Assembly (NCBI GenBank): GCA_018816945.1
Contig: JAHIVC010000025.1
Location: forward strand, 1-64,000
Length of the DNA: 64,000 nucleotides
DNA from: Bacteroidota bacterium
GTDB lineage: Bacteria > Bacteroidota > Bacteroidia > Bacteroidales > GCA-2711565
Direction of reading: 5' to 3'
Position 1 is the first letter of the stretch. The number at the start of each line of letters is the position of its first letter. Below the pieces are notes generated by a model, which made no database searches, was not told the origin of the DNA, and saw only the letters and a program-made list of their open reading frames with translations. Shown piece after piece: positions 1 to 64,000 of the stretch. The position numbers were made by a program, and so were the translations under genes.

Positions 1-543
1 CATCGCCAACCATCCTTCATTACGGTATAATACCTCCATAGCAGGGGCAGTCGTAAAAGCATCCATAATATAATTACCCACAAATGGATTTGTACTAACA
101 CTACCATTATCAGATCTGCGAAAATGGGCGTCACCAAAATTAACTTCCATCACCCCAACTTTTACTGATAGGTTTTTCATTAAATCATCAACAAAGTCAG
201 AATGGAAAAAGGGCATTTCATCCATCAATAAATAGCCACCCTTAACCCAGGACTCTGTATGATGACGAGATGAAAGATAGGTAGTAAGGCTAACTTTTAC
301 TCCACGATCTAAATAACCATCAATGGTGAAATTTGCAGTTGGAAGATTTATTCCTTTTCCAAGTTTTATTAATGGGGTAACAGACTCATGGCTTAAAGCC
401 TGATATTGAAGTGCAAAATCAGCTTTCACATTTACCTTTAGTTTATCAAATGCATCACTTTTAATTTTAGTATTTTCAAATTGTTGACTAAAAACGGTAG
501 TTGTAAAAAGCAATACAATAAAAAGCGTATTTATTTTTTTCAT
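1..543 (-). CDS. Porin-like outer-membrane protein, 5' part only
   Basis: An open frame runs leftwards from an ATG at 543 to the window edge, 181 codons without a stop. The first 20 residues form a signal peptide (lysines, then a hydrophobic stretch ending TVFSQ). The mature part alternates polar and hydrophobic residues and is rich in Gly, Thr, Ser and aromatics, with stretches such as FTIDGYLDRGVKVSLTTYLS, as expected for an outer-membrane beta-barrel. I read it as the N-terminal part of a porin-like protein, but the family is not certain. It lies 77 bases downstream of the YceI gene on the same strand, so the two may be co-transcribed. The missing C-terminal end would be needed to name it. 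Confidence 0.6.
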   Translation of the reverse strand, partial: MKKINTLFIVLLFTTTVFSQQFENTKIKSDAFDKLKVNVKADFALQYQALSHESVTPLIKLGKGINLPTANFTIDGYLDRGVKVSLTTYLSSRHHTESWVKGGYLLMDEMPFFHSDFVDDLMKNLSVKVGVMEVNFGDAHFRRSDNGSVSTNPFVGNYIMDAFTTAPAMEVLYRNEGWLAM

Positions 544-620
544 AATCATGTATAATTTAGTTGTTTGTCTTAGTTTAATATACTTAGTCAAAGCATCTAC
601 TCCTTCATTTTATATAGATG

Positions 621-1208
621 CTAATTAATTGTCTTAAATGTGAATTGGAATTTCAGGTTGACATCATCGCCCGTTTTAACTGCACCGAACATAAAAATTG
701 GCGCACTAATTCCAAAGTCCGACATTTTAAGTGGGACAGTTCCTGAAATATCAAATTGTGATTCACTTAAAATCTTACCGACGAAAGGTATTGTGATTTC
801 TTTTTTCTCACCGGCAAGGGCCAAAACCCCCATAATTTCACCTACAAATTGATCCTCTTTTTGCTCAAATGAAATTATTGATTCGAAAGCGAATTCTACT
901 TTTGGAAACTCATCCGCCTTCAAGGCCTTATGAGCCTTCTTGTCCATCACATTCTTATCACTTAAAATTTTCTCAGCGTCACATTGGAAATGAACATATT
1001 TAATCTGTTTATTCTTTAACGCATCGAAATCGATGCTTGCAGTACACACAAAATCATTGGCAATCATCTGCCAGTCGTGCAATGTAGAGTTTCCATCAAT
1101 AGTTAATTCACTCTTCTTGGGTATGATTTGATACTCCTTTTGTGCATAAGTGTTGTGACACATGAAGAGCAAAATAATCAAAGAAATTAGTTCTGCTTTT
1201 TTCATCAT
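621..1208 (-). CDS. YceI family periplasmic protein
   Basis: A 195-residue exported protein with a signal peptide ending near CHNTYAQ (about residue 23). The rest fits the YceI beta-barrel fold: an opening segment with SELTIDGNSTLHDW, a middle VMDKKAHKALKADEFPKVEF segment typical of the family, and an IPFVGKI strand near the end. YceI proteins bind amphiphilic molecules such as polyprenyl lipids in the periplasm. No enzyme activity is implied. The first of two adjacent ATG codons was taken as start. No Shine-Dalgarno sequence is visible. It precedes the porin-like gene on the same strand. Confidence 0.85.
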   Translation of the reverse strand: MMKKAELISLIILLFMCHNTYAQKEYQIIPKKSELTIDGNSTLHDWQMIANDFVCTASIDFDALKNKQIKYVHFQCDAEKILSDKNVMDKKAHKALKADEFPKVEFAFESIISFEQKEDQFVGEIMGVLALAGEKKEITIPFVGKILSESQFDISGTVPLKMSDFGISAPIFMFGAVKTGDDVNLKFQFTFKTIN

Positions 1209-1459
1209 TTTAATGAAATTTAATTTTATCCTACTTATCCATCTATATTTATAGGACTAAATTATTTCATTTTATAATACACATAGACAGATAAGGCTTA
1301 TTTAGAATGATAAAATCACTAATTCATATAAATTCGGTGATAAAAAAAGGATTATTTTTGAAGGATAATGAATTAAAATTGTGACAATTATATTTACATT
1401 TCAGTAGCTGTAAACGCTGTTAATAAATTATCGAATAATTTACTTGTATAAATAATAAA

Positions 1460-1489
1460 AAAAATGCTGCCTTAACAGACAGCATTTTT
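1460..1489 (-). terminator. Rho-independent terminator of the S41 protease gene
   Basis: A 10-base stem AAAAATGCTG / CAGCATTTTT encloses a 10-base loop. Read on the minus strand it is followed by a run of T, which suits the leftward S41 protease gene ending at 1615. Confidence 0.7.
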
Positions 1490-1581
1490 CAATAAAACTA
1501 ATAAATGATATTAAACCTCAGGGTAGAATTCTGAACCCTTGTTTTCAGAGTATAACTCCGAGGAATTCAACCAACTTCTTG

Positions 1582-1607
1582 TCCGCCGAAGCGAACGCGA
1601 AGGAGGA
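1582..1607. repeat. GC-rich imperfect palindrome, REP-like
   Basis: The segment starting TCCGCCGAAGCG and ending GAAGGAGGA is strongly GC-rich within AT-rich surroundings and is an imperfect inverted repeat. Short GC-rich palindromes of this look occur between genes in many Bacteroidota genomes. It lies just downstream of the S41 protease stop codon. Confidence 0.4.
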
Positions 1608-1614
1608 TTGAAAT

Positions 1615-4600
1615 TTAGCGATCAATCTTAAAAGGTTTATGTGTTGGGAACACATAAGGCTTTTCTTTTATTTGTTTCATAAGTACTTCAACAGCTTTCA
1701 TAAGCTGGGTATCGTATCCTTTAGCTAAATCCGTAGATTTTTGTTCAATGATAATATCGGGAGTTACTCCTTCATTTTCAACAACCCAATCTCCTTGTTC
1801 ATTATAAATCCGATAATCGGGTGCAGTCAGACCACTTCCATCCATCAACTCTAAAAACATCGAAACACCAACAAGTCCACCCCATGTTCGGGTACCAATT
1901 ACAGGGCCCATTTTGTTGAATTGAAACTCGTAAGGCAATTCATCGCCTCCTGAACCGGCATAACGATTCGTTAAACAAGCCATGTGGGCTGTAACAGCCA
2001 GTGCAGGAATTTGTTGATCTGCTGAATATCTTCTGGTCCAATATCCATGAGGCTTTTTCAGTAAGCGCTGAAAGAAAATTTCAGGATCAAGCCCTCCCCC
2101 ATTAAAACGGCCATCGATAATCAAGCCTTCTTTTTTCGTTTGTGAATAAAAATATTTTGGGAAATCAATTGCCGATCCTTCATAAGTATCAGGGAAATAG
2201 ATGTATCCAATTTTACCTCCGGAGGCCTTATCAACAGCTTTCCGGTTATCTTCCAACCATTCCATATATCGGATACCTGCTTCGCTGCGCTCAGGTACCA
2301 CCGTGATTGTTCTGGCTCCCTTTTTATCAGGCACATTATTGATCAATAGGTCAATCTGTTTCCCACCTAAGTCAACGAAATAGCTGTAAATATTTTTATC
2401 AGTACTCACCTCAATTCCATTAACAGCCAATAAATATTCGCCTTCTTTTACGTTTAATCCGGGCTTGGCAAGTGGTGGGTAAATTTCTCTTGACCAATCC
2501 GGTTCAAGGTAAATCTTTTTGAATTGATAATGACCTTTGTCAATCTTCCAATCAACACCTAAAACACCAACATTTACACGACTTGCTTCACGCTCCCTTG
2601 GTCCACCATAAACATAGGTATGTGAGGTATTCAATTCACCTATTAATTCTCCAATGATAAATTGAACATCTTGTCGACAAGTTGCCAATTCAATTAATTT
2701 ACCATATTTCACGCGCATTTGATCCCAATCAATACCATGCATTCCTGCCTCATAATAGAAATCACGTTCCATTCTCCATGCTTCATTAAATACAGCTTTC
2801 CACTCTGAGCGCGGGTCAATATTCATTTTTAATTCAGAGAGATTCAAATTATTGCCTTTGCTATTTTTGGCCTTTGAAGAGATGATGCCGATATTCCTTC
2901 CTTTACTGTATACAATGCTTGAACCATCAGCGGAGAGTTTATAATTATTGACTCCTTCAATAACGACTTCCTCTTTTGCCGATTCAAAATTATAGGCATA
3001 AAGTGTGCGTGGTGGTAAAGCCCGATAATCCATTCGATTGAAATCGCCATCTTCGGCATTTAAATAAAACAAATTTCCGTCATTAACAGTCAAATCACGA
3101 TAGTTGCCTCTTGCAACAGGCAATGCTTCTATTCTCCCAACTAATCCATCAAAGTCAATTCGGAACGGGGTATTGACTTTTTCAACTTTTTTTACATTCT
3201 CTTCATCACTTTTATAAGGTAGAATTGACTTCCCATCAGCTTTCAAACTGAGGGCATAAACTCCTGCAATGTCTTTATAAACCATTTCCCATTCTATATC
3301 ACAAAATGTAGGGTCGAAACGTCGGTTTGAAATAAATAACAGATATTCACCATCCTTTGTGAACACAGGGTTGAAATCATTGAAAAGCCCATTGCTTACC
3401 AAATAATTTTTTTTGTTTTCCAACGAATAAATATAAACCTGATATACAAAACTTGAATTCATATGTGAATAAGCAATGTATTTACTATCGGGTGACCACT
3501 GAAAATCATAGATCGGTTTATGATCCAATGAAATATCTACATTTTCGTGTTTTGCCTGAGCTACTTCGGTAATTTTTTTTGTAGCGACATCAATAAAATA
3601 ACATCTTAAAGTTTGATCGGCAAATGCAATTTTTGTTCCGTCAGGCGACCATCTTAATGTATGTCGGTATCCATTTTTATGAGTTGTTAAACGAGCAGCT
3701 TCAGTCTCACCTTTGGCGTCCTGAACATAAATTTCAAACTCACCACTTTCATCGGATATGTAAGCGATTTTTGATCCATCAGGCGACCAGGCAGCATCTT
3801 TGTCTCTTGCACCACAATTATTACTGATATTTCTTATGCTTCCATCTTCGGTCGGTACACTAAAAATTTCGCCTCTTGCATTAATAAGTGCTCTTTTTCC
3901 GGTTGGTGAAATATCAAATCCTTGAATTATATCACTAACATTTTTAATTAAAGGACGAGTTTCAGGGGCATCAGCAAGAATCTCAATAGGTACCTGGCTT
4001 GCTTTGTTAGTTGCTATATCGTATTTCCAAATTTGCCCACCCAATTCATAAACAATGTTCTTATTATCAAATTCAGGTCTTCGAATATCATACTCACTAT
4101 GTTTGGTAAGTTGCTTGGTTTCACCTGTATTGTTGTCAAATGAATAAAGATTCAACACTCTGTCTTTATCAGATACGTAATAGATTTTATCGCCGATCCA
4201 CATTGGCATACGATCGGTACCATCGAAATTGGTGATATTTCTTTCTTCGTCTGTTGCAAAATCATAGATATAAACTTCCTGAGCACGGCCACCTTTATAA
4301 CGTTTCCAGGTTCTGTCTTCACGGCTGGTTTTATTATAAGCGATCTTTGCGCCATCCGAAGAGAAACTTCCTCTTGCGGCATCATACATAATCAACTCTT
4401 CAATCCCTGTACCATCGGGTGAAATCAAAAACAACTTGGTGTAACGGCTGGTGCTATTGCGGCCCGAGCTAAAAATAATTTTGTTTTTTGTTGGATGCCA
4501 ACCGATTACTTCATCTGCCCCGGGATGATAAGTCACCCGACAAATATCCCCACCATTGTTATTCATTACATAAACGTCAGCATTTCCATCAATTTCACCA

Positions 4601-4842
4601 GTAAATGCAATCATGGATCCATCAGCAGAAAAACGAGGATAACGCTCCTGACCATCATCCAAAGTCAATCGAATAGCAACCCCACCGTTTGCAGGGACGG
4701 ACCATATATCTTCACCTGAAACAAATACAATTTGATTCCCATGAATATCAGGAAATCGCATTAATTGTGCTGCTCCCATTGCAGTCATGCTTATCATTAC
4801 AAAGAATAATAAACCCGGAATAAACAATTTAAAAGTTTTCAT
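1615..4842 (-). CDS. Tricorn-like S41 family protease
   Basis: A 1075-residue exported protein with a signal peptide over about residues 1-24. The N-terminal half carries WD40-like PD40 beta-propeller blades, recognisable by repeated SPDGSKIAY, SADGSMIAF and SPDSKYIAY motifs. A helical tricorn-core segment follows, with Ser740-His741 in NTSHTYVYGG, then a PDZ-like stretch (GEYLLAVNGIEV) and the S41 domain with Ser964-Gly-Gly-Asp in YAGSGGDELPY. The order and residues match tricorn protease homologues, where the Ser/His pair and the later Ser and Asp are catalytic. It should degrade peptides in the periplasm. Length is normal for the family. It has its own promoter (4893-4924) and terminator (1460-1489), so it is a single-gene unit. 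Confidence 0.93.
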   Translation of the reverse strand: MKTFKLFIPGLLFFVMISMTAMGAAQLMRFPDIHGNQIVFVSGEDIWSVPANGGVAIRLTLDDGQERYPRFSADGSMIAFTGEIDGNADVYVMNNNGGDICRVTYHPGADEVIGWHPTKNKIIFSSGRNSTSRYTKLFLISPDGTGIEELIMYDAARGSFSSDGAKIAYNKTSREDRTWKRYKGGRAQEVYIYDFATDEERNITNFDGTDRMPMWIGDKIYYVSDKDRVLNLYSFDNNTGETKQLTKHSEYDIRRPEFDNKNIVYELGGQIWKYDIATNKASQVPIEILADAPETRPLIKNVSDIIQGFDISPTGKRALINARGEIFSVPTEDGSIRNISNNCGARDKDAAWSPDGSKIAYISDESGEFEIYVQDAKGETEAARLTTHKNGYRHTLRWSPDGTKIAFADQTLRCYFIDVATKKITEVAQAKHENVDISLDHKPIYDFQWSPDSKYIAYSHMNSSFVYQVYIYSLENKKNYLVSNGLFNDFNPVFTKDGEYLLFISNRRFDPTFCDIEWEMVYKDIAGVYALSLKADGKSILPYKSDEENVKKVEKVNTPFRIDFDGLVGRIEALPVARGNYRDLTVNDGNLFYLNAEDGDFNRMDYRALPPRTLYAYNFESAKEEVVIEGVNNYKLSADGSSIVYSKGRNIGIISSKAKNSKGNNLNLSELKMNIDPRSEWKAVFNEAWRMERDFYYEAGMHGIDWDQMRVKYGKLIELATCRQDVQFIIGELIGELNTSHTYVYGGPREREASRVNVGVLGVDWKIDKGHYQFKKIYLEPDWSREIYPPLAKPGLNVKEGEYLLAVNGIEVSTDKNIYSYFVDLGGKQIDLLINNVPDKKGARTITVVPERSEAGIRYMEWLEDNRKAVDKASGGKIGYIYFPDTYEGSAIDFPKYFYSQTKKEGLIIDGRFNGGGLDPEIFFQRLLKKPHGYWTRRYSADQQIPALAVTAHMACLTNRYAGSGGDELPYEFQFNKMGPVIGTRTWGGLVGVSMFLELMDGSGLTAPDYRIYNEQGDWVVENEGVTPDIIIEQKSTDLAKGYDTQLMKAVEVLMKQIKEKPYVFPTHKPFKIDR

Positions 4843-4892
4843 TTTTTTAAATTTATATTAAACATTATTGAGTTTCAGAAAGGATTAATATT

Positions 4893-4924
4893 CAAAAGTA
4901 TTGATATTATTATGTCTTTACAAA
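4893..4924 (-). promoter_or_regulatory. Bacteroidota-type promoter of the S41 protease gene
   Basis: On the minus strand TTTG (4924-4921) is followed after 20 bases by TACTTTTG (4900-4893). This matches the Bacteroidota primary sigma consensus TTTG-N19-TAnnTTTG. It lies about 50 bases upstream of the ATG at 4842. Confidence 0.65.
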
Positions 4925-5033
4925 AAATATCAATTCAAATTCTTAATTATGGCAACAATTTGTAATAATTCAAAAAATATTTGTAACATTCAACGATCTT
5001 GCTCATCCAAGAAATGTACAAAACAGATTGAAA

Positions 5034-5308
5034 ATGCTAAAAAACTTTCTCATCACTGCTTTAGAAACCTCAATAAGCAAAAGGGTTACTTTGTTATACA
5101 CGAATTAGGCCTGGCCATTGGCCTTACCAGTTTTTTATTCATTTCACTATATGTTTACAATGAACTTACCTATGATCGGATCAATATAAGTCCAATTACT
5201 TTTGCATTGGCAACCTTTGTCGCATTACTCATTGGTTGGTTGGCTATTAGTTTTCAGGCCATTAGAGTAGCACTTAAAAACCCAGTAGAAGCTTTGAAGT
5301 ACGAATAG
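5034..5308 (+). pseudogene. Collapsed MacB-like ABC transporter permease
   Basis: The beginning and end of a MacB/FtsX-type permease are joined with the middle missing. The first ~50 codons resemble the family's N-terminus: MLKNFLITAL from the ATG at 5034, then RNLNKQKGYF and a first membrane helix ending NELTYDR. The next residues, from about 5188, are already the last membrane helix and the terminal NPVEALKYE. Compared with the 788-799-residue relatives at 45.9-53.1 kb, roughly 700 residues are gone. There is also a frameshift at 5061-5063: the codons from the ATG run into GAA ACC, whereas the family sequence RNL continues one frame away, as if one A was lost. It cannot make a working permease. 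It could only survive as a small membrane peptide. Confidence 0.85.
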
Positions 5309-5474
5309 GCCTATTTCGAGCACAACAAAAGTATCTCGGCTGTATATCCATCTATTTGGAAATTAGTCGGGTACTTTTTATTTCCATTCGTTGAAATAGG
5401 ATTCATTTTTATGAGATTTGCCCTTTATTTATATTATATTTAACAATCTGAAAATAACTAGCAATTTTTAAAGA

Positions 5475-6302
5475 ATGGAAATAAAGGAATTACTCAGCCA
5501 ACCTATTATAAGCACTGGTACTGTAAATATTACGATTTATAGCATATTCATAATCTTGATTATCATCATTACAACAGCAATAACGCTACGATTTTTAAGG
5601 ATGATCTTCAAGCGTTTAATTGCAAAAGAAGTGTTGGATCAAGGTCCAAGTTGGTCCGTATACTTAATCATAAAATATTTTATTTGGGTCATCATTATTA
5701 TTGTAACCCTTGATACTATTGGCGTTCAAATTTCCATCTTACTCGCCAGTGTTGCTGCCTTATTGGTGGGTGTTGGTATGGGTATTCAACAATTGTTTAA
5801 TGATCTCGCTTCAGGAATTATTATTTTAATAGAGCGGAATCTCAAAATTGGGGATATCATTCAACTGGACGACGGAACTGTTGGGAGGGTTTTATCTATA
5901 AGACTCAGGACTTCCATGATTAAATCGCGTGATGATATCGTGATGATCATCCCTAATTCAAAATTTGTAAATGACAAAATCATTAATTGGAGCCATTTGG
6001 ACAAAACCACCCGTTTTCATATTAATGTTGGAGTTGCTTATGGCAGTGATGTTTTAAAAGTTAAAAAAGTGCTTTTACAATGCGCTGTGCAAAACAAAGC
6101 AGTCACTTCCAAACCAAAACCATTTGTCAGATTTTTGAACTTTGGAGATTCATCCCTGGATTTTCAATTATTTTTTTGGACTGCCCAGGCCTTTGAAGTT
6201 GAAAACTTGAAAAGTGATTTACGCTTCGCTATAAACGAAGAATTTATAAATAACGACATCCAAATTCCTTTTCCGCAAAGGGATGTGCATATTAAGCAAT
6301 AA
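5475..6302 (+). CDS. Small-conductance mechanosensitive channel (MscS family)
   Basis: A 275-residue inner-membrane protein. Three hydrophobic helices cover roughly residues 15-38, 60-82 and 88-112. The third is the pore helix, with small residues in ASVAALLVGVGMGIQQLFND. The MscS beta domain follows, with IERNLKIGDIIQLDDGTVGRV and IIPNSKFVNDKIINWS, then the C-terminal alpha/beta cage. MscS channels open under membrane tension to release solutes during osmotic downshift. The length is close to E. coli MscS. The gene stands alone on the plus strand. Confidence 0.93.
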   Translation: MEIKELLSQPIISTGTVNITIYSIFIILIIIITTAITLRFLRMIFKRLIAKEVLDQGPSWSVYLIIKYFIWVIIIIVTLDTIGVQISILLASVAALLVGVGMGIQQLFNDLASGIIILIERNLKIGDIIQLDDGTVGRVLSIRLRTSMIKSRDDIVMIIPNSKFVNDKIINWSHLDKTTRFHINVGVAYGSDVLKVKKVLLQCAVQNKAVTSKPKPFVRFLNFGDSSLDFQLFFWTAQAFEVENLKSDLRFAINEEFINNDIQIPFPQRDVHIKQ

Positions 6303-6418
6303 ATGATACTTTGTCGAGGATTTACGATTGATCGTATAATTTAATCCTACTGATCAAAAAATTTAAATAATATTGAATTAAATTCATTTATTAAACGAAA
6401 GAAAAAAAATTGTACCAC

Positions 6419-8047
6419 ATGAAAAAAACGATAATGAGTATTACACTCATGTTGGCAATCAGCCTAAGTCTCATCAGCCAACAATTACCACTCACAGTAG
6501 CCGAAAAATCAGACTATAAAAGCACTTCAACCTATGCCGAAGTCATTGCCTTTATCAAGGATCTTAATGCTTCTCCATCTCAAATGAAAATTGAATACTT
6601 TGCCACAACCACTTATGGCAAGGAACTTCCATTACTCATTATTGCTGATCCTATGCCGCAGGGTCCTGCAGATTTAAAAAACGATAATCGGGTAGTTGTT
6701 TATATTCAGGCAAACATTCATGCAGGTGAGGTAGAAGGAAAAGAAGGCTCTTTAATGCTTGTTCGCGACTTGCTAAACACGAAATATGCATCCATTTTAA
6801 AAGATGTGGTGGTATTAGTCGTTCCAATTCTTAATGCCGATGGTAACGATCAGATAAGCAAAGCAAACCGCACCAATCAAAATGGGCCTGAGAATGGCGT
6901 AGGTGTTCGTCATAACGGGCAATACCTCGACATGAACCGAGATGCCATGAAACTTGAAACGCCCGAATTAAATGGTGTAGTTCAAAATATTTTAAACCGA
7001 TGGGACCCCTCTGTTATGGTTGATTGCCACACAACAAATGGATCTTACTACGAAGAACCGGTGACTTTTGGTTGGGTAATGAGTCCGAATGGCGACTTAA
7101 AAATTAGGAATTTTATGAGAGATGTGATGATGCCGGATGTGCAAAATCGATTAAAAAATGATTACAAAACCGATAATTGTTTTTATGGCAATTTTATCGA
7201 TAATCGAAACCCTGATAAGGGATGGATTTTTGATGCTGCTTCAGCTCGTTACATGACAAACTATATTGGGGTAAGAAGCCGCATGGCGATTTTGAATGAA
7301 AACTATGTACACGCCGACTATAAAGCCAGGGTTTTGGGTTCGTATAATTTACTAAAATCAATTTTAGATTATTCTGCAAAAAACAAAACCTTAATTAATA
7401 AACAAATTTCGGATGCCGATGAAAGAACCATTGCTAAAGGTAATAATCCTGACAAAGATTCGAAATTTGCTATTGAATATAAACCAACTCCTACACCTAA
7501 AGATGTTACAATCAAATCATATACAGTGGAAGAGTATAAGGATGAAAACGGGAGAACAAGATATCGACCTACGGATATCAAAAAAACGGTAACAGTGCCT
7601 TATCTTGCAGAATATATTGCCACAAAGGAAGTAAATACTCCTTACGCCTACGTTCTGTTGCATCCTGATGTAAAAGTCCTGAACAATTTGAAAGCTCATG
7701 GTATTAAAGTCGAGAAACTAAATAAAACCACTAAACTTGAGGTGGAACGATTTAAAATCAATGAGATCATTGGAGGACCAAATTTGAATCAAGGGCATTA
7801 TAATACACTGCTTAAGGGTGAATTTGTTACCGATAATTTAGATTTTGAGGCAGGAACCTACATTGTGAGAACAGGTCAAAAACTAGGAAATTTAGTTGCC
7901 TATCTTTTAGAACCCGAATCAGATGATGGATTATTGTACTGGAATTACTTTGATAAATACCTGGCACCGCAATGGGGAAGAAATTATTTCCCTTACCCTG
8001 TTTTTAAGGTCATGAAAAAAACAGAACTTCCAACAATAAAAATTTGA
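6419..8047 (+). CDS. M14 family zinc carboxypeptidase, exported
   Basis: A 542-residue protein with a signal peptide (first ~22 residues, MKKTIMSITL...). The ATG at 6419 is preferred over a TTG nine bases upstream because it starts directly at the positively charged signal-peptide end. Zinc ligands typical of M14 peptidases are visible: His101 and Glu104 in NIHAGEVEGKE, and His204 in DCHTTNG. The conserved LNADGNDQ and NRDAMKLETPE segments lie between them. It should trim peptides in the periplasm or outside. The C-terminal ~200 residues are outside the catalytic domain and have no fold I recognise. The disrupted LOG-family gene starts 23 bases downstream and may share its transcript. Confidence 0.9.
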   Translation: MKKTIMSITLMLAISLSLISQQLPLTVAEKSDYKSTSTYAEVIAFIKDLNASPSQMKIEYFATTTYGKELPLLIIADPMPQGPADLKNDNRVVVYIQANIHAGEVEGKEGSLMLVRDLLNTKYASILKDVVVLVVPILNADGNDQISKANRTNQNGPENGVGVRHNGQYLDMNRDAMKLETPELNGVVQNILNRWDPSVMVDCHTTNGSYYEEPVTFGWVMSPNGDLKIRNFMRDVMMPDVQNRLKNDYKTDNCFYGNFIDNRNPDKGWIFDAASARYMTNYIGVRSRMAILNENYVHADYKARVLGSYNLLKSILDYSAKNKTLINKQISDADERTIAKGNNPDKDSKFAIEYKPTPTPKDVTIKSYTVEEYKDENGRTRYRPTDIKKTVTVPYLAEYIATKEVNTPYAYVLLHPDVKVLNNLKAHGIKVEKLNKTTKLEVERFKINEIIGGPNLNQGHYNTLLKGEFVTDNLDFEAGTYIVRTGQKLGNLVAYLLEPESDDGLLYWNYFDKYLAPQWGRNYFPYPVFKVMKKTELPTIKI

Positions 8048-8070
8048 TTGTATTCATTTACACAAAAAAG

Positions 8071-8664
8071 ATGAAAAAAATTTGTGTTTTTTTGGGTTAG
8101 AGCTATGGAAACAATAACATATATGTTGAGTCTGTAAAAAAACTTAGCGAAATATTTATCAAGAATAATTTTGTACTAGTTTATGGTGGGGCGAAGGTTG
8201 GATTAATGGGCAAATTAGCTGATCTAATCCTTGGTTCAGGGGGAAAGGTTATTGGCATAATTCCTAAATTTTTAATTGATAAAGAAGTTGCACATAATGG
8301 ATTAACCAAACTTATTGAAGTTGATTCAATGCATGAACGTAAATCATTAATGCAGATGGAATCTGATGCATTTATCGCATTACCAGGAGGATTAGGAACA
8401 ACAGAAGAGATTTTTGAAATGATCACATGGGGACAATTAAACATACATCAAAAACCTTGTGCTCTTTTAAATATTAATGGGTTTTATGATTTTATGAATG
8501 ATTATTTAGATAATGCAGTAAATGAAGGGTTCATCGAAAAAGAGTTTAAAAATATGATTATTATTGAACATGACCCAAATAAAATAATTCAAAGATTTTT
8601 AAACTATGTTCATCCTAAAATTGACAAGGCAAAAATTGCGCTGACGAAAAATATTGTGATCTAA
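8071..8664 (+). pseudogene. LOG-family (YvdD-like) gene with in-frame TAG at codon 10
   Basis: From the ATG at 8071 the frame reads MKKICVFLG, then TAG (8098-8100), then SYGNN and on through a complete LOG-family Rossmann protein: VYGGAKVGLMG, MHERKSLM and the signature PGGLGTTEEIFE. The stop falls in the conserved GSS nucleotide-binding loop, where Ser is expected. Read through, the protein would be about 197 residues, the normal family length. LOG proteins release cytokinin-type bases or AMP from nucleotides. The next in-frame start (8206) would drop the first strand and binding loop. The rest of the frame is intact, so this is either a very young pseudogene, a sequencing error or, least likely, readthrough. 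Confidence 0.8.
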
Positions 8665-8786
8665 GATTTTTTTCAAAAGAGAAATCATAATTAAAGGTCA
8701 ACAAAAACTACAGAACATATTGTATTAAAAATACAAAAATTGAAAGCGATGAGATATATTAACTGATTATTAAGTAGAACTATAAT

Positions 8787-9227
8787 ATGAGAAATAAAAT
8801 GGAAAGACCCATGGTTGGAATCGGAATAATAATTGAAAATACAGAGCATAAAATTCTCATTGGTAAAAGGAAAGGAAGTCATTCTCCTTTTTATTCTATT
8901 CCGGGAGGACATATTGAATTAGGGGAAACCTTCGAACAATCTGCCATTAAGGAAGTTTTTGAAGAAACTGGATTGATAGTACAGTCACCTAAAGTAATTG
9001 CTGTCACAAATAACTTAAGGACTTATAAAAATGAAAAGAAACATTATATATCAGTTATTCTATATACAAACCGGTTCGAAGGAACAGCAAAAGTGTTAGA
9101 AAAAAACAAATGCGAGTTTTGGGAATGGTTTGAACCCACAAAAGTACCTGATCCACATTTTGATGCAAGTGAATTTGCGATTGAATGTTTTATTAAGAAC
9201 CAGTTTTACATTCCAGATCAACATTAA
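8787..9227 (+). CDS. Nudix hydrolase, NUDT15-like
   Basis: A 146-residue cytoplasmic protein. The Nudix box spans about residues 41-63: GHIELGE, seven residues, then KEVFEETGL. The consensus arginine of REUXEE is lysine here (Lys55), while the glutamates that bind magnesium (Glu56, Glu59, Glu60) are kept. The GKRKGSHSPFYSIPGGH lead-in and the ECEFWEWF-like segment (KCEFWEWFEP) resemble the NUDT15/MTH1-type branch, which hydrolyses nucleoside triphosphates. The substrate cannot be set from sequence. A second possible start is the ATG at 8799. Confidence 0.88.
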   Translation: MRNKMERPMVGIGIIIENTEHKILIGKRKGSHSPFYSIPGGHIELGETFEQSAIKEVFEETGLIVQSPKVIAVTNNLRTYKNEKKHYISVILYTNRFEGTAKVLEKNKCEFWEWFEPTKVPDPHFDASEFAIECFIKNQFYIPDQH

Positions 9228-9284
9228 CTCATTAAAACAATATTTAACGATTAACAAATTATTACTAAGCATACATAAAATTTA

Positions 9285-10220
9285 ATGATGATAAAGCTTA
9301 ATATAAAAATAATTACATCTCTCATACTGGGATTTGTTAGTATTATTGCATACCCACAGTTTATACCTGTTCAGAACCCGATTACTAAAATTGCCATTCT
9401 TGGGAGTGGCAACCCCAATCCCGATCCCGATCATTCAGGTTGTTCAGTCGCTATAATCGTTAATGAAAAATCTTATATTATTGATTTCGGGCCGGGACTG
9501 GTTCGACAAGCATCAAAATTATCACCCCGTTATGGTGGAACACATACTGCACTGAGTGCTGAGAATTTAAAAATAGCCTTTCTCACCCATCTGCATTCTG
9601 ATCATACAACAGGCTACCCTGACCTCATTCTTACACCTTGGGTTTTGGGAAGAGATAAACCACTTGAAGTTTATGGTCCGGAAGGTATAAAACATATGAC
9701 TGAACATATTCTTGAAGCTTACAGAGAAGATATTAGATACAGGCTTTATGGTTTAGAACCGGCAAATAATCAAGGATGGCGTGTAAATACGCACGAAATT
9801 GAAGAGGGATTAATTTATACTGATGAATATGTCAAAGTTGAAGCTTTTAAAGTTGAACATGGAAGTTGGCCCAATGCATTTGGGTTCAGGTTTACAACAC
9901 CTGATAAAGTCATTGTTATTTCAGGCGATGCAATGCCAAGCGAGAAGCTACAGAAATACGCTGAAAATGCTGATATTTTGATCCATGAGGTATATTCCAA
10001 ATCAGGTTTTGATAAAAAAAACGATTTCTGGAAAGCATATCATTCAAGCAACCATACCAGCACCTTAGAACTTGCCGAATTGGCAAATAAGACAAAACCG
10101 GGCATGATTATCCTTTATCACACCTTATATTGGGGTGCAAGTGATCAGGACTTACTGGATGAAATAGCTACTATTTATAAAGGAAAAGTGGTAGTAGGTT
10201 TAGATGGACAAGTTTATTAA
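9285..10220 (+). CDS. MBL-fold metal-dependent hydrolase, exported
   Basis: A 311-residue protein with a signal peptide (about residues 1-25) and a metallo-beta-lactamase fold of the RNase Z/arylsulfatase-like branch. The metal motif HLHSDH occupies residues 102-107. Further ligands are the Asp in ISGDAMPSE and the His residues in the closing LYHTLYW. Export argues against a tRNA-processing role and favours an ester or phosphodiester substrate in the periplasm. Its stop codon overlaps the stop of the convergent gene at 10217 by three or four bases, with no terminator between them. Confidence 0.85.
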   Translation: MMIKLNIKIITSLILGFVSIIAYPQFIPVQNPITKIAILGSGNPNPDPDHSGCSVAIIVNEKSYIIDFGPGLVRQASKLSPRYGGTHTALSAENLKIAFLTHLHSDHTTGYPDLILTPWVLGRDKPLEVYGPEGIKHMTEHILEAYREDIRYRLYGLEPANNQGWRVNTHEIEEGLIYTDEYVKVEAFKVEHGSWPNAFGFRFTTPDKVIVISGDAMPSEKLQKYAENADILIHEVYSKSGFDKKNDFWKAYHSSNHTSTLELAELANKTKPGMIILYHTLYWGASDQDLLDEIATIYKGKVVVGLDGQVY

Positions 10221-10669
10221 CAAATTGATTCTATCTTAATAACTTCATCCCTGAATTTATAAACATCGCCAACTTTTAAGCCTTCCATAGCTTTATAAAT
10301 AGGCACATTTGGTGAAATTGCAAAGTAGACATTATTATCCAGTTCAATACGGCCCAGTCCAATAGACACGAAAATCTTTTGTTTTTTAGTGAACACAAGT
10401 GCCCCAAACTCAACCTTGTTCAATTCTTGATCTGTAGAAATACGTTCAAGAACATCGGCCTGTTCATTTACTTTGGCCAGTTGTTGTGCAAACATATCCT
10501 TTTTACGCAATAATTGCATGCGAAACGAATCGTAACGATCTTTCGGAGCTCCATATTCATTTGCACTTTTTTGAGCATCTTCAATTACTGCTTTAAAATT
10601 TTCAACTGTTTCTTCAAGCTGTTTTCTTAAAACCTCTAACAACCTGGATTTCAGTCCAAGACAATTCAT
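10217..10669 (-). CDS. Small protein with Gre-factor-like architecture
   Basis: A 150-residue protein. Residues ~10-80 are highly charged helices likely to form a coiled coil. Residues ~88-150 look like the FKBP-like C-terminal domain of GreA/GreB: VEFGALVFTKKQKIFVSIGL, ISPNVPIYKAMEGLKVGDVYKF and a final strand VIKIES. Such proteins are widespread in Bacteroidota and are often misnamed. The basic or acidic tip residues needed for Gre transcript cleavage cannot be confirmed by eye. It probably binds RNA polymerase, but that is inference. It is transcribed leftwards, tail to tail with the MBL hydrolase gene. Confidence 0.6.
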   Translation of the reverse strand: MNCLGLKSRLLEVLRKQLEETVENFKAVIEDAQKSANEYGAPKDRYDSFRMQLLRKKDMFAQQLAKVNEQADVLERISTDQELNKVEFGALVFTKKQKIFVSIGLGRIELDNNVYFAISPNVPIYKAMEGLKVGDVYKFRDEVIKIESIC

Positions 10670-10709
10670 TTCATTTAGGTTATATTATTTAAAATCAGGT
10701 CAACACATG

Positions 10710-10737
10710 TTTGCTATAAATATAATTAGTAATTTTG
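10710..10737 (+). promoter_or_regulatory. Candidate promoter of the DUF5063 gene
   Basis: TTTG (10710-10713) is followed after 16 bases by TAATTTTG (10730-10737). The spacer is a little short for the Bacteroidota consensus. The upstream TTG at 10735 lies inside the -7 element, which supports the ATG at 10762 as the true start. Confidence 0.4.
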
Positions 10738-10761
10738 ATATCCCAAAATAAAAGACTTAAA

Positions 10762-11307
10762 ATGACTCATAAAAATGATGAACCGGCTTATTCAATGCCT
10801 GTAATTGATATGCTAAAAGTAGCTAATGAATATTGCTTATTTATTGAACGGATTGAAAATTTTCCATCAGATGAGTTGTATCCTTTTATTCAAAAACTAC
10901 TACCCCTATTGTATCTAAAAGGAAGTTTGCTTCCTAATGTGATCATGGATGAACCGGAAGCGAATGAACGATTTTTTACCGCTGAACAGTGGGAAGGCAC
11001 CTTTGGGGTATTGCGGAACAAATTCAATACTGATGATGAGTTTTGGATTCTTGACTTAGAAGGCCCGGATGAAACAAATCCGATAAAAGCAAGTATTTCT
11101 GAACTCTTAACAGACATTTATCAGGATATGAAAGATTTTGTTTTACTTTATCAAAAAGAAGGCAGAACCTCAAAGCAAAATGCAGCTCATGATTGTAAAT
11201 CATTATTCTTTTCGCATTGGGGAATAAGAGTAATTGACGTTTTAAAAATTATTCATAGCCGAAAAAGCCCGATCTTACCTGCCGATGATTACAATGATTT
11301 TATATAA
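10762..11307 (+). CDS. DUF5063 domain protein
   Basis: A 181-residue soluble, acidic and largely helical protein. It has the appearance of DUF5063 proteins: an N-terminal segment with EYCLFIERIENFPSDELYPF, a helix with KLLPLLYLKGSLLP, a central Trp-containing stretch (EQWEGTFGVL), and a C-terminal FFSHWGIRVIDVLKIIH. There is no signal peptide or membrane segment. The function of this family is unknown. The ATG at 10762 was chosen because an upstream TTG sits inside a promoter-like element. It stands alone between the Gre-like gene (divergent) and the iron transporter. Confidence 0.7.
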   Translation: MTHKNDEPAYSMPVIDMLKVANEYCLFIERIENFPSDELYPFIQKLLPLLYLKGSLLPNVIMDEPEANERFFTAEQWEGTFGVLRNKFNTDDEFWILDLEGPDETNPIKASISELLTDIYQDMKDFVLLYQKEGRTSKQNAAHDCKSLFFSHWGIRVIDVLKIIHSRKSPILPADDYNDFI

Positions 11308-11373
11308 AATATCATATTAATTATTTGATGCTTATTTAGAAAACAATTCCCTCTTTTATATTATTATGTTTAC

Positions 11374-11381
11374 TATTTTTG
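11374..11381 (+). promoter_or_regulatory. -7 promoter element of feoAB
   Basis: TATTTTTG matches the Bacteroidota -7 box TAnnTTTG and lies 51 bases before the FeoAB start. No clear TTTG occurs at the proper distance upstream, so activation may need another factor. Confidence 0.4.
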
Positions 11382-11388
11382 CGTTTGA

Positions 11389-11403
11389 TTAGAATTGATC
11401 TAA
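11389..11403. promoter_or_regulatory. Candidate iron-repressor operator before feoAB
   Basis: A perfect 5-base inverted repeat, TTAGA-ATTGA-TCTAA, sits directly downstream of the -7 box, where a repressor would block transcription. Arms of the TTAGN/NCTAA kind recall DtxR/IdeR-type iron-repressor sites. The protein that binds is not known and no regulator gene is adjacent. Confidence 0.3.
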
Positions 11404-11432
11404 ATTAGGATTGATTGTTTGAAGGGCTAGCA

Positions 11433-13946
11433 ATGACATTATTTGATTTAACTCAGGGTGATAAAGCATATATTACAAAAGTAAGGGGACGAGGTGCATT
11501 CCGTAAGAGAATTATGGAAATGGGCTTTGTTGTTGGTAAAGAGGTAATTGTTGGCAAAAAAGCTCCATTAAAAAATCCGGTTGAGTATACAATAATGGGC
11601 TACAATATTTCGCTGAGAAATAGTGAAGCTGCCCTTATAGAAGTTACCACAACAAATAATTCAAACCCCAATGAAAATGGGTTTAATGGGGTTCTATCAG
11701 ACAATACCTTAAAACATTCAACTCAATTTTTAAGCAAAGTCATCAACATTGCTTTGGTGGGGAACCCCAATTGTGGGAAAACCACTATTTTTAATTTTGC
11801 ATCTAATTCGCACGAAAAAGTTGGAAATTACGGTGGGGTAACCGTGGATGCAAAAAAAGCCAAATTCAAACACAAAGGCTATACTTTTAATATTATCGAT
11901 CTTCCCGGAACTTATTCCATCACCAGCTATACCCCTGAAGAATTATATGTTAGAAATCATATTTTTAACGAGCTGCCCGACATTATTGTGAATGTTCTTG
12001 ATGCCTCAAATCTTGAGCGGAATTTATACCTCACAACACAATTAATCGATCTTGACCTCAAAGTTGTCGCAGCCTTAAATATGTTTGATGAACTTCAAAA
12101 AAAAGGGGACAAATTTGACTTTGATTCATTGGGAAAAATGATAGGAATCCCTATTGTTCCTACTGTTGGATCAAAGGGAACAGGTTTCAATGATTTGTTC
12201 GATAAGCTTATTCAGGTTTATGAAGATAAAGACGAGAGTGTTCGACATGTTCATATAAATTATGGTGAGGATATTGAAAAATCGATTCAACGAATTCAGG
12301 ATAAAATTCGCATAGAAGAAAACAAAAAATTGACCAGCATTGTAGCTCCTCGTTTCTCTGCCATCAAACTTTTAGAACACGATAAAGAAGAACAGGATAG
12401 AATTAAGGAGAATTGCGTAAATCACAAAGAAATTCTTTCTGTTTCGCAAAAAGAAATTGAACGACTTGAAAATAATTTCAGCGATACAGCTGAAACAATT
12501 ATTACAGATTATAAATATGGCTTTATTGAAGGTGCCCTAAAAGAAACTTATAAACAAAGCACTCTTGATATACGCCATTTCAGCAGAATGATAGACAATG
12601 TCCTAACGAGCAGGATTTTCAGCTATCCAATCTTTGTATTCCTGATGTGGCTCATGTTTCAGTCTACTTTTACGCTTGGTGCATATCCCGTAAAATGGTT
12701 GGAAACGCTTGTTGCAAATTTAAGTGAATTCGTTAGTACTATCCTCTTACCAAGTATTTTTACAGATTTGCTGGTTGATGGGATTATCGGAGGTGTTGGC
12801 GGCGTGGTTATTTTCCTGCCAAATATCCTGATTTTATTCTTCTTTATTTCAATCATGGAAGATACGGGATATATGGCGCGTATTGCTTTCATTGTTGATA
12901 AAATAATGCATAAAATCGGACTTCACGGCAGGTCGTTTATCCCGATGCTTATGGGATTTGGGTGTAATGTTCCAGCCATAATGGCAACCCGGACAATTGG
13001 AAGTAAAAATGATCGTCTGGTTACTATGCTTATTAATCCTTTCATGTCGTGCAGTGCACGATTACCCATTTATGTATTAATCATTGGCGCTGTTTTCCCA
13101 AATCATCCGGGGTTAATGCTATTTACAATTTATGGAATCGGAATTCTGCTTTCCATTATCATTGCCATCATTTTCAAGAAAACATTATTCAAATCAAAAG
13201 AAATGCCTTTTGTAATGGAGTTACCTCCATATCGAATGCCCACTATTAAATCCATTTTGAAACATACCTGGTTCAAAGGATCTCAATATCTAAGAAAAAT
13301 GGGAGGAATCATTTTAATTGCTTCTATCATTATTTGGTGTTTACAATATTTTCCCAGATTTCACGAAAATGATTTAATTGCTGAGCAGCAAATTTCTCAG
13401 AGTATTGAAAAATACCAGCAACAAATTAGTGTAACTGATAATATTCCTGAGCAAATGCGACTCAAAGAATCCCATGAACAATACATTATGTCAATTAAAC
13501 TAGAAAATGAAAGCTTGCAGCAGGAGAATTCATATATTGGTCGAATAGGTCATTTTATAGAGCCGGCTATGCTTCCCTTAGGTTTTGACTGGAAGATGGG
13601 TGTTAGTCTTCTGGCTGGTGTTGCAGGTAAAGAAATTGTGGTGAGTACACTTGGGGTAATCAACCAAACTGATATAAAAGCTGACGGAAGTACAAAAGGT
13701 CTTACACAAAAATTACAACAGCAAACCTTCAGCCACTCCAAATATATTGGGCAAAAAGTATTTACACCACTAACAGCATTTGGTTTTCTTATTTTCATTC
13801 TGGTTTATTTCCCATGTATTGCTGTCATAGCAACGATAAGAAGAGAGTCTGGTGGCTGGAAATGGGCCCTGTTTATGGCAACCTATACAACATTACTTGC
13901 CTATATTCTGGCGCTAGCCATCCATCAGATTGGCATACTGTTTTAA
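11433..13946 (+). CDS. feoB: FeoA-FeoB fusion, ferrous iron transporter
   Basis: An 837-residue protein with both subunits of the Fe(II) uptake system in one chain. Residues 1-72 form the SH3-like FeoA domain (RIMEMGFVVGKEV). Residues ~105-270 are the G domain: G1 GNPNCGKT near 110-117, G2 threonine in GGVTVD, G3 DLPGTYS, and G4 NMFDE. The rest is the membrane part with two Gate motifs (GFGCNVPAIMATR; FPCIAVIATI). FeoB imports ferrous iron across the inner membrane and the G domain regulates it. The fusion is common in Bacteroidota. The ATG at 11433 is preferred over a TTG 18 bases upstream because it starts the FeoA domain cleanly. No FeoC gene follows. Confidence 0.95.
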   Translation: MTLFDLTQGDKAYITKVRGRGAFRKRIMEMGFVVGKEVIVGKKAPLKNPVEYTIMGYNISLRNSEAALIEVTTTNNSNPNENGFNGVLSDNTLKHSTQFLSKVINIALVGNPNCGKTTIFNFASNSHEKVGNYGGVTVDAKKAKFKHKGYTFNIIDLPGTYSITSYTPEELYVRNHIFNELPDIIVNVLDASNLERNLYLTTQLIDLDLKVVAALNMFDELQKKGDKFDFDSLGKMIGIPIVPTVGSKGTGFNDLFDKLIQVYEDKDESVRHVHINYGEDIEKSIQRIQDKIRIEENKKLTSIVAPRFSAIKLLEHDKEEQDRIKENCVNHKEILSVSQKEIERLENNFSDTAETIITDYKYGFIEGALKETYKQSTLDIRHFSRMIDNVLTSRIFSYPIFVFLMWLMFQSTFTLGAYPVKWLETLVANLSEFVSTILLPSIFTDLLVDGIIGGVGGVVIFLPNILILFFFISIMEDTGYMARIAFIVDKIMHKIGLHGRSFIPMLMGFGCNVPAIMATRTIGSKNDRLVTMLINPFMSCSARLPIYVLIIGAVFPNHPGLMLFTIYGIGILLSIIIAIIFKKTLFKSKEMPFVMELPPYRMPTIKSILKHTWFKGSQYLRKMGGIILIASIIIWCLQYFPRFHENDLIAEQQISQSIEKYQQQISVTDNIPEQMRLKESHEQYIMSIKLENESLQQENSYIGRIGHFIEPAMLPLGFDWKMGVSLLAGVAGKEIVVSTLGVINQTDIKADGSTKGLTQKLQQQTFSHSKYIGQKVFTPLTAFGFLIFILVYFPCIAVIATIRRESGGWKWALFMATYTTLLAYILALAIHQIGILF

Positions 13947-14193
13947 AGCAAATATGCCATTAGATTTGTATGAATCCAAATAATATATACCGGGCAATTC
14001 TTTAAATTTCAAAACTCTTAACTGATCATATTTCGCGATCATTAATATTATTTTTCCAAAATTTGGACACTCAATATCAAAATGAGATATTATAATTTAT
14101 CTTATCACTTTAAACAAATACATATCAGTCTTTTAGCAATATGGCATATTATTAGTCATATATATTATAGTGATAAAAATAAATATTTTGAGA

Positions 14194-14571
14194 ATGTTTA
14201 AAATTCTTGTCGTTGAAGACAACTATATAAACCAAATGGTAATAACAGCTTATTTAGCTCAGGATAATATTACCCTACTTATTGCCAACAATGGTATTGA
14301 GGCAGTTAATTTTTTTAATGACATGAATTTTGACTGCATACTGATGGATATTGCCATGCCTGAAATGGATGGAATTGAAGCCACAAAAGAAATAAGATTG
14401 AAAGAAAGATGGACTCGAAGGCACACACCAATCATTGCAGTAACTGCCAGTGACCCTGAATTTAACCGAGATAGGTTTTTTGCAGCAGGGATGGACGATT
14501 ATTTAGCGAAGCCGGTTAACGAAAGAACGCTTAAAGAAAAGATTGAAAAATATAGCGAAATAATTTTTTAA
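14194..14571 (+). CDS. Single-domain response regulator (receiver only)
   Basis: A 125-residue receiver domain with nothing after it. Acidic residues Glu8-Asp9, phosphoacceptor Asp52 in CILMDIAMPEMDG, Thr near 84 in VTASD, and Lys106 in LAKPVNE are all present, so it should be phosphorylated. The ATG at 14194 starts at the canonical FKILVVEDN. An upstream GTG (14170) would add eight residues with no counterpart in the family. It lies 59 bases before an HPt gene, which suggests the two exchange phosphate within a phosphorelay. No hybrid kinase is nearby. Confidence 0.92.
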   Translation: MFKILVVEDNYINQMVITAYLAQDNITLLIANNGIEAVNFFNDMNFDCILMDIAMPEMDGIEATKEIRLKERWTRRHTPIIAVTASDPEFNRDRFFAAGMDDYLAKPVNERTLKEKIEKYSEIIF

Positions 14572-14630
14572 TCATAAAGACAAACATTTTTTCATAAATT
14601 AGCCGAGTGAATTAATACTTATCACGTAAA

Positions 14631-14978
14631 ATGGTCATAAATAAAGAGCAATTCCAGGAAAACTTCAAATTCTTCGACAAAGAAATAATTGTTGAAATCA
14701 TAGATTTGTTCATCGATGAATTTGATGATAGAATGAAAACTTTAAAGGAAAATATCGATGCTTCCGACAGGGAATCTCTTGTTTTTCATGCACATAGCAT
14801 AAAAGGTGTAATCTCAAATTTTGTAGCTGAAGAACCACGTGAATTTGCTAAACAACTCGAAGAAAAAGCTAAACTGAGTGACCAATCTGAATTGCTTATA
14901 ATCTATCATAAATTGTATGCATCTACAGCACAACTTGTTGATGAATTAAAAGCAATCAGAGTGATTTATGAAAGTTAG
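14631..14978 (+). CDS. HPt domain phosphotransfer protein
   Basis: A 115-residue all-helical protein. The HPt signature FHAHSIKG lies at residues 52-59, with the phosphorylatable histidine most likely His55. HPt proteins shuttle phosphate between the receiver of a hybrid kinase and a final response regulator. The upstream gene encodes a stand-alone receiver, so the pair makes up the later steps of a phosphorelay. The first step must be encoded elsewhere. Its stop is four bases from the stop of the convergent recA gene. Confidence 0.88.
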   Translation: MVINKEQFQENFKFFDKEIIVEIIDLFIDEFDDRMKTLKENIDASDRESLVFHAHSIKGVISNFVAEEPREFAKQLEEKAKLSDQSELLIIYHKLYASTAQLVDELKAIRVIYES

Positions 14979-14982
14979 ATGA

Positions 14983-16005
14983 TTACGAATTTTGAATCCC
15001 AATTTCCATAATTTTCTTTTCAATTTCTTCTGATAATTCAGGATTATCCTTTAATAAAACTTTAACAGCATCTCTACCTTGCCCGAGTTTGGTTTCGCCA
15101 TAACTGAACCACGATCCGCTTTTCTTTATAAGATTGGCTTCAACTCCCAAATCAATAATTTCTCCAATTTTTGAAATTCCCTCACCATAAATAATATCGA
15201 ATTCTGCTTTTTGAAAAGGTGGGGCAATTTTATTTTTCACAACCTTAACTCTTGTTCTATTGCCTTTAACAATTTCACCATCTTTAATTTGGCTTAGCCT
15301 TCTAATATCTAATCGAACGGATGCGTAAAATTTCAATGCATTACCTCCAGTTGTGGTTTCAGGGTTGCCAAACATAACCCCAATTTTCTCGCGCAATTGA
15401 TTGATAAAAATACAACATGCTCCTGTTTTGCTAATGGTAGCGGTTAATTTCCTTAAGGCTTGCGACATCAAACGAGCTTGCAATCCCATTTTTGAATCCC
15501 CCATTTCACCTTCAATTTCACTTCTTGGCGTGAGAGCTGCAACAGAGTCAATTACAATAATGTCAATAGCACCTGATCTTATCAGGTTTTCTGTAATTTC
15601 CAACGCTTGTTCTCCATTGTCAGGTTGAGATACCAGTAAGTTTTGAATATCAACACCAAGTTTTTGAGCATAAAAACGATCGAAGGCATGCTCCGCATCA
15701 ATGAATGCTGCAATTCCTCCCTTTTTCTGACATTCAGCAATGGCATGAATGGCCAGGGTTGTTTTACCTGATGATTCCGGACCATAAATTTCAGTAATCC
15801 TTCCTTTGGGTAATCCACCAATTCCCAGGGCATAATCTAGTCCAATTGATCCGGTCGAGATAGATTCAATATTATCTATGGGATTATCGCCTAACTTCAT
15901 AATGGCACCTTTGCCATATGATTTTTCAATATTCCCAAGTGTAATTTCAAGGGCTTTCAGTTTTTCCTTTTTCAATTTATCCATTGCATTCTCGGCTGTG
16001 CTCAT
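14983..16005 (-). CDS. recA: RecA recombinase
   Basis: A 340-residue protein with the full RecA core: Walker A GPESSGKT at residues 75-82, Walker [11 protein letters not shown], the L1 and L2 loop regions, and the [22 protein letters not shown] segment. RecA forms filaments on single-stranded DNA, drives strand exchange, and stimulates LexA-type self-cleavage. Length and sequence are typical and no intein is present. The gene follows bcp with an 11-base gap on the same strand, so the two are probably one transcript. I saw no clear LexA-like box upstream. Confidence 0.98.
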
Positions 16006-16016
16006 ATCTTTTTATT

Positions 16017-16460
16017 TTAAATGATTTGACTAGTGTGCTCTTTTGTATTAACCTTAGTAATAATATTTTCTATCATGCCATCTTCCGAAATTATAAAAGT
16101 GGTACGGATGATTCCATCATATTCATTCCCCATAAATTTCTTTTTTCCCCAAACTCCGAACTTCATAATGATATCTTTCTTCGTGTCGGCTATCAATGGG
16201 AAGGGTAAATTATATTTTTCGGTAAATCGTTGATGTGACTTTTGATCATCTGCACTTATTCCAATTACAACATAACCCTTTTCGATCAGCATCTGATAGT
16301 TATCGCTCAAATTACAGGCTTGTGCAGTGCAACCCGGGGTACTATCTTTTGGATAAAAATAGATGATAACTTTCTTACCTTTAAATTCCTTTAGAGATAT
16401 TATTTTCCCATTAGTTGTTAAGCCACTGAAATCAGGTGATTTTTCTCCTATTTTTAGCAT
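16017..16460 (-). CDS. bcp: Thioredoxin-dependent peroxiredoxin (BCP)
   Basis: A 147-residue BCP/PrxQ peroxiredoxin. The peroxidatic Cys44 lies in STPGCTAQ and the likely resolving Cys49 follows in TAQACNL, the five-residue spacing of the two-cysteine BCP group. It reduces hydroperoxides using thioredoxin. It comes directly before recA (11-base gap), linking peroxide defence with repair. Confidence 0.96.
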   Translation of the reverse strand: MLKIGEKSPDFSGLTTNGKIISLKEFKGKKVIIYFYPKDSTPGCTAQACNLSDNYQMLIEKGYVVIGISADDQKSHQRFTEKYNLPFPLIADTKKDIIMKFGVWGKKKFMGNEYDGIIRTTFIISEDGMIENIITKVNTKEHTSQII

Positions 16461-16482
16461 TTATCTTTATTTACAGTAATTA

Positions 16483-16490
16483 CAAATATA
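16483..16490 (-). promoter_or_regulatory. -7 element upstream of bcp-recA
   Basis: On the minus strand TATATTTG matches TAnnTTTG, 23 bases before the bcp start. A TTTG lies upstream, but only 14 bases away, which is short for this promoter class. Confidence 0.4.
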
Positions 16491-16540
16491 TTTAATATTA
16501 AGCCCAAACAGGGAAATGAATTAGATGTTTTTATTAACAA

Positions 16541-17185
16541 TTAAGCCTTTTTATGGCTATCATAATATTTACAAAACATTGAAATCCCGCATTCGCTGCA
16601 TTTAGGTTTTCTGGCAACACAAACATATCGACCGTGCAAGATTAACCAATGATGCGCAATTGAAATTTTATCTTCGGGAATGTGCTTTACTAATTGTTTT
16701 TCTGTTTCTAATGGCGTTTTTGCCCCAATAGTCAATCCCAATCTGGCCGACACTCTAAACACATGTGTATCAACTGCCATTGCAGGTTTATTGAATGCCA
16801 CGGCTGCAATCACATTCGCTGTTTTTCGCCCAACACCCGGAAGCTTTTGTAACTCATCAATATCCTCAGGAACAATATTATTAAAATCTTCAACCAGCAT
16901 TTTTGCCATTCCTACCAGATGCTTCGCTTTGTTGTTTGGATAGGAGCATGATTTTATGAGTTCAAAAACTTCTTCAGGTTTTGATTTTGATAAAGCTATT
17001 GCATCCGGATATTGCTGAAAAACCCGGGGTGTAAGCATATTCACTCTTTTATCGGTGCATTGTGCCGATAAAATTACGGACACAAGCAACTGATAAGGAT
17101 CGGCATAATGCAATTCGGTTTCGGCAACCGGCTGATGAGTTGAAAAATAATTGATAATATGTTTAAATCTTTCGGTCTTTCTCAT
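16541..17185 (-). CDS. nth: Endonuclease III
   Basis: A 214-residue DNA glycosylase/AP lyase. The helix-hairpin-helix LPGVGRKTA includes the catalytic Lys121, and Asp139 follows in AVDTHVF. The C-terminus has the 4Fe-4S cluster cysteines 190, 197, 200 and 206 in the exact C-x6-C-x2-C-x5-C spacing. It removes oxidised pyrimidines in base excision repair. Length is typical. It lies between bcp and a small gene, all transcribed leftwards. Confidence 0.97.
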   Translation of the reverse strand: MRKTERFKHIINYFSTHQPVAETELHYADPYQLLVSVILSAQCTDKRVNMLTPRVFQQYPDAIALSKSKPEEVFELIKSCSYPNNKAKHLVGMAKMLVEDFNNIVPEDIDELQKLPGVGRKTANVIAAVAFNKPAMAVDTHVFRVSARLGLTIGAKTPLETEKQLVKHIPEDKISIAHHWLILHGRYVCVARKPKCSECGISMFCKYYDSHKKA

Positions 17186-17217
17186 TGTTGTATCTGATGA
17201 TTGATTCCTAAATAAAC

Positions 17218-17250
17218 AAAAAGTCCCGATTAAGTGGAATTAATCGGGAC
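17218..17250 (-). terminator. Terminator of the small gene at 17271-17486
   Basis: A perfect 11-base stem GTCCCGATTAA / TTAATCGGGAC (17223-17233 and 17240-17250) with a six-base loop is followed on the minus strand by TTTTT. It separates the small gene and sigma factor unit from nth. Confidence 0.85.
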
Positions 17251-17270
17251 CTAAAATACAAATTCAAATG

Positions 17271-17486
17271 CTAATTTGAAACTAAATATATGTTTCCTGC
17301 ATTTTGCGTTTTTAGTAGGTTAACGGCTTTTGCATAATTTAAAATATTACGCAATACCCTGTCGCTTGGACCATCATGAATATTATCCGCAGATCGTAGA
17401 TTAATCTCGCAATCGAAAAATTCTGCAGTAGGTTTTGTATTTGGGGCGTCTAATATTTCGTGATAGAGAGTAAAAGTTTTTTTCAT
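17271..17486 (-). CDS. Small hypothetical protein (71 residues)
   Basis: I do not recognise this family. The 71-residue product is soluble, with no signal peptide, membrane helix or cysteine pair beyond a single Cys. It has a basic/aromatic start (MKKTFTLYHEILDAP) and a C-terminal helix with NILNYAKAVNLLKT. It is supported as a gene by a strong terminator directly downstream and by its place, 80 bases after the ECF sigma factor gene on the same strand. It could be a target or partner of that sigma factor, but this is position only. Confidence 0.6.
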   Translation of the reverse strand: MKKTFTLYHEILDAPNTKPTAEFFDCEINLRSADNIHDGPSDRVLRNILNYAKAVNLLKTQNAGNIYLVSN

Positions 17487-17566
17487 TTAAATTAAATTAG
17501 TTACTACTCGCTTTAACGAAATAAGAACGGCCTAATATTTTTTATATTGTATAGATTAAAAAAAAA

Positions 17567-18157
17567 TTACAATGTTAAAATTATGTTCTTATCCTTCACC
17601 AACTTTCGAAGGTTAATAAGTGCGTATCTCATTCTTCCCAAAGCAGTGTTTATACTAACATCCGTTTGGTCGGCAATATCTTTAAAACTCATCCCTACAT
17701 AATGTCTGAGATATAATACTTCTTTTTGTTCAGGAGGAAGATATTCGATTAATGAGCGAACATCATTGTGAATTTGTTCTGTAATTATTTTCTCTTCAAC
17801 AGAATGATCTTTTGCTGAAATGGTATCAAAAATATTGAAATCCCCAATATTATTATTTTCCATCACGGGAATTCTTTTGGCTTTTCTAAAAAAGTCAATA
17901 ATCAGATTATGCGCAATTCGCATCACCCATTGTATAAATTTACCTTCTTCTTTATAAGCACCGGCTTTTATTGTATTGATTACCTTAATAAAGGTATCCT
18001 GGAAAATATCATCTGCTAATTGACGGTCTTTAACAACCATCAATATATAAGCAAATACACGATTTTTATGACGATTTATCAGTGATTCGAGACAACTAAT
18101 TTCACCATTTAAATATCTATCAATTAACTCTTTATCGTTAATTACTACGACTTTCAT
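17567..18157 (-). CDS. ECF sigma-70 family RNA polymerase sigma factor
   Basis: A 196-residue sigma factor. Region 2 covers about residues 10-95 (LINRHKNRVFAY, LADDIFQDTFIKV, WVMRIAHNLIIDFFRK). Region 4 covers about 135-190 (LPPEQKEVLYLRHYVGMSFKDIA, then the helix-turn-helix ending NTALGRMRYAL). It directs RNA polymerase to a subset of promoters. No anti-sigma gene is adjacent; a 71-residue gene of unknown role follows. A canonical Shine-Dalgarno sequence precedes the ATG, which is unusual here. It is divergent from uvrA and sits with nth, bcp and recA, so a role in stress response is plausible. Confidence 0.92.
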   Translation of the reverse strand: MKVVVINDKELIDRYLNGEISCLESLINRHKNRVFAYILMVVKDRQLADDIFQDTFIKVINTIKAGAYKEEGKFIQWVMRIAHNLIIDFFRKAKRIPVMENNNIGDFNIFDTISAKDHSVEEKIITEQIHNDVRSLIEYLPPEQKEVLYLRHYVGMSFKDIADQTDVSINTALGRMRYALINLRKLVKDKNIILTL

Positions 18158-18171
18158 AAAGCCTCCCTCTT
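18158..18171 (-). promoter_or_regulatory. Strong Shine-Dalgarno sequence of the ECF sigma gene
   Basis: On the minus strand GAGGGAGG lies four to five bases before the ATG at 18157. Most genes in this window have no such motif, so it stands out and fixes the start. Confidence 0.65.
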
Positions 18172-18373
18172 AAAATAAATTATTGCTAAAAAAGGGTAGA
18201 TATTTATTCGATAATTAGTCCTCCATTTTAAGGGCGTATACCTTAAAAACTAAGATATAGCATACGTTTCAAGTTGTTTTAATTCATGCAAATATATGGA
18301 TTTTATCAAATATTGCAAATATTATTAATAATTTAGCATTTTTTAACATTTACCAAAACTGCGCTCTCAACGA

Positions 18374-21190
18374 ATGAATCTAGATCAATTAAGTTCAAAG
18401 GATTTTATCATCATATCTAAAGCCAGAGTTCATAATCTCAAGAATTTGAGCGTGGCTATCCCCAGAAACAATCTCGTAGTAATCACAGGTTTATCCGGTT
18501 CCGGAAAATCATCGCTTGCTTTCGACACACTATATGCCGAAGGCCAGAGAAGATATGTTGAAAGCTTAAGTTCCTACGCACGACAATTTCTGGGCCGGAT
18601 GAGCAAACCAGAAGTTGATTACATCAAAGGAATTTCACCTGCAATTGCCATCGAGCAAAAAGTAAATACCAAAAATCCTCGTTCAACGGTTGGTACCTCG
18701 ACTGAAATTTATGAATATTTAAAATTACTATTCGCCCGCATTGGTAAAACCTATTCCCCCATATCTAACCAACAAGTGAAACGTCACAAGGTTTCGGATG
18801 TTACAGATTTTATATTAAGCCTTGAGGAAGAAACCCGATTGATGATCCTCTCCCCCATTCAATTGGTTAAAGGGAGAAAACTCAATGATCAATTAAAAAT
18901 ATTAATGCAACAAGGTTTTAGCCGAATTGTTATTGATGGCAATACTTTTAAAATTGGTGATTATCTAGACGAAGGTCAGAAACCATCTTCTAAAATATCT
19001 ATTTTCGTACTTATCGATCGTTTCGTTGTCAAAAAGGATGATGAAGATTTAAAATCCCGCATGGGTGATTCTGTACAGACATCTTTTTATGAAGGTAACG
19101 GTAGTTGCATTATCGAATACATTTATAATGAGAAAAGCCATCAGGAATATTTTTCGAATAAATTTGAGTTGGACGATATCACTTTTGAAGAGCCCACCGT
19201 AAATTTTTTCACATTCAACAACCCATTTGGTGCATGCAAAACCTGTGAAGGTTTTGGAAGTGTAATCGGAATTGACAAAGATCTTGTGATTCCAAATAAA
19301 ACGCTTTCGGTATATGATGAAGCAATTGCATGTTGGAAAGGTGAAAAAATGAGCGAGTATAAAGATAAACTCGTATTAAATGCTTACAAATTCGATTTTC
19401 CTATTCACAAACCATATCATGAATTAAGCGAAGAGCAAAAAGAACTTCTTTGGACAGGTAACAAATACTTTGAAGGGATCGATGAATTTTTCAGGCAAGT
19501 AGAAGAGCAAACTTACAAAGTACAATACAGAGTGATGTTATCCAGATATAGAGGAAAAACAATTTGCCCCGATTGCCTTGGGACACGTTTAAGAGTTGAT
19601 GCTTCTTACGTTAAAATTGCTAAAAAATCAATTCTTGACTTGGTTCTTACCCCAATTGACAGGCTTTTGACTTTTTTTAAAGAACTGGAATTAGATAAAC
19701 ACGATCAGCAAATTGCCAAACGATTAATTACAGAAATCATAAATCGGCTTCAATTTCTTTCAGATGTTGGTTTGGGTTATCTCACACTGAACCGGAAATC
19801 AAATAGTTTGTCGGGTGGCGAATCGCAACGTATAAATCTGGCTACATCGCTCGGAAGCAGCCTGGTTGGCTCAATGTACATCCTCGATGAACCAAGTATT
19901 GGACTTCACCCCCGCGATACACAGCGATTGATAGGTGTATTGCTTAAGTTGAGGAATATTGGAAATACGGTTATTGTTGTTGAACATGATGAAGATATCA
20001 TAAAAGCAGCTGATCAAATTATTGATATCGGACCGGAGGCAGGAATTCACGGAGGCGAACTGGTTTTCCAGGGCCGGTTCTCCGATCTTAAAAATAGCGA
20101 AACGCTTACTGCCCAATACATGAACGGTATAAAATCAATTCCCCTTCCAAAGAAAAGAAAATCGTGGAATGACCATATTCTGATTGAAGGTGCTGAAGAA
20201 AACAATTTAAAATGTGTCAGTGTTAAAATTCCCTTGAACATCATGACCGTAATTACCGGCGTAAGTGGTTCAGGAAAGACTTCATTGGTAAAAGGAATCC
20301 TCTTTCCGGCACTCAAAAAGCGTTACGGGGGCTTCAGTGGAAATACGGGGAAGTATAAATACATTAATGGCAGCATAGAAAAACTGAGCGATATTGAGTT
20401 CATCGATCAGAACCCGATCGGGCGATCATCAAGATCCAATCCGGCCACCTATGTCAAAGCCTATGACGAAATAAGAAACTTGTTTGCCGATCAAAAATTA
20501 TCAAAATCAAGGGGATATAAACCCGGATTCTTCTCATTTAACATACCCGGAGGCAGATGCGAAGTTTGTGAAGGGGATGGAACGGTAAATATCGAGATGC
20601 AGTTTATGGCCGACATACAACTTGTGTGTGAAGAATGTCATGGCAGCCGATTTAAAGAAGAAGTGCTGGATATTAAATACAAGGATAAATCGATCTCCGA
20701 CATTTTGAACATGACCATCAATGAAGCCATTGGTTATTTTGATGGTGGCGATAATATTACCGCTACAGAAAAAAGGATTATTTCAAAATTAATCCCCTTA
20801 CAGGATGTTGGTTTAGGTTACCTTGGATTGGGCCAACCATCGAGCACCATGAGTGGTGGTGAGGCACAGCGAATCAAACTGGCATATTTCCTTACCAAAG
20901 GAATTTCGGAACAACCAACCATGTTTATATTCGATGAACCTACAACCGGGCTTCATTTTCACGACATATCCAATTTGCTTTCTGCTTTTAGGGCATTAAT
21001 AAGTAAGGGTCATACATTGGTAATCATAGAACATAATTCGGAAATTATTAAATCAGCCGATTGGATTATTGATTTGGGCCCGGAAGGAGGTGATTTGGGA
21101 GGAAATATTGTTTTTGAAGGCATTCCGGAAGATTTAATAAAAAATGAAGAATCATATACCGCTAAGTATTTGAAAAGCAAATTTCATTAA
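18374..21190 (+). CDS. uvrA: UvrABC system protein A
   Basis: A 938-residue nucleotide excision repair protein. It has two ABC ATPase units: Walker [10 protein letters not shown] at residues 39-47 and GVSGSGKTS near 640, and signatures LSGGESQRI and MSGGEAQRI. Both zinc modules are seen: CKTCEGFG with CPDCLGTR, and CEVCEGDG with CEECHGSR. UvrA recognises bulky DNA lesions with UvrB. Length and motifs are complete, so it is functional. It is divergent from the ECF sigma gene. I found no clear TAnnTTTG promoter in the shared 216-base gap. Confidence 0.98.
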
Positions 21191-21249
21191 ACCTTATTAA
21201 CTATATTAATCCAAAAGATAATTATTATTGATTCATTAAACCTCAAAAA

Positions 21250-21744
21250 ATGGACAGAAAGGAAAGTGTGTTTAAAGTCTTGGCTGAATTAAATATAACC
21301 TATGTCCTCACCAATCACCCCCCTGTTCCTACGGTTGAAGAAGCCGCAAAATACTGGGTTGATCTGGATGCTGCCCATTGCAAAAATTTATTCTTTAGAA
21401 ATCACAAAGGTGATAAACACTATCTTGTTTTGTTAGACTTTCGTCAATCATTATTCATTAAAGATTTGGAACATAGACTAAAACAAGGAAAAATTAGTTT
21501 TGCATCTGCCGAAAGAATGGACAAATACCTTGGATTAAAAGCAGGTTCGGTTTCTCCTTTCGGACTAATTCATGATCTTGAAAACCATGTGCATGTATTC
21601 ATCGATAAAAACTTGGAACATGTCGAAAAGATCAGTTTCCATCCCAATGATAATACCGCAACTTTAGTACTTTCGTTAAAAGATTTTATAAAATTCCTCG
21701 AATGGTCGGGGAATAATTACGAATTTATTAACCTTTATGATTAA
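21250..21744 (+). CDS. YbaK/ProX-type aminoacyl-tRNA deacylase
   Basis: A 164-residue single-domain protein of the YbaK/INS superfamily. It carries the conserved HPPVPTVEEA start, the AAHCKNLFFRNHKG segment with the catalytic-site lysine, and the GSVSPFGL loop. Proteins of this type (ProXp-ala) hydrolyse alanine wrongly attached to tRNA-Pro. It acts free of prolyl-tRNA synthetase. The specificity for Ala rather than Cys is inferred from similarity only. It follows uvrA on the same strand after 59 bases. Confidence 0.87.
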   Translation: MDRKESVFKVLAELNITYVLTNHPPVPTVEEAAKYWVDLDAAHCKNLFFRNHKGDKHYLVLLDFRQSLFIKDLEHRLKQGKISFASAERMDKYLGLKAGSVSPFGLIHDLENHVHVFIDKNLEHVEKISFHPNDNTATLVLSLKDFIKFLEWSGNNYEFINLYD

Positions 21745-21808
21745 GATGAATCGAATTCAGAGTTGATGAAATAAGATTTATCCGTTATATAATAATTTAA
21801 ACTTACCA

Positions 21809-23026
21809 ATGAAAAAAAATATCTTATTCCTTGCATCCATAGCAATTGGTTTTGCATCATGCAATACCAGTCCTAAATTTAACAGTATTGAAGAAAAAGC
21901 TGCTTATATTCACAACAAAGTTTTTACAGTTGATTCGCATACTGATACTCCGATGAGCTTTAGCTCTGAAAGCTTTGATTTTAGCAAAGACAATAGTGCC
22001 AATCGCAGAAGCAGTGTTGACATCCCACGCATGGAAAAAGGGGGTCTGGATGGCGTATTTCTGGCAGCCTTTATTGGACAAGGCCCTCGAAATCCTGAAG
22101 CACATTTAAAAGCCAAAGAAAGGGTTGACAAAATCATTAAATCAATACATACAGAAGCTGAAAAAAATAAAGATAAAGCTGGTATTGCCTTAAACTCCAA
22201 GCAAGCATATAAACTTGAAAAAGAAGGTAAGCGGGCATTGTTTATTGGAATTGAAAATGGATATCCTTTAGGTAACGATATTGCATTGGTCAAAATTTAT
22301 CATGATATGGGTGCAAGATATATCACCTTAGTTCACACAAAAAACAATGACATATGCGATTCATCAGGAGATACAACCGAGTATCACGGCTTATCAGCCT
22401 TTGGTGAAGAAGTGGTAAAAGAAATGAACCGAACAGGCGTCATGATTGATATTTCACATGCCTCAGATGAGAGTTTTTATGATGTGATTGCCTTAACAAA
22501 GGCGCCTATTATCGCTTCTCATTCATGTGCCCGTGCCTTATGTGAGAACGATAGAAATATGACCGATGACATGTTGAAAAAGCTTGCAGAAAATGGCGGT
22601 GTAATTCAAATGTGTATCTTAAGCGCTTATATAAAGACGCCTGAACCGCAACCCGCAAGAGACAGTGCTAGATCAGCCATGCGTGAAAAATTTAAAAATT
22701 ATGAAGACCTTGACGAAGCTCAAAAGGCTGAACGAAGAAAAGAATGGTATGCGATAGATAGCATTTATCCTGAAAAATTAGCATATGTATCTGATGTTGT
22801 GGATCATATCGACCATGTTGTTGCAATCGCCGGTATTGACCACGTAGGCATCGGGACTGATTTTGACGGCGGTGGCGGTATAACCGACTGCATTGATGTC
22901 AGTCAAATGGGCAATATTACCCTTGAGTTGGTGAAACGTGGTTATACAGAAAATGACATCCGTAAGATTTGGGGAGCCAATCTAATGCGTGTACTAGAAA
23001 AAGTTGAAAGACTGGCCGAAAAATAG
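21809..23026 (+). CDS. Membrane dipeptidase (M19 family) lipoprotein
   Basis: A 405-residue lipoprotein: the signal peptide ends in the lipobox GFASC (Cys at ~19). The M19 renal-dipeptidase metal ligands are recognisable: VDSHTDTP, Glu in GIENGYP, His in DISHASD, His in IASHSCARAL, and Asp in IGTDFDGGGG. These enzymes cleave dipeptides, often with D-amino acids at the second position. It should sit on the outer face of the inner membrane or be exported to the outer membrane. A strong terminator follows. Confidence 0.93.
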   Translation: MKKNILFLASIAIGFASCNTSPKFNSIEEKAAYIHNKVFTVDSHTDTPMSFSSESFDFSKDNSANRRSSVDIPRMEKGGLDGVFLAAFIGQGPRNPEAHLKAKERVDKIIKSIHTEAEKNKDKAGIALNSKQAYKLEKEGKRALFIGIENGYPLGNDIALVKIYHDMGARYITLVHTKNNDICDSSGDTTEYHGLSAFGEEVVKEMNRTGVMIDISHASDESFYDVIALTKAPIIASHSCARALCENDRNMTDDMLKKLAENGGVIQMCILSAYIKTPEPQPARDSARSAMREKFKNYEDLDEAQKAERRKEWYAIDSIYPEKLAYVSDVVDHIDHVVAIAGIDHVGIGTDFDGGGGITDCIDVSQMGNITLELVKRGYTENDIRKIWGANLMRVLEKVERLAEK

Positions 23027-23052
23027 ATTTATTTCTGAAACAAAATTTATGT

Positions 23053-23084
23053 ACTCGGGGCAATATTTTGCTCCGGGTTTTTTT
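23053..23084 (+). terminator. Terminator of the dipeptidase gene
   Basis: An 11-base stem with two G-T pairs (ACTCGGGGCAA / TTGCTCCGGGT) and a TATT loop is followed by seven T. It lies 27 bases after the M19 gene stop. Confidence 0.85.
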
Positions 23085-23175
23085 ATAAAAAAGAAAGTTT
23101 GTATTTGATTAATTTGTTTAAATTTATTCGATCATATTATAAACACATTAACATAGCTAATTCCAACTCAAAAAT

Positions 23176-25332
23176 ATGAAGAAGAAGAGAATTAAAGGAA
23201 TCCCAAAATATCATGGATTTAGGATTTATTTCTTTTCCACCTTATTATATTTCATCCTTGTGATGCCGATTGTTGGAGTTTTATCTTTAAAATATAGCCC
23301 TGAATGGTTTCCTAATTCCGATTTTATAAGAACAGGATCTGGAGTTACAATTAATGTAGACTCCACGAATAAGCATACTGGTAAAATAAAAAATGACTCT
23401 TCTGATAAGAGAGCTATCGATACTTCAGCCCCTGATTTATATTATAGAAGCGCAGAATTTAACAATATTGAAAATTCAATTGATTCTATATTTAATAAAC
23501 AAGTTTCAAGATCAGTACCAGAAATTAATAACAATAACAGGAATGAACCAACTGGCGACAATAGATTTATGGCCACTCTCAGTGTGTTATTAAAGCTACT
23601 GTTATTAAGCTTTCTGGCAGGACTGGCTTATAATCTGCCTTTCAAAATATTTTTCAAGAAAAAGAGGAAAGGCAAACCAATTCAAGACAAACTTTTCCAA
23701 TATTGTAAAAAGTTTTTAATAAAATCGCCGACAATAAATAGCCTTATTCTATTAATCCCTTATGCAATTAGCCTAGTATATACTGTCTATACCTTACTTT
23801 TTGCTAAAAACATAGATCAAATAACCGCTAGATTCTATATCCAGTATTTTTTCATCTCGCTGATTGCAACCATATTAACCATTATATTTGTATATTATTG
23901 GCAAAAACACAGAGTCCAGATTAAGTACATAGAACATGTTTTTACCGGAGAAGAATTACGTAAACGCATTTTTAACATTAGGATTGGTAGAATAAGAAAT
24001 CGATTATGGGTCTCCAGTGGAATGACCACTTTGTTGCCTTTAATCATCGTTATATTCTATTTATTCTTGAGTATTACTTCGTTAAAAGATATAGAAGTAT
24101 TAGAATTCACTGACGCGCAATTAAAAATTCTATTTGGTAACTACATGAACTTTTTTAGTGGGTCCAGTTTTGAGGAAATAAAAGGTTTATTTTATATCAA
24201 TGCATTCGATAGTGCCCTTTTATTTGGAGGCATATTTACGGGTATTTTCACCTCTTTTATTTACATTTTTCTTTTCATACGGTGGACCACCGAAGGCATT
24301 GTAGGTCCTGTAAGAGAACTTTTAGCCAATATGCAATTAACCGGACAGGGCGAACTTGATCAATTCAGTATTGTTCGAACCAATGATGAAATTGGGGAGC
24401 TTACGGAAGGCTTTAATGAGATGTCGCAGAAATTACAAGATTATTTCGAAAGTATTTCACGCATCAATAAAGCAAATTCTCGATTTGTACCAAGACAGTT
24501 TATCGAGTTTTTAGGTAAAAATAGTATTGCCGATGTTCAGCTCGGTGATCAGGTGCAAAAAGAAATGACCATATTATTTTCTGATATCCGCGATTTTACA
24601 ACAATTTCGGAAGTGATGACCCCAAAAGAAAATTTCGATTTTCTGAACAACTACCTGGGTTATATGGAACCCGTAATCAGAAACAATCATGGGTTCATCG
24701 ATAAATTCATGGGTGATTCCATCATGGCCATTTTTAGTGAGAGCCCCGAAGATGCGATCAATGCAGCTATTGAAATGCGCATAAAACTTCAGGAGTTCAA
24801 TCAGGTTATGGGGCAATTTGGAAAGCCCCCGATTGATAGTGGGATAGGAATACATACAGGGATGCTAATGCTCGGTATTGTTGGTGGTGAAGGCCGAATG
24901 GATGGAACAGTTATTTCGGACGCGGTAAATCTAGCATCACGCATTGAGGGATTAACAAAAATATATGGTGGATCCATTATTATTTCTGAGGACACACTGA
25001 TTAAACTCAACGATCCTAGCCATTATAACTTCAGGTTTATTGATATTGTAAAAGTAAAGGGGAAAAGGGAAGCGGTTTATGTTTTTGAAATCATCGACGG
25101 CGAATCTTCATCCATTAAAGCCTTGAAAATTGAAACCAAAGAAAAATTTGGAAAAGCTTTGCAGCATTATAAAAATAAAAATCTTGAAGAGGCATTAAAA
25201 CTTTTTAAAGAGGTTTGTCAAAAAAACAAATTTGATAAGGCATCAGGACTATACACTGCAAGATGTCAACGCTTTATCAGAGATGGAATTCCAAAAGACT
25301 GGGATGGGATTGAAGTGATAACGGAAAAATAG
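23176..25332 (+). CDS. Membrane class III adenylate cyclase with HAMP domain
   Basis: A 718-residue protein. Membrane helices lie near residues 14-36, 134-152, 190-212, 220-245, 282-305 and 350-372, with an extracytoplasmic loop rich in Asn and Ser (~40-130). A HAMP segment follows (~375-425, ending NDEIGELTEGFNEM). The class III cyclase domain (~455-640) has both metal aspartates, in FSDIRDF (~470) and FMGDSIMAIF (~512), and the transition-state Asn/Arg in NLASRIE. The purine-site residues are Lys (in DKFMGD) and Thr (in GTVISD), which favours ATP over GTP. A short TPR-like tail ends the protein. An HD hydrolase gene follows 21 bases downstream. Confidence 0.9.
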   Translation: MKKKRIKGIPKYHGFRIYFFSTLLYFILVMPIVGVLSLKYSPEWFPNSDFIRTGSGVTINVDSTNKHTGKIKNDSSDKRAIDTSAPDLYYRSAEFNNIENSIDSIFNKQVSRSVPEINNNNRNEPTGDNRFMATLSVLLKLLLLSFLAGLAYNLPFKIFFKKKRKGKPIQDKLFQYCKKFLIKSPTINSLILLIPYAISLVYTVYTLLFAKNIDQITARFYIQYFFISLIATILTIIFVYYWQKHRVQIKYIEHVFTGEELRKRIFNIRIGRIRNRLWVSSGMTTLLPLIIVIFYLFLSITSLKDIEVLEFTDAQLKILFGNYMNFFSGSSFEEIKGLFYINAFDSALLFGGIFTGIFTSFIYIFLFIRWTTEGIVGPVRELLANMQLTGQGELDQFSIVRTNDEIGELTEGFNEMSQKLQDYFESISRINKANSRFVPRQFIEFLGKNSIADVQLGDQVQKEMTILFSDIRDFTTISEVMTPKENFDFLNNYLGYMEPVIRNNHGFIDKFMGDSIMAIFSESPEDAINAAIEMRIKLQEFNQVMGQFGKPPIDSGIGIHTGMLMLGIVGGEGRMDGTVISDAVNLASRIEGLTKIYGGSIIISEDTLIKLNDPSHYNFRFIDIVKVKGKREAVYVFEIIDGESSSIKALKIETKEKFGKALQHYKNKNLEEALKLFKEVCQKNKFDKASGLYTARCQRFIRDGIPKDWDGIEVITEK

Positions 25333-25353
25333 TATGATTTTTAATGAAAGATT

Positions 25354-25938
25354 ATGGACTTTACTGGAGCAAAGGAATATATTTTAGAAAGGATTAAACA
25401 GGAACTGGATCCTCGACTTGAATATCACACCATAGAGCATACATTAGATGTGTTGAATGCAGCCATTATTATCGCCGAAAAAGAAGGAATCGGGAAATAC
25501 GAGCTTGAATTAATAAAAACAGGTGCACTTTTTCATGATTCGGGGATTATTAAAACATATATCGGACACGAATATGCATCCGTGCAAATTGTACGTGAGG
25601 TGTTGCCTAAATTTGATTATACAAAAGAAGAAATTGACAGGATAGCGAATATGATCCTGGCTACACAATTACCACAAGATGCCTCATCTTTTTTAGATCA
25701 GATATTATGTGATGCGGACTTGGATTATTTAGGTCGGGATGATTTTTTTATGGTTTCACTTCGCCTGTTTCATGAATGGAACGTATTGGGCATAAAGAAT
25801 CTTTCTTTGAAAGAGTGGTATAATTTACAAGTTGAGTTCCTGAGTTCTCATAAATATTTCACTAAATGCGCCATTAAAACGAGACGAAAAAAGAAACTGG
25901 AAAACCTTAAACAAATCAAAGAATTATTATCAATATAA
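25354..25938 (+). CDS. HD-domain metal-dependent phosphohydrolase
   Basis: A 194-residue soluble helical protein. The HD superfamily ligands are present: His25 and His29 in YHTIEHT, the His61-Asp62 pair in ALFHDSGI, and Asp in CDADLDYLG (~131). HD proteins hydrolyse phosphomonoesters or phosphodiesters, including cyclic nucleotides. It lies 21 bases after the adenylate cyclase gene, so it may remove or respond to the cyclase product. This is inference from position; its true substrate is unknown. Confidence 0.85.
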   Translation: MDFTGAKEYILERIKQELDPRLEYHTIEHTLDVLNAAIIIAEKEGIGKYELELIKTGALFHDSGIIKTYIGHEYASVQIVREVLPKFDYTKEEIDRIANMILATQLPQDASSFLDQILCDADLDYLGRDDFFMVSLRLFHEWNVLGIKNLSLKEWYNLQVEFLSSHKYFTKCAIKTRRKKKLENLKQIKELLSI

Positions 25939-25977
25939 AATGCTTTTTATATTTAAAGACTTTTTACAAAATATTTC

Positions 25978-25985
25978 TATATTTG
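25978..25985 (+). promoter_or_regulatory. -7 element of the universal stress protein gene
   Basis: TATATTTG matches TAnnTTTG and lies 37 bases before the ATG at 26023. A matching -33 TTTG is not evident. Confidence 0.4.
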
Positions 25986-26022
25986 TGCTACAAAAATATT
26001 TAACGCAAAATTTTGGTCATAC

Positions 26023-26826
26023 ATGGAAACAAAAATGAACATTTTATTAGTCCCAACCGACTTTTCTGAAGTTGGAAATAATGCCATTGACATGGCTGCT
26101 AAATCAGCAAAATTACTAAAATACAAATTATGCTTACTTCATGTTATCGAGAGCGATGACGCATCTGTAGCTACAAAACTTGATCATCTTGCAAATGAAG
26201 TGAAAAACAAATTTGGTATTGAAGTTGAAACCATGATCCGCAAAGGCAGCATCTTCACTACGATTGGTCAAACTGCAAAAGATATTGGTGCTAAATTACT
26301 TTTCATGGGCACACATGGAAAAGTTGGTTTACAAAAGGTAACCGGAAGCTTTGCAATTAAAGTTGTTACAAGTTCTGAAACACCAGTAATTGTAGTTCAA
26401 AAACGTCCTTTTGAAAAAACATTTAAAGATATCGTACTTCCAATAACCACTGATTACGGCCCATGGGAAAAAACCAAATGGTCGGAATATATTGCTAAAG
26501 AATTTAATGCAAAAATTCATATTCATCACTTAAATACAGAAAGTATCGCTAAAGCAGTTGAAACGATTACTGCACATTTTAAGGAAAATAAAGTTGCTTT
26601 TACTGTGAAAGTTGCGGAAAAATCAGGTAATTTCGAGAAACAAGTTGTTGATTATGCAACGAGTATCAACTCAGAGCTTATCATGATCATGACCAATCCT
26701 TCTAAAGGTTTAACTAACTTCATTTTGGGAAGCTATGACGAAGACATTCTCTTTAATACTCCTCAAATTCCGGTAATGTGTATCAACCCGCGTGATTTAA
26801 ATTGGAAGAAAATCGTTTCCAGATAA
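26023..26826 (+). CDS. Tandem universal stress protein (UspA, two domains)
   Basis: A 267-residue cytoplasmic protein of two UspA domains. The first (~5-128) opens with NILLVPTDFSE and keeps the ATP-binding G-2x-G-9x-GS pattern in GTHGKVGLQKVTGS, so it probably binds ATP. The second (~135-262) keeps the fold but has lost that pattern (MTNPSKGLTNFILGSYDE), as is usual in tandem Usps. Such proteins are induced by stress and starvation. Their biochemical role is not defined. A second ATG at 26035 is also a possible start. It has its own -7 box and terminator. Confidence 0.93.
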   Translation: METKMNILLVPTDFSEVGNNAIDMAAKSAKLLKYKLCLLHVIESDDASVATKLDHLANEVKNKFGIEVETMIRKGSIFTTIGQTAKDIGAKLLFMGTHGKVGLQKVTGSFAIKVVTSSETPVIVVQKRPFEKTFKDIVLPITTDYGPWEKTKWSEYIAKEFNAKIHIHHLNTESIAKAVETITAHFKENKVAFTVKVAEKSGNFEKQVVDYATSINSELIMIMTNPSKGLTNFILGSYDEDILFNTPQIPVMCINPRDLNWKKIVSR

Positions 26827-26843
26827 TCAGCTCAAAATAATTG

Positions 26844-26871
26844 AAAAGCCTCGAAATTTCGGGGCTTTTTT
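26844..26871 (+). terminator. Terminator of the universal stress protein gene
   Basis: The stem AAAAGCCTCGAAA / TTTCGGGGCTTTT, with one G-T pair, is followed by more T. It also lies directly before the ligA promoter element. Confidence 0.8.
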
Positions 26872-26876
26872 TATAT

Positions 26877-26884
26877 TATATTTG
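26877..26884 (+). promoter_or_regulatory. -7 element of ligA
   Basis: TATATTTG, 18 bases before the ligA ATG, matches TAnnTTTG. Initiation about 7 bases downstream would give a very short leader. No proper -33 box was seen, since the terminator occupies that place. Confidence 0.4.
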
Positions 26885-26902
26885 TAAGAATAAGACTAAA
26901 AA

Positions 26903-28960
26903 ATGACCAAAGAAGAAGCCCGGCAGAAAATTGAGAAACTATCGGTTGAAATAAATAACCACAATCATCGGTACTATGATTTATCACAACCTATTATTGC
27001 CGATTACGATTTTGATATGCTGCTGGAAGAGTTAATCAAACTCGAAACTTCTTTTCCTGAATTAAAAAAACCGGATTCACCAACACAACGGGTAGGTGGC
27101 GAAATAACCAAAGAATTTCGCCAGGTTGCTCACAAATACCCCATGCTTTCACTCGGGAATACATACTCTGAAGGCGAAATTCTGGAATTTGATCAACGTG
27201 TAAGAAAATCGCTTACAGAAGATTTTGAATACGTTTGCGACCTCAAATTTGATGGAGTTGCCATTGGCTTAACCTATGTTGATGGCATCCTGACTCAAGC
27301 TATTACCAGAGGCGATGGAAGCAAAGGCGATGATGTTACAGCCAATGTAAAAACCATCCGGTCAATTCCATTAAAACTGCAAGGGAATTACCCTGCCGAA
27401 TTTGAAATCAGAGGTGAAATTTTTTACCCGCACGATGGATTTAAAAAACTGAATGAAGATCGGATCGAAATTGGTGAAAGCCCTTTTGCCAACCCCCGCA
27501 ATGCTGCTTCAGGTACCTTAAAAATGCAGGATTCATCGGAAGTGGCAAAACGCCCATTGGAATGTTTCCTTTATTTAATGTATGGCGAAGAACTGCCTTA
27601 TATCAACCATTACGACAATTTACAAGAAGCGAAAAAATGGGGATTTAGCATCTCAAATAACTTTGCCATTTGCCATAATACCGATGAAATATTCGAATTT
27701 ATTGATGATTGGAATGAAGCCCGAAAAACCTTGCCCTATGATATTGATGGCGTTGTAATTAAAATTAATTCGTTACAACAGCAAAAGCAATTGGGATTTA
27801 CGGCAAAATCGCCACGCTGGTCCATTGCGTATAAATTTAAAACAGAACGTGCACTAACTGAACTTTTATCAATCGATTATCAAGTGGGCAGAACAGGATC
27901 AATAACACCTGTAGCAAATTTACGCCCGGTTTTTTTACTCGGTACCATTATCAAAAGAGCATCTTTGCATAATGCAGATATTATTGAACAACTTGATGTA
28001 AGAATTGGCGACCAGGTTTATATTGAAAAAGGGGGCGAAATTATCCCTAAAATCGTGAGCGTAAATTTATCAAACAGAAAAGCCGATGCTAAACCGGTTA
28101 CTTATATCACATACTGTCCTGAATGTAGAACAGAATTATACAGAAACGAAGGCGAATCAAACCATTACTGCCCAAATTATACCCAATGTCCACCTCAAAT
28201 AAAAGGCAAACTTGAACATTTTATCAGCCGTAAGGCGATGAATATTGATAGTTTAGGCGAAGGCAAAATTGAAATTTTATATGATAATGAACTGGTTCAT
28301 GATTTGAGCGATCTTTACAAATTAACTTATGAAAGCATCCTTGGTTTAGAGAAAATATTTCCTTCATCTGAAGGGAAGAAAGAACGCAAAATCAGCTTCA
28401 AAGATAAAACAGCGAAAAATATCATCAAAGGATTAGAGAAATCGAAGGAAGCTCCATTTGAAAAAGTATTATTCGCACTTGGGATCAGATATGTAGGTGA
28501 AACCGTTGCCAGAAATCTGGCAAACCATTTCCAAACAATAGATGCACTTATGTTAGCTGATTATGACACACTTATTTCTGTTGAAGATATCGGCGAAAGA
28601 ATTGCAAAATCCATTATTGAATATTTTTCGATAGAAGCAAATATAAATTTGATAAAAAGGCTAAAAGAACATCATCTGAACTTTAGCTTATCCAATCAAA
28701 GTCAATTACTTTCAAATTTGTTGGAAGGAAAAACTTTTGTAGTTAGTGGTGTGTTTGAAAACTACAGCCGGGATTATTTAAAAGAACTTATTCAATTACA
28801 TGGTGGCCAAAATACGGGTTCAATATCTGCAAAAACTGCTTATATTTTGGCTGGTGAAAATATGGGACCGGCTAAGCTTTCCAAGGCAAATAAGTTAGGC
28901 ATTCCAATAATTGGTATCAACGAATTTGAGGCTATGATTCATAAAAAAAGCCCCGACTAA
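26903..28960 (+). CDS. ligA: NAD-dependent DNA ligase
   Basis: A 685-residue ligase with all domains in order: domain Ia with NHRYYDLSQPIIADYDFD, the adenylation domain with AMP-accepting Lys115 in LKFDG, the OB fold (VGRTGSITPVANL), a zinc finger CPECRTEL followed by CPNYTQC, the helix-hairpin-helix region (ALGIRYVGET), and a C-terminal BRCT domain from about residue 608. It seals nicks in replication and repair. Length is normal. The transcription terminator overlaps its stop codon. Confidence 0.98.
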   Translation: MTKEEARQKIEKLSVEINNHNHRYYDLSQPIIADYDFDMLLEELIKLETSFPELKKPDSPTQRVGGEITKEFRQVAHKYPMLSLGNTYSEGEILEFDQRVRKSLTEDFEYVCDLKFDGVAIGLTYVDGILTQAITRGDGSKGDDVTANVKTIRSIPLKLQGNYPAEFEIRGEIFYPHDGFKKLNEDRIEIGESPFANPRNAASGTLKMQDSSEVAKRPLECFLYLMYGEELPYINHYDNLQEAKKWGFSISNNFAICHNTDEIFEFIDDWNEARKTLPYDIDGVVIKINSLQQQKQLGFTAKSPRWSIAYKFKTERALTELLSIDYQVGRTGSITPVANLRPVFLLGTIIKRASLHNADIIEQLDVRIGDQVYIEKGGEIIPKIVSVNLSNRKADAKPVTYITYCPECRTELYRNEGESNHYCPNYTQCPPQIKGKLEHFISRKAMNIDSLGEGKIEILYDNELVHDLSDLYKLTYESILGLEKIFPSSEGKKERKISFKDKTAKNIIKGLEKSKEAPFEKVLFALGIRYVGETVARNLANHFQTIDALMLADYDTLISVEDIGERIAKSIIEYFSIEANINLIKRLKEHHLNFSLSNQSQLLSNLLEGKTFVVSGVFENYSRDYLKELIQLHGGQNTGSISAKTAYILAGENMGPAKLSKANKLGIPIIGINEFEAMIHKKSPD

Positions 28961-28974
28961 CGGAGCTTTTAATC
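28946..28974 (+). terminator. Terminator overlapping the ligA stop codon
   Basis: The stem AAAAGC-CCG / CGG-GCTTTT has one mismatch and a five-base loop that contains the ligA TAA. It is followed by a short T/A tail. It separates ligA from the convergent operon. Confidence 0.6.
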
Positions 28975-28991
28975 AATATAAATTTTTTAAC

Positions 28992-29714
28992 TTAGTACCT
29001 TCTAATACTTGAAGCACCTGATGAATCAAGGCTTACCGAAGGTTTTCCTTTGTACCTCACTGTGGATGCACCGGAAGCATCCACGCTTAACTCTTCGGTA
29101 GCAAATACTTTTATGGTACTTGCACCTGAAGCATCAATTGAACATTCTTTTACTTCAAAATCCTGAGCATATAGCTTTGTTGCACCGGATACATCTACTG
29201 TTAATTTATCTGCACTTCCTGTAAATTCAATATCAGAAGCTCCGCTTAAATCTAAATATACCTTATCAGCAGTGAAGTTCATATTTATTTCAGATGCACC
29301 ACTAACTCCAATTTCAAGATCATTAAATTTGTAAGTACCCTCTCCTCTTATATTACAGGCGCCGCTTAACTCAATCTTATCTATCATTTTAAAACTTATG
29401 TATGCCTTCATTGTTTTTACATTTCGAATATTACTTTTGACATAAATTTTCAAAGTTCCACCTCTAACCTCAGTAATAATGTATTCCATGATATTCTCAT
29501 CGGCCTCAATTACCAACGATTCGCTGTTACCCTGTGTCAGATATATTTCGAAAGCACTGCTTACATCAATTGCGCTAAAAGAAGATATATTGCGGGTCTC
29601 TTTTTCAACGTTACCGTTTCCTCTAATATACTTTTCAGCAAATGTTGAGTTCGGTATTACAGCTATCAATCCGGTCATTAGAATGGCTAATCCAATTTTT
29701 TTAATTGTTTTCAT
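28992..29714 (-). CDS. GIN-domain (DUF2807) exported protein
   Basis: A 240-residue protein with a signal peptide (~1-26). The rest is a right-handed beta-helix-like GIN/DUF2807 domain: SAFEIYLTQG, then short repeats built around the words SGASEI, SGASDI, SGATKL, SGASTI and SGASTV about every 18-22 residues. These proteins are secreted and their role is not established; names such as autotransporter adhesin head are by analogy only. It is last in a four-gene operon behind an ECF sigma factor, so it is a probable target of that factor. Confidence 0.85.
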   Translation of the reverse strand: MKTIKKIGLAILMTGLIAVIPNSTFAEKYIRGNGNVEKETRNISSFSAIDVSSAFEIYLTQGNSESLVIEADENIMEYIITEVRGGTLKIYVKSNIRNVKTMKAYISFKMIDKIELSGACNIRGEGTYKFNDLEIGVSGASEINMNFTADKVYLDLSGASDIEFTGSADKLTVDVSGATKLYAQDFEVKECSIDASGASTIKVFATEELSVDASGASTVRYKGKPSVSLDSSGASSIRRY

Positions 29715-29737
29715 TTTTGATTTATTTTAATTTATAA

Positions 29738-30769
29738 TTAGTTTATTTCGATTGCTCCAAATTGTGATTCAATTTTTATTAATGCCTTGCTTCCTTTATC
29801 ACCAGCACTTCCATAATATTTATAAGAGTTAAAGCTGACTTTTTCCTTTGACGGTTTAAAGTTCGAGGGCAGATATACGCTTGCGAATTGGGCACTTATA
29901 TCATATGAAAAACTAGCTCCATTATCCAATCCTATGCTTATGGATGAATGTTGCCCATTGATATCAACTTCTGTAAAGCCTCTAGATATATGGTCGATGC
30001 TCAACTTGCCTAATTTACATTCGGCCAATATCGACTCCTTCAAATAATTAATACTTGTGCCTGTTCCATTTAGTTTACAGTCAATCACACCCACTTCATC
30101 TATTTCAAGGCTTCCAAAATTTGCGTCTATGAAAAGCTTGCCGATTTTTTCAAATTCCATTTCAGTAAACTGAGCATCAACCTTTAATCGTTCTGCTTTT
30201 TCGATATTAAAATCCGAATGACTAATATCGATCACAGCTTCTTTTACAATCCCAAGTTCCAAAGCACCGTGCTGCACTATAATCTCATTATCTGCATTCT
30301 GTAATTCAGAAGCATGCAAAGTGCCAAATGACTGTTTTAAGTATGTTTTACCTTTAACAATACCAATATAAGTATTCCCAAATTTGTTTGAAAAATCAAG
30401 ATTTAATGATTCGGGCAAATAAACATTCACTAAGATATTGAACTTGGCATCGCGCGAATTTATATTACCGACCTTTGTTTGCTCAACTACTTTATATTTA
30501 TCACCGGTAATTTCAATACTTATCTTATCAAAGATACGGCCTGCACTCTTTTCATCATCAGCGGTAACTTCAACCAATACTTCAATACTTACCTTGTTCT
30601 CGTCCCAAGTAAAACATTGAATATCGCCAAAAGTATTACTAATCTTTACCGTTGCGTCCCTATTTACTTCAAACTCTTTCTTAAAGGTAGAAGTAAACTT
30701 TTCTTTTGCCTGTAGCGAAACACTTACAAGTAAAAAGAAAACTATACTGATTAAATTAATCCTTTTCAT
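29738..30769 (-). CDS. DUF4097-like exported beta-repeat protein
   Basis: A 343-residue protein with a signal peptide ending SLQAKE (~residue 21). After an opening FKKEFEVNRDATVKISNTFG, the chain is a run of short beta strands in DUF4097 style, where FGDI, FGNTYIG, FGTLHA, FGSLEI and FGAIEI recur. It is probably an extracytoplasmic beta-helix. It lies 23 bases before the GIN gene and 12 bases after the membrane protein gene. It may act with them in a cell-envelope response. Function unknown. Confidence 0.7.
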   Translation of the reverse strand: MKRINLISIVFFLLVSVSLQAKEKFTSTFKKEFEVNRDATVKISNTFGDIQCFTWDENKVSIEVLVEVTADDEKSAGRIFDKISIEITGDKYKVVEQTKVGNINSRDAKFNILVNVYLPESLNLDFSNKFGNTYIGIVKGKTYLKQSFGTLHASELQNADNEIIVQHGALELGIVKEAVIDISHSDFNIEKAERLKVDAQFTEMEFEKIGKLFIDANFGSLEIDEVGVIDCKLNGTGTSINYLKESILAECKLGKLSIDHISRGFTEVDINGQHSSISIGLDNGASFSYDISAQFASVYLPSNFKPSKEKVSFNSYKYYGSAGDKGSKALIKIESQFGAIEIN

Positions 30770-30781
30770 TTTTCCTATCTT

Positions 30782-31327
30782 TTATAAAACTCCTAATTTC
30801 TTTTCCTGAACTTCATTCATATTATCAATTACCTTATCCAAAACTGAAGTTAAGAATCGGTAATTTCTTACAATAGCTCCAAGAACCCTTTCATCTTTAT
30901 TACTTTCAATGTATTCTTGTTCGAGCTTTTTTGTTTCCATCGCAATGGCATTCGCATTATATAATGCATTTTCTTTTAGCTTTTCACTTTCGGCATCAGC
31001 TTTACTCAATTCATCAATTTTTGCAAGTTTTTGTTCGTTCATTGTTGAGTAATAGTCTACTGCCTCCAATAATTCAGGTGATGCTTCGGTTGCAAATAAA
31101 TTTTTTGATCCATTATTATAGATAAAAAGCATAAATGTAACTGCGAGTAAAATAATAACCGATGCAGCTATTTTCATTGTGCCCACATATAATCTCCTGT
31201 ACGATCGTTTAACTTCAGGCTGAATTTTCTGTAGTTTTTCCTGAAATCTTTTGAAATGACCTTCTTCGGGTTCATTCACATCAAAGAGTTCTTTATTTTT
31301 CGTTATTCTTTGTTCTAATATTGACAT
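30782..31327 (-). CDS. Single-pass membrane protein, probable anti-sigma factor
   Basis: A 181-residue protein: ~50 basic cytoplasmic residues, one membrane helix at about 51-70 (MKIAASVIILLAVTFMLFIY), then ~110 residues of charged helix outside the membrane (ELSKADAESEKLKEN). Layout and place directly after an ECF sigma gene fit an anti-sigma factor, but no zinc motif (HxxxCxxC) or known anti-sigma domain is seen. A strong Shine-Dalgarno sequence overlaps the stop codon of the sigma gene, so translation is probably coupled. Confidence 0.65.
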   Translation of the reverse strand: MSILEQRITKNKELFDVNEPEEGHFKRFQEKLQKIQPEVKRSYRRLYVGTMKIAASVIILLAVTFMLFIYNNGSKNLFATEASPELLEAVDYYSTMNEQKLAKIDELSKADAESEKLKENALYNANAIAMETKKLEQEYIESNKDERVLGAIVRNYRFLTSVLDKVIDNMNEVQEKKLGVL

Positions 31328-31343
31328 AAATTCACCTCCTTTA
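31328..31343 (-). promoter_or_regulatory. Canonical Shine-Dalgarno sequence between sigma gene and membrane protein gene
   Basis: On the minus strand TAAAGGAGGTGA precedes the ATG at 31327 by six bases. It is a near-perfect anti-SD match and includes the TAA stop of the sigma factor gene. Such motifs are rare in this lineage and in this window. Confidence 0.75.
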
Positions 31344-31940
31344 ATTTAAGTTGATGCTGTCGGATAACTGGTATTGCTTGATATTTGCCAGTAATTTCTT
31401 TCTGGCCCTGGAATACTTGGTTCTGACTGCATTGTAATTAATCCCAAGTATTTCCGATATTTCCTGATGATCATAGCCTTCGAGCAGGTACAAAGAAAGG
31501 ATGATGCGGTACGAATCGTTCAATTGCTCTATTCCTTTTCTGATGGCTTCAATTTTCATTGAAAGCACTTCAAAATAATCTTCTTCATCCCTTTCAATTA
31601 GTTCATTTTCTAAATCATCAATCGAAATATCATGTTTCATTTTTTTTAATCGATCAAGCGATTTATTGATTACAATGCGCTTTAACCATGCGCCAAATGC
31701 TGCACTTCCATCATATTGGTAAATCTTTTGGAAGGCATCTAAAAAAGCCTCTTGCATCACATCTTCTGCTTCCATTTGATCGTTTAATATTCTATATGAA
31801 GTGTTATACATCGCTTTATAATACAAATTATAGATTTTGAATTGAGCCTTCTGGTCGCCGGCAAAACAAGCAGTGATAAGCTCATTATGAATATTATTGA
31901 CTTTTTTGCTCAATTCGGTTCTATTTTTATCTAAAGACAT
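31341..31940 (-). CDS. ECF sigma-70 family sigma factor
   Basis: A 199-residue sigma factor. Region 2 (~25-95) has YKAMYNTSYRILNDQMEAEDVMQEAFLDAF-type sequence and FGAWLKRIVINKSLDRLK. Region 4 (~130-185) has LNDSYRIILSLYLLEGYDHQEISEILGI followed by the recognition helix with AVRTKYSRARKKLL. The ATG at 31940 is chosen; an earlier in-frame ATG at 31985 would add 15 lysine/phenylalanine-rich residues with no counterpart. It heads an operon with a membrane protein, a DUF4097-like protein and a GIN protein, which it may itself drive. Confidence 0.92.
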   Translation of the reverse strand: MSLDKNRTELSKKVNNIHNELITACFAGDQKAQFKIYNLYYKAMYNTSYRILNDQMEAEDVMQEAFLDAFQKIYQYDGSAAFGAWLKRIVINKSLDRLKKMKHDISIDDLENELIERDEEDYFEVLSMKIEAIRKGIEQLNDSYRIILSLYLLEGYDHQEISEILGINYNAVRTKYSRARKKLLANIKQYQLSDSINLN

Positions 31941-32111
31941 CGTTTTTTTTTTACTGTTACACTTTTTTGAAAAAAAAATGAACAAGCTTGAGTAAAGTTA
32001 ATTTAATTAGTCAATTCAAAATAGTGCTATTTGAATATAAGCAGAGTAAAGTTTTTATAGCAAAACTGAATTCCGGTTTCATCTGTTTATTTTTATTTCT
32101 AAACGGTCAGA

Positions 32112-32133
32112 TGCCTGCCTGTCGGCAGACAGG
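32112..32133. repeat. GC-rich imperfect palindrome, REP-like
   Basis: TGCCTGCCTGTCGGCAG plus ACAGG forms an imperfect palindrome in AT-rich DNA. A related core (GCCTGCGTCTGGCAGG) occurs at 43405-43420. Confidence 0.5.
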
Positions 32134-32140
32134 GAACTAA

Positions 32141-32195
32141 CCATGATAAAATGATCATTCTCGTGTGTGTTAAAATCATGATTATTTTATCATGG
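32141..32195. repeat. Long inverted repeat (18-base arms)
   Basis: Arms CCATGATAAAATGATCAT (32141-32158) and ATGATTATTTTATCATGG (32178-32195) pair over all 18 positions with a single G-T pair, around a 19-base loop. It has no T-run on either side, so a terminator is unlikely. It lies 7 bases after the GC-rich repeat. Confidence 0.75.
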
Positions 32196-32287
32196 ACGTT
32201 TCATTTTATGAATAATGCTTGTTGGATTCAATACGTTCAAGTCTTTACCTCCTGAAAAAATATGACAAAAATGAAATAAAATTTAAA

Positions 32288-32295
32288 TACTTTTG
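32288..32295 (+). promoter_or_regulatory. -7 element before the truncated methyltransferase gene
   Basis: TACTTTTG matches TAnnTTTG and lies 30 bases before the ATG at 32326. No -33 box was found. It may now serve the DMT transporter and dehydrogenase genes downstream. Confidence 0.35.
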
Positions 32296-32325
32296 CCCAA
32301 TGCATCTTAACTATAAAATCTAAAA

Positions 32326-32670
32326 ATGGCACTCATTCACTCATGCGAAAAAAATGGTAATACCTTATTTAAATACTGTGGTCAGATACCGGTATTATTA
32401 TTCCTATTTGCTGTCCCTATTATTCATTTTACCGATTACGGTTTTTTAACTGTTCAACAATATAAAATATTCACTTATACAGCCATTGGAATTAGTGTTT
32501 TTGGATTTCTAATCAGGGCTTATGCAATCGGTGCGACACCAAAAGGTACTTCAGGTCGAGATACAAGGGAGCAGATTGCCGAAACTTTAAATATAACAGG
32601 TTGTTTTGCATTAATCCTATGCTCACTTAAGCATAATACTAATTTCTTGAACGAAGAAGGGCGATCATAA
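32326..32670 (+). pseudogene. Truncated ICMT-like / lipid A methyltransferase-type gene
   Basis: The frame gives 114 residues that match the first half of isoprenylcysteine-methyltransferase-like membrane proteins: two or three membrane helices, then the loop GATPKGTSGRDTREQIAETLNITG. In the family this loop continues straight into a YSxxRHPLYLGN motif and about 100 further residues with the active site. Here the frame changes to CFALILCSLK and stops. A short NPML in a neighbouring frame and NTNFL in this frame look like remains of that motif. The next gene begins 11 bases later, so the catalytic half is gone. The product is probably inactive. Confidence 0.65.
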
Positions 32671-32680
32671 ATTATCAGGT

Positions 32681-33583
32681 TTGGAAAAAGGAAAATACAC
32701 CGTACATCTGCTTGCCGTAATCTCAATGCTCCTGTGGGGTCTGTCCTATATTTGGACCAAAATTGTATTCAAATATTATGAACCACTAACTACCATATTC
32801 CTTCGATTAGTTATTTCTTCCATCATACTTTTATTTTTCATTCATCTGTTTCGAAGGCCTCGTAAAATAAAAAAAGAGCATTATAGGCACTTTGCAATCT
32901 CTGCTTTATTCAACCCTTTTTTATATTTTTTAGGAGAGAGTTTTGGTTTGAGTTTGGTTTCGTCAACCATGAGTGCAGTAATCATTTCAACTATACCTCT
33001 CTTTACTCCTGTTGTAGCATATTTTAGTTTAAAAGAGCGGCTTTCCATAATTAACCTTATTGGGATTTTGATTTCTTTTGCAGGCATTATGGTGATGCTT
33101 TTCGATAATGAACTGCATATTAGTGAAAGTCCTTTAGGCCTCCTCTTTCTATTTGGTGCGGTTATCGCTGCGCTTATCTACGGGATTCTGCTTAAAAAAC
33201 TTACGGCATCTTATTCGTCGCTGACGATTATTACTTATCAAAATGCCATTGGTGCATTTTATTTTTTACCGCTATTTTTATTTTTCGAATTTGATCAATT
33301 TATTCAAATACGCCCTAATACTGAACTAATCACCACCTTATTATTACTCGCCATATTTGCGTCAAGTGCAGCGTATATTTTATATACTTCGGTTGTGCGT
33401 AAAATCGGGATAAGTAAGGGAAATATCTATACAAATTTAATACCCGGCTTTACAGCACTATTTTCATATTTTATTTTGGCCGAAGAATTCCCTTTTTCAA
33501 AAATAATCGGGATGATAATTGTAATTTTAGGGGTGATACTTTCACAAACTAACAGATTGACTTACAAAAAAAATATCGAATGA
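32681..33583 (+). CDS. EamA/DMT family transporter
   Basis: A 300-residue inner-membrane protein with about ten helices in two EamA repeats, opening with AVISMLLWGLSYIWTKIVF and, in the second half, SSAAYILYTSVVRKIGISKGN. DMT proteins export or import amino acids, metabolites or drugs. The start is a TTG at 32681, since family proteins have about ten residues before the first helix and the first in-frame ATG (codon 17) would cut into it. Its stop overlaps the start of the next gene (ATGA), so the two are translationally coupled and may handle the same metabolite. Confidence 0.88.
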   Translation: MEKGKYTVHLLAVISMLLWGLSYIWTKIVFKYYEPLTTIFLRLVISSIILLFFIHLFRRPRKIKKEHYRHFAISALFNPFLYFLGESFGLSLVSSTMSAVIISTIPLFTPVVAYFSLKERLSIINLIGILISFAGIMVMLFDNELHISESPLGLLFLFGAVIAALIYGILLKKLTASYSSLTIITYQNAIGAFYFLPLFLFFEFDQFIQIRPNTELITTLLLLAIFASSAAYILYTSVVRKIGISKGNIYTNLIPGFTALFSYFILAEEFPFSKIIGMIIVILGVILSQTNRLTYKKNIE

Positions 33584-34716
33584 ACATCATCGTACTAGGA
33601 GCTGGTTTAGTTGGAGCACCCATGGCCATTGATCTGGCAAAAGATCCACAATTTAAAATTACGGTTGCAGATATTTCGGAAACCAATTTATTCAAACTAG
33701 CATTGGTCGAAAATATTAAAACAATTCAAACCGATCTTTCTGATAAGGACCGGCTTAAAAAGCTATTATCTTCATTCGATATGGTGCTTAGTGCCGTACC
33801 CGGATTTATGGGTTATGAAACGTTAAAAACCGTTATTGAAGCAGGCAAGAATGTGATTGACATTGCATTTTTCCCGGAAGATCTCTTCACCCTTGATGAA
33901 TTAGCTATCGAAAAAGGAGTAATCGCCATTTCGGATATTGGTGTAGCACCCGGAATGAGTAATGTTTTAATCGGGCATGTTGATCATTTATTGGACAGTA
34001 CACTTAAAGCCATTACTTATGTTGGAGGATTGCCTGTAATTCGTGAATGGCCCTACGAGTACAAAGCCGGATTTTCACCTATCGATGTAATTGAAGAATA
34101 TACGCGCCCTGCACGATATATTGAAAATGGAAAAGAAGTGATAAAACCGGCACTTTCCGATCCCGAATTAATAAACTTTAAAGGAGTAGGTACTTTGGAA
34201 GCATTTAATAGTGATGGTCTGCGAAGTCTGGCAAACACCATTGATGCACCATATATGATTGAAAAAACGCTGCGTTATCCCGGACACATCGAAAAAATGG
34301 CAATGCTTCGTGATACCGGTTTTTTCAATAAAGAAGAAATTGAAGTGAATGGGGTATTGATCAGTCCGCTTGATTTGACGACAAAACTTTTGTTTCCTAA
34401 ATGGGAATTAAAAGACGGTGAAGAAGATTTAACTATTATGCAAGTAATTATTGAAGGAATAAAGGATAGCAAAAAATTAAGGTATACTTACGATTTACTT
34501 GATTATTACGATCCGGAAACCAAAACCCATTCCATGGCACGTACGACAGGTTATACAGCTACCATGGCTGTCAGGATGATCGCCAGTGGCCATTATACCA
34601 AAAAAGGGGTGTCCGCACCCGAATTTATCGGACAGCATAAAGAATGTGTAAATTTTCTGTTGGAAGGCTTGGCAGAGCGCGGAGTGATCTATAAAGAAAC
34701 AATCGTTGAACTTTAA
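33580..34716 (+). CDS. Saccharopine dehydrogenase family oxidoreductase
   Basis: A 378-residue protein. The N-terminal Rossmann fold has GAGLVGAPMAIDLAK at residues 6-20 and VLSAVPGFMGYET near 70. The C-terminal part carries the family's GVAPGMSNVLIGH and YVGGLPV segments. Relatives include saccharopine dehydrogenases and lysine 6-dehydrogenases, so an NAD(P)-linked reaction on lysine or a related amino acid is likely. The exact substrate is not set by sequence. It overlaps the DMT transporter gene by four bases. Confidence 0.88.
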   Translation: MNIIVLGAGLVGAPMAIDLAKDPQFKITVADISETNLFKLALVENIKTIQTDLSDKDRLKKLLSSFDMVLSAVPGFMGYETLKTVIEAGKNVIDIAFFPEDLFTLDELAIEKGVIAISDIGVAPGMSNVLIGHVDHLLDSTLKAITYVGGLPVIREWPYEYKAGFSPIDVIEEYTRPARYIENGKEVIKPALSDPELINFKGVGTLEAFNSDGLRSLANTIDAPYMIEKTLRYPGHIEKMAMLRDTGFFNKEEIEVNGVLISPLDLTTKLLFPKWELKDGEEDLTIMQVIIEGIKDSKKLRYTYDLLDYYDPETKTHSMARTTGYTATMAVRMIASGHYTKKGVSAPEFIGQHKECVNFLLEGLAERGVIYKETIVEL

Positions 34717-34738
34717 ATAAAAAATATCAAAAAAGGAG

Positions 34739-34768
34739 TTTGTAAGAGTTAATATTTTTCTATTTTTG
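34739..34768 (+). promoter_or_regulatory. Promoter of the tRNA-Met gene
   Basis: TTTG (34739-34742), an 18-base spacer, then TATTTTTG (34761-34768): a near-ideal Bacteroidota promoter, 14 bases before the tRNA 5' end. Confidence 0.8.
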
Positions 34769-34782
34769 CAAACTCAAATAAT

Positions 34783-34856
34783 GGCGGGGTAGCTCAGTTG
34801 GTTAGAGCGTCGGATTCATAACCCGGAGGTCTCGAGTTCAATTCTCGATCCCGCTA
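34783..34856 (+). tRNA. tRNA-Met (anticodon CAT)
   Basis: The 74-base sequence folds as a cloverleaf: acceptor GGCGGGG / TCCCGCT with G-T pairs at both ends, D stem GCTC/GAGC, anticodon CAT (34817-34819) in loop TTCATAA, five-base variable loop, and T stem TCGAG/CTCGA with loop TTCAATT. The pair 31-39 is A-C, a mismatch. It lacks the C1-A72 mismatch of initiator tRNA and three consecutive G-C pairs in the anticodon stem, so it is elongator Met. A CAT tRNA read by Ile (lysidine) cannot be fully excluded. CCA is not encoded. Confidence 0.93.
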
Positions 34857-34862
34857 CAACAA

Positions 34863-34893
34863 AAACCCTTACACGTAAGTGTAGGGGTTTTTT
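34863..34893 (+). terminator. Terminator of the tRNA gene
   Basis: Stem AAACCCTTACAC / GTGTAGGGGTTT with one G-T pair, GTAA loop, and a run of T. It lies 6 bases after the tRNA end. Confidence 0.88.
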
Positions 34894-35149
34894 ATTTTAA
34901 GTAGTTCAAACTTGCTTGATAACGATCTTAAAATAAAAAGAACCTATTACGAAGTAATAAGGGGTTTTGGGTTAGCCTTCCCCCAACGCAGAATCAGCAA
35001 AACCAATTCTTTCAGGTTTGCAGGTTTGCAGATTAATAAAATGTTTTAAATATGAAATAGTTAAGAAACGAAATAAGAATTTACAATAAATTTATTTTTA
35101 TGTATTGCAATAGAATTAAGATTCTTATTTAAAATATGATAACTAAGCT
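34894..35149. other. Intergenic region between tRNA and MG2/plug gene
   Basis: No gene is visible. It holds a second weak hairpin (CCTATTAC-GAA-GTAATAAGG near 34943-34962) and a tandem CAGGTTTG twice at 35013-35028. A terminator for the leftward gene at 35150 is expected but not obvious. Confidence 0.5.
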
Positions 35150-37486
35150 TTATTCAACCTTAAATGAAGTTTTACCATAACACTTACTTCCATCATTTGT
35201 ATAGCCTTTAATAATCACTTCATATTCTGAGCAGTGATCAGAAGTGTAAAAAGATACGGATGCCTTATTATCTGTCAACCTTAAGTTTGGATTCCAATAA
35301 AGTAAGTTTCTAAAATCGGCCAATCGACTTGATTTTTTTTCCGCTGTATCATACACGGGCGGGTCAAATCCATAAGAAGGAGAAATTGCTTGGTATTCGA
35401 GAAATGATGATTCTTCGGGTAATTTAACTCCACCAAAATTATCGCTGTTTGTTGATAGCACAACAACCCCGTTTATAATGTGCCCACCTATCATACGAGT
35501 TCCTAGGTGCAAATCAATTTTTTCGACCTTAGCTAGGGGAATATCTAATAGGTTATTTACATTAAAAATAGGAATGTTATCAACCATAATCAATGGATCG
35601 TCAATAAAAAGATCTTGTCCATCATCGAAAAGGGATAAAGAATATTGGTCTTTCTTTTTTCGTACCACAAGATCAGGAATAATTTCTCTTAAAAACATTT
35701 CTAATGTTGCTGTTTTTACGTAGTCGTCAATAGCTACTGATACTTGAGGAATCCAAAAATTAAATGGAAAAGTGATCTCTGGCGGATGTATTGTGCCCCT
35801 TTTTATTCTGAAGATTTTTTCTGCTTGCATATTAACATACATTTCTTCCAAAAATTCGTATTGAGAAGCATCTATTGAAAGAGGAACATTATTTATAGCA
35901 GGAAATTCAGATAAAAATTCATCATTTATTTGGAATTCTACTTCACTACCCAAATTAGAATTTGAGCATAGAAAAATATTTTGATGATCGACTAGATTAT
36001 TCAGCGAGAATACAAACGCTCCATTCTGTTGTGACCTATAGATATGAAGTTGGTTGGGAGCAAATGTAGAGAGATAGACAAGGGTATTTGGTAAGGGCAA
36101 ACCGTTTGTTTTATTGTAGATTCTACCGCTAATAAAGCTTTTATCTCGAATTTCTGGTATCCATTGCGTAATGCTTGTGTTTTTCTTAAGCATTTTATGG
36201 AAAGAGGTTTGAGATACCATATTACTATATATAATCATTAAGGTATTAATTTGTTCATCAGTTAATAAGCTTACAAACTCAATATCTTGTAAGTAAGATT
36301 CTATAAGCTGTGGACACTCCATGATATATTTAAATAAAATATCTGGCTTATATGTTGTGCCCTTTTTAATAACTGATATTGATAAATCCATTGGTGTGTA
36401 ATCACTTGAATTGATAAAGGGTTCGATATTCAATTGGATACGTTCTCTTTGTGAATAATTTTCCTTGTCTGTGCTTATGTTTAGCTGGTTGCCTTTATTT
36501 TGATGATAAAAGGCACTGAACTTAATTATGCTGTCTTGTTTGTTTTTGATGATTAGATTGTTGATACCTTCTTCAAGCACATCGGCTGAGAACTTTAATT
36601 GACTTTCTTGATTTATTAAATCAAAATTGGATTCAGCAAGTATTCTAGCGTTTTGGGAATAAATCATAAGTCGGTAATTTTGACTTATTTCACTGATTCT
36701 CTTCCCTTTATTGATGATATCCACAACTAGCTCACCGTTGGATGATATTTCTGACTTTACAGCCATTCCAATCTCAGACACATCAGGTAAAGGCTGAACA
36801 ATTGAATCATTGCTTTCCAGTAATAGTTTAATTGCATAGCTTGATAATTTAGAGGGAGTGATTTCAAAAAGGCAAATTCCATTTTTTGAAATCGAAGGGC
36901 TAGAAATGATATTCTTCTTGCCATCAATAAGGTAAATACTTTCTATTCTATGACTTATATCTTCATTGATTTTACAAACAACCTGAGTTTTAATCCCATC
37001 TAGTAATTCGCCTCCACTAGGAATTATTTGAATGTTCGCTCTCTCTAGATTAGTTTTTTCTGATAATGCAATATTTGGATTAACAACTGTAATGAGTGAA
37101 GTAAAATAATTGCCTAGGGGGTGATTTTTCAAAAACTGTGTATATGCTCTTAAAAAATAATTCCCTGATAAAAATTCTGAAGGTATATCAATTGATCCAA
37201 ATGCACTTCCATCCGAAATATTAAACTTTCTTTTTACCATAAACTCTCTTGAGTTATTGTAAAACTCAACATAAAGCACATTACTTAAATTTGTCTGTCT
37301 TGTTTCTCCGGGTAGGTAACAAAAGGCTTTAAACCAAATTTTCTCTCCCGATATGTACAAATTTCTATCTGTTCGTAAAACAACTTTTTCGTCTATATTT
37401 TCCAAAGAATTGCTAAAATGCCTATTGTTATTAATCTGTGCTAAACTCGAGTTTGAGATCAGTAAAAATAAAAATATGTATTTCAT
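35150..37486 (-). CDS. Exported MG2-like protein with TonB plug-like domain
   Basis: A 778-residue protein with a signal peptide (~1-16, ending SSLAQ). It begins with a macroglobulin MG2-like domain: VVLRTDRNLYISGEKIWFKA and YFLRAYTQFL. A central part has a carboxypeptidase-regulatory-like stretch (ISGRIYNKTNGLPLPNTLVYL). Near residues 590-690 a segment with PLIMVDNIPIF and GHIINGVVVLST resembles a TonB receptor plug domain. It has no barrel of its own. Such proteins accompany TonB receptors in Bacteroidota. It is the third gene of the operon with the TonB receptor and DUF4249 lipoprotein, so it probably works in the periplasm on the same substrate. Confidence 0.75.
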   Translation of the reverse strand: MKYIFLFLLISNSSLAQINNNRHFSNSLENIDEKVVLRTDRNLYISGEKIWFKAFCYLPGETRQTNLSNVLYVEFYNNSREFMVKRKFNISDGSAFGSIDIPSEFLSGNYFLRAYTQFLKNHPLGNYFTSLITVVNPNIALSEKTNLERANIQIIPSGGELLDGIKTQVVCKINEDISHRIESIYLIDGKKNIISSPSISKNGICLFEITPSKLSSYAIKLLLESNDSIVQPLPDVSEIGMAVKSEISSNGELVVDIINKGKRISEISQNYRLMIYSQNARILAESNFDLINQESQLKFSADVLEEGINNLIIKNKQDSIIKFSAFYHQNKGNQLNISTDKENYSQRERIQLNIEPFINSSDYTPMDLSISVIKKGTTYKPDILFKYIMECPQLIESYLQDIEFVSLLTDEQINTLMIIYSNMVSQTSFHKMLKKNTSITQWIPEIRDKSFISGRIYNKTNGLPLPNTLVYLSTFAPNQLHIYRSQQNGAFVFSLNNLVDHQNIFLCSNSNLGSEVEFQINDEFLSEFPAINNVPLSIDASQYEFLEEMYVNMQAEKIFRIKRGTIHPPEITFPFNFWIPQVSVAIDDYVKTATLEMFLREIIPDLVVRKKKDQYSLSLFDDGQDLFIDDPLIMVDNIPIFNVNNLLDIPLAKVEKIDLHLGTRMIGGHIINGVVVLSTNSDNFGGVKLPEESSFLEYQAISPSYGFDPPVYDTAEKKSSRLADFRNLLYWNPNLRLTDNKASVSFYTSDHCSEYEVIIKGYTNDGSKCYGKTSFKVE

Positions 37487-37524
37487 TTAAATTATTTTAA
37501 TATTAATAATTTTTAATCACGTAA

Positions 37525-38757
37525 TTAATCATCCCAAAAATCCGGTTTTTGGTTTGTTCCCCCTCTTGTTCTGCAATCGATACAATCTTTTGACACAAAT
37601 GTCTCTATAAATACGTATTGACCATATAAAGGGGGAATCCTTACCCATCCGTAAGCTACATATAGTGGATAGTTGTCAGGATGAACCCATGCAAGATAGG
37701 CTTCAACATCGTCTATTAAAGGGATAAAACAATGATCTATAGAATAATCATAGTCAGAATCAATAAACACCTTAGGAGTGAATATATGCGGGCTTTTATA
37801 AACACCTGCAACCAAAAAATATCCAAGTACTGCTTCCTCCGGATTTTGTGTGTTGACAAGGTTTCCTAAAATTCGATAGGGCTGAGATGTATACAAATCG
37901 TCTGTATTTGAATTTTGATCTGCTATTCCTTTATAAAAAACATATGCATTTTTTGAAATGGTGAATTGCTTGATAAATAAACAATATTTTTCCCTAAGTT
38001 TATAATCTTTAAATGATGCAAAACTCAGTGGAAAATTATTAATTTTAGGGCTAGACAGAAACTCAGTGCTCTGTGTGAACACTTTTTTTATTGTATTGAT
38101 ATTCCAACAATAAAATAAGCTGTTTGCTTCTTCATACGTGACCTTGGTGAATTTCCCATTGAATATTTTTGTGGCTCTATAATAGGCATGATATTCGTAA
38201 CTTTCTTCCAATTCCCAATAATAATAGTTTTTATCCTCCGCTGCTGTTTTAGTTGTTACATAAAATTGATAGCCTTTTTCTTCGGTACCAGCTTCGTCTA
38301 ATCTGTCCTCTGTTAACCGGGTTTCTATTTCAAAATGAGCAGATTCTATTTCAACAGGCGATCGTAATTCTTCAAATTCCGATTCATAGTGTTTTTCACT
38401 TGCAATGATGCTAAGTTTGTACTTTCTTCCAATAATCCCTTGTATTCCTGTTTCAGATGTTTTATAAACCCCGGCTTCTACTTCTAAAAGTGTTTCTGAA
38501 TTTCCTTCATCATCAGTAATTGTAACTATAGCGTCCGATACCGGATTAAAATCAGATATCGAATCAAAATCTTGAAGAGAGCTCGTAGTTGATAAAGTTA
38601 TGGTGTATGGACCTGGCTCGTTAGTAATTTTTCCATCGACAACCAATAAGCTTTCGTGTCCATTTTTTAAGTCGGGCCAATATTTCTCGACGCAGGAAAT
38701 ACAGGCAACCATTAAAAATATAAAAATAGATAATTTTGTGTTTACTGATTTATTCAT
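37525..38757 (-). CDS. DUF4249 family lipoprotein
   Basis: A 410-residue lipoprotein with lipobox ACISC (Cys ~22). The start of the mature protein, LLVVDGKITNEPGPYTITLS and VSDAIVTITDDEGN, is typical of DUF4249, an Ig-like region followed by a mixed domain. Members are encoded beside TonB-dependent receptors in Bacteroidota and probably sit on the outer membrane as the substrate-binding partner, like SusD. The substrate is unknown. The C-terminal GGTNQKPDFWDD is also found, in decayed form, upstream (38794-38832). Confidence 0.82.
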   Translation of the reverse strand: MNKSVNTKLSIFIFLMVACISCVEKYWPDLKNGHESLLVVDGKITNEPGPYTITLSTTSSLQDFDSISDFNPVSDAIVTITDDEGNSETLLEVEAGVYKTSETGIQGIIGRKYKLSIIASEKHYESEFEELRSPVEIESAHFEIETRLTEDRLDEAGTEEKGYQFYVTTKTAAEDKNYYYWELEESYEYHAYYRATKIFNGKFTKVTYEEANSLFYCWNINTIKKVFTQSTEFLSSPKINNFPLSFASFKDYKLREKYCLFIKQFTISKNAYVFYKGIADQNSNTDDLYTSQPYRILGNLVNTQNPEEAVLGYFLVAGVYKSPHIFTPKVFIDSDYDYSIDHCFIPLIDDVEAYLAWVHPDNYPLYVAYGWVRIPPLYGQYVFIETFVSKDCIDCRTRGGTNQKPDFWDD

Positions 38758-38793
38758 ACTAATTAGTTCATTTTTTAATATTGTTATATGAGA

Positions 38794-38832
38794 TAATTAA
38801 TCATCCCAAAAACCGGTTTTTGCTTTATTCCA
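38794..38832 (-). pseudogene. Relic of a second DUF4249 gene 3' end
   Basis: About 39 bases match the last codons and stop of the adjacent DUF4249 gene (37522-37560) almost base for base, including the shared TAATTAATCATCCCAAAAA followed by CCGGTTTTTG (minus-strand codons for QKP..FWDD and TAA). One base is missing, so the frame is broken. It sits 54 bases before the TonB receptor stop side, between that receptor and the intact DUF4249 gene. Confidence 0.75.
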
Positions 38833-38847
38833 CTTTTATTACTAATG

Positions 38848-41658
38848 TTAACTATCAAAATTTCCAAGCTTAAAATTATAGGTTAATGAAACAATTGGAG
38901 CAGCAAAAATGGACAACTTATACCCTTGTATTTTATTCTCTTCTTGCTTAAAATAAATTGAATAGGGGTTATTAGTTCCCAAAACATTGTATATAGAAAA
39001 GGTCCAAGAACCATGAGCAGCCTTATTTTTTAGCAAGTTACCTTCTGTTGTGAATGATAAGTCTAGTCTGAGATAATCGGGAATCCGATATTCATTGCGT
39101 TTTGAATAATTTAATATTTTTATCCCGTTCTGAAAATAAAAAGAGGTAGGATATGTGATTGGCCTCCCTGTTGAATAGACAATATTGTATGATAGTCGAT
39201 GTCTTCTAGCAAAATCATAATTGGCTACTAAATTAAGAGCATGTGGCTTATCATAATTTGAGGGATAAGGTTCTCCATAGTTTATTCGATTTTCAGCAAA
39301 TTCACTGTCAATCAATACGCTTGTATGGGAGTAGGTGTAGTTGATCCACCCAGTGAGAGATCCAATGTTCTTTTTTAACATTAGCTCGACCCCATAAACC
39401 TTCAAATCACCCTGCAGAGTGCTTTGTTCGATGTATTTATTTAAAGAGAAATCATGCCCATCTTTTATTTCTACTATGTTTTTATTCTTTTTATAATAAG
39501 CTTCTATCGATACTTCATATTCATTTGCGGAAAGGTTTGAGAAAAAGCCTACCGAAAATTGATCGCCAATAATAGGCTTTGTATTATAATCAACCAGTTT
39601 CCAAGTGTAATCAGGTGAAACAGCAATGGTGTTAGAAAGCATATAAATATATTGATGCAATCTGTTATAAGATACTTTTACAGACACATCATCTGTGATG
39701 CTGTACTTAGCAGCTGCTCTGAAATCTAAACCACCATAAGATTTTGCAATTTGATTATTATCAAAAAATAGTGAGTCCTGAATATTAGATCCTAGCATTG
39801 GTAAACCTTCGGAGTATTGATAAACTTTTTGTGGTCCAAGGGATGCGTAAATATTATATCGAACACCTGCATTCAATGATAATTTGGGCGTTACATCCCA
39901 TTCATCTCCTAGATAGATTCCAGATTCGAGCCCTTTTTCAGTGCCCAAATATAAGTCTTGCACCAAACTGCCAGGACCAAGTGGGAGTCTACTTCCTCTA
40001 TCAATTTGATAAAGAATTGAGTTAACTCCTGCATCAATACTATGTTTGTGATTAGGTCTGAAATTAAAGTTTGCTTTTATTTCACTATGTTCCAGTTTGT
40101 AATTTTGCTTAAAAGCAGAAAATACAAATTCAGACACTTCCTTTTCGAAATCGTATATGCTATGAGCAAGGCTTAATTCAAAGGTGTGTTTTTCTTTTAA
40201 AAAATGTTTCCAGTTTGCCGAAACTCCAATGTTTTTATAGTCATATTCGGTGTTTGTCGATACCAATTTCATCTTATCATAACTGTAATATGCGAAAACA
40301 TTTAAGAGGTTATTTTTATTGAGTTGAAAAGAAAGATTACCAACAAAATCAGCAAAGTTTGCTTTGCTGTCTTCTATGTCTTGGTCATCAAACATCATGT
40401 CAATCGCCCAGTCTGAATATGTCGATCTCATCCCAATTAAAAAACTACTTTTATCCTCTTTAATCGGCCCTTCAACCAATACTCTCCCTGTAATAAGGCT
40501 AATCCCACCGTTAGCAGTAGTTTTGTCTTCCCTCCCTTGTTTCGTTTTTATGTCAAATATTGATGATAAGCGACCTCCATATTTTATAGGGATATTACTT
40601 TTATAAAGGGAAAACTCATCAATGGCATCGGTGTTAAAAGATGAGAAAAATCCAGAGGCATGAGAGGTGTTGTAAATAGGTACATTATTTATATAAAATA
40701 AATTTTGATCTGTTGGACTACCCCTTACATTAAACCCTGCCGAACCCTCTCCAATGGCTTGAACACCAGGCAGCAACAATGCTATTTTCATAACATCTTT
40801 TTCACCAAAAACAAGAGGGATGTTTTTTACTGCCTTTGAGCTCAAACTTTCTATCCCCATTTGCGTTCCTTTCACTTTATTCTGCCTTTGAACACGAATA
40901 ACGACATCATCAAGTAAATAAATTTTTTCTTCAAGTAACAATTCTATGGTTCCGTTTGATAAAAGTTCAACTGGAACTCTTTTTTCATTAATATTTATCC
41001 CATTTATGACCAGTATGTGCTTCCCTTTTTCTAAAGTTATTTGAAAAAAACCAGTATCATCAGCTGCAACTCCAATTTTAGAGCCTTCATCCATGATGGT
41101 TGATCCAGTAATAATCTCACCCGTTTTAGAATTTTTAGTATAGCCGCTTAGTGTGACATTTTTTTTATTTACGCCATCTTTTTTGGTTCCAACCACAATT
41201 GTTTTTGGAGCATATTGATTTATAGTTTTTAAAAAATCTGCATCAATTTTGTCAACTGAAATCTCATTTTCTTCTTGCTTAGGTTTGATCAATTGAGAGA
41301 AAAAATTGGATGGTAGACTTGTATTAAGTACAACACCTTTTGTTAAAAAAATATTCCCCTTCCGATCGATAGAAACAGCAATATTATATGCATCTAAATT
41401 TTCATTCAGGATTTTTTTTAAAGATGAAGATTCTCTGATAGCGATGTTAAATTTGGGAATGTCTATTTCGTAGTAGAAAAAATGAACATCATATTTCATT
41501 TCTATTTTTTGTACAAAATCAGCCCAAGCTAAGTTATTATATGTTTCTGAAATAATAATATCAGACTGACCGAATGATTGTATGCTTAAAAGAAGAATAA
41601 ATCCTGAGAGAAGTACAAACTTCATTTTGGAATTCTTATTTTGATGAGATTTCATCAC
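38848..41658 (-). CDS. TonB-dependent receptor with STN domain
   Basis: A 936-residue outer-membrane receptor. After a signal peptide (to ~residue 31) comes an STN domain (~32-105, LKKILNENLDAYNIAVSI), as in receptors that signal to sigma/anti-sigma pairs or process the substrate. A carboxypeptidase-regulatory-like domain follows (~165-250, GYTKNSKTGEIITGSTI), then the plug (~265-380, GEGSAGFNVRGSPTDQNLFY) and a 22-strand barrel ending in a terminal aromatic-rich strand. It imports a ligand using TonB energy. A later ATG at 41622 is a possible start. It leads an operon with a DUF4249 lipoprotein and the MG2/plug protein. No FecI/FecR pair is adjacent. Confidence 0.93.
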   Translation of the reverse strand: MMKSHQNKNSKMKFVLLSGFILLLSIQSFGQSDIIISETYNNLAWADFVQKIEMKYDVHFFYYEIDIPKFNIAIRESSSLKKILNENLDAYNIAVSIDRKGNIFLTKGVVLNTSLPSNFFSQLIKPKQEENEISVDKIDADFLKTINQYAPKTIVVGTKKDGVNKKNVTLSGYTKNSKTGEIITGSTIMDEGSKIGVAADDTGFFQITLEKGKHILVINGININEKRVPVELLSNGTIELLLEEKIYLLDDVVIRVQRQNKVKGTQMGIESLSSKAVKNIPLVFGEKDVMKIALLLPGVQAIGEGSAGFNVRGSPTDQNLFYINNVPIYNTSHASGFFSSFNTDAIDEFSLYKSNIPIKYGGRLSSIFDIKTKQGREDKTTANGGISLITGRVLVEGPIKEDKSSFLIGMRSTYSDWAIDMMFDDQDIEDSKANFADFVGNLSFQLNKNNLLNVFAYYSYDKMKLVSTNTEYDYKNIGVSANWKHFLKEKHTFELSLAHSIYDFEKEVSEFVFSAFKQNYKLEHSEIKANFNFRPNHKHSIDAGVNSILYQIDRGSRLPLGPGSLVQDLYLGTEKGLESGIYLGDEWDVTPKLSLNAGVRYNIYASLGPQKVYQYSEGLPMLGSNIQDSLFFDNNQIAKSYGGLDFRAAAKYSITDDVSVKVSYNRLHQYIYMLSNTIAVSPDYTWKLVDYNTKPIIGDQFSVGFFSNLSANEYEVSIEAYYKKNKNIVEIKDGHDFSLNKYIEQSTLQGDLKVYGVELMLKKNIGSLTGWINYTYSHTSVLIDSEFAENRINYGEPYPSNYDKPHALNLVANYDFARRHRLSYNIVYSTGRPITYPTSFYFQNGIKILNYSKRNEYRIPDYLRLDLSFTTEGNLLKNKAAHGSWTFSIYNVLGTNNPYSIYFKQEENKIQGYKLSIFAAPIVSLTYNFKLGNFDS

Positions 41659-42063
41659 AGTATTTTAGTAAAAAATATAATTGAATGTAGCTAACCTTAC
41701 TAAAGTTGATCCTGTTCCTTTTAATACATTTATCAATTTCGTTTTTATTGGTTGAGAAATAAATGCAAAAGTAGAACAAGATAAGACTACTAAAAAGAGT
41801 ATAGATGGCTTTTCTAAATGAGAATTGGTCAAGCTCATATTTGATTTTATGTTAATAAATATTAACCTATTTCAAGATAAGAGAATTGTTAGTTGTGTAG
41901 AGTTAGAATAGTGCTAGAATCAATAAATTGTAACTGCTAATATATAAATATACGCTAAATAATTAACTTGTACAATTTTAAATAGCTTTTTCTACTTCAC
42001 ATTGGCATGATATTCATGTTTTTGGCAGAAAGGAATCATCCCCAGCCTAGAGATTTACTTTCT
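41659..42063. other. Intergenic region upstream of the TonB receptor operon
   Basis: This 405-base AT-rich gap contains the -7 element at 41766-41773 for the leftward operon. I see no gene, no repeat and no clear terminator for the gene ending at 42064. Confidence 0.5.
41766..41773 (-). promoter_or_regulatory. -7 element of the TonB receptor operon
   Basis: On the minus strand TACTTTTG matches TAnnTTTG. It lies 108 bases before the first ATG, leaving a leader of about 100 bases. No good -33 box was found. Confidence 0.4.
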
Positions 42064-43104
42064 TCAATTCTCTTCTACTGATACCTTCACAATCTTCCCA
42101 TTCAATCCCATCCCATAACCAACTTTACCTCCGGCAGTAAAAACCATGCCATGCAGTATTTGATCGGAAATGGTTTCCCAGTTTTTGCCTCCATCATAAC
42201 TCACGTCGGTTCCTTTTAATCCGGTGGCTAAATAAATATTGTTAAAAAGGTAGCAGCTACCTGCGAGATAATGATCGACTCCTTGTCCCAAGGTCCAGGT
42301 TTTCCCACCATCAGTGGTATAAGCCCTGCTATTGGGCGGGTTTTCATTTTTATACTCCCCTCCTACTGCAATTCCTTCCTTTTCATTTTTAAAGGCCATC
42401 GAATAAATACCGCGCATCCCTGCCCCTGAGTATATTGGGGTTTCAACCACCTGCCAGTGTTGGCCTTTATCCTCCGTAAAAAACACACGGGCTTTGGTTC
42501 CACCCATTCCAACCCACGCTTTTGATTTTCCATTCACAACAATACTGCTTCCACTCGAGGCAAAACCACCTTCAATTTCCAAACTTTCAGGAATGTTTTC
42601 AGGATCAGTTTGCACCCAATTCTCACCACCATCTGTAGTAGTTATGATCAACATTTTGCCGTTCATCGGATCACCAAAAGCAATTCCATTTTGCTTGTCC
42701 CAAAACTTCATTCCATCTAAAAATACTGCTGAATCGCTATTATGGTAAACTTCATACCAATTTGTTCCACCATCAACGGTTTTATAAATTACACCCGGAA
42801 AACCTGCATTCATCACGAGTGCTATATTTACATCAAGGGCGACTACATCACGAAAATCCATTTCGCTTGCACCCGGTACCTGATTTATGATCAAATTGCC
42901 ATTTTCATCACTATGCACAACTGTTCCTTTGGTCCCGCTTACCCAAAACACATTTTCGTCAATAACGGATAATCCACGAAAACTATTGGAAAGGCCTAAA
43001 TCATATTCAATATATTCCAAACGAATAGGATCGGTTTTTAATTCATCGGTATAACAAGAGGTCAGTATTACCATGGAGATAATAAAAATGTTTCGGATTT
43101 TCAT
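42064..43104 (-). CDS. BNR/YCF48-like beta-propeller lipoprotein
   Basis: A 346-residue lipoprotein with lipobox ILTSC (Cys ~17). The body is a beta-propeller of BNR/Asp-box repeats: YKTVDGGTNWYEV, ITTTDGGENWVQ, FTEDKGQHWQVV, YTTDGGKTWTLG and SYDGGKNWETI. Such proteins resemble the photosystem II assembly factor Ycf48 and sialidases in fold only. No catalytic residues are evident. Often named oxidoreductase in databases without evidence. It is probably a binding or scaffold protein on the cell envelope. It has a minus-strand -7 box (TAAGTTTG, 43144-43137). Confidence 0.75.
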   Translation of the reverse strand: MKIRNIFIISMVILTSCYTDELKTDPIRLEYIEYDLGLSNSFRGLSVIDENVFWVSGTKGTVVHSDENGNLIINQVPGASEMDFRDVVALDVNIALVMNAGFPGVIYKTVDGGTNWYEVYHNSDSAVFLDGMKFWDKQNGIAFGDPMNGKMLIITTTDGGENWVQTDPENIPESLEIEGGFASSGSSIVVNGKSKAWVGMGGTKARVFFTEDKGQHWQVVETPIYSGAGMRGIYSMAFKNEKEGIAVGGEYKNENPPNSRAYTTDGGKTWTLGQGVDHYLAGSCYLFNNIYLATGLKGTDVSYDGGKNWETISDQILHGMVFTAGGKVGYGMGLNGKIVKVSVEEN

Positions 43105-43136
43105 TTTAATTTTTTTTTGATTTGTATTCTAATAAA

Positions 43137-43144
43137 ACAAACTT
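43137..43144 (-). promoter_or_regulatory. -7 element of the BNR lipoprotein gene
   Basis: On the minus strand TAAGTTTG matches TAnnTTTG, 32 bases before the ATG at 43104. No -33 element at the right distance. Confidence 0.35.
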
Positions 43145-43202
43145 AAGTAATAATTCATTAAAATGCATAGCTCATTTCTTTTATGTTTTTTCATTACCCC
43201 CT

Positions 43203-43241
43203 CTCCCGATAAATCGGGATCTCCCTTATAAACAGGGGAGA
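43203..43241. repeat. Two adjacent small hairpins
   Basis: TCCCGAT-AA-ATCGGGA (43204-43219) is a perfect short palindrome, followed directly by CTCCC...GGGAG (43221-43240). Sequences of this kind recur between genes in Bacteroidota genomes. Confidence 0.45.
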
Positions 43242-43270
43242 AAAATAACCACGCAAAAAGTTCACCTCTA

Positions 43271-43306
43271 AAAAAAGCCCCTTCCTGAAAAATCAGAAAG
43301 GGGCTC
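43271..43306 (-). terminator. Terminator of the triple-repeat protein gene
   Basis: Stem AGCCCCTTcCTGA / TCAGaAAGGGGCT (one mismatch) with a four-base loop is followed on the minus strand by seven T. It lies 157 bases after the stop at 43463. Confidence 0.8.
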
Positions 43307-43356
43307 AGAAATTACACTTTTACTTTATTAATATTTTCCGAAAAAGGGCTATTGAT

Positions 43357-43455
43357 CCTTCGACTATATTTCCGCTACGCTCAATGTAAACGCTCGGGAT
43401 ACCAGCCTGCGTCTGGCAGGAGTTCGACTTTTGTGATTTTGAATTCAAAATCACA
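43357..43455. repeat. Composite repeat element with 24-base perfect palindrome
   Basis: The segment has a GC-rich core (CCTGC-GTCTG-GCAGG, 43406-43420) between CCTTCGACTA and GAGTTCGACT, then a 24-base perfect palindrome made of TGTGATTTTG, AATT and CAAAATCACA at 43432-43455. Base composition differs from the flanks. It resembles dispersed intergenic elements of Bacteroidota. The palindrome ends seven bases before the stop codon of the leftward gene at 43463. Confidence 0.55.
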
Positions 43456-43462
43456 GTCTCAC

Positions 43463-44710
43463 TTATTTAAAAACAATTTCTTCTACGTCTCTCCAAGGAA
43501 TGTAATGATATTTGCTATCCGATTCAAAAACCAAAATTCCGGTATTTCGATCTGAAACATCTTGGCCTTTACCGAGTAAAAGCATATCCCCATCCCTTAA
43601 TGTAACTTGAGTATAATAATAGTTTTTAGGGCTGATCTTTTGAATCGCCCTGAATGGAATCAGATACTCAATATCATCTTTTTCTCCGTTGAGTATTTCG
43701 ATATCAATGGATTCATCTAAGTCATAAACAATTAAACCAGAATAAGAAGTTCCATTTACCAAACGTACTGTTCCTGCTAATTTATTTGGTCCTATAAAAT
43801 CATTATAGCCCACTAAATCATTTTTTGTAGGATCGGATATGGTAAGTTTCTCAAATTCGCTCCATGGAATATCAACATACCCCATGCCGAGAGTATTTAC
43901 AATGATGCCACGATTTTCACGATTTACATCGTTTGTACCTTCAAGTTCAAGTTCTTTTCCTGATTTTGTTTTCAACAAAACTCCCCTGCCATATTTTTCA
44001 ATGGTTTGCATGTTCTCAAAAGGAATGGAATAATTATCACGACGTGTTTCACCATCAATTTTATCAACTGACAATCGTTCGTCATGATCCCATTGAATAT
44101 AACCGGTAATCTCCCCATAACGGGTTTGCACCTTTCCAAAGATGGGTTCCCCGAATTTGTCCCTCAAGTTTTTAGGAGTCTCCATAAAATCAACACGCTC
44201 CAAACGATCCCATTTTACTTCGACTTTTCCAAGTTCTTCATCCAAAATCCGGATAGTTGCACCAATATCGTTCGACCCATCATCCAAACGGATCACCTGA
44301 TCGTCTTTCAAAATTACATTGACCCTGTTACGGCTTCTCACCTCGATAGATTTAAGATCACCAAACTGGCAGGCAAAAGTATGTGTAAAATTGTTGTTGT
44401 AACTACCATCGTTGACTGAGAAAACGCGCTCAACCCAACGTTCTGCCCAATGCTCTGAAGTTTCGCGCAAATCGTTCATTTCACTTCTGCTTAAAAACTC
44501 AAGGTTTTCGTTAACAGGTTTGGTTGCATTAAAAAAATCGAACCAGAATACTTCTTCTGTTCCCCATCTGATTTGTCCGACATACTGATCTCCATCAATG
44601 GTAGTTACTTTTCCATAGATAAATAATTCGTCGGTATTAACTTGTGAAAATGCTTTTATTGCAAACAATGATATAAGCAATAAGGTTGTGGCTAAAAATT
44701 TTGTCTTCAT
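43463..44710 (-). CDS. Exported protein with three tandem beta-rich modules, unknown
   Basis: I do not recognise this family. The 415-residue protein has a signal peptide (~1-22, ending IKAFSQ). The mature chain is a threefold repeat of about 120 residues. Each unit opens with a strand pair such as GKVTTIDGDQYVGQIRWGTE, GKVQTRYGEITGYIQWDHDE or GTVRLVNGTSYSGLIVYDLDE. Each then has IPF..(MQTI/AIQKI), a strand with VxLKSG-like text, DVxxxNRGI, and closes with IPWSEFEKL or IPWRDVEEIVF. It looks like repeated SH3- or Sm-like barrels. No catalytic motif is seen. It may bind a ligand or wall component in the periplasm. Confidence 0.75.
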   Translation of the reverse strand: MKTKFLATTLLLISLFAIKAFSQVNTDELFIYGKVTTIDGDQYVGQIRWGTEEVFWFDFFNATKPVNENLEFLSRSEMNDLRETSEHWAERWVERVFSVNDGSYNNNFTHTFACQFGDLKSIEVRSRNRVNVILKDDQVIRLDDGSNDIGATIRILDEELGKVEVKWDRLERVDFMETPKNLRDKFGEPIFGKVQTRYGEITGYIQWDHDERLSVDKIDGETRRDNYSIPFENMQTIEKYGRGVLLKTKSGKELELEGTNDVNRENRGIIVNTLGMGYVDIPWSEFEKLTISDPTKNDLVGYNDFIGPNKLAGTVRLVNGTSYSGLIVYDLDESIDIEILNGEKDDIEYLIPFRAIQKISPKNYYYTQVTLRDGDMLLLGKGQDVSDRNTGILVFESDSKYHYIPWRDVEEIVFK

Positions 44711-45163
44711 ATTTTAACGATTTTGTTTTTTAGAATTTCATACTGGCTGACAGGATGATTCACGATTAACTTACTGTTTAAATCTTAGACGACTTTAGAT
44801 TGCCAAATGTTACAAACTGTTTTGATAAAAAACAGCTTACGTTTAATTCATATTTCAATGATGATAATGTTATAAAGAAATTTATCTTTAATCGGCCAGA
44901 GATCTGCCTAAAAAACTACGAGCTTAAAAAATTGCCATGGTCAACAAAACAATCCTAAATCGAGATGGGTAAGATAGACCAAACTAACCACCATTTATCC
45001 TAAAATACTATACCTCAGATCTTGCAAATAATAGCAATTAATACCCATCGTGTGAAACACATCGAAAGTATAAGAACGACGCTATTATTGAGCTATGAAT
45101 TCTATTATATAATCAAAACACTGTCAAACTTATCACAAAATCCTTCCTAAAATTATTAGTCTA
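44711..45163. other. Intergenic region, nothing recognised
   Basis: This 453-base AT-rich stretch lies between two leftward genes. I see no open frame of note, no strong hairpin and no TAnnTTTG element on the minus strand. Confidence 0.5.
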
Positions 45164-45775
45164 TCATTTGTGTGGGTTATGAGTCTTAACATTATCAATT
45201 TTAATTGTAGGAAATTTATCTTTAAAAAAATTTGAATCTATATTCTCCATTATTATATGGACAGCTAAATAAAGAATGAAGAGCATAAAGTAGAATAGTA
45301 TGTGAGTAAAGGAAATTTTCAATTTAAACTTATAGACCCACCAAACTAAAATGCTTAAAGAAAGCACTAAGAATAGTATGACGGCAGGATAAAAATTTAG
45401 CCCAGCTAAATTCATAATACTTTCAATTTCGCCACCATAATTTTTTTTAATTGCAATTATCGATCTGAAAATAAAATAAAATGTATTTGCAATTATGATA
45501 GCTGAATATATGGTCCATTTTATAGATTTCTTTTCGTGTTTTCTGATGAGATAAAACGACCCAATGATCAGAACGATATTTACAATTGGACCACCTAAAG
45601 ATCCAATTCCGTATTGAGTAGCTGTAATATCGATGAGTGGATATTCCATTACCAAAGACATACCTGCCGGTATTCCCTGTATCCAATAAAAGATACAATG
45701 CCCCAGTTCGTGTAATAAAGTTGAAATAACTCCAACTGCAATTACAAGTAATAAAAAGTTTAGTTTATATTTCAT
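45164..45775 (-). CDS. M50-like membrane metalloprotease
   Basis: A 203-residue membrane protein with about five helices. The first helix ends in the zinc motif HELGH (residues 23-27), and a LGGPIVNIVL segment (~60) matches the second conserved part of M50 proteins. M50 proteases cleave within membranes, for example on anti-sigma factors. The second-metal Asp motif of S2P (NxxPxxxLDG) is not evident, so it is a short or divergent member and may be inactive. No substrate gene is adjacent. Confidence 0.7.
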   Translation of the reverse strand: MKYKLNFLLLVIAVGVISTLLHELGHCIFYWIQGIPAGMSLVMEYPLIDITATQYGIGSLGGPIVNIVLIIGSFYLIRKHEKKSIKWTIYSAIIIANTFYFIFRSIIAIKKNYGGEIESIMNLAGLNFYPAVILFLVLSLSILVWWVYKFKLKISFTHILFYFMLFILYLAVHIIMENIDSNFFKDKFPTIKIDNVKTHNPHK

Positions 45776-45931
45776 CCGTAAATAAATTTTTATGATGGTC
45801 GGATGGAACTCGCATGATGAATTTTCATCCGTATTTGTGATTAACGAATCATGCTCGTTTCATAATGCATTAATTTAAATGATGTTAAGTTTTATTATCT
45901 ATAAGATATTCAAGATTTATTAAATAAATCT

Positions 45932-48298
45932 TCATTCATACTTTAATGTAGATACAGGGTTTATATTAGTGAGTTTCATTACCTGGAAAATAATGGTTAT
46001 AAGTGCAATAATTAGGGATATGAACAATGCCATAGCAAATGGAACGATATTCAGTTGTATTGAATAGGCGAAGCCATCCAGAAACCTTACTGAATAATAA
46101 TAAGCAATGGGGATGGCGATGAAATTTGCAATTAAAATCCATTTCAGGAAATCAACGACCACCAATTTCGCAATTTGATAGGTATCGGCACCAAAAACTT
46201 TGCGGACACCAATTTCACGTTGTCGTCTTTCGACTGTGAACATCGCTAATCCGTATAAGCCCATACAGGCAATTAAAATAGCCATAAATGCAAACAGGCC
46301 CATGACGCTAATTGATTTTCTTAATTCTGTATAATTATCCCACAAGCGGATATCATAAAACCCATAATTCAGGGGTTCGTTTGGCAATAGTTTGTTCCAT
46401 TTTTCTTCAATACCGGCAAGTGCCTGCTCATAATTCCGGCTTTTTAATTTTACGTAAACAACTACATGTTCATCAGCTCTGGCCTTTCCAATTATTAATG
46501 GAACAATCTCACGCTGAGATCCTTCAAAATTAAAATCTTTCACAACTCCTATTACCGGATAAGCACCATCACGCATAATTTTTTTCCCGATCGGATTTTG
46601 CCATCCAATTTCTTTAGCAAAGGACTCGTTAATAATGTAGGAGGTATCATCCGATGCATATGAATCAGAGAAATAGCGTCCTTCTGCCATTTCTAATTTG
46701 AGCATTTCAGCCAAACCCTCATCTGTAGCTATAAACTTAACCAACATCGGATTTTTGACACCTTCAGGTAAGTATCCGTTTTGTGTAATCCCTTGTCCGA
46801 CGAGCTGTGACGATGAACAAACGGATTCGACTTCTGCTAACTGTTCCAGTCCGATCTTTAATGCTGAATATGCCTTTATTGCCGTTCCACTCGACATATT
46901 AACAATTACCGTATTCGCAGTATCAAATCCCATATCTTTTTTCTGAATGAAACTAAGTTGCAGAAACATCACCAAAGTGTAGGTAATGATAGTGGTTGAA
47001 ATCACAAATTGAATAACTACCAGGATATTCCTCAAATAGGGTGTTCCACCACCACTGATCATTTCGCCTTTTAGACTGTTGATTGGTTTAAAACGAGAAA
47101 TAAATAAGGCAGGATATGAACCGGCCAGGAAACCTATACCTACGGTAAAAAATATGATCAATGCGATAAATGGGATATTGGATTTGGTATATAATTCATA
47201 ATCGCCTATAAATCTGGTAAATTGAGGTTGAAATATTTCGATCAGGATTAAAGAAATGATGAAGGAAATTAGGCTAAAAATCACGGCTTCACCTAAAAAC
47301 TGACCAGTGATCCGCGATCGATGAGCTCCCAGCACTTTTCTGATCCCTATTTCGATCGATCGCTGAGTTGATCGGGCTGTTGTTAAATTCATAAAATTAA
47401 AAACGGCAATTAAGAGGACGAATAAACCTATCAAAGCGATGATCCACATTTTTTTCAAATCTCCCGCAGTCATATCATTATCAATAAAACCATGAAGATG
47501 CATTCGATCCATACGGTCAAAAGCCAATTCAATTAACCAGCCATGTGGTCTGTACATATAATTAATATGCTTTTCCAAGAAATCAGGCAACTTTGGCGTA
47601 ATTGATTCCAGCGATGCAGAAGGAGCCAGTTTTATATAATTATAATATTGATTTCCTCCGTTCCAACCTAGATAACTGTTTGGTTGGTCGTATAAAGTCG
47701 TAAAAGAAATAAGGGCAGTAAACTGAATAGATGAATTTTTGGGACAATCTTCGGCAATGCCTTTCACCACAACAGAATAAGCATTCTCCCAATCTAAAAC
47801 CTGTCCAATCGGATCAGCATCCCCAAATATTTTTTCAGCCAAACTTTTGGTCAAAACAATAGAATATGGTTCAGCTAAAACAGATTTAACAGAACCCGAC
47901 AATAACTTAAAAGAAAAAAAATCAAAGAAAGACGAATCAGTGAAACATACATTTTCCGAATGATAATTAATTTCATATTTCGCCAAAAACCCCGGTCGAG
48001 GCATTCTGATTCTCACCATTGACTGAACCTCAGGGAATTCCTCTAGTAAAGATGGAGCAACTGCAGCTGTAATTACAGCAGATTTTTCGTGACCATCAGG
48101 CATGGTTAGATTAAATCCTACTCTGTAAATATCCCTTTTATGAACATGCATATTATCGTAGGTAAGTTCATTTTTCAGATACAAGAGCACCATAATGCTA
48201 CAGGCCAAACCAATTGAAAACCCTAAAATATTAATGATTGAATAAGTCTTACTTTTAACAAGATTTCGAAAGGCGGTTTTAATATAATTCGTTATCAT
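45932..48298 (-). CDS. MacB-like ABC transporter permease (third of three)
   Basis: A 788-residue permease with two MacB/FtsX units. First helix near 20-42 (NILGFSIGLACSIMVLLYL), periplasmic MacB_PCD domain, three helices ~285-395, second unit from ~430, and closing helices with the final NPVSTLKYE. It would pair with a separate ATPase and transport or mechanically act on lipids, lipoproteins or peptides. It begins one base after the stop of the previous permease gene, so the three are one operon. No ATPase gene is in the window. Confidence 0.92.
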   Translation of the reverse strand: MITNYIKTAFRNLVKSKTYSIINILGFSIGLACSIMVLLYLKNELTYDNMHVHKRDIYRVGFNLTMPDGHEKSAVITAAVAPSLLEEFPEVQSMVRIRMPRPGFLAKYEINYHSENVCFTDSSFFDFFSFKLLSGSVKSVLAEPYSIVLTKSLAEKIFGDADPIGQVLDWENAYSVVVKGIAEDCPKNSSIQFTALISFTTLYDQPNSYLGWNGGNQYYNYIKLAPSASLESITPKLPDFLEKHINYMYRPHGWLIELAFDRMDRMHLHGFIDNDMTAGDLKKMWIIALIGLFVLLIAVFNFMNLTTARSTQRSIEIGIRKVLGAHRSRITGQFLGEAVIFSLISFIISLILIEIFQPQFTRFIGDYELYTKSNIPFIALIIFFTVGIGFLAGSYPALFISRFKPINSLKGEMISGGGTPYLRNILVVIQFVISTTIITYTLVMFLQLSFIQKKDMGFDTANTVIVNMSSGTAIKAYSALKIGLEQLAEVESVCSSSQLVGQGITQNGYLPEGVKNPMLVKFIATDEGLAEMLKLEMAEGRYFSDSYASDDTSYIINESFAKEIGWQNPIGKKIMRDGAYPVIGVVKDFNFEGSQREIVPLIIGKARADEHVVVYVKLKSRNYEQALAGIEEKWNKLLPNEPLNYGFYDIRLWDNYTELRKSISVMGLFAFMAILIACMGLYGLAMFTVERRQREIGVRKVFGADTYQIAKLVVVDFLKWILIANFIAIPIAYYYSVRFLDGFAYSIQLNIVPFAMALFISLIIALITIIFQVMKLTNINPVSTLKYE

Positions 48299-48299
48299 G

Positions 48300-50690
48300 T
48301 TATTCGTATTTTAAAGCATTTACAGGGTTCATCCTACTCGTTTTAACAACCTGAAATATAATTGTTAGTAATGCAACAAAGAAGGCAATGAAAGATGCCA
48401 GAATAAAAATCCAAATACCAATTTCTATTCGGTACGAAAATCCATCAAGCCATTTACTCATAAAATACCAACCCAGAGGAATGGCAATTAAACTGGCAGC
48501 CAAAATTAACTTTATATATATGTGCGTCAGAGAAATCGCAATCTGATGTAACTCGGCACCTAATACTTTTCTGATTCCTATTTCCTTGACTTTTTGAACC
48601 AATGCAATTGAAACGATGCCAAAAAGACCTAATGTTGCAATAATTATAGCCAAAGCAGATAAGGAGGTAATGATAATCGCCGCCTTATCTGCTTCTGAGT
48701 ACATCTCTTTGAGCTCTTCTTTAACACTCATTGATTCGATAAAATAGCTTGGGTACAAATCGGACATTTTTTGGTTAATTTGTGTAATGGTTTCCTTAAG
48801 TCTGCTGGGTTCAACTTTCACAAACATGTTCCCATAAAACCTTGGATGACTCGCAAATACCAAGGGATCAATTTCTAAATGTAAAGAGTAAGTATGGAAA
48901 TCTTTAACAACTCCACAAATGATTCCGGTAGTGCCACTAAACGAAATTCTTTTGTTTATTGCATCTTCAGGATTCTTAAACCCATAAATTTTATAAAGCT
49001 TCTCGTTGACAACTACTCTAAAAATAGAGTCGCCTTTGGTTCTTTCATCAAACCATTTACCTGCCAGTAAATTAAGATTAAATACTTCTGAATATCCAGC
49101 ATCTGCAGGTTTGAAGTTCAAAAGCCGGTTAATGCTTTCATCCTCGCCTTCTACTGTAAACGCTGTTGTAAAATTACGAGAAGATGATGGTGAACCAATC
49201 CCAAATCCGAAGTGTTGCACCCCAGGCATCGTTTCTAAAAACTGCCTTAAAGATTGTACACTTGAAGAATCGTTCTCGGGCAATGAAAACTTAATTACAT
49301 TATCAATCTGAAATCCTAAATCTTTATGATTTACATAACTGATTTGCATTTTTATAACAATAGTTGCAATAATTAAAGCAATTGAAACCGTAAACTGGAA
49401 TACTAGCAAGATATTTCTTAGACTAAATATCACTTGTTTCGAATTTGACAATTTACCTTTTAGAGCTTTTATCGGTGTAAACCGCGACATAACAAAAGAT
49501 GGATACAAGGCGATAATAATATTAACAATGACGTAAACAGCAACAAAATAAATAATAAAATAGGAACTATTATAGATACTCAATTGATGGTTATTCCCAA
49601 GAAAAATGTTGATATATGGCAATACAACTTCAACTATTATTACCGCAACAACCAATGCAATAATTGAGATCATTGCATTCTCTTTAATAAACAGGAAACT
49701 TAGCTGTGATTTAGAAGCACCTAAAACTTTTCGAACCCCCACCTCCTTTGCTCTTTTCAACCCTTGAGCCATTGATAGATTAATGAAGTTAATTCCGGCT
49801 ATAGCAATAATTAAAATACCAATAAAAGCATAAATCCATAAACTCGTTTCAGAGGTAGTATAGGTATTTGGTAAATTTTGATAATCCGGCTCGAGATGCA
49901 TTTTGCTTAATAGCTGAAAATTAAAATGTGTAGTTTCATATTCATCATTTCGGTATTTCCTAATTACTTCATTCATTCTGGTTTCAAATTCATCCAGATT
50001 AACATTCTCTCCAATTTTCACATAACATTCAAATCCTGAAATAGTATTACTCCAACTATCATATTCAAATCCGAGGGTTTCAGCATTTAAATTTTCAACA
50101 GAAAGGATCATTGAAAAGTCAAGGGTTGAGTTTAGAGGTTGGTCCTTTATCAAGCCAACAATTTGATAATTAATATTCGGAGAAAAAGTGATTATTTTGC
50201 CAATCGGGTCTTCACTACCAAAGTATTTTTCGGCAACGGATTTAGTAATTGCAATATTTTGTGGGTGTTCAAGAATAACTTCCGGACTTCCCACAATGAA
50301 CTGAAGATCAAAAACGCTAAAGAAAACCGAATCCACAAACAAAATATTCCTTTCTCTGAAAATTTTTTCGTTAGATAATATATCCTGACTACCAGACATA
50401 TAAATTGAAGTGAAATCAAAATCAGGAAAATCATTTCTTAGTGAATATGCCATTGGAAACGAAGTAGCCCCATTTCGATTAGTGCTGCTTGCATGACTTA
50501 TCGTTCTGGTTATCCTATAAATTTGATCTTTATTTTTATAATAATTATCAAAACTAAGTTCAAACTCAATAAAGAGAAAAACAATTATTGAGCTCGCTAA
50601 GCCAATTGATAAACCTAAAACATTAATAAATGAAGAGGTTTTATTCTTCCAAATATTACGTAGAATATACTTGATACTGATTTTTTTCAT
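48300..50690 (-). CDS. MacB-like ABC transporter permease (second of three)
   Basis: A 796-residue permease of the same layout: first helix in LGLSIGLASSIIVFLFIEFELSFD, MacB_PCD domain, helices around 290-400, second half from ~430, and terminal NPVNALKYE. It is much more similar to the first permease (50692) than to the third, with matching stretches such as FINLSMAQGLKRAKEVGVRKVLGASKSQLS, so this pair arose by duplication. The start follows the previous stop by one base. Confidence 0.93.
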   Translation of the reverse strand: MKKISIKYILRNIWKNKTSSFINVLGLSIGLASSIIVFLFIEFELSFDNYYKNKDQIYRITRTISHASSTNRNGATSFPMAYSLRNDFPDFDFTSIYMSGSQDILSNEKIFRERNILFVDSVFFSVFDLQFIVGSPEVILEHPQNIAITKSVAEKYFGSEDPIGKIITFSPNINYQIVGLIKDQPLNSTLDFSMILSVENLNAETLGFEYDSWSNTISGFECYVKIGENVNLDEFETRMNEVIRKYRNDEYETTHFNFQLLSKMHLEPDYQNLPNTYTTSETSLWIYAFIGILIIAIAGINFINLSMAQGLKRAKEVGVRKVLGASKSQLSFLFIKENAMISIIALVVAVIIVEVVLPYINIFLGNNHQLSIYNSSYFIIYFVAVYVIVNIIIALYPSFVMSRFTPIKALKGKLSNSKQVIFSLRNILLVFQFTVSIALIIATIVIKMQISYVNHKDLGFQIDNVIKFSLPENDSSSVQSLRQFLETMPGVQHFGFGIGSPSSSRNFTTAFTVEGEDESINRLLNFKPADAGYSEVFNLNLLAGKWFDERTKGDSIFRVVVNEKLYKIYGFKNPEDAINKRISFSGTTGIICGVVKDFHTYSLHLEIDPLVFASHPRFYGNMFVKVEPSRLKETITQINQKMSDLYPSYFIESMSVKEELKEMYSEADKAAIIITSLSALAIIIATLGLFGIVSIALVQKVKEIGIRKVLGAELHQIAISLTHIYIKLILAASLIAIPLGWYFMSKWLDGFSYRIEIGIWIFILASFIAFFVALLTIIFQVVKTSRMNPVNALKYE

Positions 50691-50691
50691 A

Positions 50692-53079
50692 TTATTCGTA
50701 TTTTAAAGCAGTCACCGGATTCATTCTCCCAGTTTTTATAATCTGAAACATAATGGTGATCATCGCTACTGAAATTACCAGGAGTATTGCAATCATATAT
50801 ACCCAAATACCAATTTCAATACGGTATGAGAAACCATTCAACCAATGATTCATAAAATACCAGCCCAATGGTACTGCAATCAAACCAGCGATAATGATTA
50901 ATTTAAAATAAGTTTTTGTAAGCACCATAGCTATCTGAGTCACTGAGGCACCCAATACCTTCCTTATGCCAATTTCTTTAATCCTTTGAACCATCATAAA
51001 TGAAACAAGTCCAAAAAGCCCCAAAGAAGCAATCACAATTGCCAGCATAGAAAGCACCGTAATGATCATTGAAATCTTATTGTCTTCGGTATACATTTCA
51101 TTCAGGCTTTCTTTCATACTTTTATACTCAATTGAATTAGAGGGATACAAATCTTTTAGCTTATTTTCAATATTTTCAATGGTTTCTTTTGTTCTACTTT
51201 CATCAATTGTTACAAACATCCCCAGGTAATATTGTGGAATGCTAAGAAAAGCAGTTGGCTCTATTTCACTTCTTAATGAATAGATATGAAAATCTTTTAT
51301 CACGCCACAAATACTAGCTTCATTGCCACCAAATGGTATTTTTTTATTCAATGCATCTTCAGGACTTTTAAACCCGTGTGTTTTGTAAAGCTTTTCATTT
51401 ACTACCATCTTGTATGTAGAATCTCCTGCTACCCGTTCAGAGTACCACTCTCCGGCAATTAAATCCAATTTAAAAGTTTTATAATATTCAGCATCTGCCA
51501 GTTTCAGGTTCATATAATGCTTCGCTTCATCCCCTTCTACTTTGAAAGAAGTTCTGAAATTTGAGGTGGATGAAGGGGCACCAATTCCAAAAGTAAAATT
51601 CACGATCCCGGGTTGGGTCAGGAGATAATCTTTCATCGATTTAATTTTATTCTCATCACTGTCAGGTAATAAGAAATTAAAAATCCCTTTCACTTCAAAG
51701 CCCAAATCCTTATTATTGATATAATTGATTTGTTTTTTTATGACCAGAGTTGAAATAATTAATGTAATGGAAATAATAAATTGAAAGACCAAGAGAGAAT
51801 TCCGAAGATTAAAACCCTTGTTCTTATTAGTTCTCAAATTACCTTTCAATGCCTTGATAGGCATAAATCCTGACATCACCAAAGAAGGGTATAACGCAAT
51901 CATCACATCAACAAGCAAGTAAACCAAAAACAAAAAGATGACAAAATAGCGACTTTGGTAAATACTCAAATTCAGGTTATTTCCCATAAAATTATTCACA
52001 TAAGGAAGTACAATTTCAACAACGATGACCGAGAATACAAGTGAAAGTAATAAGACAACTGAATTCTCCTTGACAAAGAGCATGCTTAATTGCGATCTGC
52101 TGGATCCAAGAACTTTTCTTATCCCGACTTCTTTTGATCTTTTTAATCCCTGAGCTGTTGAAAGGTTAATATAATTGATACTTGCAATACATAGTATGAG
52201 TAACCCAATGAAGCCGTAAATCCACAGGCTGGCTTTTGAAGTAGTATAGGTATTCGGAATATCTTCGAATTCAGGTGAAAGATGAATCTGATTTAAAGCC
52301 TGAAATTGATAATAGGTATTTGTTGCCTTGTTATCACCGGTAGCATAATTTGATTTAATGATATCATTTATTTGTTTTTCAATGACAAGTGGTTCAACCG
52401 ATTTCGGAATTTTCATATAGGTCTCAAATCCCGAAATACTATTCTCCCAGCTGTCATAATTAAATCCTACCATCTTGGTATCCAGAATTTCAGTTGAGGC
52501 AATAATGCTATAATTAAGGGTTGAATTCAATGGTGCATCCTGTATTAAACCTGCAACCTGAAAATGCTGATCATTTGAAAAAGTCAGAGTCTTACCTAAG
52601 GGATTTTCATTGCCAAAATACTTTTGGGAAATAGATTTTGTCAGAATTATATTTCCCGGATTACTTTTGAGAATTTCAGGGCTGCCAATAATCCAATCAG
52701 AACTAAAAATATTAAAGAAAACAGAATCAACAAACAGAATGTTTTTCTCTTTATAAACATCCTTATCAATGACAACATCCAACTCCGACATCATGTAAAG
52801 TGTACTAATCAAGTAGTCGGGAAAATCATTCCTTAATGAATAACCTAAAGGGTAAGTAGTAGCTCCATCCGTATCAACTCCACTAGCATGATTAGAGATG
52901 GCAGTAATACGATAAATTTCATCCTTGTCTTTATAAAAATTATCAAAACTAAGTTCATACTCTATAAAAAGAAATATGATAATGGCCGAAGCCAATCCAA
53001 TGGATAAACCTAAAATGTTAATAAACGAAGAAACCTTGTTCTTCAAGATATTACGGATCATAAATTTCATACTATTCAT
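50692..53079 (-). CDS. MacB-like ABC transporter permease (first of three)
   Basis: A 795-residue permease with the same two-unit layout as the next gene and the ending NPVTALKYE. Start at ATG 53079 (MNSMKFMIRNILKN) is chosen: an upstream in-frame ATG at 53091 lies inside the relic of another permease tail that ends at 53082, and the other permeases in the operon start one base after the preceding stop. It is divergent from the sigma-54 regulator. The operon is probably activated by it. Confidence 0.9.
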   Translation of the reverse strand: MNSMKFMIRNILKNKVSSFINILGLSIGLASAIIIFLFIEYELSFDNFYKDKDEIYRITAISNHASGVDTDGATTYPLGYSLRNDFPDYLISTLYMMSELDVVIDKDVYKEKNILFVDSVFFNIFSSDWIIGSPEILKSNPGNIILTKSISQKYFGNENPLGKTLTFSNDQHFQVAGLIQDAPLNSTLNYSIIASTEILDTKMVGFNYDSWENSISGFETYMKIPKSVEPLVIEKQINDIIKSNYATGDNKATNTYYQFQALNQIHLSPEFEDIPNTYTTSKASLWIYGFIGLLILCIASINYINLSTAQGLKRSKEVGIRKVLGSSRSQLSMLFVKENSVVLLLSLVFSVIVVEIVLPYVNNFMGNNLNLSIYQSRYFVIFLFLVYLLVDVMIALYPSLVMSGFMPIKALKGNLRTNKNKGFNLRNSLLVFQFIISITLIISTLVIKKQINYINNKDLGFEVKGIFNFLLPDSDENKIKSMKDYLLTQPGIVNFTFGIGAPSSTSNFRTSFKVEGDEAKHYMNLKLADAEYYKTFKLDLIAGEWYSERVAGDSTYKMVVNEKLYKTHGFKSPEDALNKKIPFGGNEASICGVIKDFHIYSLRSEIEPTAFLSIPQYYLGMFVTIDESRTKETIENIENKLKDLYPSNSIEYKSMKESLNEMYTEDNKISMIITVLSMLAIVIASLGLFGLVSFMMVQRIKEIGIRKVLGASVTQIAMVLTKTYFKLIIIAGLIAVPLGWYFMNHWLNGFSYRIEIGIWVYMIAILLVISVAMITIMFQIIKTGRMNPVTALKYE

Positions 53080-53081
53080 AA

Positions 53082-53160
53082 TTATTCGCATTTTAAAGAT
53101 TTAACCGGATTCATTAGCGCACTTCTAAATATTTTAGAATAAAAAGTTAATGTCAAATCT
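53082..53160 (-). pseudogene. C-terminal relic of a fourth MacB-like permease
   Basis: On the minus strand about 25 codons before a TAA (53084-53082) read LTLTFYSKIFRS..., then MNPVKSLKCE. This aligns with the C-termini of the three intact permeases (MNPVTALKYE, MNPVNALKYE). Only the last transmembrane stretch survives. It is part of a short open frame from an ATG at 53213. The stop lies two bases before the start of the intact gene, the same spacing as between the intact permease genes. Confidence 0.78.
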
Positions 53161-53189
53161 TTTTCGACAATACAATTTAATCCAAATAT

Positions 53190-53205
53190 TTCAACAAGCG
53201 TACCA
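53190..53205 (-). promoter_or_regulatory. Sigma-54-like promoter facing the permease operon
   Basis: On the minus strand TGGTACG-CTTG-TTGAA matches the sigma-54 consensus TGGCACG-N4-TTGCA except C4 to T and the C of GC to A. Spacing is exact. It lies 110 bases before the permease start and beside the gene for a sigma-54 activator. The altered -12 GC makes it less than certain. Confidence 0.45.
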
Positions 53206-53291
53206 CAACTCATAAAATATTCTCTTTCTATTACTTATCTTGTTTTTAATAAATTAAAAACTCCTAAATTGTTTCACTTCGGAACAATTAA

Positions 53292-53324
53292 TTTGAACAT
53301 AAACCGATCATTTTTATATCTTTG
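53292..53324 (+). promoter_or_regulatory. Promoter of the sigma-54 regulator gene
   Basis: TTTG (53292-53295), a 21-base spacer, then TATCTTTG (53317-53324) fits the Bacteroidota housekeeping promoter, 28 bases before the ATG. A dyad TTGTTTC-ACTTC-GGAACAA (53269-53287, one mismatch) just upstream could be an operator or enhancer site. Confidence 0.7.
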
Positions 53325-53352
53325 AAAACACTTTATAAATGGCATCATTAAA

Positions 53353-54708
53353 ATGGGCAAATTACTAGTTGTCGACGATGATAAAGATATTCTGTTAACT
53401 TCAAGAGTTGTTCTCAGGGATGAATTTGAAATGATCCGTACGGAAAGTGATCCTTTTAAATTACAACAAATCTTACGAAAGGAAGAATTTGATGTGATTT
53501 TACTGGATATGAATTATTCAACCGGAACCTCAAATGGGATTGAAGGGATTCATTGGCTCAAAGAAATTTTAAAAATTCATCCCCAGGCAAATGTCATTTT
53601 GATAACTGCCTATGGAGAGCTAAACCTTGCCGTAGAGGCCATGAAAATTGGGGCCATTGATTTTGTAGTAAAACCATGGGATAACGAAAAACTATTGGCA
53701 ACCGTCCGATCAGCCTTACGACTTAGCCAATCAAAAAATGAGATTCGCTCATTAAAATCAAAACAAAATATTTTAAGAGAAGAGGTAGATAAATCATATC
53801 AGGAGATTATTGGCAAATCTAAAGTAATGAAGGACTTGCTCGATATTGTTAAAAAGGTTGCTCCTACCAATGCCAATATTTTAATTTTAGGTGAAAATGG
53901 TACAGGAAAAGAACTGGTTGCCAGAGCAATACACCGATATTCGAACAGAAACAATCAAATATTTGTAAATCTGGATATTGGGGCAATTACTCCAAGTTTA
54001 TTCGAATCAGAAATGTTCGGGCACAGCAAAGGCGCATTCACGGATGCACAAGCGGACAGACAAGGTCGGTTCGAAATAGCTTCGGGCGGAACCTTATTTT
54101 TAGATGAAATTGGCAACCTTAATCTAGCCCAACAAACCAAACTCCTTTCGGCTCTCGAAAAACGCGAAATATACAGGGTAGGTTCAAATACAGCTATTCC
54201 AATTGACATCAGATTGGTTTCTGCAACAAATCTTTCATTAAATGAATTGAACGATGAAAAAAACTTCAGAAAGGACCTGTTATATCGAATAAATACGGTT
54301 CAGATTGAAATGCCACCCCTAAGAGAACGCAGAGATGATATTCCTTTACTGATCAATTTTTTCGCAGAGAAATATCTTACTCAATACAATAAATCCAATA
54401 TCAGCTTCGCTGAAGATGCCATTCAGAAATTGATGAAACACCAGTGGCCAGGAAATATCCGTGAGCTAAAACATTTGGTTGCACGCGCCATTATCATGTG
54501 TAATACAAACCTGATTAAAGCTTCGGATATTTGGTTAAACGTTGAATCAAGTAATACTGAATCTTCCTCGTTCAACATTGAAGTTCTTGAAAAAAATGCA
54601 ATCCAGAATGCTTTATCAGAGAATAAAGGAAACCTCACAAAAACAGCCAGGGCATTGGGATTGGGCAGGACTACCCTTTACCGTAAAATGAGCAAATATG
54701 ATCTTTAA
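53353..54708 (+). CDS. Sigma-54-dependent response regulator (NtrC family)
   Basis: A 451-residue activator: receiver domain (~1-125, phosphoacceptor Asp52 in VILLDMN), AAA+ domain (~150-380; Walker A GENGTGKE at 180-187, Walker B GGTLFLDEIG), and a Fis-type helix-turn-helix (~420-451, NLTKTARALGLGRTTLYRKM). The loop that contacts sigma-54, usually GAFTGA, reads GAFTDA at 227-232; this variant is common in Bacteroidota. It should activate sigma-54 promoters after phosphorylation by the kinase encoded next, whose start overlaps its stop by 11 bases. The likely target is the divergent permease operon. Confidence 0.93.
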   Translation: MGKLLVVDDDKDILLTSRVVLRDEFEMIRTESDPFKLQQILRKEEFDVILLDMNYSTGTSNGIEGIHWLKEILKIHPQANVILITAYGELNLAVEAMKIGAIDFVVKPWDNEKLLATVRSALRLSQSKNEIRSLKSKQNILREEVDKSYQEIIGKSKVMKDLLDIVKKVAPTNANILILGENGTGKELVARAIHRYSNRNNQIFVNLDIGAITPSLFESEMFGHSKGAFTDAQADRQGRFEIASGGTLFLDEIGNLNLAQQTKLLSALEKREIYRVGSNTAIPIDIRLVSATNLSLNELNDEKNFRKDLLYRINTVQIEMPPLRERRDDIPLLINFFAEKYLTQYNKSNISFAEDAIQKLMKHQWPGNIRELKHLVARAIIMCNTNLIKASDIWLNVESSNTESSSFNIEVLEKNAIQNALSENKGNLTKTARALGLGRTTLYRKMSKYDL

Positions 54709-56053
54709 AAATTTCAGAATCAAAATCGTTTTCAGGGTAATCATTCTGGGAATCATGATCTTTCTTTTCATTTTATCTTTAAATCAGGAGAAGTGGTATG
54801 TTACTTCAGCGGTAAGTTTTTCCCTTATCATTATTTTACTCATCGAGCTCATTTACTTTGTAGAATCGACAAATCGCGAGATTGGAAAGTTTTTATTGGC
54901 AATCAAACACAAAGATTTTTCTTCGACGTATGCAGATTCCGGACAAGGCTCAACCTCATTTTCAGAACTCAAACAGGCATTACGCGAAATAACCAGGGAA
55001 TTTCAAAATGTTCGGATCGAGAAAGAACTGCATTATCAATATTTGCTTACCGTTTTTGAACACTCAAAATCAGCCATTATTTGCTATTCTGAAACAGGCA
55101 ACATTGAACTTGTAAATCAGGCAACCAAAAACCTTTTAAAGTTTAATAAACTAACTTCAATCGACGAGCTTAAGCGCATTGACGTAAATTTATTTCAAGC
55201 CATAAAAGAAATTAAAGGTGATTGCGAAGAGATTATCAAAGTAAGCATTAATAATCAGATCACCACTCTGAATCTACATTGTTCCGTTTTTAAGCTAAAA
55301 GAAATTATTTACAAAATGGTTTCATTACACAACTTAGGTGATGTCTTAGATAATCAAGAGATTGAATCATGGCAAAAGCTGATCAGAATATTAAATCACG
55401 AAATCATGAATTCAGTGACCCCAATTTCATCATTAAGTGAAGCCATTAATAAAATGTTATTAACGAAAGATGGGAAAAGAAGAACGATCAACAATGTTTC
55501 AGCCACTGAAGCAGAAGACATTTACGATAGTCTGGAAACCATCGAAAGCCGAAGTAAAGGCTTGCTGAAATTTGTAACTACTTATAAACAATTAAGCAAG
55601 CTACCTAAACCACGGCTTTCCCAAGTTAACATTAATGGATTGATCAACCACATCGCAACACTGATGAAACCTGAATTACAGAAACAAAAAATCAATATCC
55701 GGATACCAAATATTACGCAGGAAGTATCTGTTAATATCGATTCGGAAATGATTGAGCAGGTGCTGATAAATTTACTGCTAAATGCCATCGAAGCCATCAA
55801 GAATAACGACACAAAACAGATTGAATTTAATACGAGTAAAACCGGAAACAGTGTTTTCGTGTCCGTTAGCGATAATGGTTATGGCATTAAAAGTGAAGTG
55901 CTTGATCAGATTTTTATTCCATTCTTTACTACAAAAAAGGAAGGTTCCGGAATTGGGTTAAGCCTTTCCCGTCAAATTATGTTGATGCACAAAGGCAGCA
56001 TATCAGTTCAATCAAAATTGGGATCGGGAACAACATTTATCTTAAAATTTTAA
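54698..56053 (+). CDS. NtrY-like sensor histidine kinase
   Basis: A 451-residue membrane kinase. Two helices (~10-28 and 34-52) flank almost no periplasmic loop, so it senses from within the membrane or cytoplasm. A PAS-like region follows (~120-215, SAIICYSETGNIELVN). HisKA has His234 in ILNHEIMNSVTPI. The ATPase domain has NLLLNAIEAI, DNGYGI and GSGIGLSLSRQI. It phosphorylates the sigma-54 regulator upstream, with which it overlaps by 11 bases. The signal is unknown. Confidence 0.93.
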   Translation: MIFKNFRIKIVFRVIILGIMIFLFILSLNQEKWYVTSAVSFSLIIILLIELIYFVESTNREIGKFLLAIKHKDFSSTYADSGQGSTSFSELKQALREITREFQNVRIEKELHYQYLLTVFEHSKSAIICYSETGNIELVNQATKNLLKFNKLTSIDELKRIDVNLFQAIKEIKGDCEEIIKVSINNQITTLNLHCSVFKLKEIIYKMVSLHNLGDVLDNQEIESWQKLIRILNHEIMNSVTPISSLSEAINKMLLTKDGKRRTINNVSATEAEDIYDSLETIESRSKGLLKFVTTYKQLSKLPKPRLSQVNINGLINHIATLMKPELQKQKINIRIPNITQEVSVNIDSEMIEQVLINLLLNAIEAIKNNDTKQIEFNTSKTGNSVFVSVSDNGYGIKSEVLDQIFIPFFTTKKEGSGIGLSLSRQIMLMHKGSISVQSKLGSGTTFILKF

Positions 56054-56136
56054 ATTGGTTTCAAAGAATTTTCGGAACTTAGCGATAACCATTTTGCAAA
56101 TTGCACCATAAACAAATCATAAAATCAAAATAAATC

Positions 56137-58233
56137 ATGAAAAAAACAATCATCTTATTATTCGCGGCAGCCTTTGGGTTTACGGCTTGTCAGCAAGCCA
56201 GTACTGTTGATAAAACAAAAGCCCAAGCGCCATACATTGGAAAAAAGGATCTGAAACTTACATCCGATCTAATGACTCCTGAAGTTTTATGGTCGTTCGG
56301 ACGCTTAGGAAATGTTACAGTTTCTCCTGATAACTCAACCATTCTATTCAAAACAACTTATTACGACATTCCTCAAAATAAAGGAAATGGAGAATTTTAC
56401 ACCATTAAGACCGATGGTTCAGAATTAAAACAAATTACCAACACTAATTTCAGTGAACAGGAAGGCACCTGGCGACCCGATGGTAAAAAAATAGGATTTC
56501 TTTCTTCCGAATCTGGATCAAGCCAGCTTTGGGAGATGAACCCGGATGGAACCGAACGTACTCAAATCTCCAATGTTGAAGGCGGGCTGAATGGATTTAA
56601 GTATGCCCCCGATCAATCTAAAATATTGTTTATCCAGGATGTTAAGGTAACTCCTGATGTGCACGATCAATATCCCGATTTACCAAAAGCAAGTGGAATG
56701 ATTTTTAACGACTTGATGTACAGACATTGGGATCATTTTGTTGATGCTTTGTCGCATGTTTTTGTAGCTGATTATGATGGGACAACTGTAAGTAATCCAA
56801 TTGATATCATGAAGGGTGAACCTTACGAATCGCCTAATGCTCCTTTCGGTGGGATGGAACAAATAAACTGGAGTCCTGATAGTAAAACGATTGCCTATAC
56901 CAGCCGTAAAAAAGTTGGGATGGCTTATGCAATTTCAACCAATTCCGACATTTATCTTTATAATTTGGAAAATGGTAAAACCATAAATATTTCTGAAGGA
57001 ATGATGGGATATGATGTATCTCCAATCTATTCACCCGATGGGACCATGATTGCCTGGGAAAGTATGGAACGCGATGGATACGAAGCAGATAAAGTTCGAT
57101 TATGGATTTACAATATCGCAACAGGAACCGGCAAAGATTACACGGCCAATTTCGACCAACATACTGAAGGTTTGGAATGGTCGGCTGATTCAAAATCTAT
57201 TTATTTTACAAGTGTTTGGCAGGCAAAGGGTCAAATTTATCGACTGGATGTTGCTGAAAACAAAATCGCCCAACTTACCAATGGGGTTCAGGATTATCAA
57301 GGAGTTATTCCGATAGGCGAGCAATTAATCGCTACCAAAATGTCGATGTCATACCCTTCAGAGATTTTCTCAGTCGACCCGACAAATGGAAGCGACAAAC
57401 AATTAACATTCATCAACAAAGAGTTACTTGAACAGTTAAGCATGGGTAAAGTGGAAGAAAGATGGGTAACCACTACGGATAACAAACAAATGCTGGTTTG
57501 GGTAATTTACCCGCCTCATTTCGATCCAAATAAAAAATACCCTGCTTTGCTTTATTGTAAAGGTGGGCCCCAAGGTGCTCTTAGCCAGGGATGGTCGTAC
57601 CGTTGGAACTATCAAATTATGGCAGCTAACGACTACATTGTAGTTGCACCAAACCGAAGAGGTGTTGCCGGATTTGGACAGGAATGGGAAGAACAAATCA
57701 GCACCGATTATCACGGCCAGAATATGGATGATTATTTAAGTGCAATCGATGCACTGGCAAAAGAACCATTTGTTGATAAAACCAAACTTGGAGCCGTTGG
57801 TGCAAGCTATGGTGGTTATTCAGTTTTTTACCTTGCCGGTAATCATGATAAACGTTTTAAAGCTTTTATAGCACACGATGGTATTTTCAATCTAGAAGCA
57901 CAATATCTCGAAACCGAAGAAATGTGGTTCGAAAACTTTGACATGGGTGGTCCATTCTGGGATAAGGAAAATAAGGTAGCTCAGAATTCATTTGCCCATT
58001 CTCCGCACAAATACATTGACAAATGGGATACTCCTATTTTGGTGATCCATGGCGAAAAAGATTACCGGGTTGATTATTCGCAAGGAATGATGGCTTTTAA
58101 TGCTGCAATATTGAAAGGCATTCCGGCCGAGTTTTTAAGTTTCCCTGACGAAAACCACTGGGTACTTAAACCACAAAACGGTATCCTTTGGCAACGAACC
58201 TACTTTAATTGGCTCGACAAATGGCTAAAATAA
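56137..58233 (+). CDS. S9 family prolyl oligopeptidase-like lipoprotein
   Basis: A 698-residue lipoprotein with lipobox GFTAC (Cys ~19). Residues ~45-425 form a PD40/WD40-like propeller (SPDNSTILF, RPDGKKIGF, SPDGTMIAW). The C-terminal alpha/beta hydrolase has nucleophile Ser557 in GASYGGY, Asp in HGEKDYRVDYSQG (~647) and His674 in ENHWVL. This is the layout of DPP-type S9 peptidases acting on short peptides. It should work on the envelope surface or in the periplasm. A perfect terminator follows. Confidence 0.93.
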   Translation: MKKTIILLFAAAFGFTACQQASTVDKTKAQAPYIGKKDLKLTSDLMTPEVLWSFGRLGNVTVSPDNSTILFKTTYYDIPQNKGNGEFYTIKTDGSELKQITNTNFSEQEGTWRPDGKKIGFLSSESGSSQLWEMNPDGTERTQISNVEGGLNGFKYAPDQSKILFIQDVKVTPDVHDQYPDLPKASGMIFNDLMYRHWDHFVDALSHVFVADYDGTTVSNPIDIMKGEPYESPNAPFGGMEQINWSPDSKTIAYTSRKKVGMAYAISTNSDIYLYNLENGKTINISEGMMGYDVSPIYSPDGTMIAWESMERDGYEADKVRLWIYNIATGTGKDYTANFDQHTEGLEWSADSKSIYFTSVWQAKGQIYRLDVAENKIAQLTNGVQDYQGVIPIGEQLIATKMSMSYPSEIFSVDPTNGSDKQLTFINKELLEQLSMGKVEERWVTTTDNKQMLVWVIYPPHFDPNKKYPALLYCKGGPQGALSQGWSYRWNYQIMAANDYIVVAPNRRGVAGFGQEWEEQISTDYHGQNMDDYLSAIDALAKEPFVDKTKLGAVGASYGGYSVFYLAGNHDKRFKAFIAHDGIFNLEAQYLETEEMWFENFDMGGPFWDKENKVAQNSFAHSPHKYIDKWDTPILVIHGEKDYRVDYSQGMMAFNAAILKGIPAEFLSFPDENHWVLKPQNGILWQRTYFNWLDKWLK

Positions 58234-58240
58234 TAATAAT

Positions 58241-58268
58241 AAAAACGAGGCTTCGGCCTCGTTTTTAT
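58241..58268 (+). terminator. Terminator of the S9 peptidase gene
   Basis: A perfect 11-base stem AAAAACGAGGC / GCCTCGTTTTT with a TTCG tetraloop and T-rich tail, 7 bases after the stop codon. Confidence 0.92.
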
Positions 58269-58336
58269 TTAACTCTTAATAATATTTATTAACTTTCCAT
58301 CATGTTTTATACTTAATTTACATAAACTAATTTTGC

Positions 58337-58344
58337 TATATTTG
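58337..58344 (+). promoter_or_regulatory. -7 element of the T9SS-sorted protein gene
   Basis: TATATTTG matches TAnnTTTG, 29 bases before the ATG at 58374. No clear -33 box. Confidence 0.4.
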
Positions 58345-58373
58345 ATTAATGCAACTAGCAAATCCAATTAAAA

Positions 58374-58853
58374 ATGAAAAATATCGCAGTTTTTCTTTTT
58401 TGCATTAGTTTTTATTCTCTTATTAACGCACAACAGCTAGAAGTAATCAGTACAGGAGGTGGTTACTCTGAAAATGGGCAAGGCTCCATTTCTTTTTCAA
58501 TAGGAGAAGTAATTATCCAAACCATTGCTCATGGAGATTTATGCTTAACCCAAGGTTTTTGCCAAACAAATATAACCATTACTGCCATCAGTGAGATCAA
58601 AGGTTTGGATTATGAATTAATGGCTTATCCCAATCCCACGAAAAATTATGTAATTCTTAAAATTGGCATAGAGAATCTGAGGAAATTAAAATTTATATTG
58701 TACGATGCGAATGGAAGGTTGATTTTAATGAAAGAAATTATTTCTGACGAAACACAAATTCCATTCAATTTTTTAATCCCAGCTAATTATTATCTAAAAA
58801 TTTTCGACGAACTTAAAGAACTTAAAACCTTTAAGATCGTAAAAACCAATTAG
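58374..58853 (+). CDS. T9SS type A sorting-domain protein
   Basis: A 159-residue exported protein: signal peptide (~1-19, ending INAQ), then a short module with GQGSISFSIGEVIIQT and LTQGFCQ that is widespread in Bacteroidota surface proteins, and the type A C-terminal sorting domain (~80-159: YPNPTKNYVILKI, LYDANGRLI, final strand FKIVKTN). The sorting domain directs it through the type IX secretion system. It may be a minimal adhesin or a cell-surface accessory of the next protein, encoded 28 bases downstream. Confidence 0.85.
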   Translation: MKNIAVFLFCISFYSLINAQQLEVISTGGGYSENGQGSISFSIGEVIIQTIAHGDLCLTQGFCQTNITITAISEIKGLDYELMAYPNPTKNYVILKIGIENLRKLKFILYDANGRLILMKEIISDETQIPFNFLIPANYYLKIFDELKELKTFKIVKTN

Positions 58854-58881
58854 TCAGCATATACACCAATTAACTAAAATA

Positions 58882-60657
58882 ATGAAAAAATATTTGATTA
58901 TCACATTAGTAAATTTGCTAATCAACACATTAATTTTCTCACAGTCCTCTGATGGTTTTAAATATCAAGCCATCATCCGTGATGCGACAGGAAATGTGAA
59001 TGCCAATGCCAGTATTAGCATGGAAATTTCAATTTTACAAGGCAGTGCAGATGGAATAACTGTCTTCACAGAAATCCACAATATAACATCTAATACTTTT
59101 GGATTGGTAAACCTAACTATTGGTTCGCAAAACCCATCAAATTTTGCGCTGATTGATTGGGCAAACGGACCCTATTTTATTAAAATTATTATTGATGGGT
59201 TTGAATTTGGAACCAGTCAATTATTAAGCGTGCCATATGCTTTGCATGCAAAAACATCAGAAACTGCGATAACTACTGAAAACTATACAGAGGCTGACCC
59301 CTTGTTTTCTGCATCTCCAATCGCAAATATTACCCAAACTCAAATCGATAATTGGACTAATAAGCTGGAGAGTTATTCCGAATCTGATCCATTATTTGAT
59401 GCTTCTGTAGCCTCAAAAATTACACAAGCAGATCTGGATGCATGGACCAATAAACTAGATTCTTTTTTGGAAACTGATCCTGAATTCGCCGCTTCTATTG
59501 CAAAAGGGTTAACAGCCAATGATACGGCATACTGGAACAGTAAACTGGATAATTTTGTAGAGCATGACCCCACTTTTATTGCTCACCCCAGTGCCGGGAT
59601 AACAGCAGATGATATTGTCAGATGGAAAGCACTTTGGTTTTGGTATACTACGAATGCAGGTGGTTACCAAAAAATTGCAGATGATGGGGATGTAAGTTCT
59701 ACAAACGAATTACAAACATTAACAATTAGCAATGATACTTTATTTTTAGAAAATGGAGGATTCGTTAAAATATTATCGAGTGGTATTACAGGAACTGATA
59801 CAGCGAATTGGAACAATAAAAATTACTCAAGCCTTACCAATGCTCCTGACCTAGCCAATTCAACCAATCAAAAAACAATAGCATTAAATACCGATGATAA
59901 TACCAGTAGCTTAAATATTACTAAAAACAATGGCACCAGCGTTTTTAAAGTTGATGGAAGTGGAGCCATGACGGGAGATGGAAGCGGGCTTTCAAATGTT
60001 AGGCCAAAAATCGCTTATGCTCAGGGTAACCTATCTGTTTATTTTCATGAAGGTATGATTCCCGGGCTCAACCTTTATGAAGCCCAAATTATGCGTGAGG
60101 TTACAATTAACTGCCCGGGTCCAGGCATTATTTTTGCCCATGCCAGTGGTTATTGCGACTGGGAAAGCAAAGAAGAAGACCTGGTAAGAATTTGGTTTTG
60201 GCCGCATCCAACTGTTTCACCTACGTCCAGTTGGGAAACCCCTGATTTTCACAATTTAAGAATTGTAAGCGACTATCAATGTGCCGATTCGTCAGATCAA
60301 TATACCAGTTGGTCAATATCAAAAATATATACAATCAATAGTGCTCAAAATTTTACGGTTTATGTTTGTGCCGATAAACCATTTACCGAATCAAAATTTT
60401 TAATTGGGGATGTGGTTCTGTCTCTAATGTTTTTCCCAACCGGTGGAACAGACGGTGGTATGCTTCTAAAAACAAATGAAACAAATAAAATTGATCCATT
60501 GCCTAAAGTTGCACCCGGGAGTATTGATGGGAATTCTCCAGTGTCAAATGATTTTCCACCACCAAACAAGGATTCAGAGAAATCTTTAATTATTCAAATG
60601 GAGCAACGAATAAAAACCTTAGAAGAAAGGTTGGAGAAAATAATCAAAGAAAAATAA
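58882..60657 (+). CDS. Exported protein with four 30-residue repeats
   Basis: A 591-residue protein: signal peptide (~1-20), then an N-terminal domain with GFKYQAIIRDATGNVNANASISMEI known from many Bacteroidota surface proteins. Residues ~133-255 hold four tandem 30-residue repeats, each with the pattern (Y/F)xExDPxFxAS...IT..D..(W)NxKL. A conserved C-terminal domain of about 180 residues (Trp-rich: WESKEEDLVRIWFWPHP) follows, and the end is a coiled coil (MEQRIKTLEERLEKIIKE). No sorting domain is present. The layout recalls tail-fibre-like or adhesin proteins. Function unknown. Confidence 0.8.
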   Translation: MKKYLIITLVNLLINTLIFSQSSDGFKYQAIIRDATGNVNANASISMEISILQGSADGITVFTEIHNITSNTFGLVNLTIGSQNPSNFALIDWANGPYFIKIIIDGFEFGTSQLLSVPYALHAKTSETAITTENYTEADPLFSASPIANITQTQIDNWTNKLESYSESDPLFDASVASKITQADLDAWTNKLDSFLETDPEFAASIAKGLTANDTAYWNSKLDNFVEHDPTFIAHPSAGITADDIVRWKALWFWYTTNAGGYQKIADDGDVSSTNELQTLTISNDTLFLENGGFVKILSSGITGTDTANWNNKNYSSLTNAPDLANSTNQKTIALNTDDNTSSLNITKNNGTSVFKVDGSGAMTGDGSGLSNVRPKIAYAQGNLSVYFHEGMIPGLNLYEAQIMREVTINCPGPGIIFAHASGYCDWESKEEDLVRIWFWPHPTVSPTSSWETPDFHNLRIVSDYQCADSSDQYTSWSISKIYTINSAQNFTVYVCADKPFTESKFLIGDVVLSLMFFPTGGTDGGMLLKTNETNKIDPLPKVAPGSIDGNSPVSNDFPPPNKDSEKSLIIQMEQRIKTLEERLEKIIKEK

Positions 60658-60667
60658 ATCCAAAATG

Positions 60668-60695
60668 AGGATGACTTCTTTATAAGTGTCATCCT
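60668..60695 (+). terminator. Possible weak terminator
   Basis: Stem AGGATGAC / GTCATCCT with a 12-base loop, 11 bases after the stop at 60657, is followed by a weak T-rich stretch (GATTAATTTTC). Terminator function is uncertain. Confidence 0.45.
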
Positions 60696-60851
60696 GATTA
60701 ATTTTCTAAAAAAACCATATTTTAATTGAGCTAAGTTTTAATCGATATTATATTATCTGAATAAAAATATTACCTAGACGATTTGCAATTTACCACTCTA
60801 TAACCTCTATTCACCGATTTTCATTTTAAATTCCGGTATCCCTATTATAAT

Positions 60852-60887
60852 TTTGCTTCATCAAATAATAAAATCAATATATTTTTG
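60852..60887 (+). promoter_or_regulatory. Candidate promoter of the flavodoxin-like gene pair
   Basis: TTTG (60852-60855) and TATTTTTG (60880-60887) with a 24-base spacer, slightly long for the consensus, 18 bases before the ATG at 60906. Confidence 0.4.
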
Positions 60888-60905
60888 TAATCAAAATTTA
60901 TTTTA

Positions 60906-61505
60906 ATGAAAACATTACTCATCGATTGTAATCCTGATAAAGCCGATATTGTTTCGGAGAACATGGTTATAAGAACAGCGCAAATCTTTAAAAATCATGG
61001 TGATCATACTCAAAGAATAAATATTCGAGAATTGAATATCAATTTTTGTATCGGATGCTGGGATTGTTGGGTAAAAACTCCCGGGAAATGCACCATCAAA
61101 GATGAAATGCAGTATATTCATCAGGCTGTTATTAACGCTGATCATGTTATTTTCCTGAGTCCATTAAAGATGGGGTTTATTTGCACAGAAATGAAAAAAA
61201 TTCAGGAAAGAATTATCCCACTTCTGCTGCCAACCATCGATATCGTTGAAGGGGAATTCCATCATAAAAAAAGATACGATAAATACCCAAAATTATCTTT
61301 ACTTATGTTGCGCGAAATAGATACTACAGATGACGACATTAAGATTAATCAAGATATTTTTAAAAGGTTTGCCCTGAATTTCAGGTCGGAAGTTTTGTTT
61401 TCAACCACCTATGGTTATCAATTTGAGGAAATAATTTATGAAGCTTGCAATTTTGAACGGATCTCCGAGAAAGCTAAAGAGCAACTCGAAGCTGTTAATG
61501 GATAA
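60906..61505 (+). CDS. Flavodoxin-fold NAD(P)H-dependent oxidoreductase
   Basis: A 199-residue soluble protein of the NADPH-dependent FMN reductase family. It has an initial strand MKTLLIDCNP, a Cys-rich stretch FCIGCWDCWVKTPGKC (~48-63) typical of a subgroup called iron-sulfur flavoproteins or multimeric flavodoxins, and FLSPLKMGFI. Cysteines in GCWDCW may hold a cluster or act in redox. It overlaps the next gene by 68 bases in another frame, so the two are translated in a coupled way. Confidence 0.85.
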   Translation: MKTLLIDCNPDKADIVSENMVIRTAQIFKNHGDHTQRINIRELNINFCIGCWDCWVKTPGKCTIKDEMQYIHQAVINADHVIFLSPLKMGFICTEMKKIQERIIPLLLPTIDIVEGEFHHKKRYDKYPKLSLLMLREIDTTDDDIKINQDIFKRFALNFRSEVLFSTTYGYQFEEIIYEACNFERISEKAKEQLEAVNG

Positions 61506-62109
61506 ATTTATTGAAGGGTTTACAAAAACCAGAACTAATAATTATAGTCTTGGATATTTGTCGGCAGTAGCCAAAATCCATGAGCATATGGATCAGATCA
61601 GGGATTCTGAATATATCATTATTATTTTCCCTTTATATGCTGACTCAATGCCCGGAAGGGTAAAGTTATTTATCGAATCGCTTGAAAATACTAAGGTTTT
61701 CGAGGAGAAAAAAATTGGATTTGTTGTTCAATCGGGATTTCCTGAGGCACACCACTCTATTTTCATTGAACGCTATCTTCACAATTTAACAAATCGATTT
61801 GGAGCTGAATATCTTGGTACTGTTATAAAAGGGGGAGTTGAAGGCATACAGATAATGCCAGGTTGGATGACAAAGAAATTATTCAATCAGTTTTACGAAT
61901 TAGGAGAAATATTCGGACAAAAAGGACAGTTCGACGCCAAGATTTGTGAAGAACTTGCAAAACCTTATAAGTTGTCGAAAACCAACTTAAGTATATACAA
62001 ACTTTTGATGAAAACAGGCTTAAATGATTTTTATTGGAATCAGCAACTTAAGAAGAATGAGGCCTTTGCTTTGCGTTTCGATCGCCCTTATCTCTGCGAA
62101 GAATTATAA
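61438..62109 (+). CDS. Flavodoxin-fold oxidoreductase, partner of the upstream gene
   Basis: A 223-residue protein with a clear flavodoxin-like start MKLAILNGSPRKLKSNSKLL (phosphate-binding GSPR loop) and IIFPLYADSMPGRVKLFIE in the middle, as in NAD(P)H-dependent FMN reductases. The cysteine stretch of its neighbour is missing. The start lies 68 bases inside the previous gene. The unmistakable N-terminal motif supports this start, so the overlap is real. The two probably form a complex or pathway. Confidence 0.85.
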   Translation: MKLAILNGSPRKLKSNSKLLMDKFIEGFTKTRTNNYSLGYLSAVAKIHEHMDQIRDSEYIIIIFPLYADSMPGRVKLFIESLENTKVFEEKKIGFVVQSGFPEAHHSIFIERYLHNLTNRFGAEYLGTVIKGGVEGIQIMPGWMTKKLFNQFYELGEIFGQKGQFDAKICEELAKPYKLSKTNLSIYKLLMKTGLNDFYWNQQLKKNEAFALRFDRPYLCEEL

Positions 62110-62155
62110 TTATCTTAGAATCTTATTCTCAAGATTAATTGATTCACTATCAATT

Positions 62156-63022
62156 CTACTTGTTGCTCAAACGAGCTTGTTTTACCCATATTTGAACAGT
62201 TCTTTGCCTTACTTTCATAACACCATACTTTTGCGCTTCCGATCCTGTTCCTGTCATCAAATTAGGATTACCGGATATCCCATAACCTCTACTCATTTGA
62301 GCATTTCGCATTGCGTTTGGGTTAATTAAATAATTATAATAGTTCACACCAAGCTGGGCCTCTCCAAGTTCAAAGCCATAACTAAAGGCTGATTTTTTTG
62401 TAATTACAGAAGAATAATCCACTCCAAATATTTTATTGAGAGGAATTCTTGCTTCATAATAGAGAATGTGATAAGTATCAATATAAATCATCATATTCAC
62501 TCCTTCCTTGCTTTGATGACTTGGAAAGGTTTCATCAACTTTGCCATCTTCAGAAATCACATTAATAGCTTCGTCTCCCTTCATAAAACGACTGTTAACC
62601 TTTTCGGTTTCCAGATGAAGCATTTCCAATTTTTCTCTCAATTCCACATCCTTCCCACCCGATGTTATCGCATTAATCTCCAGTCTTGCCTTTTCATTTG
62701 ATAAGGGGAAAACATATCCCAACTTTTTCTTTGCTTTCCCTTCAGTATCGAACCATAATACTAGTCCGTTCATTAAAATTTTCCGTTGGTTTCTTTCATC
62801 CACCACTTTCAACTTTACATATAGATAGTTTTCATCATTGCTTAACCCATAAACCATACCTTGCTCCGAGGTCGTCAAGGTTCCACCGGTCCAATCCTGA
62901 TTTAATTCATTCAATTTAAATTCTTTATTTTGATATGCACTTTGATAAATTGGCCCTTTGGCACATGAAACGAGGATCAGTAAAAATACTTGGAACAGTA
63001 TAAGATTAATTAGTTTTTGCAT
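62156..63022 (-). CDS. Hypothetical lipoprotein
   Basis: A 288-residue lipoprotein with lipobox LVSC (Cys ~20). The N-terminal half is beta-rich, with NEDWTGG-like (NQDWTGGTL), ENYLYVKLKVVDE and MNGLVLWFDTEGK. This recalls CBM9-like or DOMON-like beta-sandwich folds, but I am not certain of the family. The later part has ARIPLNKIFGVDYSS. No catalytic motif. It ends 46 bases from the convergent flavodoxin-like gene. It is divergent from the VPS10-like gene. Confidence 0.65.
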   Translation of the reverse strand: MQKLINLILFQVFLLILVSCAKGPIYQSAYQNKEFKLNELNQDWTGGTLTTSEQGMVYGLSNDENYLYVKLKVVDERNQRKILMNGLVLWFDTEGKAKKKLGYVFPLSNEKARLEINAITSGGKDVELREKLEMLHLETEKVNSRFMKGDEAINVISEDGKVDETFPSHQSKEGVNMMIYIDTYHILYYEARIPLNKIFGVDYSSVITKKSAFSYGFELGEAQLGVNYYNYLINPNAMRNAQMSRGYGISGNPNLMTGTGSEAQKYGVMKVRQRTVQIWVKQARLSNK

Positions 63023-63136
63023 TTTAAATTCTTTTTTTGTTGTTAATATACAAGGTTATAAAATTATGATATTCTTGCTTATAATAAAAATAACAATGAT
63101 TAGCATTCAATATTTAAATTTTGAAAAATGAAATGT

Positions 63137-63144
63137 TATATTTG
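63137..63144 (+). promoter_or_regulatory. -7 element of the VPS10-like gene
   Basis: TATATTTG matches TAnnTTTG, 26 bases before the ATG at 63171. The nearest TTTG is only 13 bases upstream, too close for a standard -33 box. Confidence 0.4.
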
Positions 63145-63170
63145 TCATTCAACTTATAATTGGCCAAATC

Positions 63171-64000
63171 ATGAAATACACATCCAGCATACTCAGTTTA
63201 TTCTTTCTATTAATCATTGGCAGCTCTAACGCCCAAACCTTAAATAAGGAAGATTTAAGTTTAATGGAATACCGAAACCTGGGCCCACACCGAACCGGTG
63301 CATGGATCTCTTCAATTGCAATCCCTCAAACAAATAATCCGGTCCATAAATATACTTATTACGTCACGGGCCGTTATGGTGGAGTTTGGAAAACAATTAA
63401 TAATGGTACCACTTTTTTCCAGGTTTTCGATTCGGTTGGGGTAAGCAGTATTGGTGCTGTTGCTGTTTCTTCATCCAATCCTGATCATGTTTGGGTTGGG
63501 ACAGGCGAGGCTTATTGTGCCAGAAGTACGCACGCAGGCAAAGGTGTTTTCAAATCTGTGAATGGTGGAAAAAATTGGGATTTTATGGGATTAGAAGATA
63601 CTCAGCATATTTCTACTTTAATCATTCATCCTACAAATCCAAACATTGTTTGGGTAGCCGCCATGGGGCATTTATTCACATCTAACGATGAACGTGGGGT
63701 TTTCAAAACCAGCGATGGAGGTAAAACATGGAAAAAAACCTTATTTATTGACAAAAATACAGGGGTGATCGACCTGATTATCAATCCTAAAAACCCAAAA
63801 ATTTTGTATGCTGCTGCCTACGAAAAATACCGTTATCCCTGGCACTATGAAGCAGGAGGAGAAAATTCAGCTATTTATAAAAGTATTGATGGTGGCGATC
63901 ATTGGATAAAGTTAACAACAGACCTGCCTTCAGGCAAATTAGGAAGAATCGGGCTGGCACTTTGTTATAATCAACCTGAAATTGTTTATGCTGTTGTTGA
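63171..64000 (+). CDS. VPS10/BNR-type exported protein, 5' part only
   Basis: An open frame of 276 codons runs from the ATG at 63171 to the window edge. The signal peptide (~1-22) ends SSNAQ. The mature part begins MEYRNLGPHRTGAWISSIA and carries sortilin/VPS10-like propeller blades with Asp-box motifs: WKTINNGTTFFQVF, FKSVNGGKNWDFM, FKTSDGGKTWKK and YKSIDGGDHWIKL. Full-length relatives have about 1000 residues and often end in a T9SS sorting domain. Role unknown; probably a surface-bound or secreted protein. The remainder lies outside the window. Confidence 0.85.
   Translation, partial: MKYTSSILSLFFLLIIGSSNAQTLNKEDLSLMEYRNLGPHRTGAWISSIAIPQTNNPVHKYTYYVTGRYGGVWKTINNGTTFFQVFDSVGVSSIGAVAVSSSNPDHVWVGTGEAYCARSTHAGKGVFKSVNGGKNWDFMGLEDTQHISTLIIHPTNPNIVWVAAMGHLFTSNDERGVFKTSDGGKTWKKTLFIDKNTGVIDLIINPKNPKILYAAAYEKYRYPWHYEAGGENSAIYKSIDGGDHWIKLTTDLPSGKLGRIGLALCYNQPEIVYAVV

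Follow-up and report, generated by a model that had tools for sequence, protein, structure and literature searches.

The window, by which we mean the whole stretch of 64,000 nucleotides analysed here, carries an operon on the minus strand in which a TonB-dependent receptor gene (R) is followed by a short repeat, a DUF4249 gene (D) and a further gene, M. The repeat resembles the 3' end of D. How did the end of a DUF4249 gene come to stand behind the receptor, and is the lipoprotein gene now next to it the receptor's original partner? The following features of the window bear on this question.

35030..41650, strand not assigned: block of low divergence (R, the stub of a first DUF4249 copy, D and M), limits approximate, from 500-base windows
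35150..37486, minus strand: M, the conserved last gene of the operon, 778 aa; no family matched in a Pfam search
37525..38757, minus strand: D, the surviving DUF4249 lipoprotein gene, 410 aa; PF14054, E 2.5e-37
38797..38822, minus strand: repeat of the 3'-terminal 27 nt of D, lacking one A, from the alignment
38797..38858, minus strand: probable stub of a first DUF4249 copy, its frame broken by the loss of one base; from the alignment with the sister genome and with the tail of D, start site as in relatives
38848..41658, minus strand: R, TonB-dependent receptor, 936 aa; Pfam plug, barrel and CarbopepD_reg_2 domains
41636..41761, minus strand: probable stub of gene U, the ~40 codons at its 3' end, which include the receptor start; E 7e-6, 3.4e-5 and 4e-4 by tblastn and 9e-10 by profile

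The repeated end of the DUF4249 gene

R contains both PF07715 and PF00593, as expected of a TonB-dependent receptor, and its stop codon lies at 38850-38848. D scores 129.3 bits against a PF14054 cut-off of 28.5; the domain spans residues 24-320, and the C-terminal tail lies outside it. A PDB sequence search with D and M gave no match at E values up to 1, and an NCBIfam search with D, R and M gave none at E values up to 0.001. The structure of D predicted from 9 sequences was poor (mean pLDDT 47).

When aligned without gaps, positions 38775-38821 and 37503-37549 share 79% identity over 47 nt. With one gap allowed, 38822-38797 equals the last 27 nt of D (minus strand, 37551-37525) minus a single A and is otherwise identical. 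The strong match is confined to these 27 nt and the AT-rich sequence past the stop codon. When positions 38758-38900 were searched as DNA against the 4.14 Mb genome, the query site and the DUF4249 tail were the only significant matches (E 3.6e-9), the next one in the same genome having an E value of 0.148. The intact 27-mer, searched as a pattern in which as many as 3 mismatches were tolerated, was found in the D gene alone; this search permits no gaps, so that the stub is invisible to it. The local score between stub and tail was 42, compared to at most 26 in 300 shuffles, which together with the E value of the genome search rules out a chance origin. Thus, alignment and genome search confirm the original prediction that the DUF4249 3' end is repeated, with one base missing, directly behind the TonB receptor. 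The prediction had named a dispersed repeat as the finding that would overturn it. This was ruled out as well, since no significant site other than the stub and the tail of D exists in the genome.

Probable remnants of a first DUF4249 copy and of gene U

The sequence behind the receptor is composed of a TTG start within the last codons of R, a few further codons, and then the DUF4249 tail to its stop. The same arrangement is seen in a sister genome (G001), which shares 97% identity with the window in its R, D and M proteins. As far as seen, the missing A is private to the window genome; the sister retains it and carries one substitution near it relative to the window. Its stub reads as 20 codons in frame (TTG ATA GTT AAC ATT AGT AAT AAA AGT GGA ATA ACG CAA AAA CCG GAT TTA TGG GAT GAT TAA), giving the peptide LIVNISNKSGITQKPDLWDD. 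The C-terminal end of this peptide scores 56 to the DUF4249 protein of locus L024 and 55 to D of the window, with at most 46 in 1000 shuffles. The family's C-terminal tail is therefore in frame with a start codon in the sister, and this frame is broken in the window. With start codons and ~13 tail codons left, the stub does not qualify for the DUF4249 domain and is a remnant rather than a member of the family.

The position of the start codon is informative. In the relatives, the open frames of the receptor and the first D overlap at 71 of 77 junctions, the other six being those of the window, the sister, L035, L127, L145 and L151. The first D starts at the overlap with ATG in most of the 27 junctions inspected, and with TTG in L076, where D is full-length. 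The start of the stub is thus the expected start site of a first D. As it lies inside the receptor end and is joined to a DUF4249 tail, the stub combines the two ends of a first copy without its middle.

Upstream of the core, the sister stub differs from D, and because its peptide is as near to the L024 tail as to that of D, it gives the impression of a separate gene. Its tail and that of D in the window share 26 of 27 nt, and no other tail shares more than 21. Between the mates of one array, tails agree in 5 to 26 of 27 nt over 29 pairs, many of which differ more than the stub does from D, the low values being partly due to unequal tail lengths. Over 91 nt, the stubs of window and sister differ by 3 substitutions and 1 indel, which is near the dS of 0.04 of the neighbouring genes and would fit neutral decay. 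Neither an intact first copy at this locus nor the deleted middle was found in any genome examined.

A second remnant lies at the other end of the receptor. In paralogous operons, a gene of ~250 aa, here called U, immediately precedes the receptor. U was found over at least 150 profile positions in 68 of 80 receptor-DUF4249 loci; it was absent at a contig edge in 8 and partial at an edge in 2 (L037, L093). Window and sister are the only two of the 80 in which it is missing despite room upstream, and the U stub of the sister carries internal stops. Three U proteins gave no Pfam family above cut-off. The two stubs together point to an operon of the order U-R-D-D-M from which U and one D were lost, except for the ends that interlock with their neighbours.

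Such arrays exist among the relatives. We collected loci around matches to D and ran profiles for D, R and M over them. R-D-M or longer forms were found in most loci, the operon of the relatives being U-receptor-DUF4249-M with one to five DUF4249 copies. At least two true D copies were present in 15 of 88 chosen loci, a count that is not a frequency, since the loci were chosen from ranked matches and tandem ones were favoured in one round. The arrays are the following.

Five copies: L086
Three copies: L035, L074, L075
Two copies: L007, L036, L037, L076, L083, L085, L088, L089, L090 (second broken), L091, L151

In L090, we took the final two D rows to be one broken copy, and L137 (a single copy split by a stop) and L141 (a fragment and a full copy) were excluded. 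In a D tree of 51 rows, the mates of one array clustered in 12 of 14 arrays, the exceptions being L076 and L083; this count uses the N-terminal parts of L007, and L151 was not in the tree. Array copies are thus mostly each other's nearest kin, as expected for birth and death in tandem.

Three of these loci deserve comment. L007 comes from a genome of the same genus (G002). Its 3.1 kb contig contains an N run, and the first copy has an insert that looks foreign. Its two copies cluster on their N-terminal parts (support 92/87), and the C-terminal part of copy 1 gives no clear placement. Because they group together, they look like a separate duplication and not like the ancestral pair. At ~1660-1815 of this locus, inside the first copy and beside the N run, lies sequence unlike DUF4249, probably a scaffolding chimera, which we take to resemble the YbjQ family. 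L141 holds at 7584-7796 an independent DUF4249 C-terminal fossil of ~64 profile positions, 142 nt upstream of a full D; the fragment gave no Pfam family above cut-off, and no receptor was found on the retrieved stretch. In L035, a repeat unit of the D2-D3 spacer is also present in the spacer upstream of D1 (score 59; at most 15 in shuffles), which may be another scar of a first-position copy, though the sequence is ambiguous. This upstream spacer (4660-4807, receptor to first DUF4249) contains what may be a leftover start (ATGAAAACTAGACGG...), together with a GGGAAATAGGG-rich unit that recurs before copy 3 and before M.

Two other origins of the repeat were weighed against the loss of a first copy. 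A short duplication or template switch could have copied the 3' tail of D and some spacer, so that a full first copy never existed. Such an event would leave a strong match restricted to the final 27 nt and to AT-rich sequence beyond the stop, as is observed. However, it does not account for a sister stub that begins at the family's first-D position and stays open to the tail, that departs from D upstream of the core, and whose peptide is equally near to L024; arrays are, moreover, common among relatives. We regard tail-only copying as improbable. Even less credible is a regulatory or RNA role for the repeat, as a hairpin or an operator retained at DUF4249 ends. In the window, the repeat does form a perfect 16-nt palindrome, CAAAAACCGGTTTTTG, and the tail of D has it with two mismatches, but the perfect palindrome is absent from the sister stub. 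Folding z-scores were -0.86, -1.26 and -0.93, the genome holds no further significant match, and the stub has changed at about the rate of dS. Loss of a tandem DUF4249 copy is thus well supported by the sequences. The original prediction had left open whether such a copy was deleted or exchanged; deletion is borne out by the start-to-stop mini-gene of the sister, by the 15 arrays and by the lack of dispersed copies, and an exchange of the lipoprotein gene alone is not.

Probable exchange of the operon, and the partner of the receptor

All 13 windows of 500 bases from 35,001 to 41,500 are 97.0-99.2% identical to the sister contig. The flanking windows are mostly 84-95% identical (best 95.6%), and some far less. 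Likewise, dS against the sister is 0.039 for M, 0.041 for D and 0.042 for R, and it ranges from 0.162 to 0.701 in 27 flanking ORF pairs (at least 150 codons, reciprocal best matches, all from one stretch of 45-50 kb). Between the same two genomes, dS in the paralogous operon is 0.25-0.43. Within the stretch compared, low dS is confined to the R-D-M operon: differences become dense below ~35,030 and from ~41,650, and these edges lie no more than ~150 bases from the stop of M and the start of the receptor. The GC content of the block, 32.6% versus ~35% on either side, fails as a mark of foreign origin, as the genes of the paralogous operon are equally low.

These values indicate that the R-D-M block was probably exchanged recently between the two lineages or taken by both from a common donor. 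As the sister assembly is a metagenome-assembled genome, the block could also be an assembly chimera, which would affect the exchange and not the stub. We consider this unlikely, as the block is 1-3% divergent rather than identical, has the same position in both genomes, in the interior of contigs that are 88 kb and 54.7 kb long, and carries changes with a dN/dS near 0.3. Since the stub of the first copy travelled inside the block, its presence in both genomes cannot date the deletion before the species split.

Was the lipoprotein itself swapped? The original prediction held that it may not be the receptor's original partner and took this as a sign of cassette-like exchange of ligand specificity. 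Two DUF4249 ends at one locus, in a block that was probably exchanged as a whole, could be read as the trace of a D replaced by the lipoprotein of another lineage. However, the D, R and M trees are congruent: each recovers a clade of the window, the sister, L022-L025, L077-L078 and L007, where present (support 98/99, 100/99 and 100/99). Over 74 loci, distances between receptors and distances between D proteins are correlated (0.82), a value that none of 999 permutations reached, and the window pair shows the smallest mean deviation of the 74 from the trend. This test used one full-length D per locus, the best-scoring one, and the largest outlier was the chimeric L007, which was left unsplit. 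Finally, D, R and M have one dS in common. A foreign D is thus highly unlikely, and the comparison of receptor and lipoprotein phylogenies gave no sign of one. Swapping finds support at the scale of the operon, whose R-D-M block probably moved, and not for the lipoprotein alone. It is possible that the surviving D was chosen between two sister copies of one array.

Against the sister, dN/dS is 0.33 for D and ranges from 0.27 to 0.33 across R, D and M, which suggests that the reduced R-D-M unit is still in use. The values of the paralogous operon in the same two genomes are lower (0.11-0.18). The higher values in R, D and M may also fit weaker constraint or merely few recent, unsorted changes.

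Elsewhere in the window, positions 48500-50500, between two MacB/FtsX permease genes, are 63-65% identical to the sister contig; perhaps the permease copy differs between the genomes.

Considering the stub and the block jointly, we find it very likely that the repeat is what remains of a deleted DUF4249 gene, that the operon was thereby reduced, and that the R-D-M block was later exchanged whole. The ancestral operon would have comprised U, the receptor, DUF4249 copy 1, DUF4249 copy 2 and M. An internal deletion would have taken nearly all of copy 1, sparing its start codon inside the receptor end and about the last 13 codons beside copy 2, and U would likewise have been trimmed to its last ~40 codons, which hold the receptor start. 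Both losses would end where the coding or initiation signals of the neighbours begin, the limits presumably being set by selection on the receptor and copy 2. The surviving receptor, DUF4249 and M genes appear to be under purifying selection, presumably as a surface uptake unit with one lipoprotein. The reduced block would then have been exchanged as one piece with the sister, probably via recombination in the flanks, or both genomes would have received it from one donor.

Relation to known uptake systems

SusC/SusD systems are outer-membrane uptake pairs of a receptor and a surface lipoprotein, and the DUF4249 proteins of Bacteroidetes are partners of TonB receptors. Like SusC and SusD, R and D are likely a receptor and its surface lipoprotein partner encoded side by side. 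Unlike a SusD protein, D carries PF14054 only, without the SusD family of Pfam, and the pair is therefore not a member of the SusC/SusD class. An excerpt of one paper describes BT2172-BT2173 of Bacteroides thetaiotaomicron as a TonB transporter and a DUF4249 protein in a conserved operon, where disrupting either gene gives similar consequences (PMC11003636). The window shares with this pair the receptor gene beside a DUF4249 gene. It differs from the excerpted description in holding stubs of one D and of U; one DUF4249 protein is named there (PMC11003636), whereas the relatives of the window have one to five copies together with the conserved U and M. By analogy to the genetics of BT2172/BT2173, D would be the partner of R, and in a SusC/SusD-like manner it may capture the ligand for R. 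In the open-licence literature searched, we found no paper naming a DUF4249 ligand.

Birth-and-death evolution of tandem arrays leaves pseudogene stubs. The DUF4249 loci resemble such arrays in their lineage-specific tandem duplicates, broken copies and loss scars. Unlike in the typical case, the lost gene keeps both of its ends, interlocked with the neighbours in an operon of overlapping genes. The stub is therefore ordinary in kind, and its setting, with variable arrays, a second stub and a probably exchanged operon, is informative.

The stub shows that DUF4249 arrays shrink as well as grow. Our survey supplies an operon frame of U, R, D and M, and it names loci in which one, two, three and five lipoproteins accompany a receptor, which makes it testable whether extra copies widen the ligand range. 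The sharply bounded block of low dS is a candidate for the exchange of a whole receptor operon between species. Tentatively, and as a possibility that we would not yet call probable, U-R-DUF4249(n)-M may be a modular uptake system with fast change in copy number (one to five) and a core block that moves between species as a cassette. If so, ligand capture would be renewed by growth and shrinkage of the array, through tandem duplication and internal deletion, and by replacement of the whole operon, the ends of the cassette being the ends of the operon.
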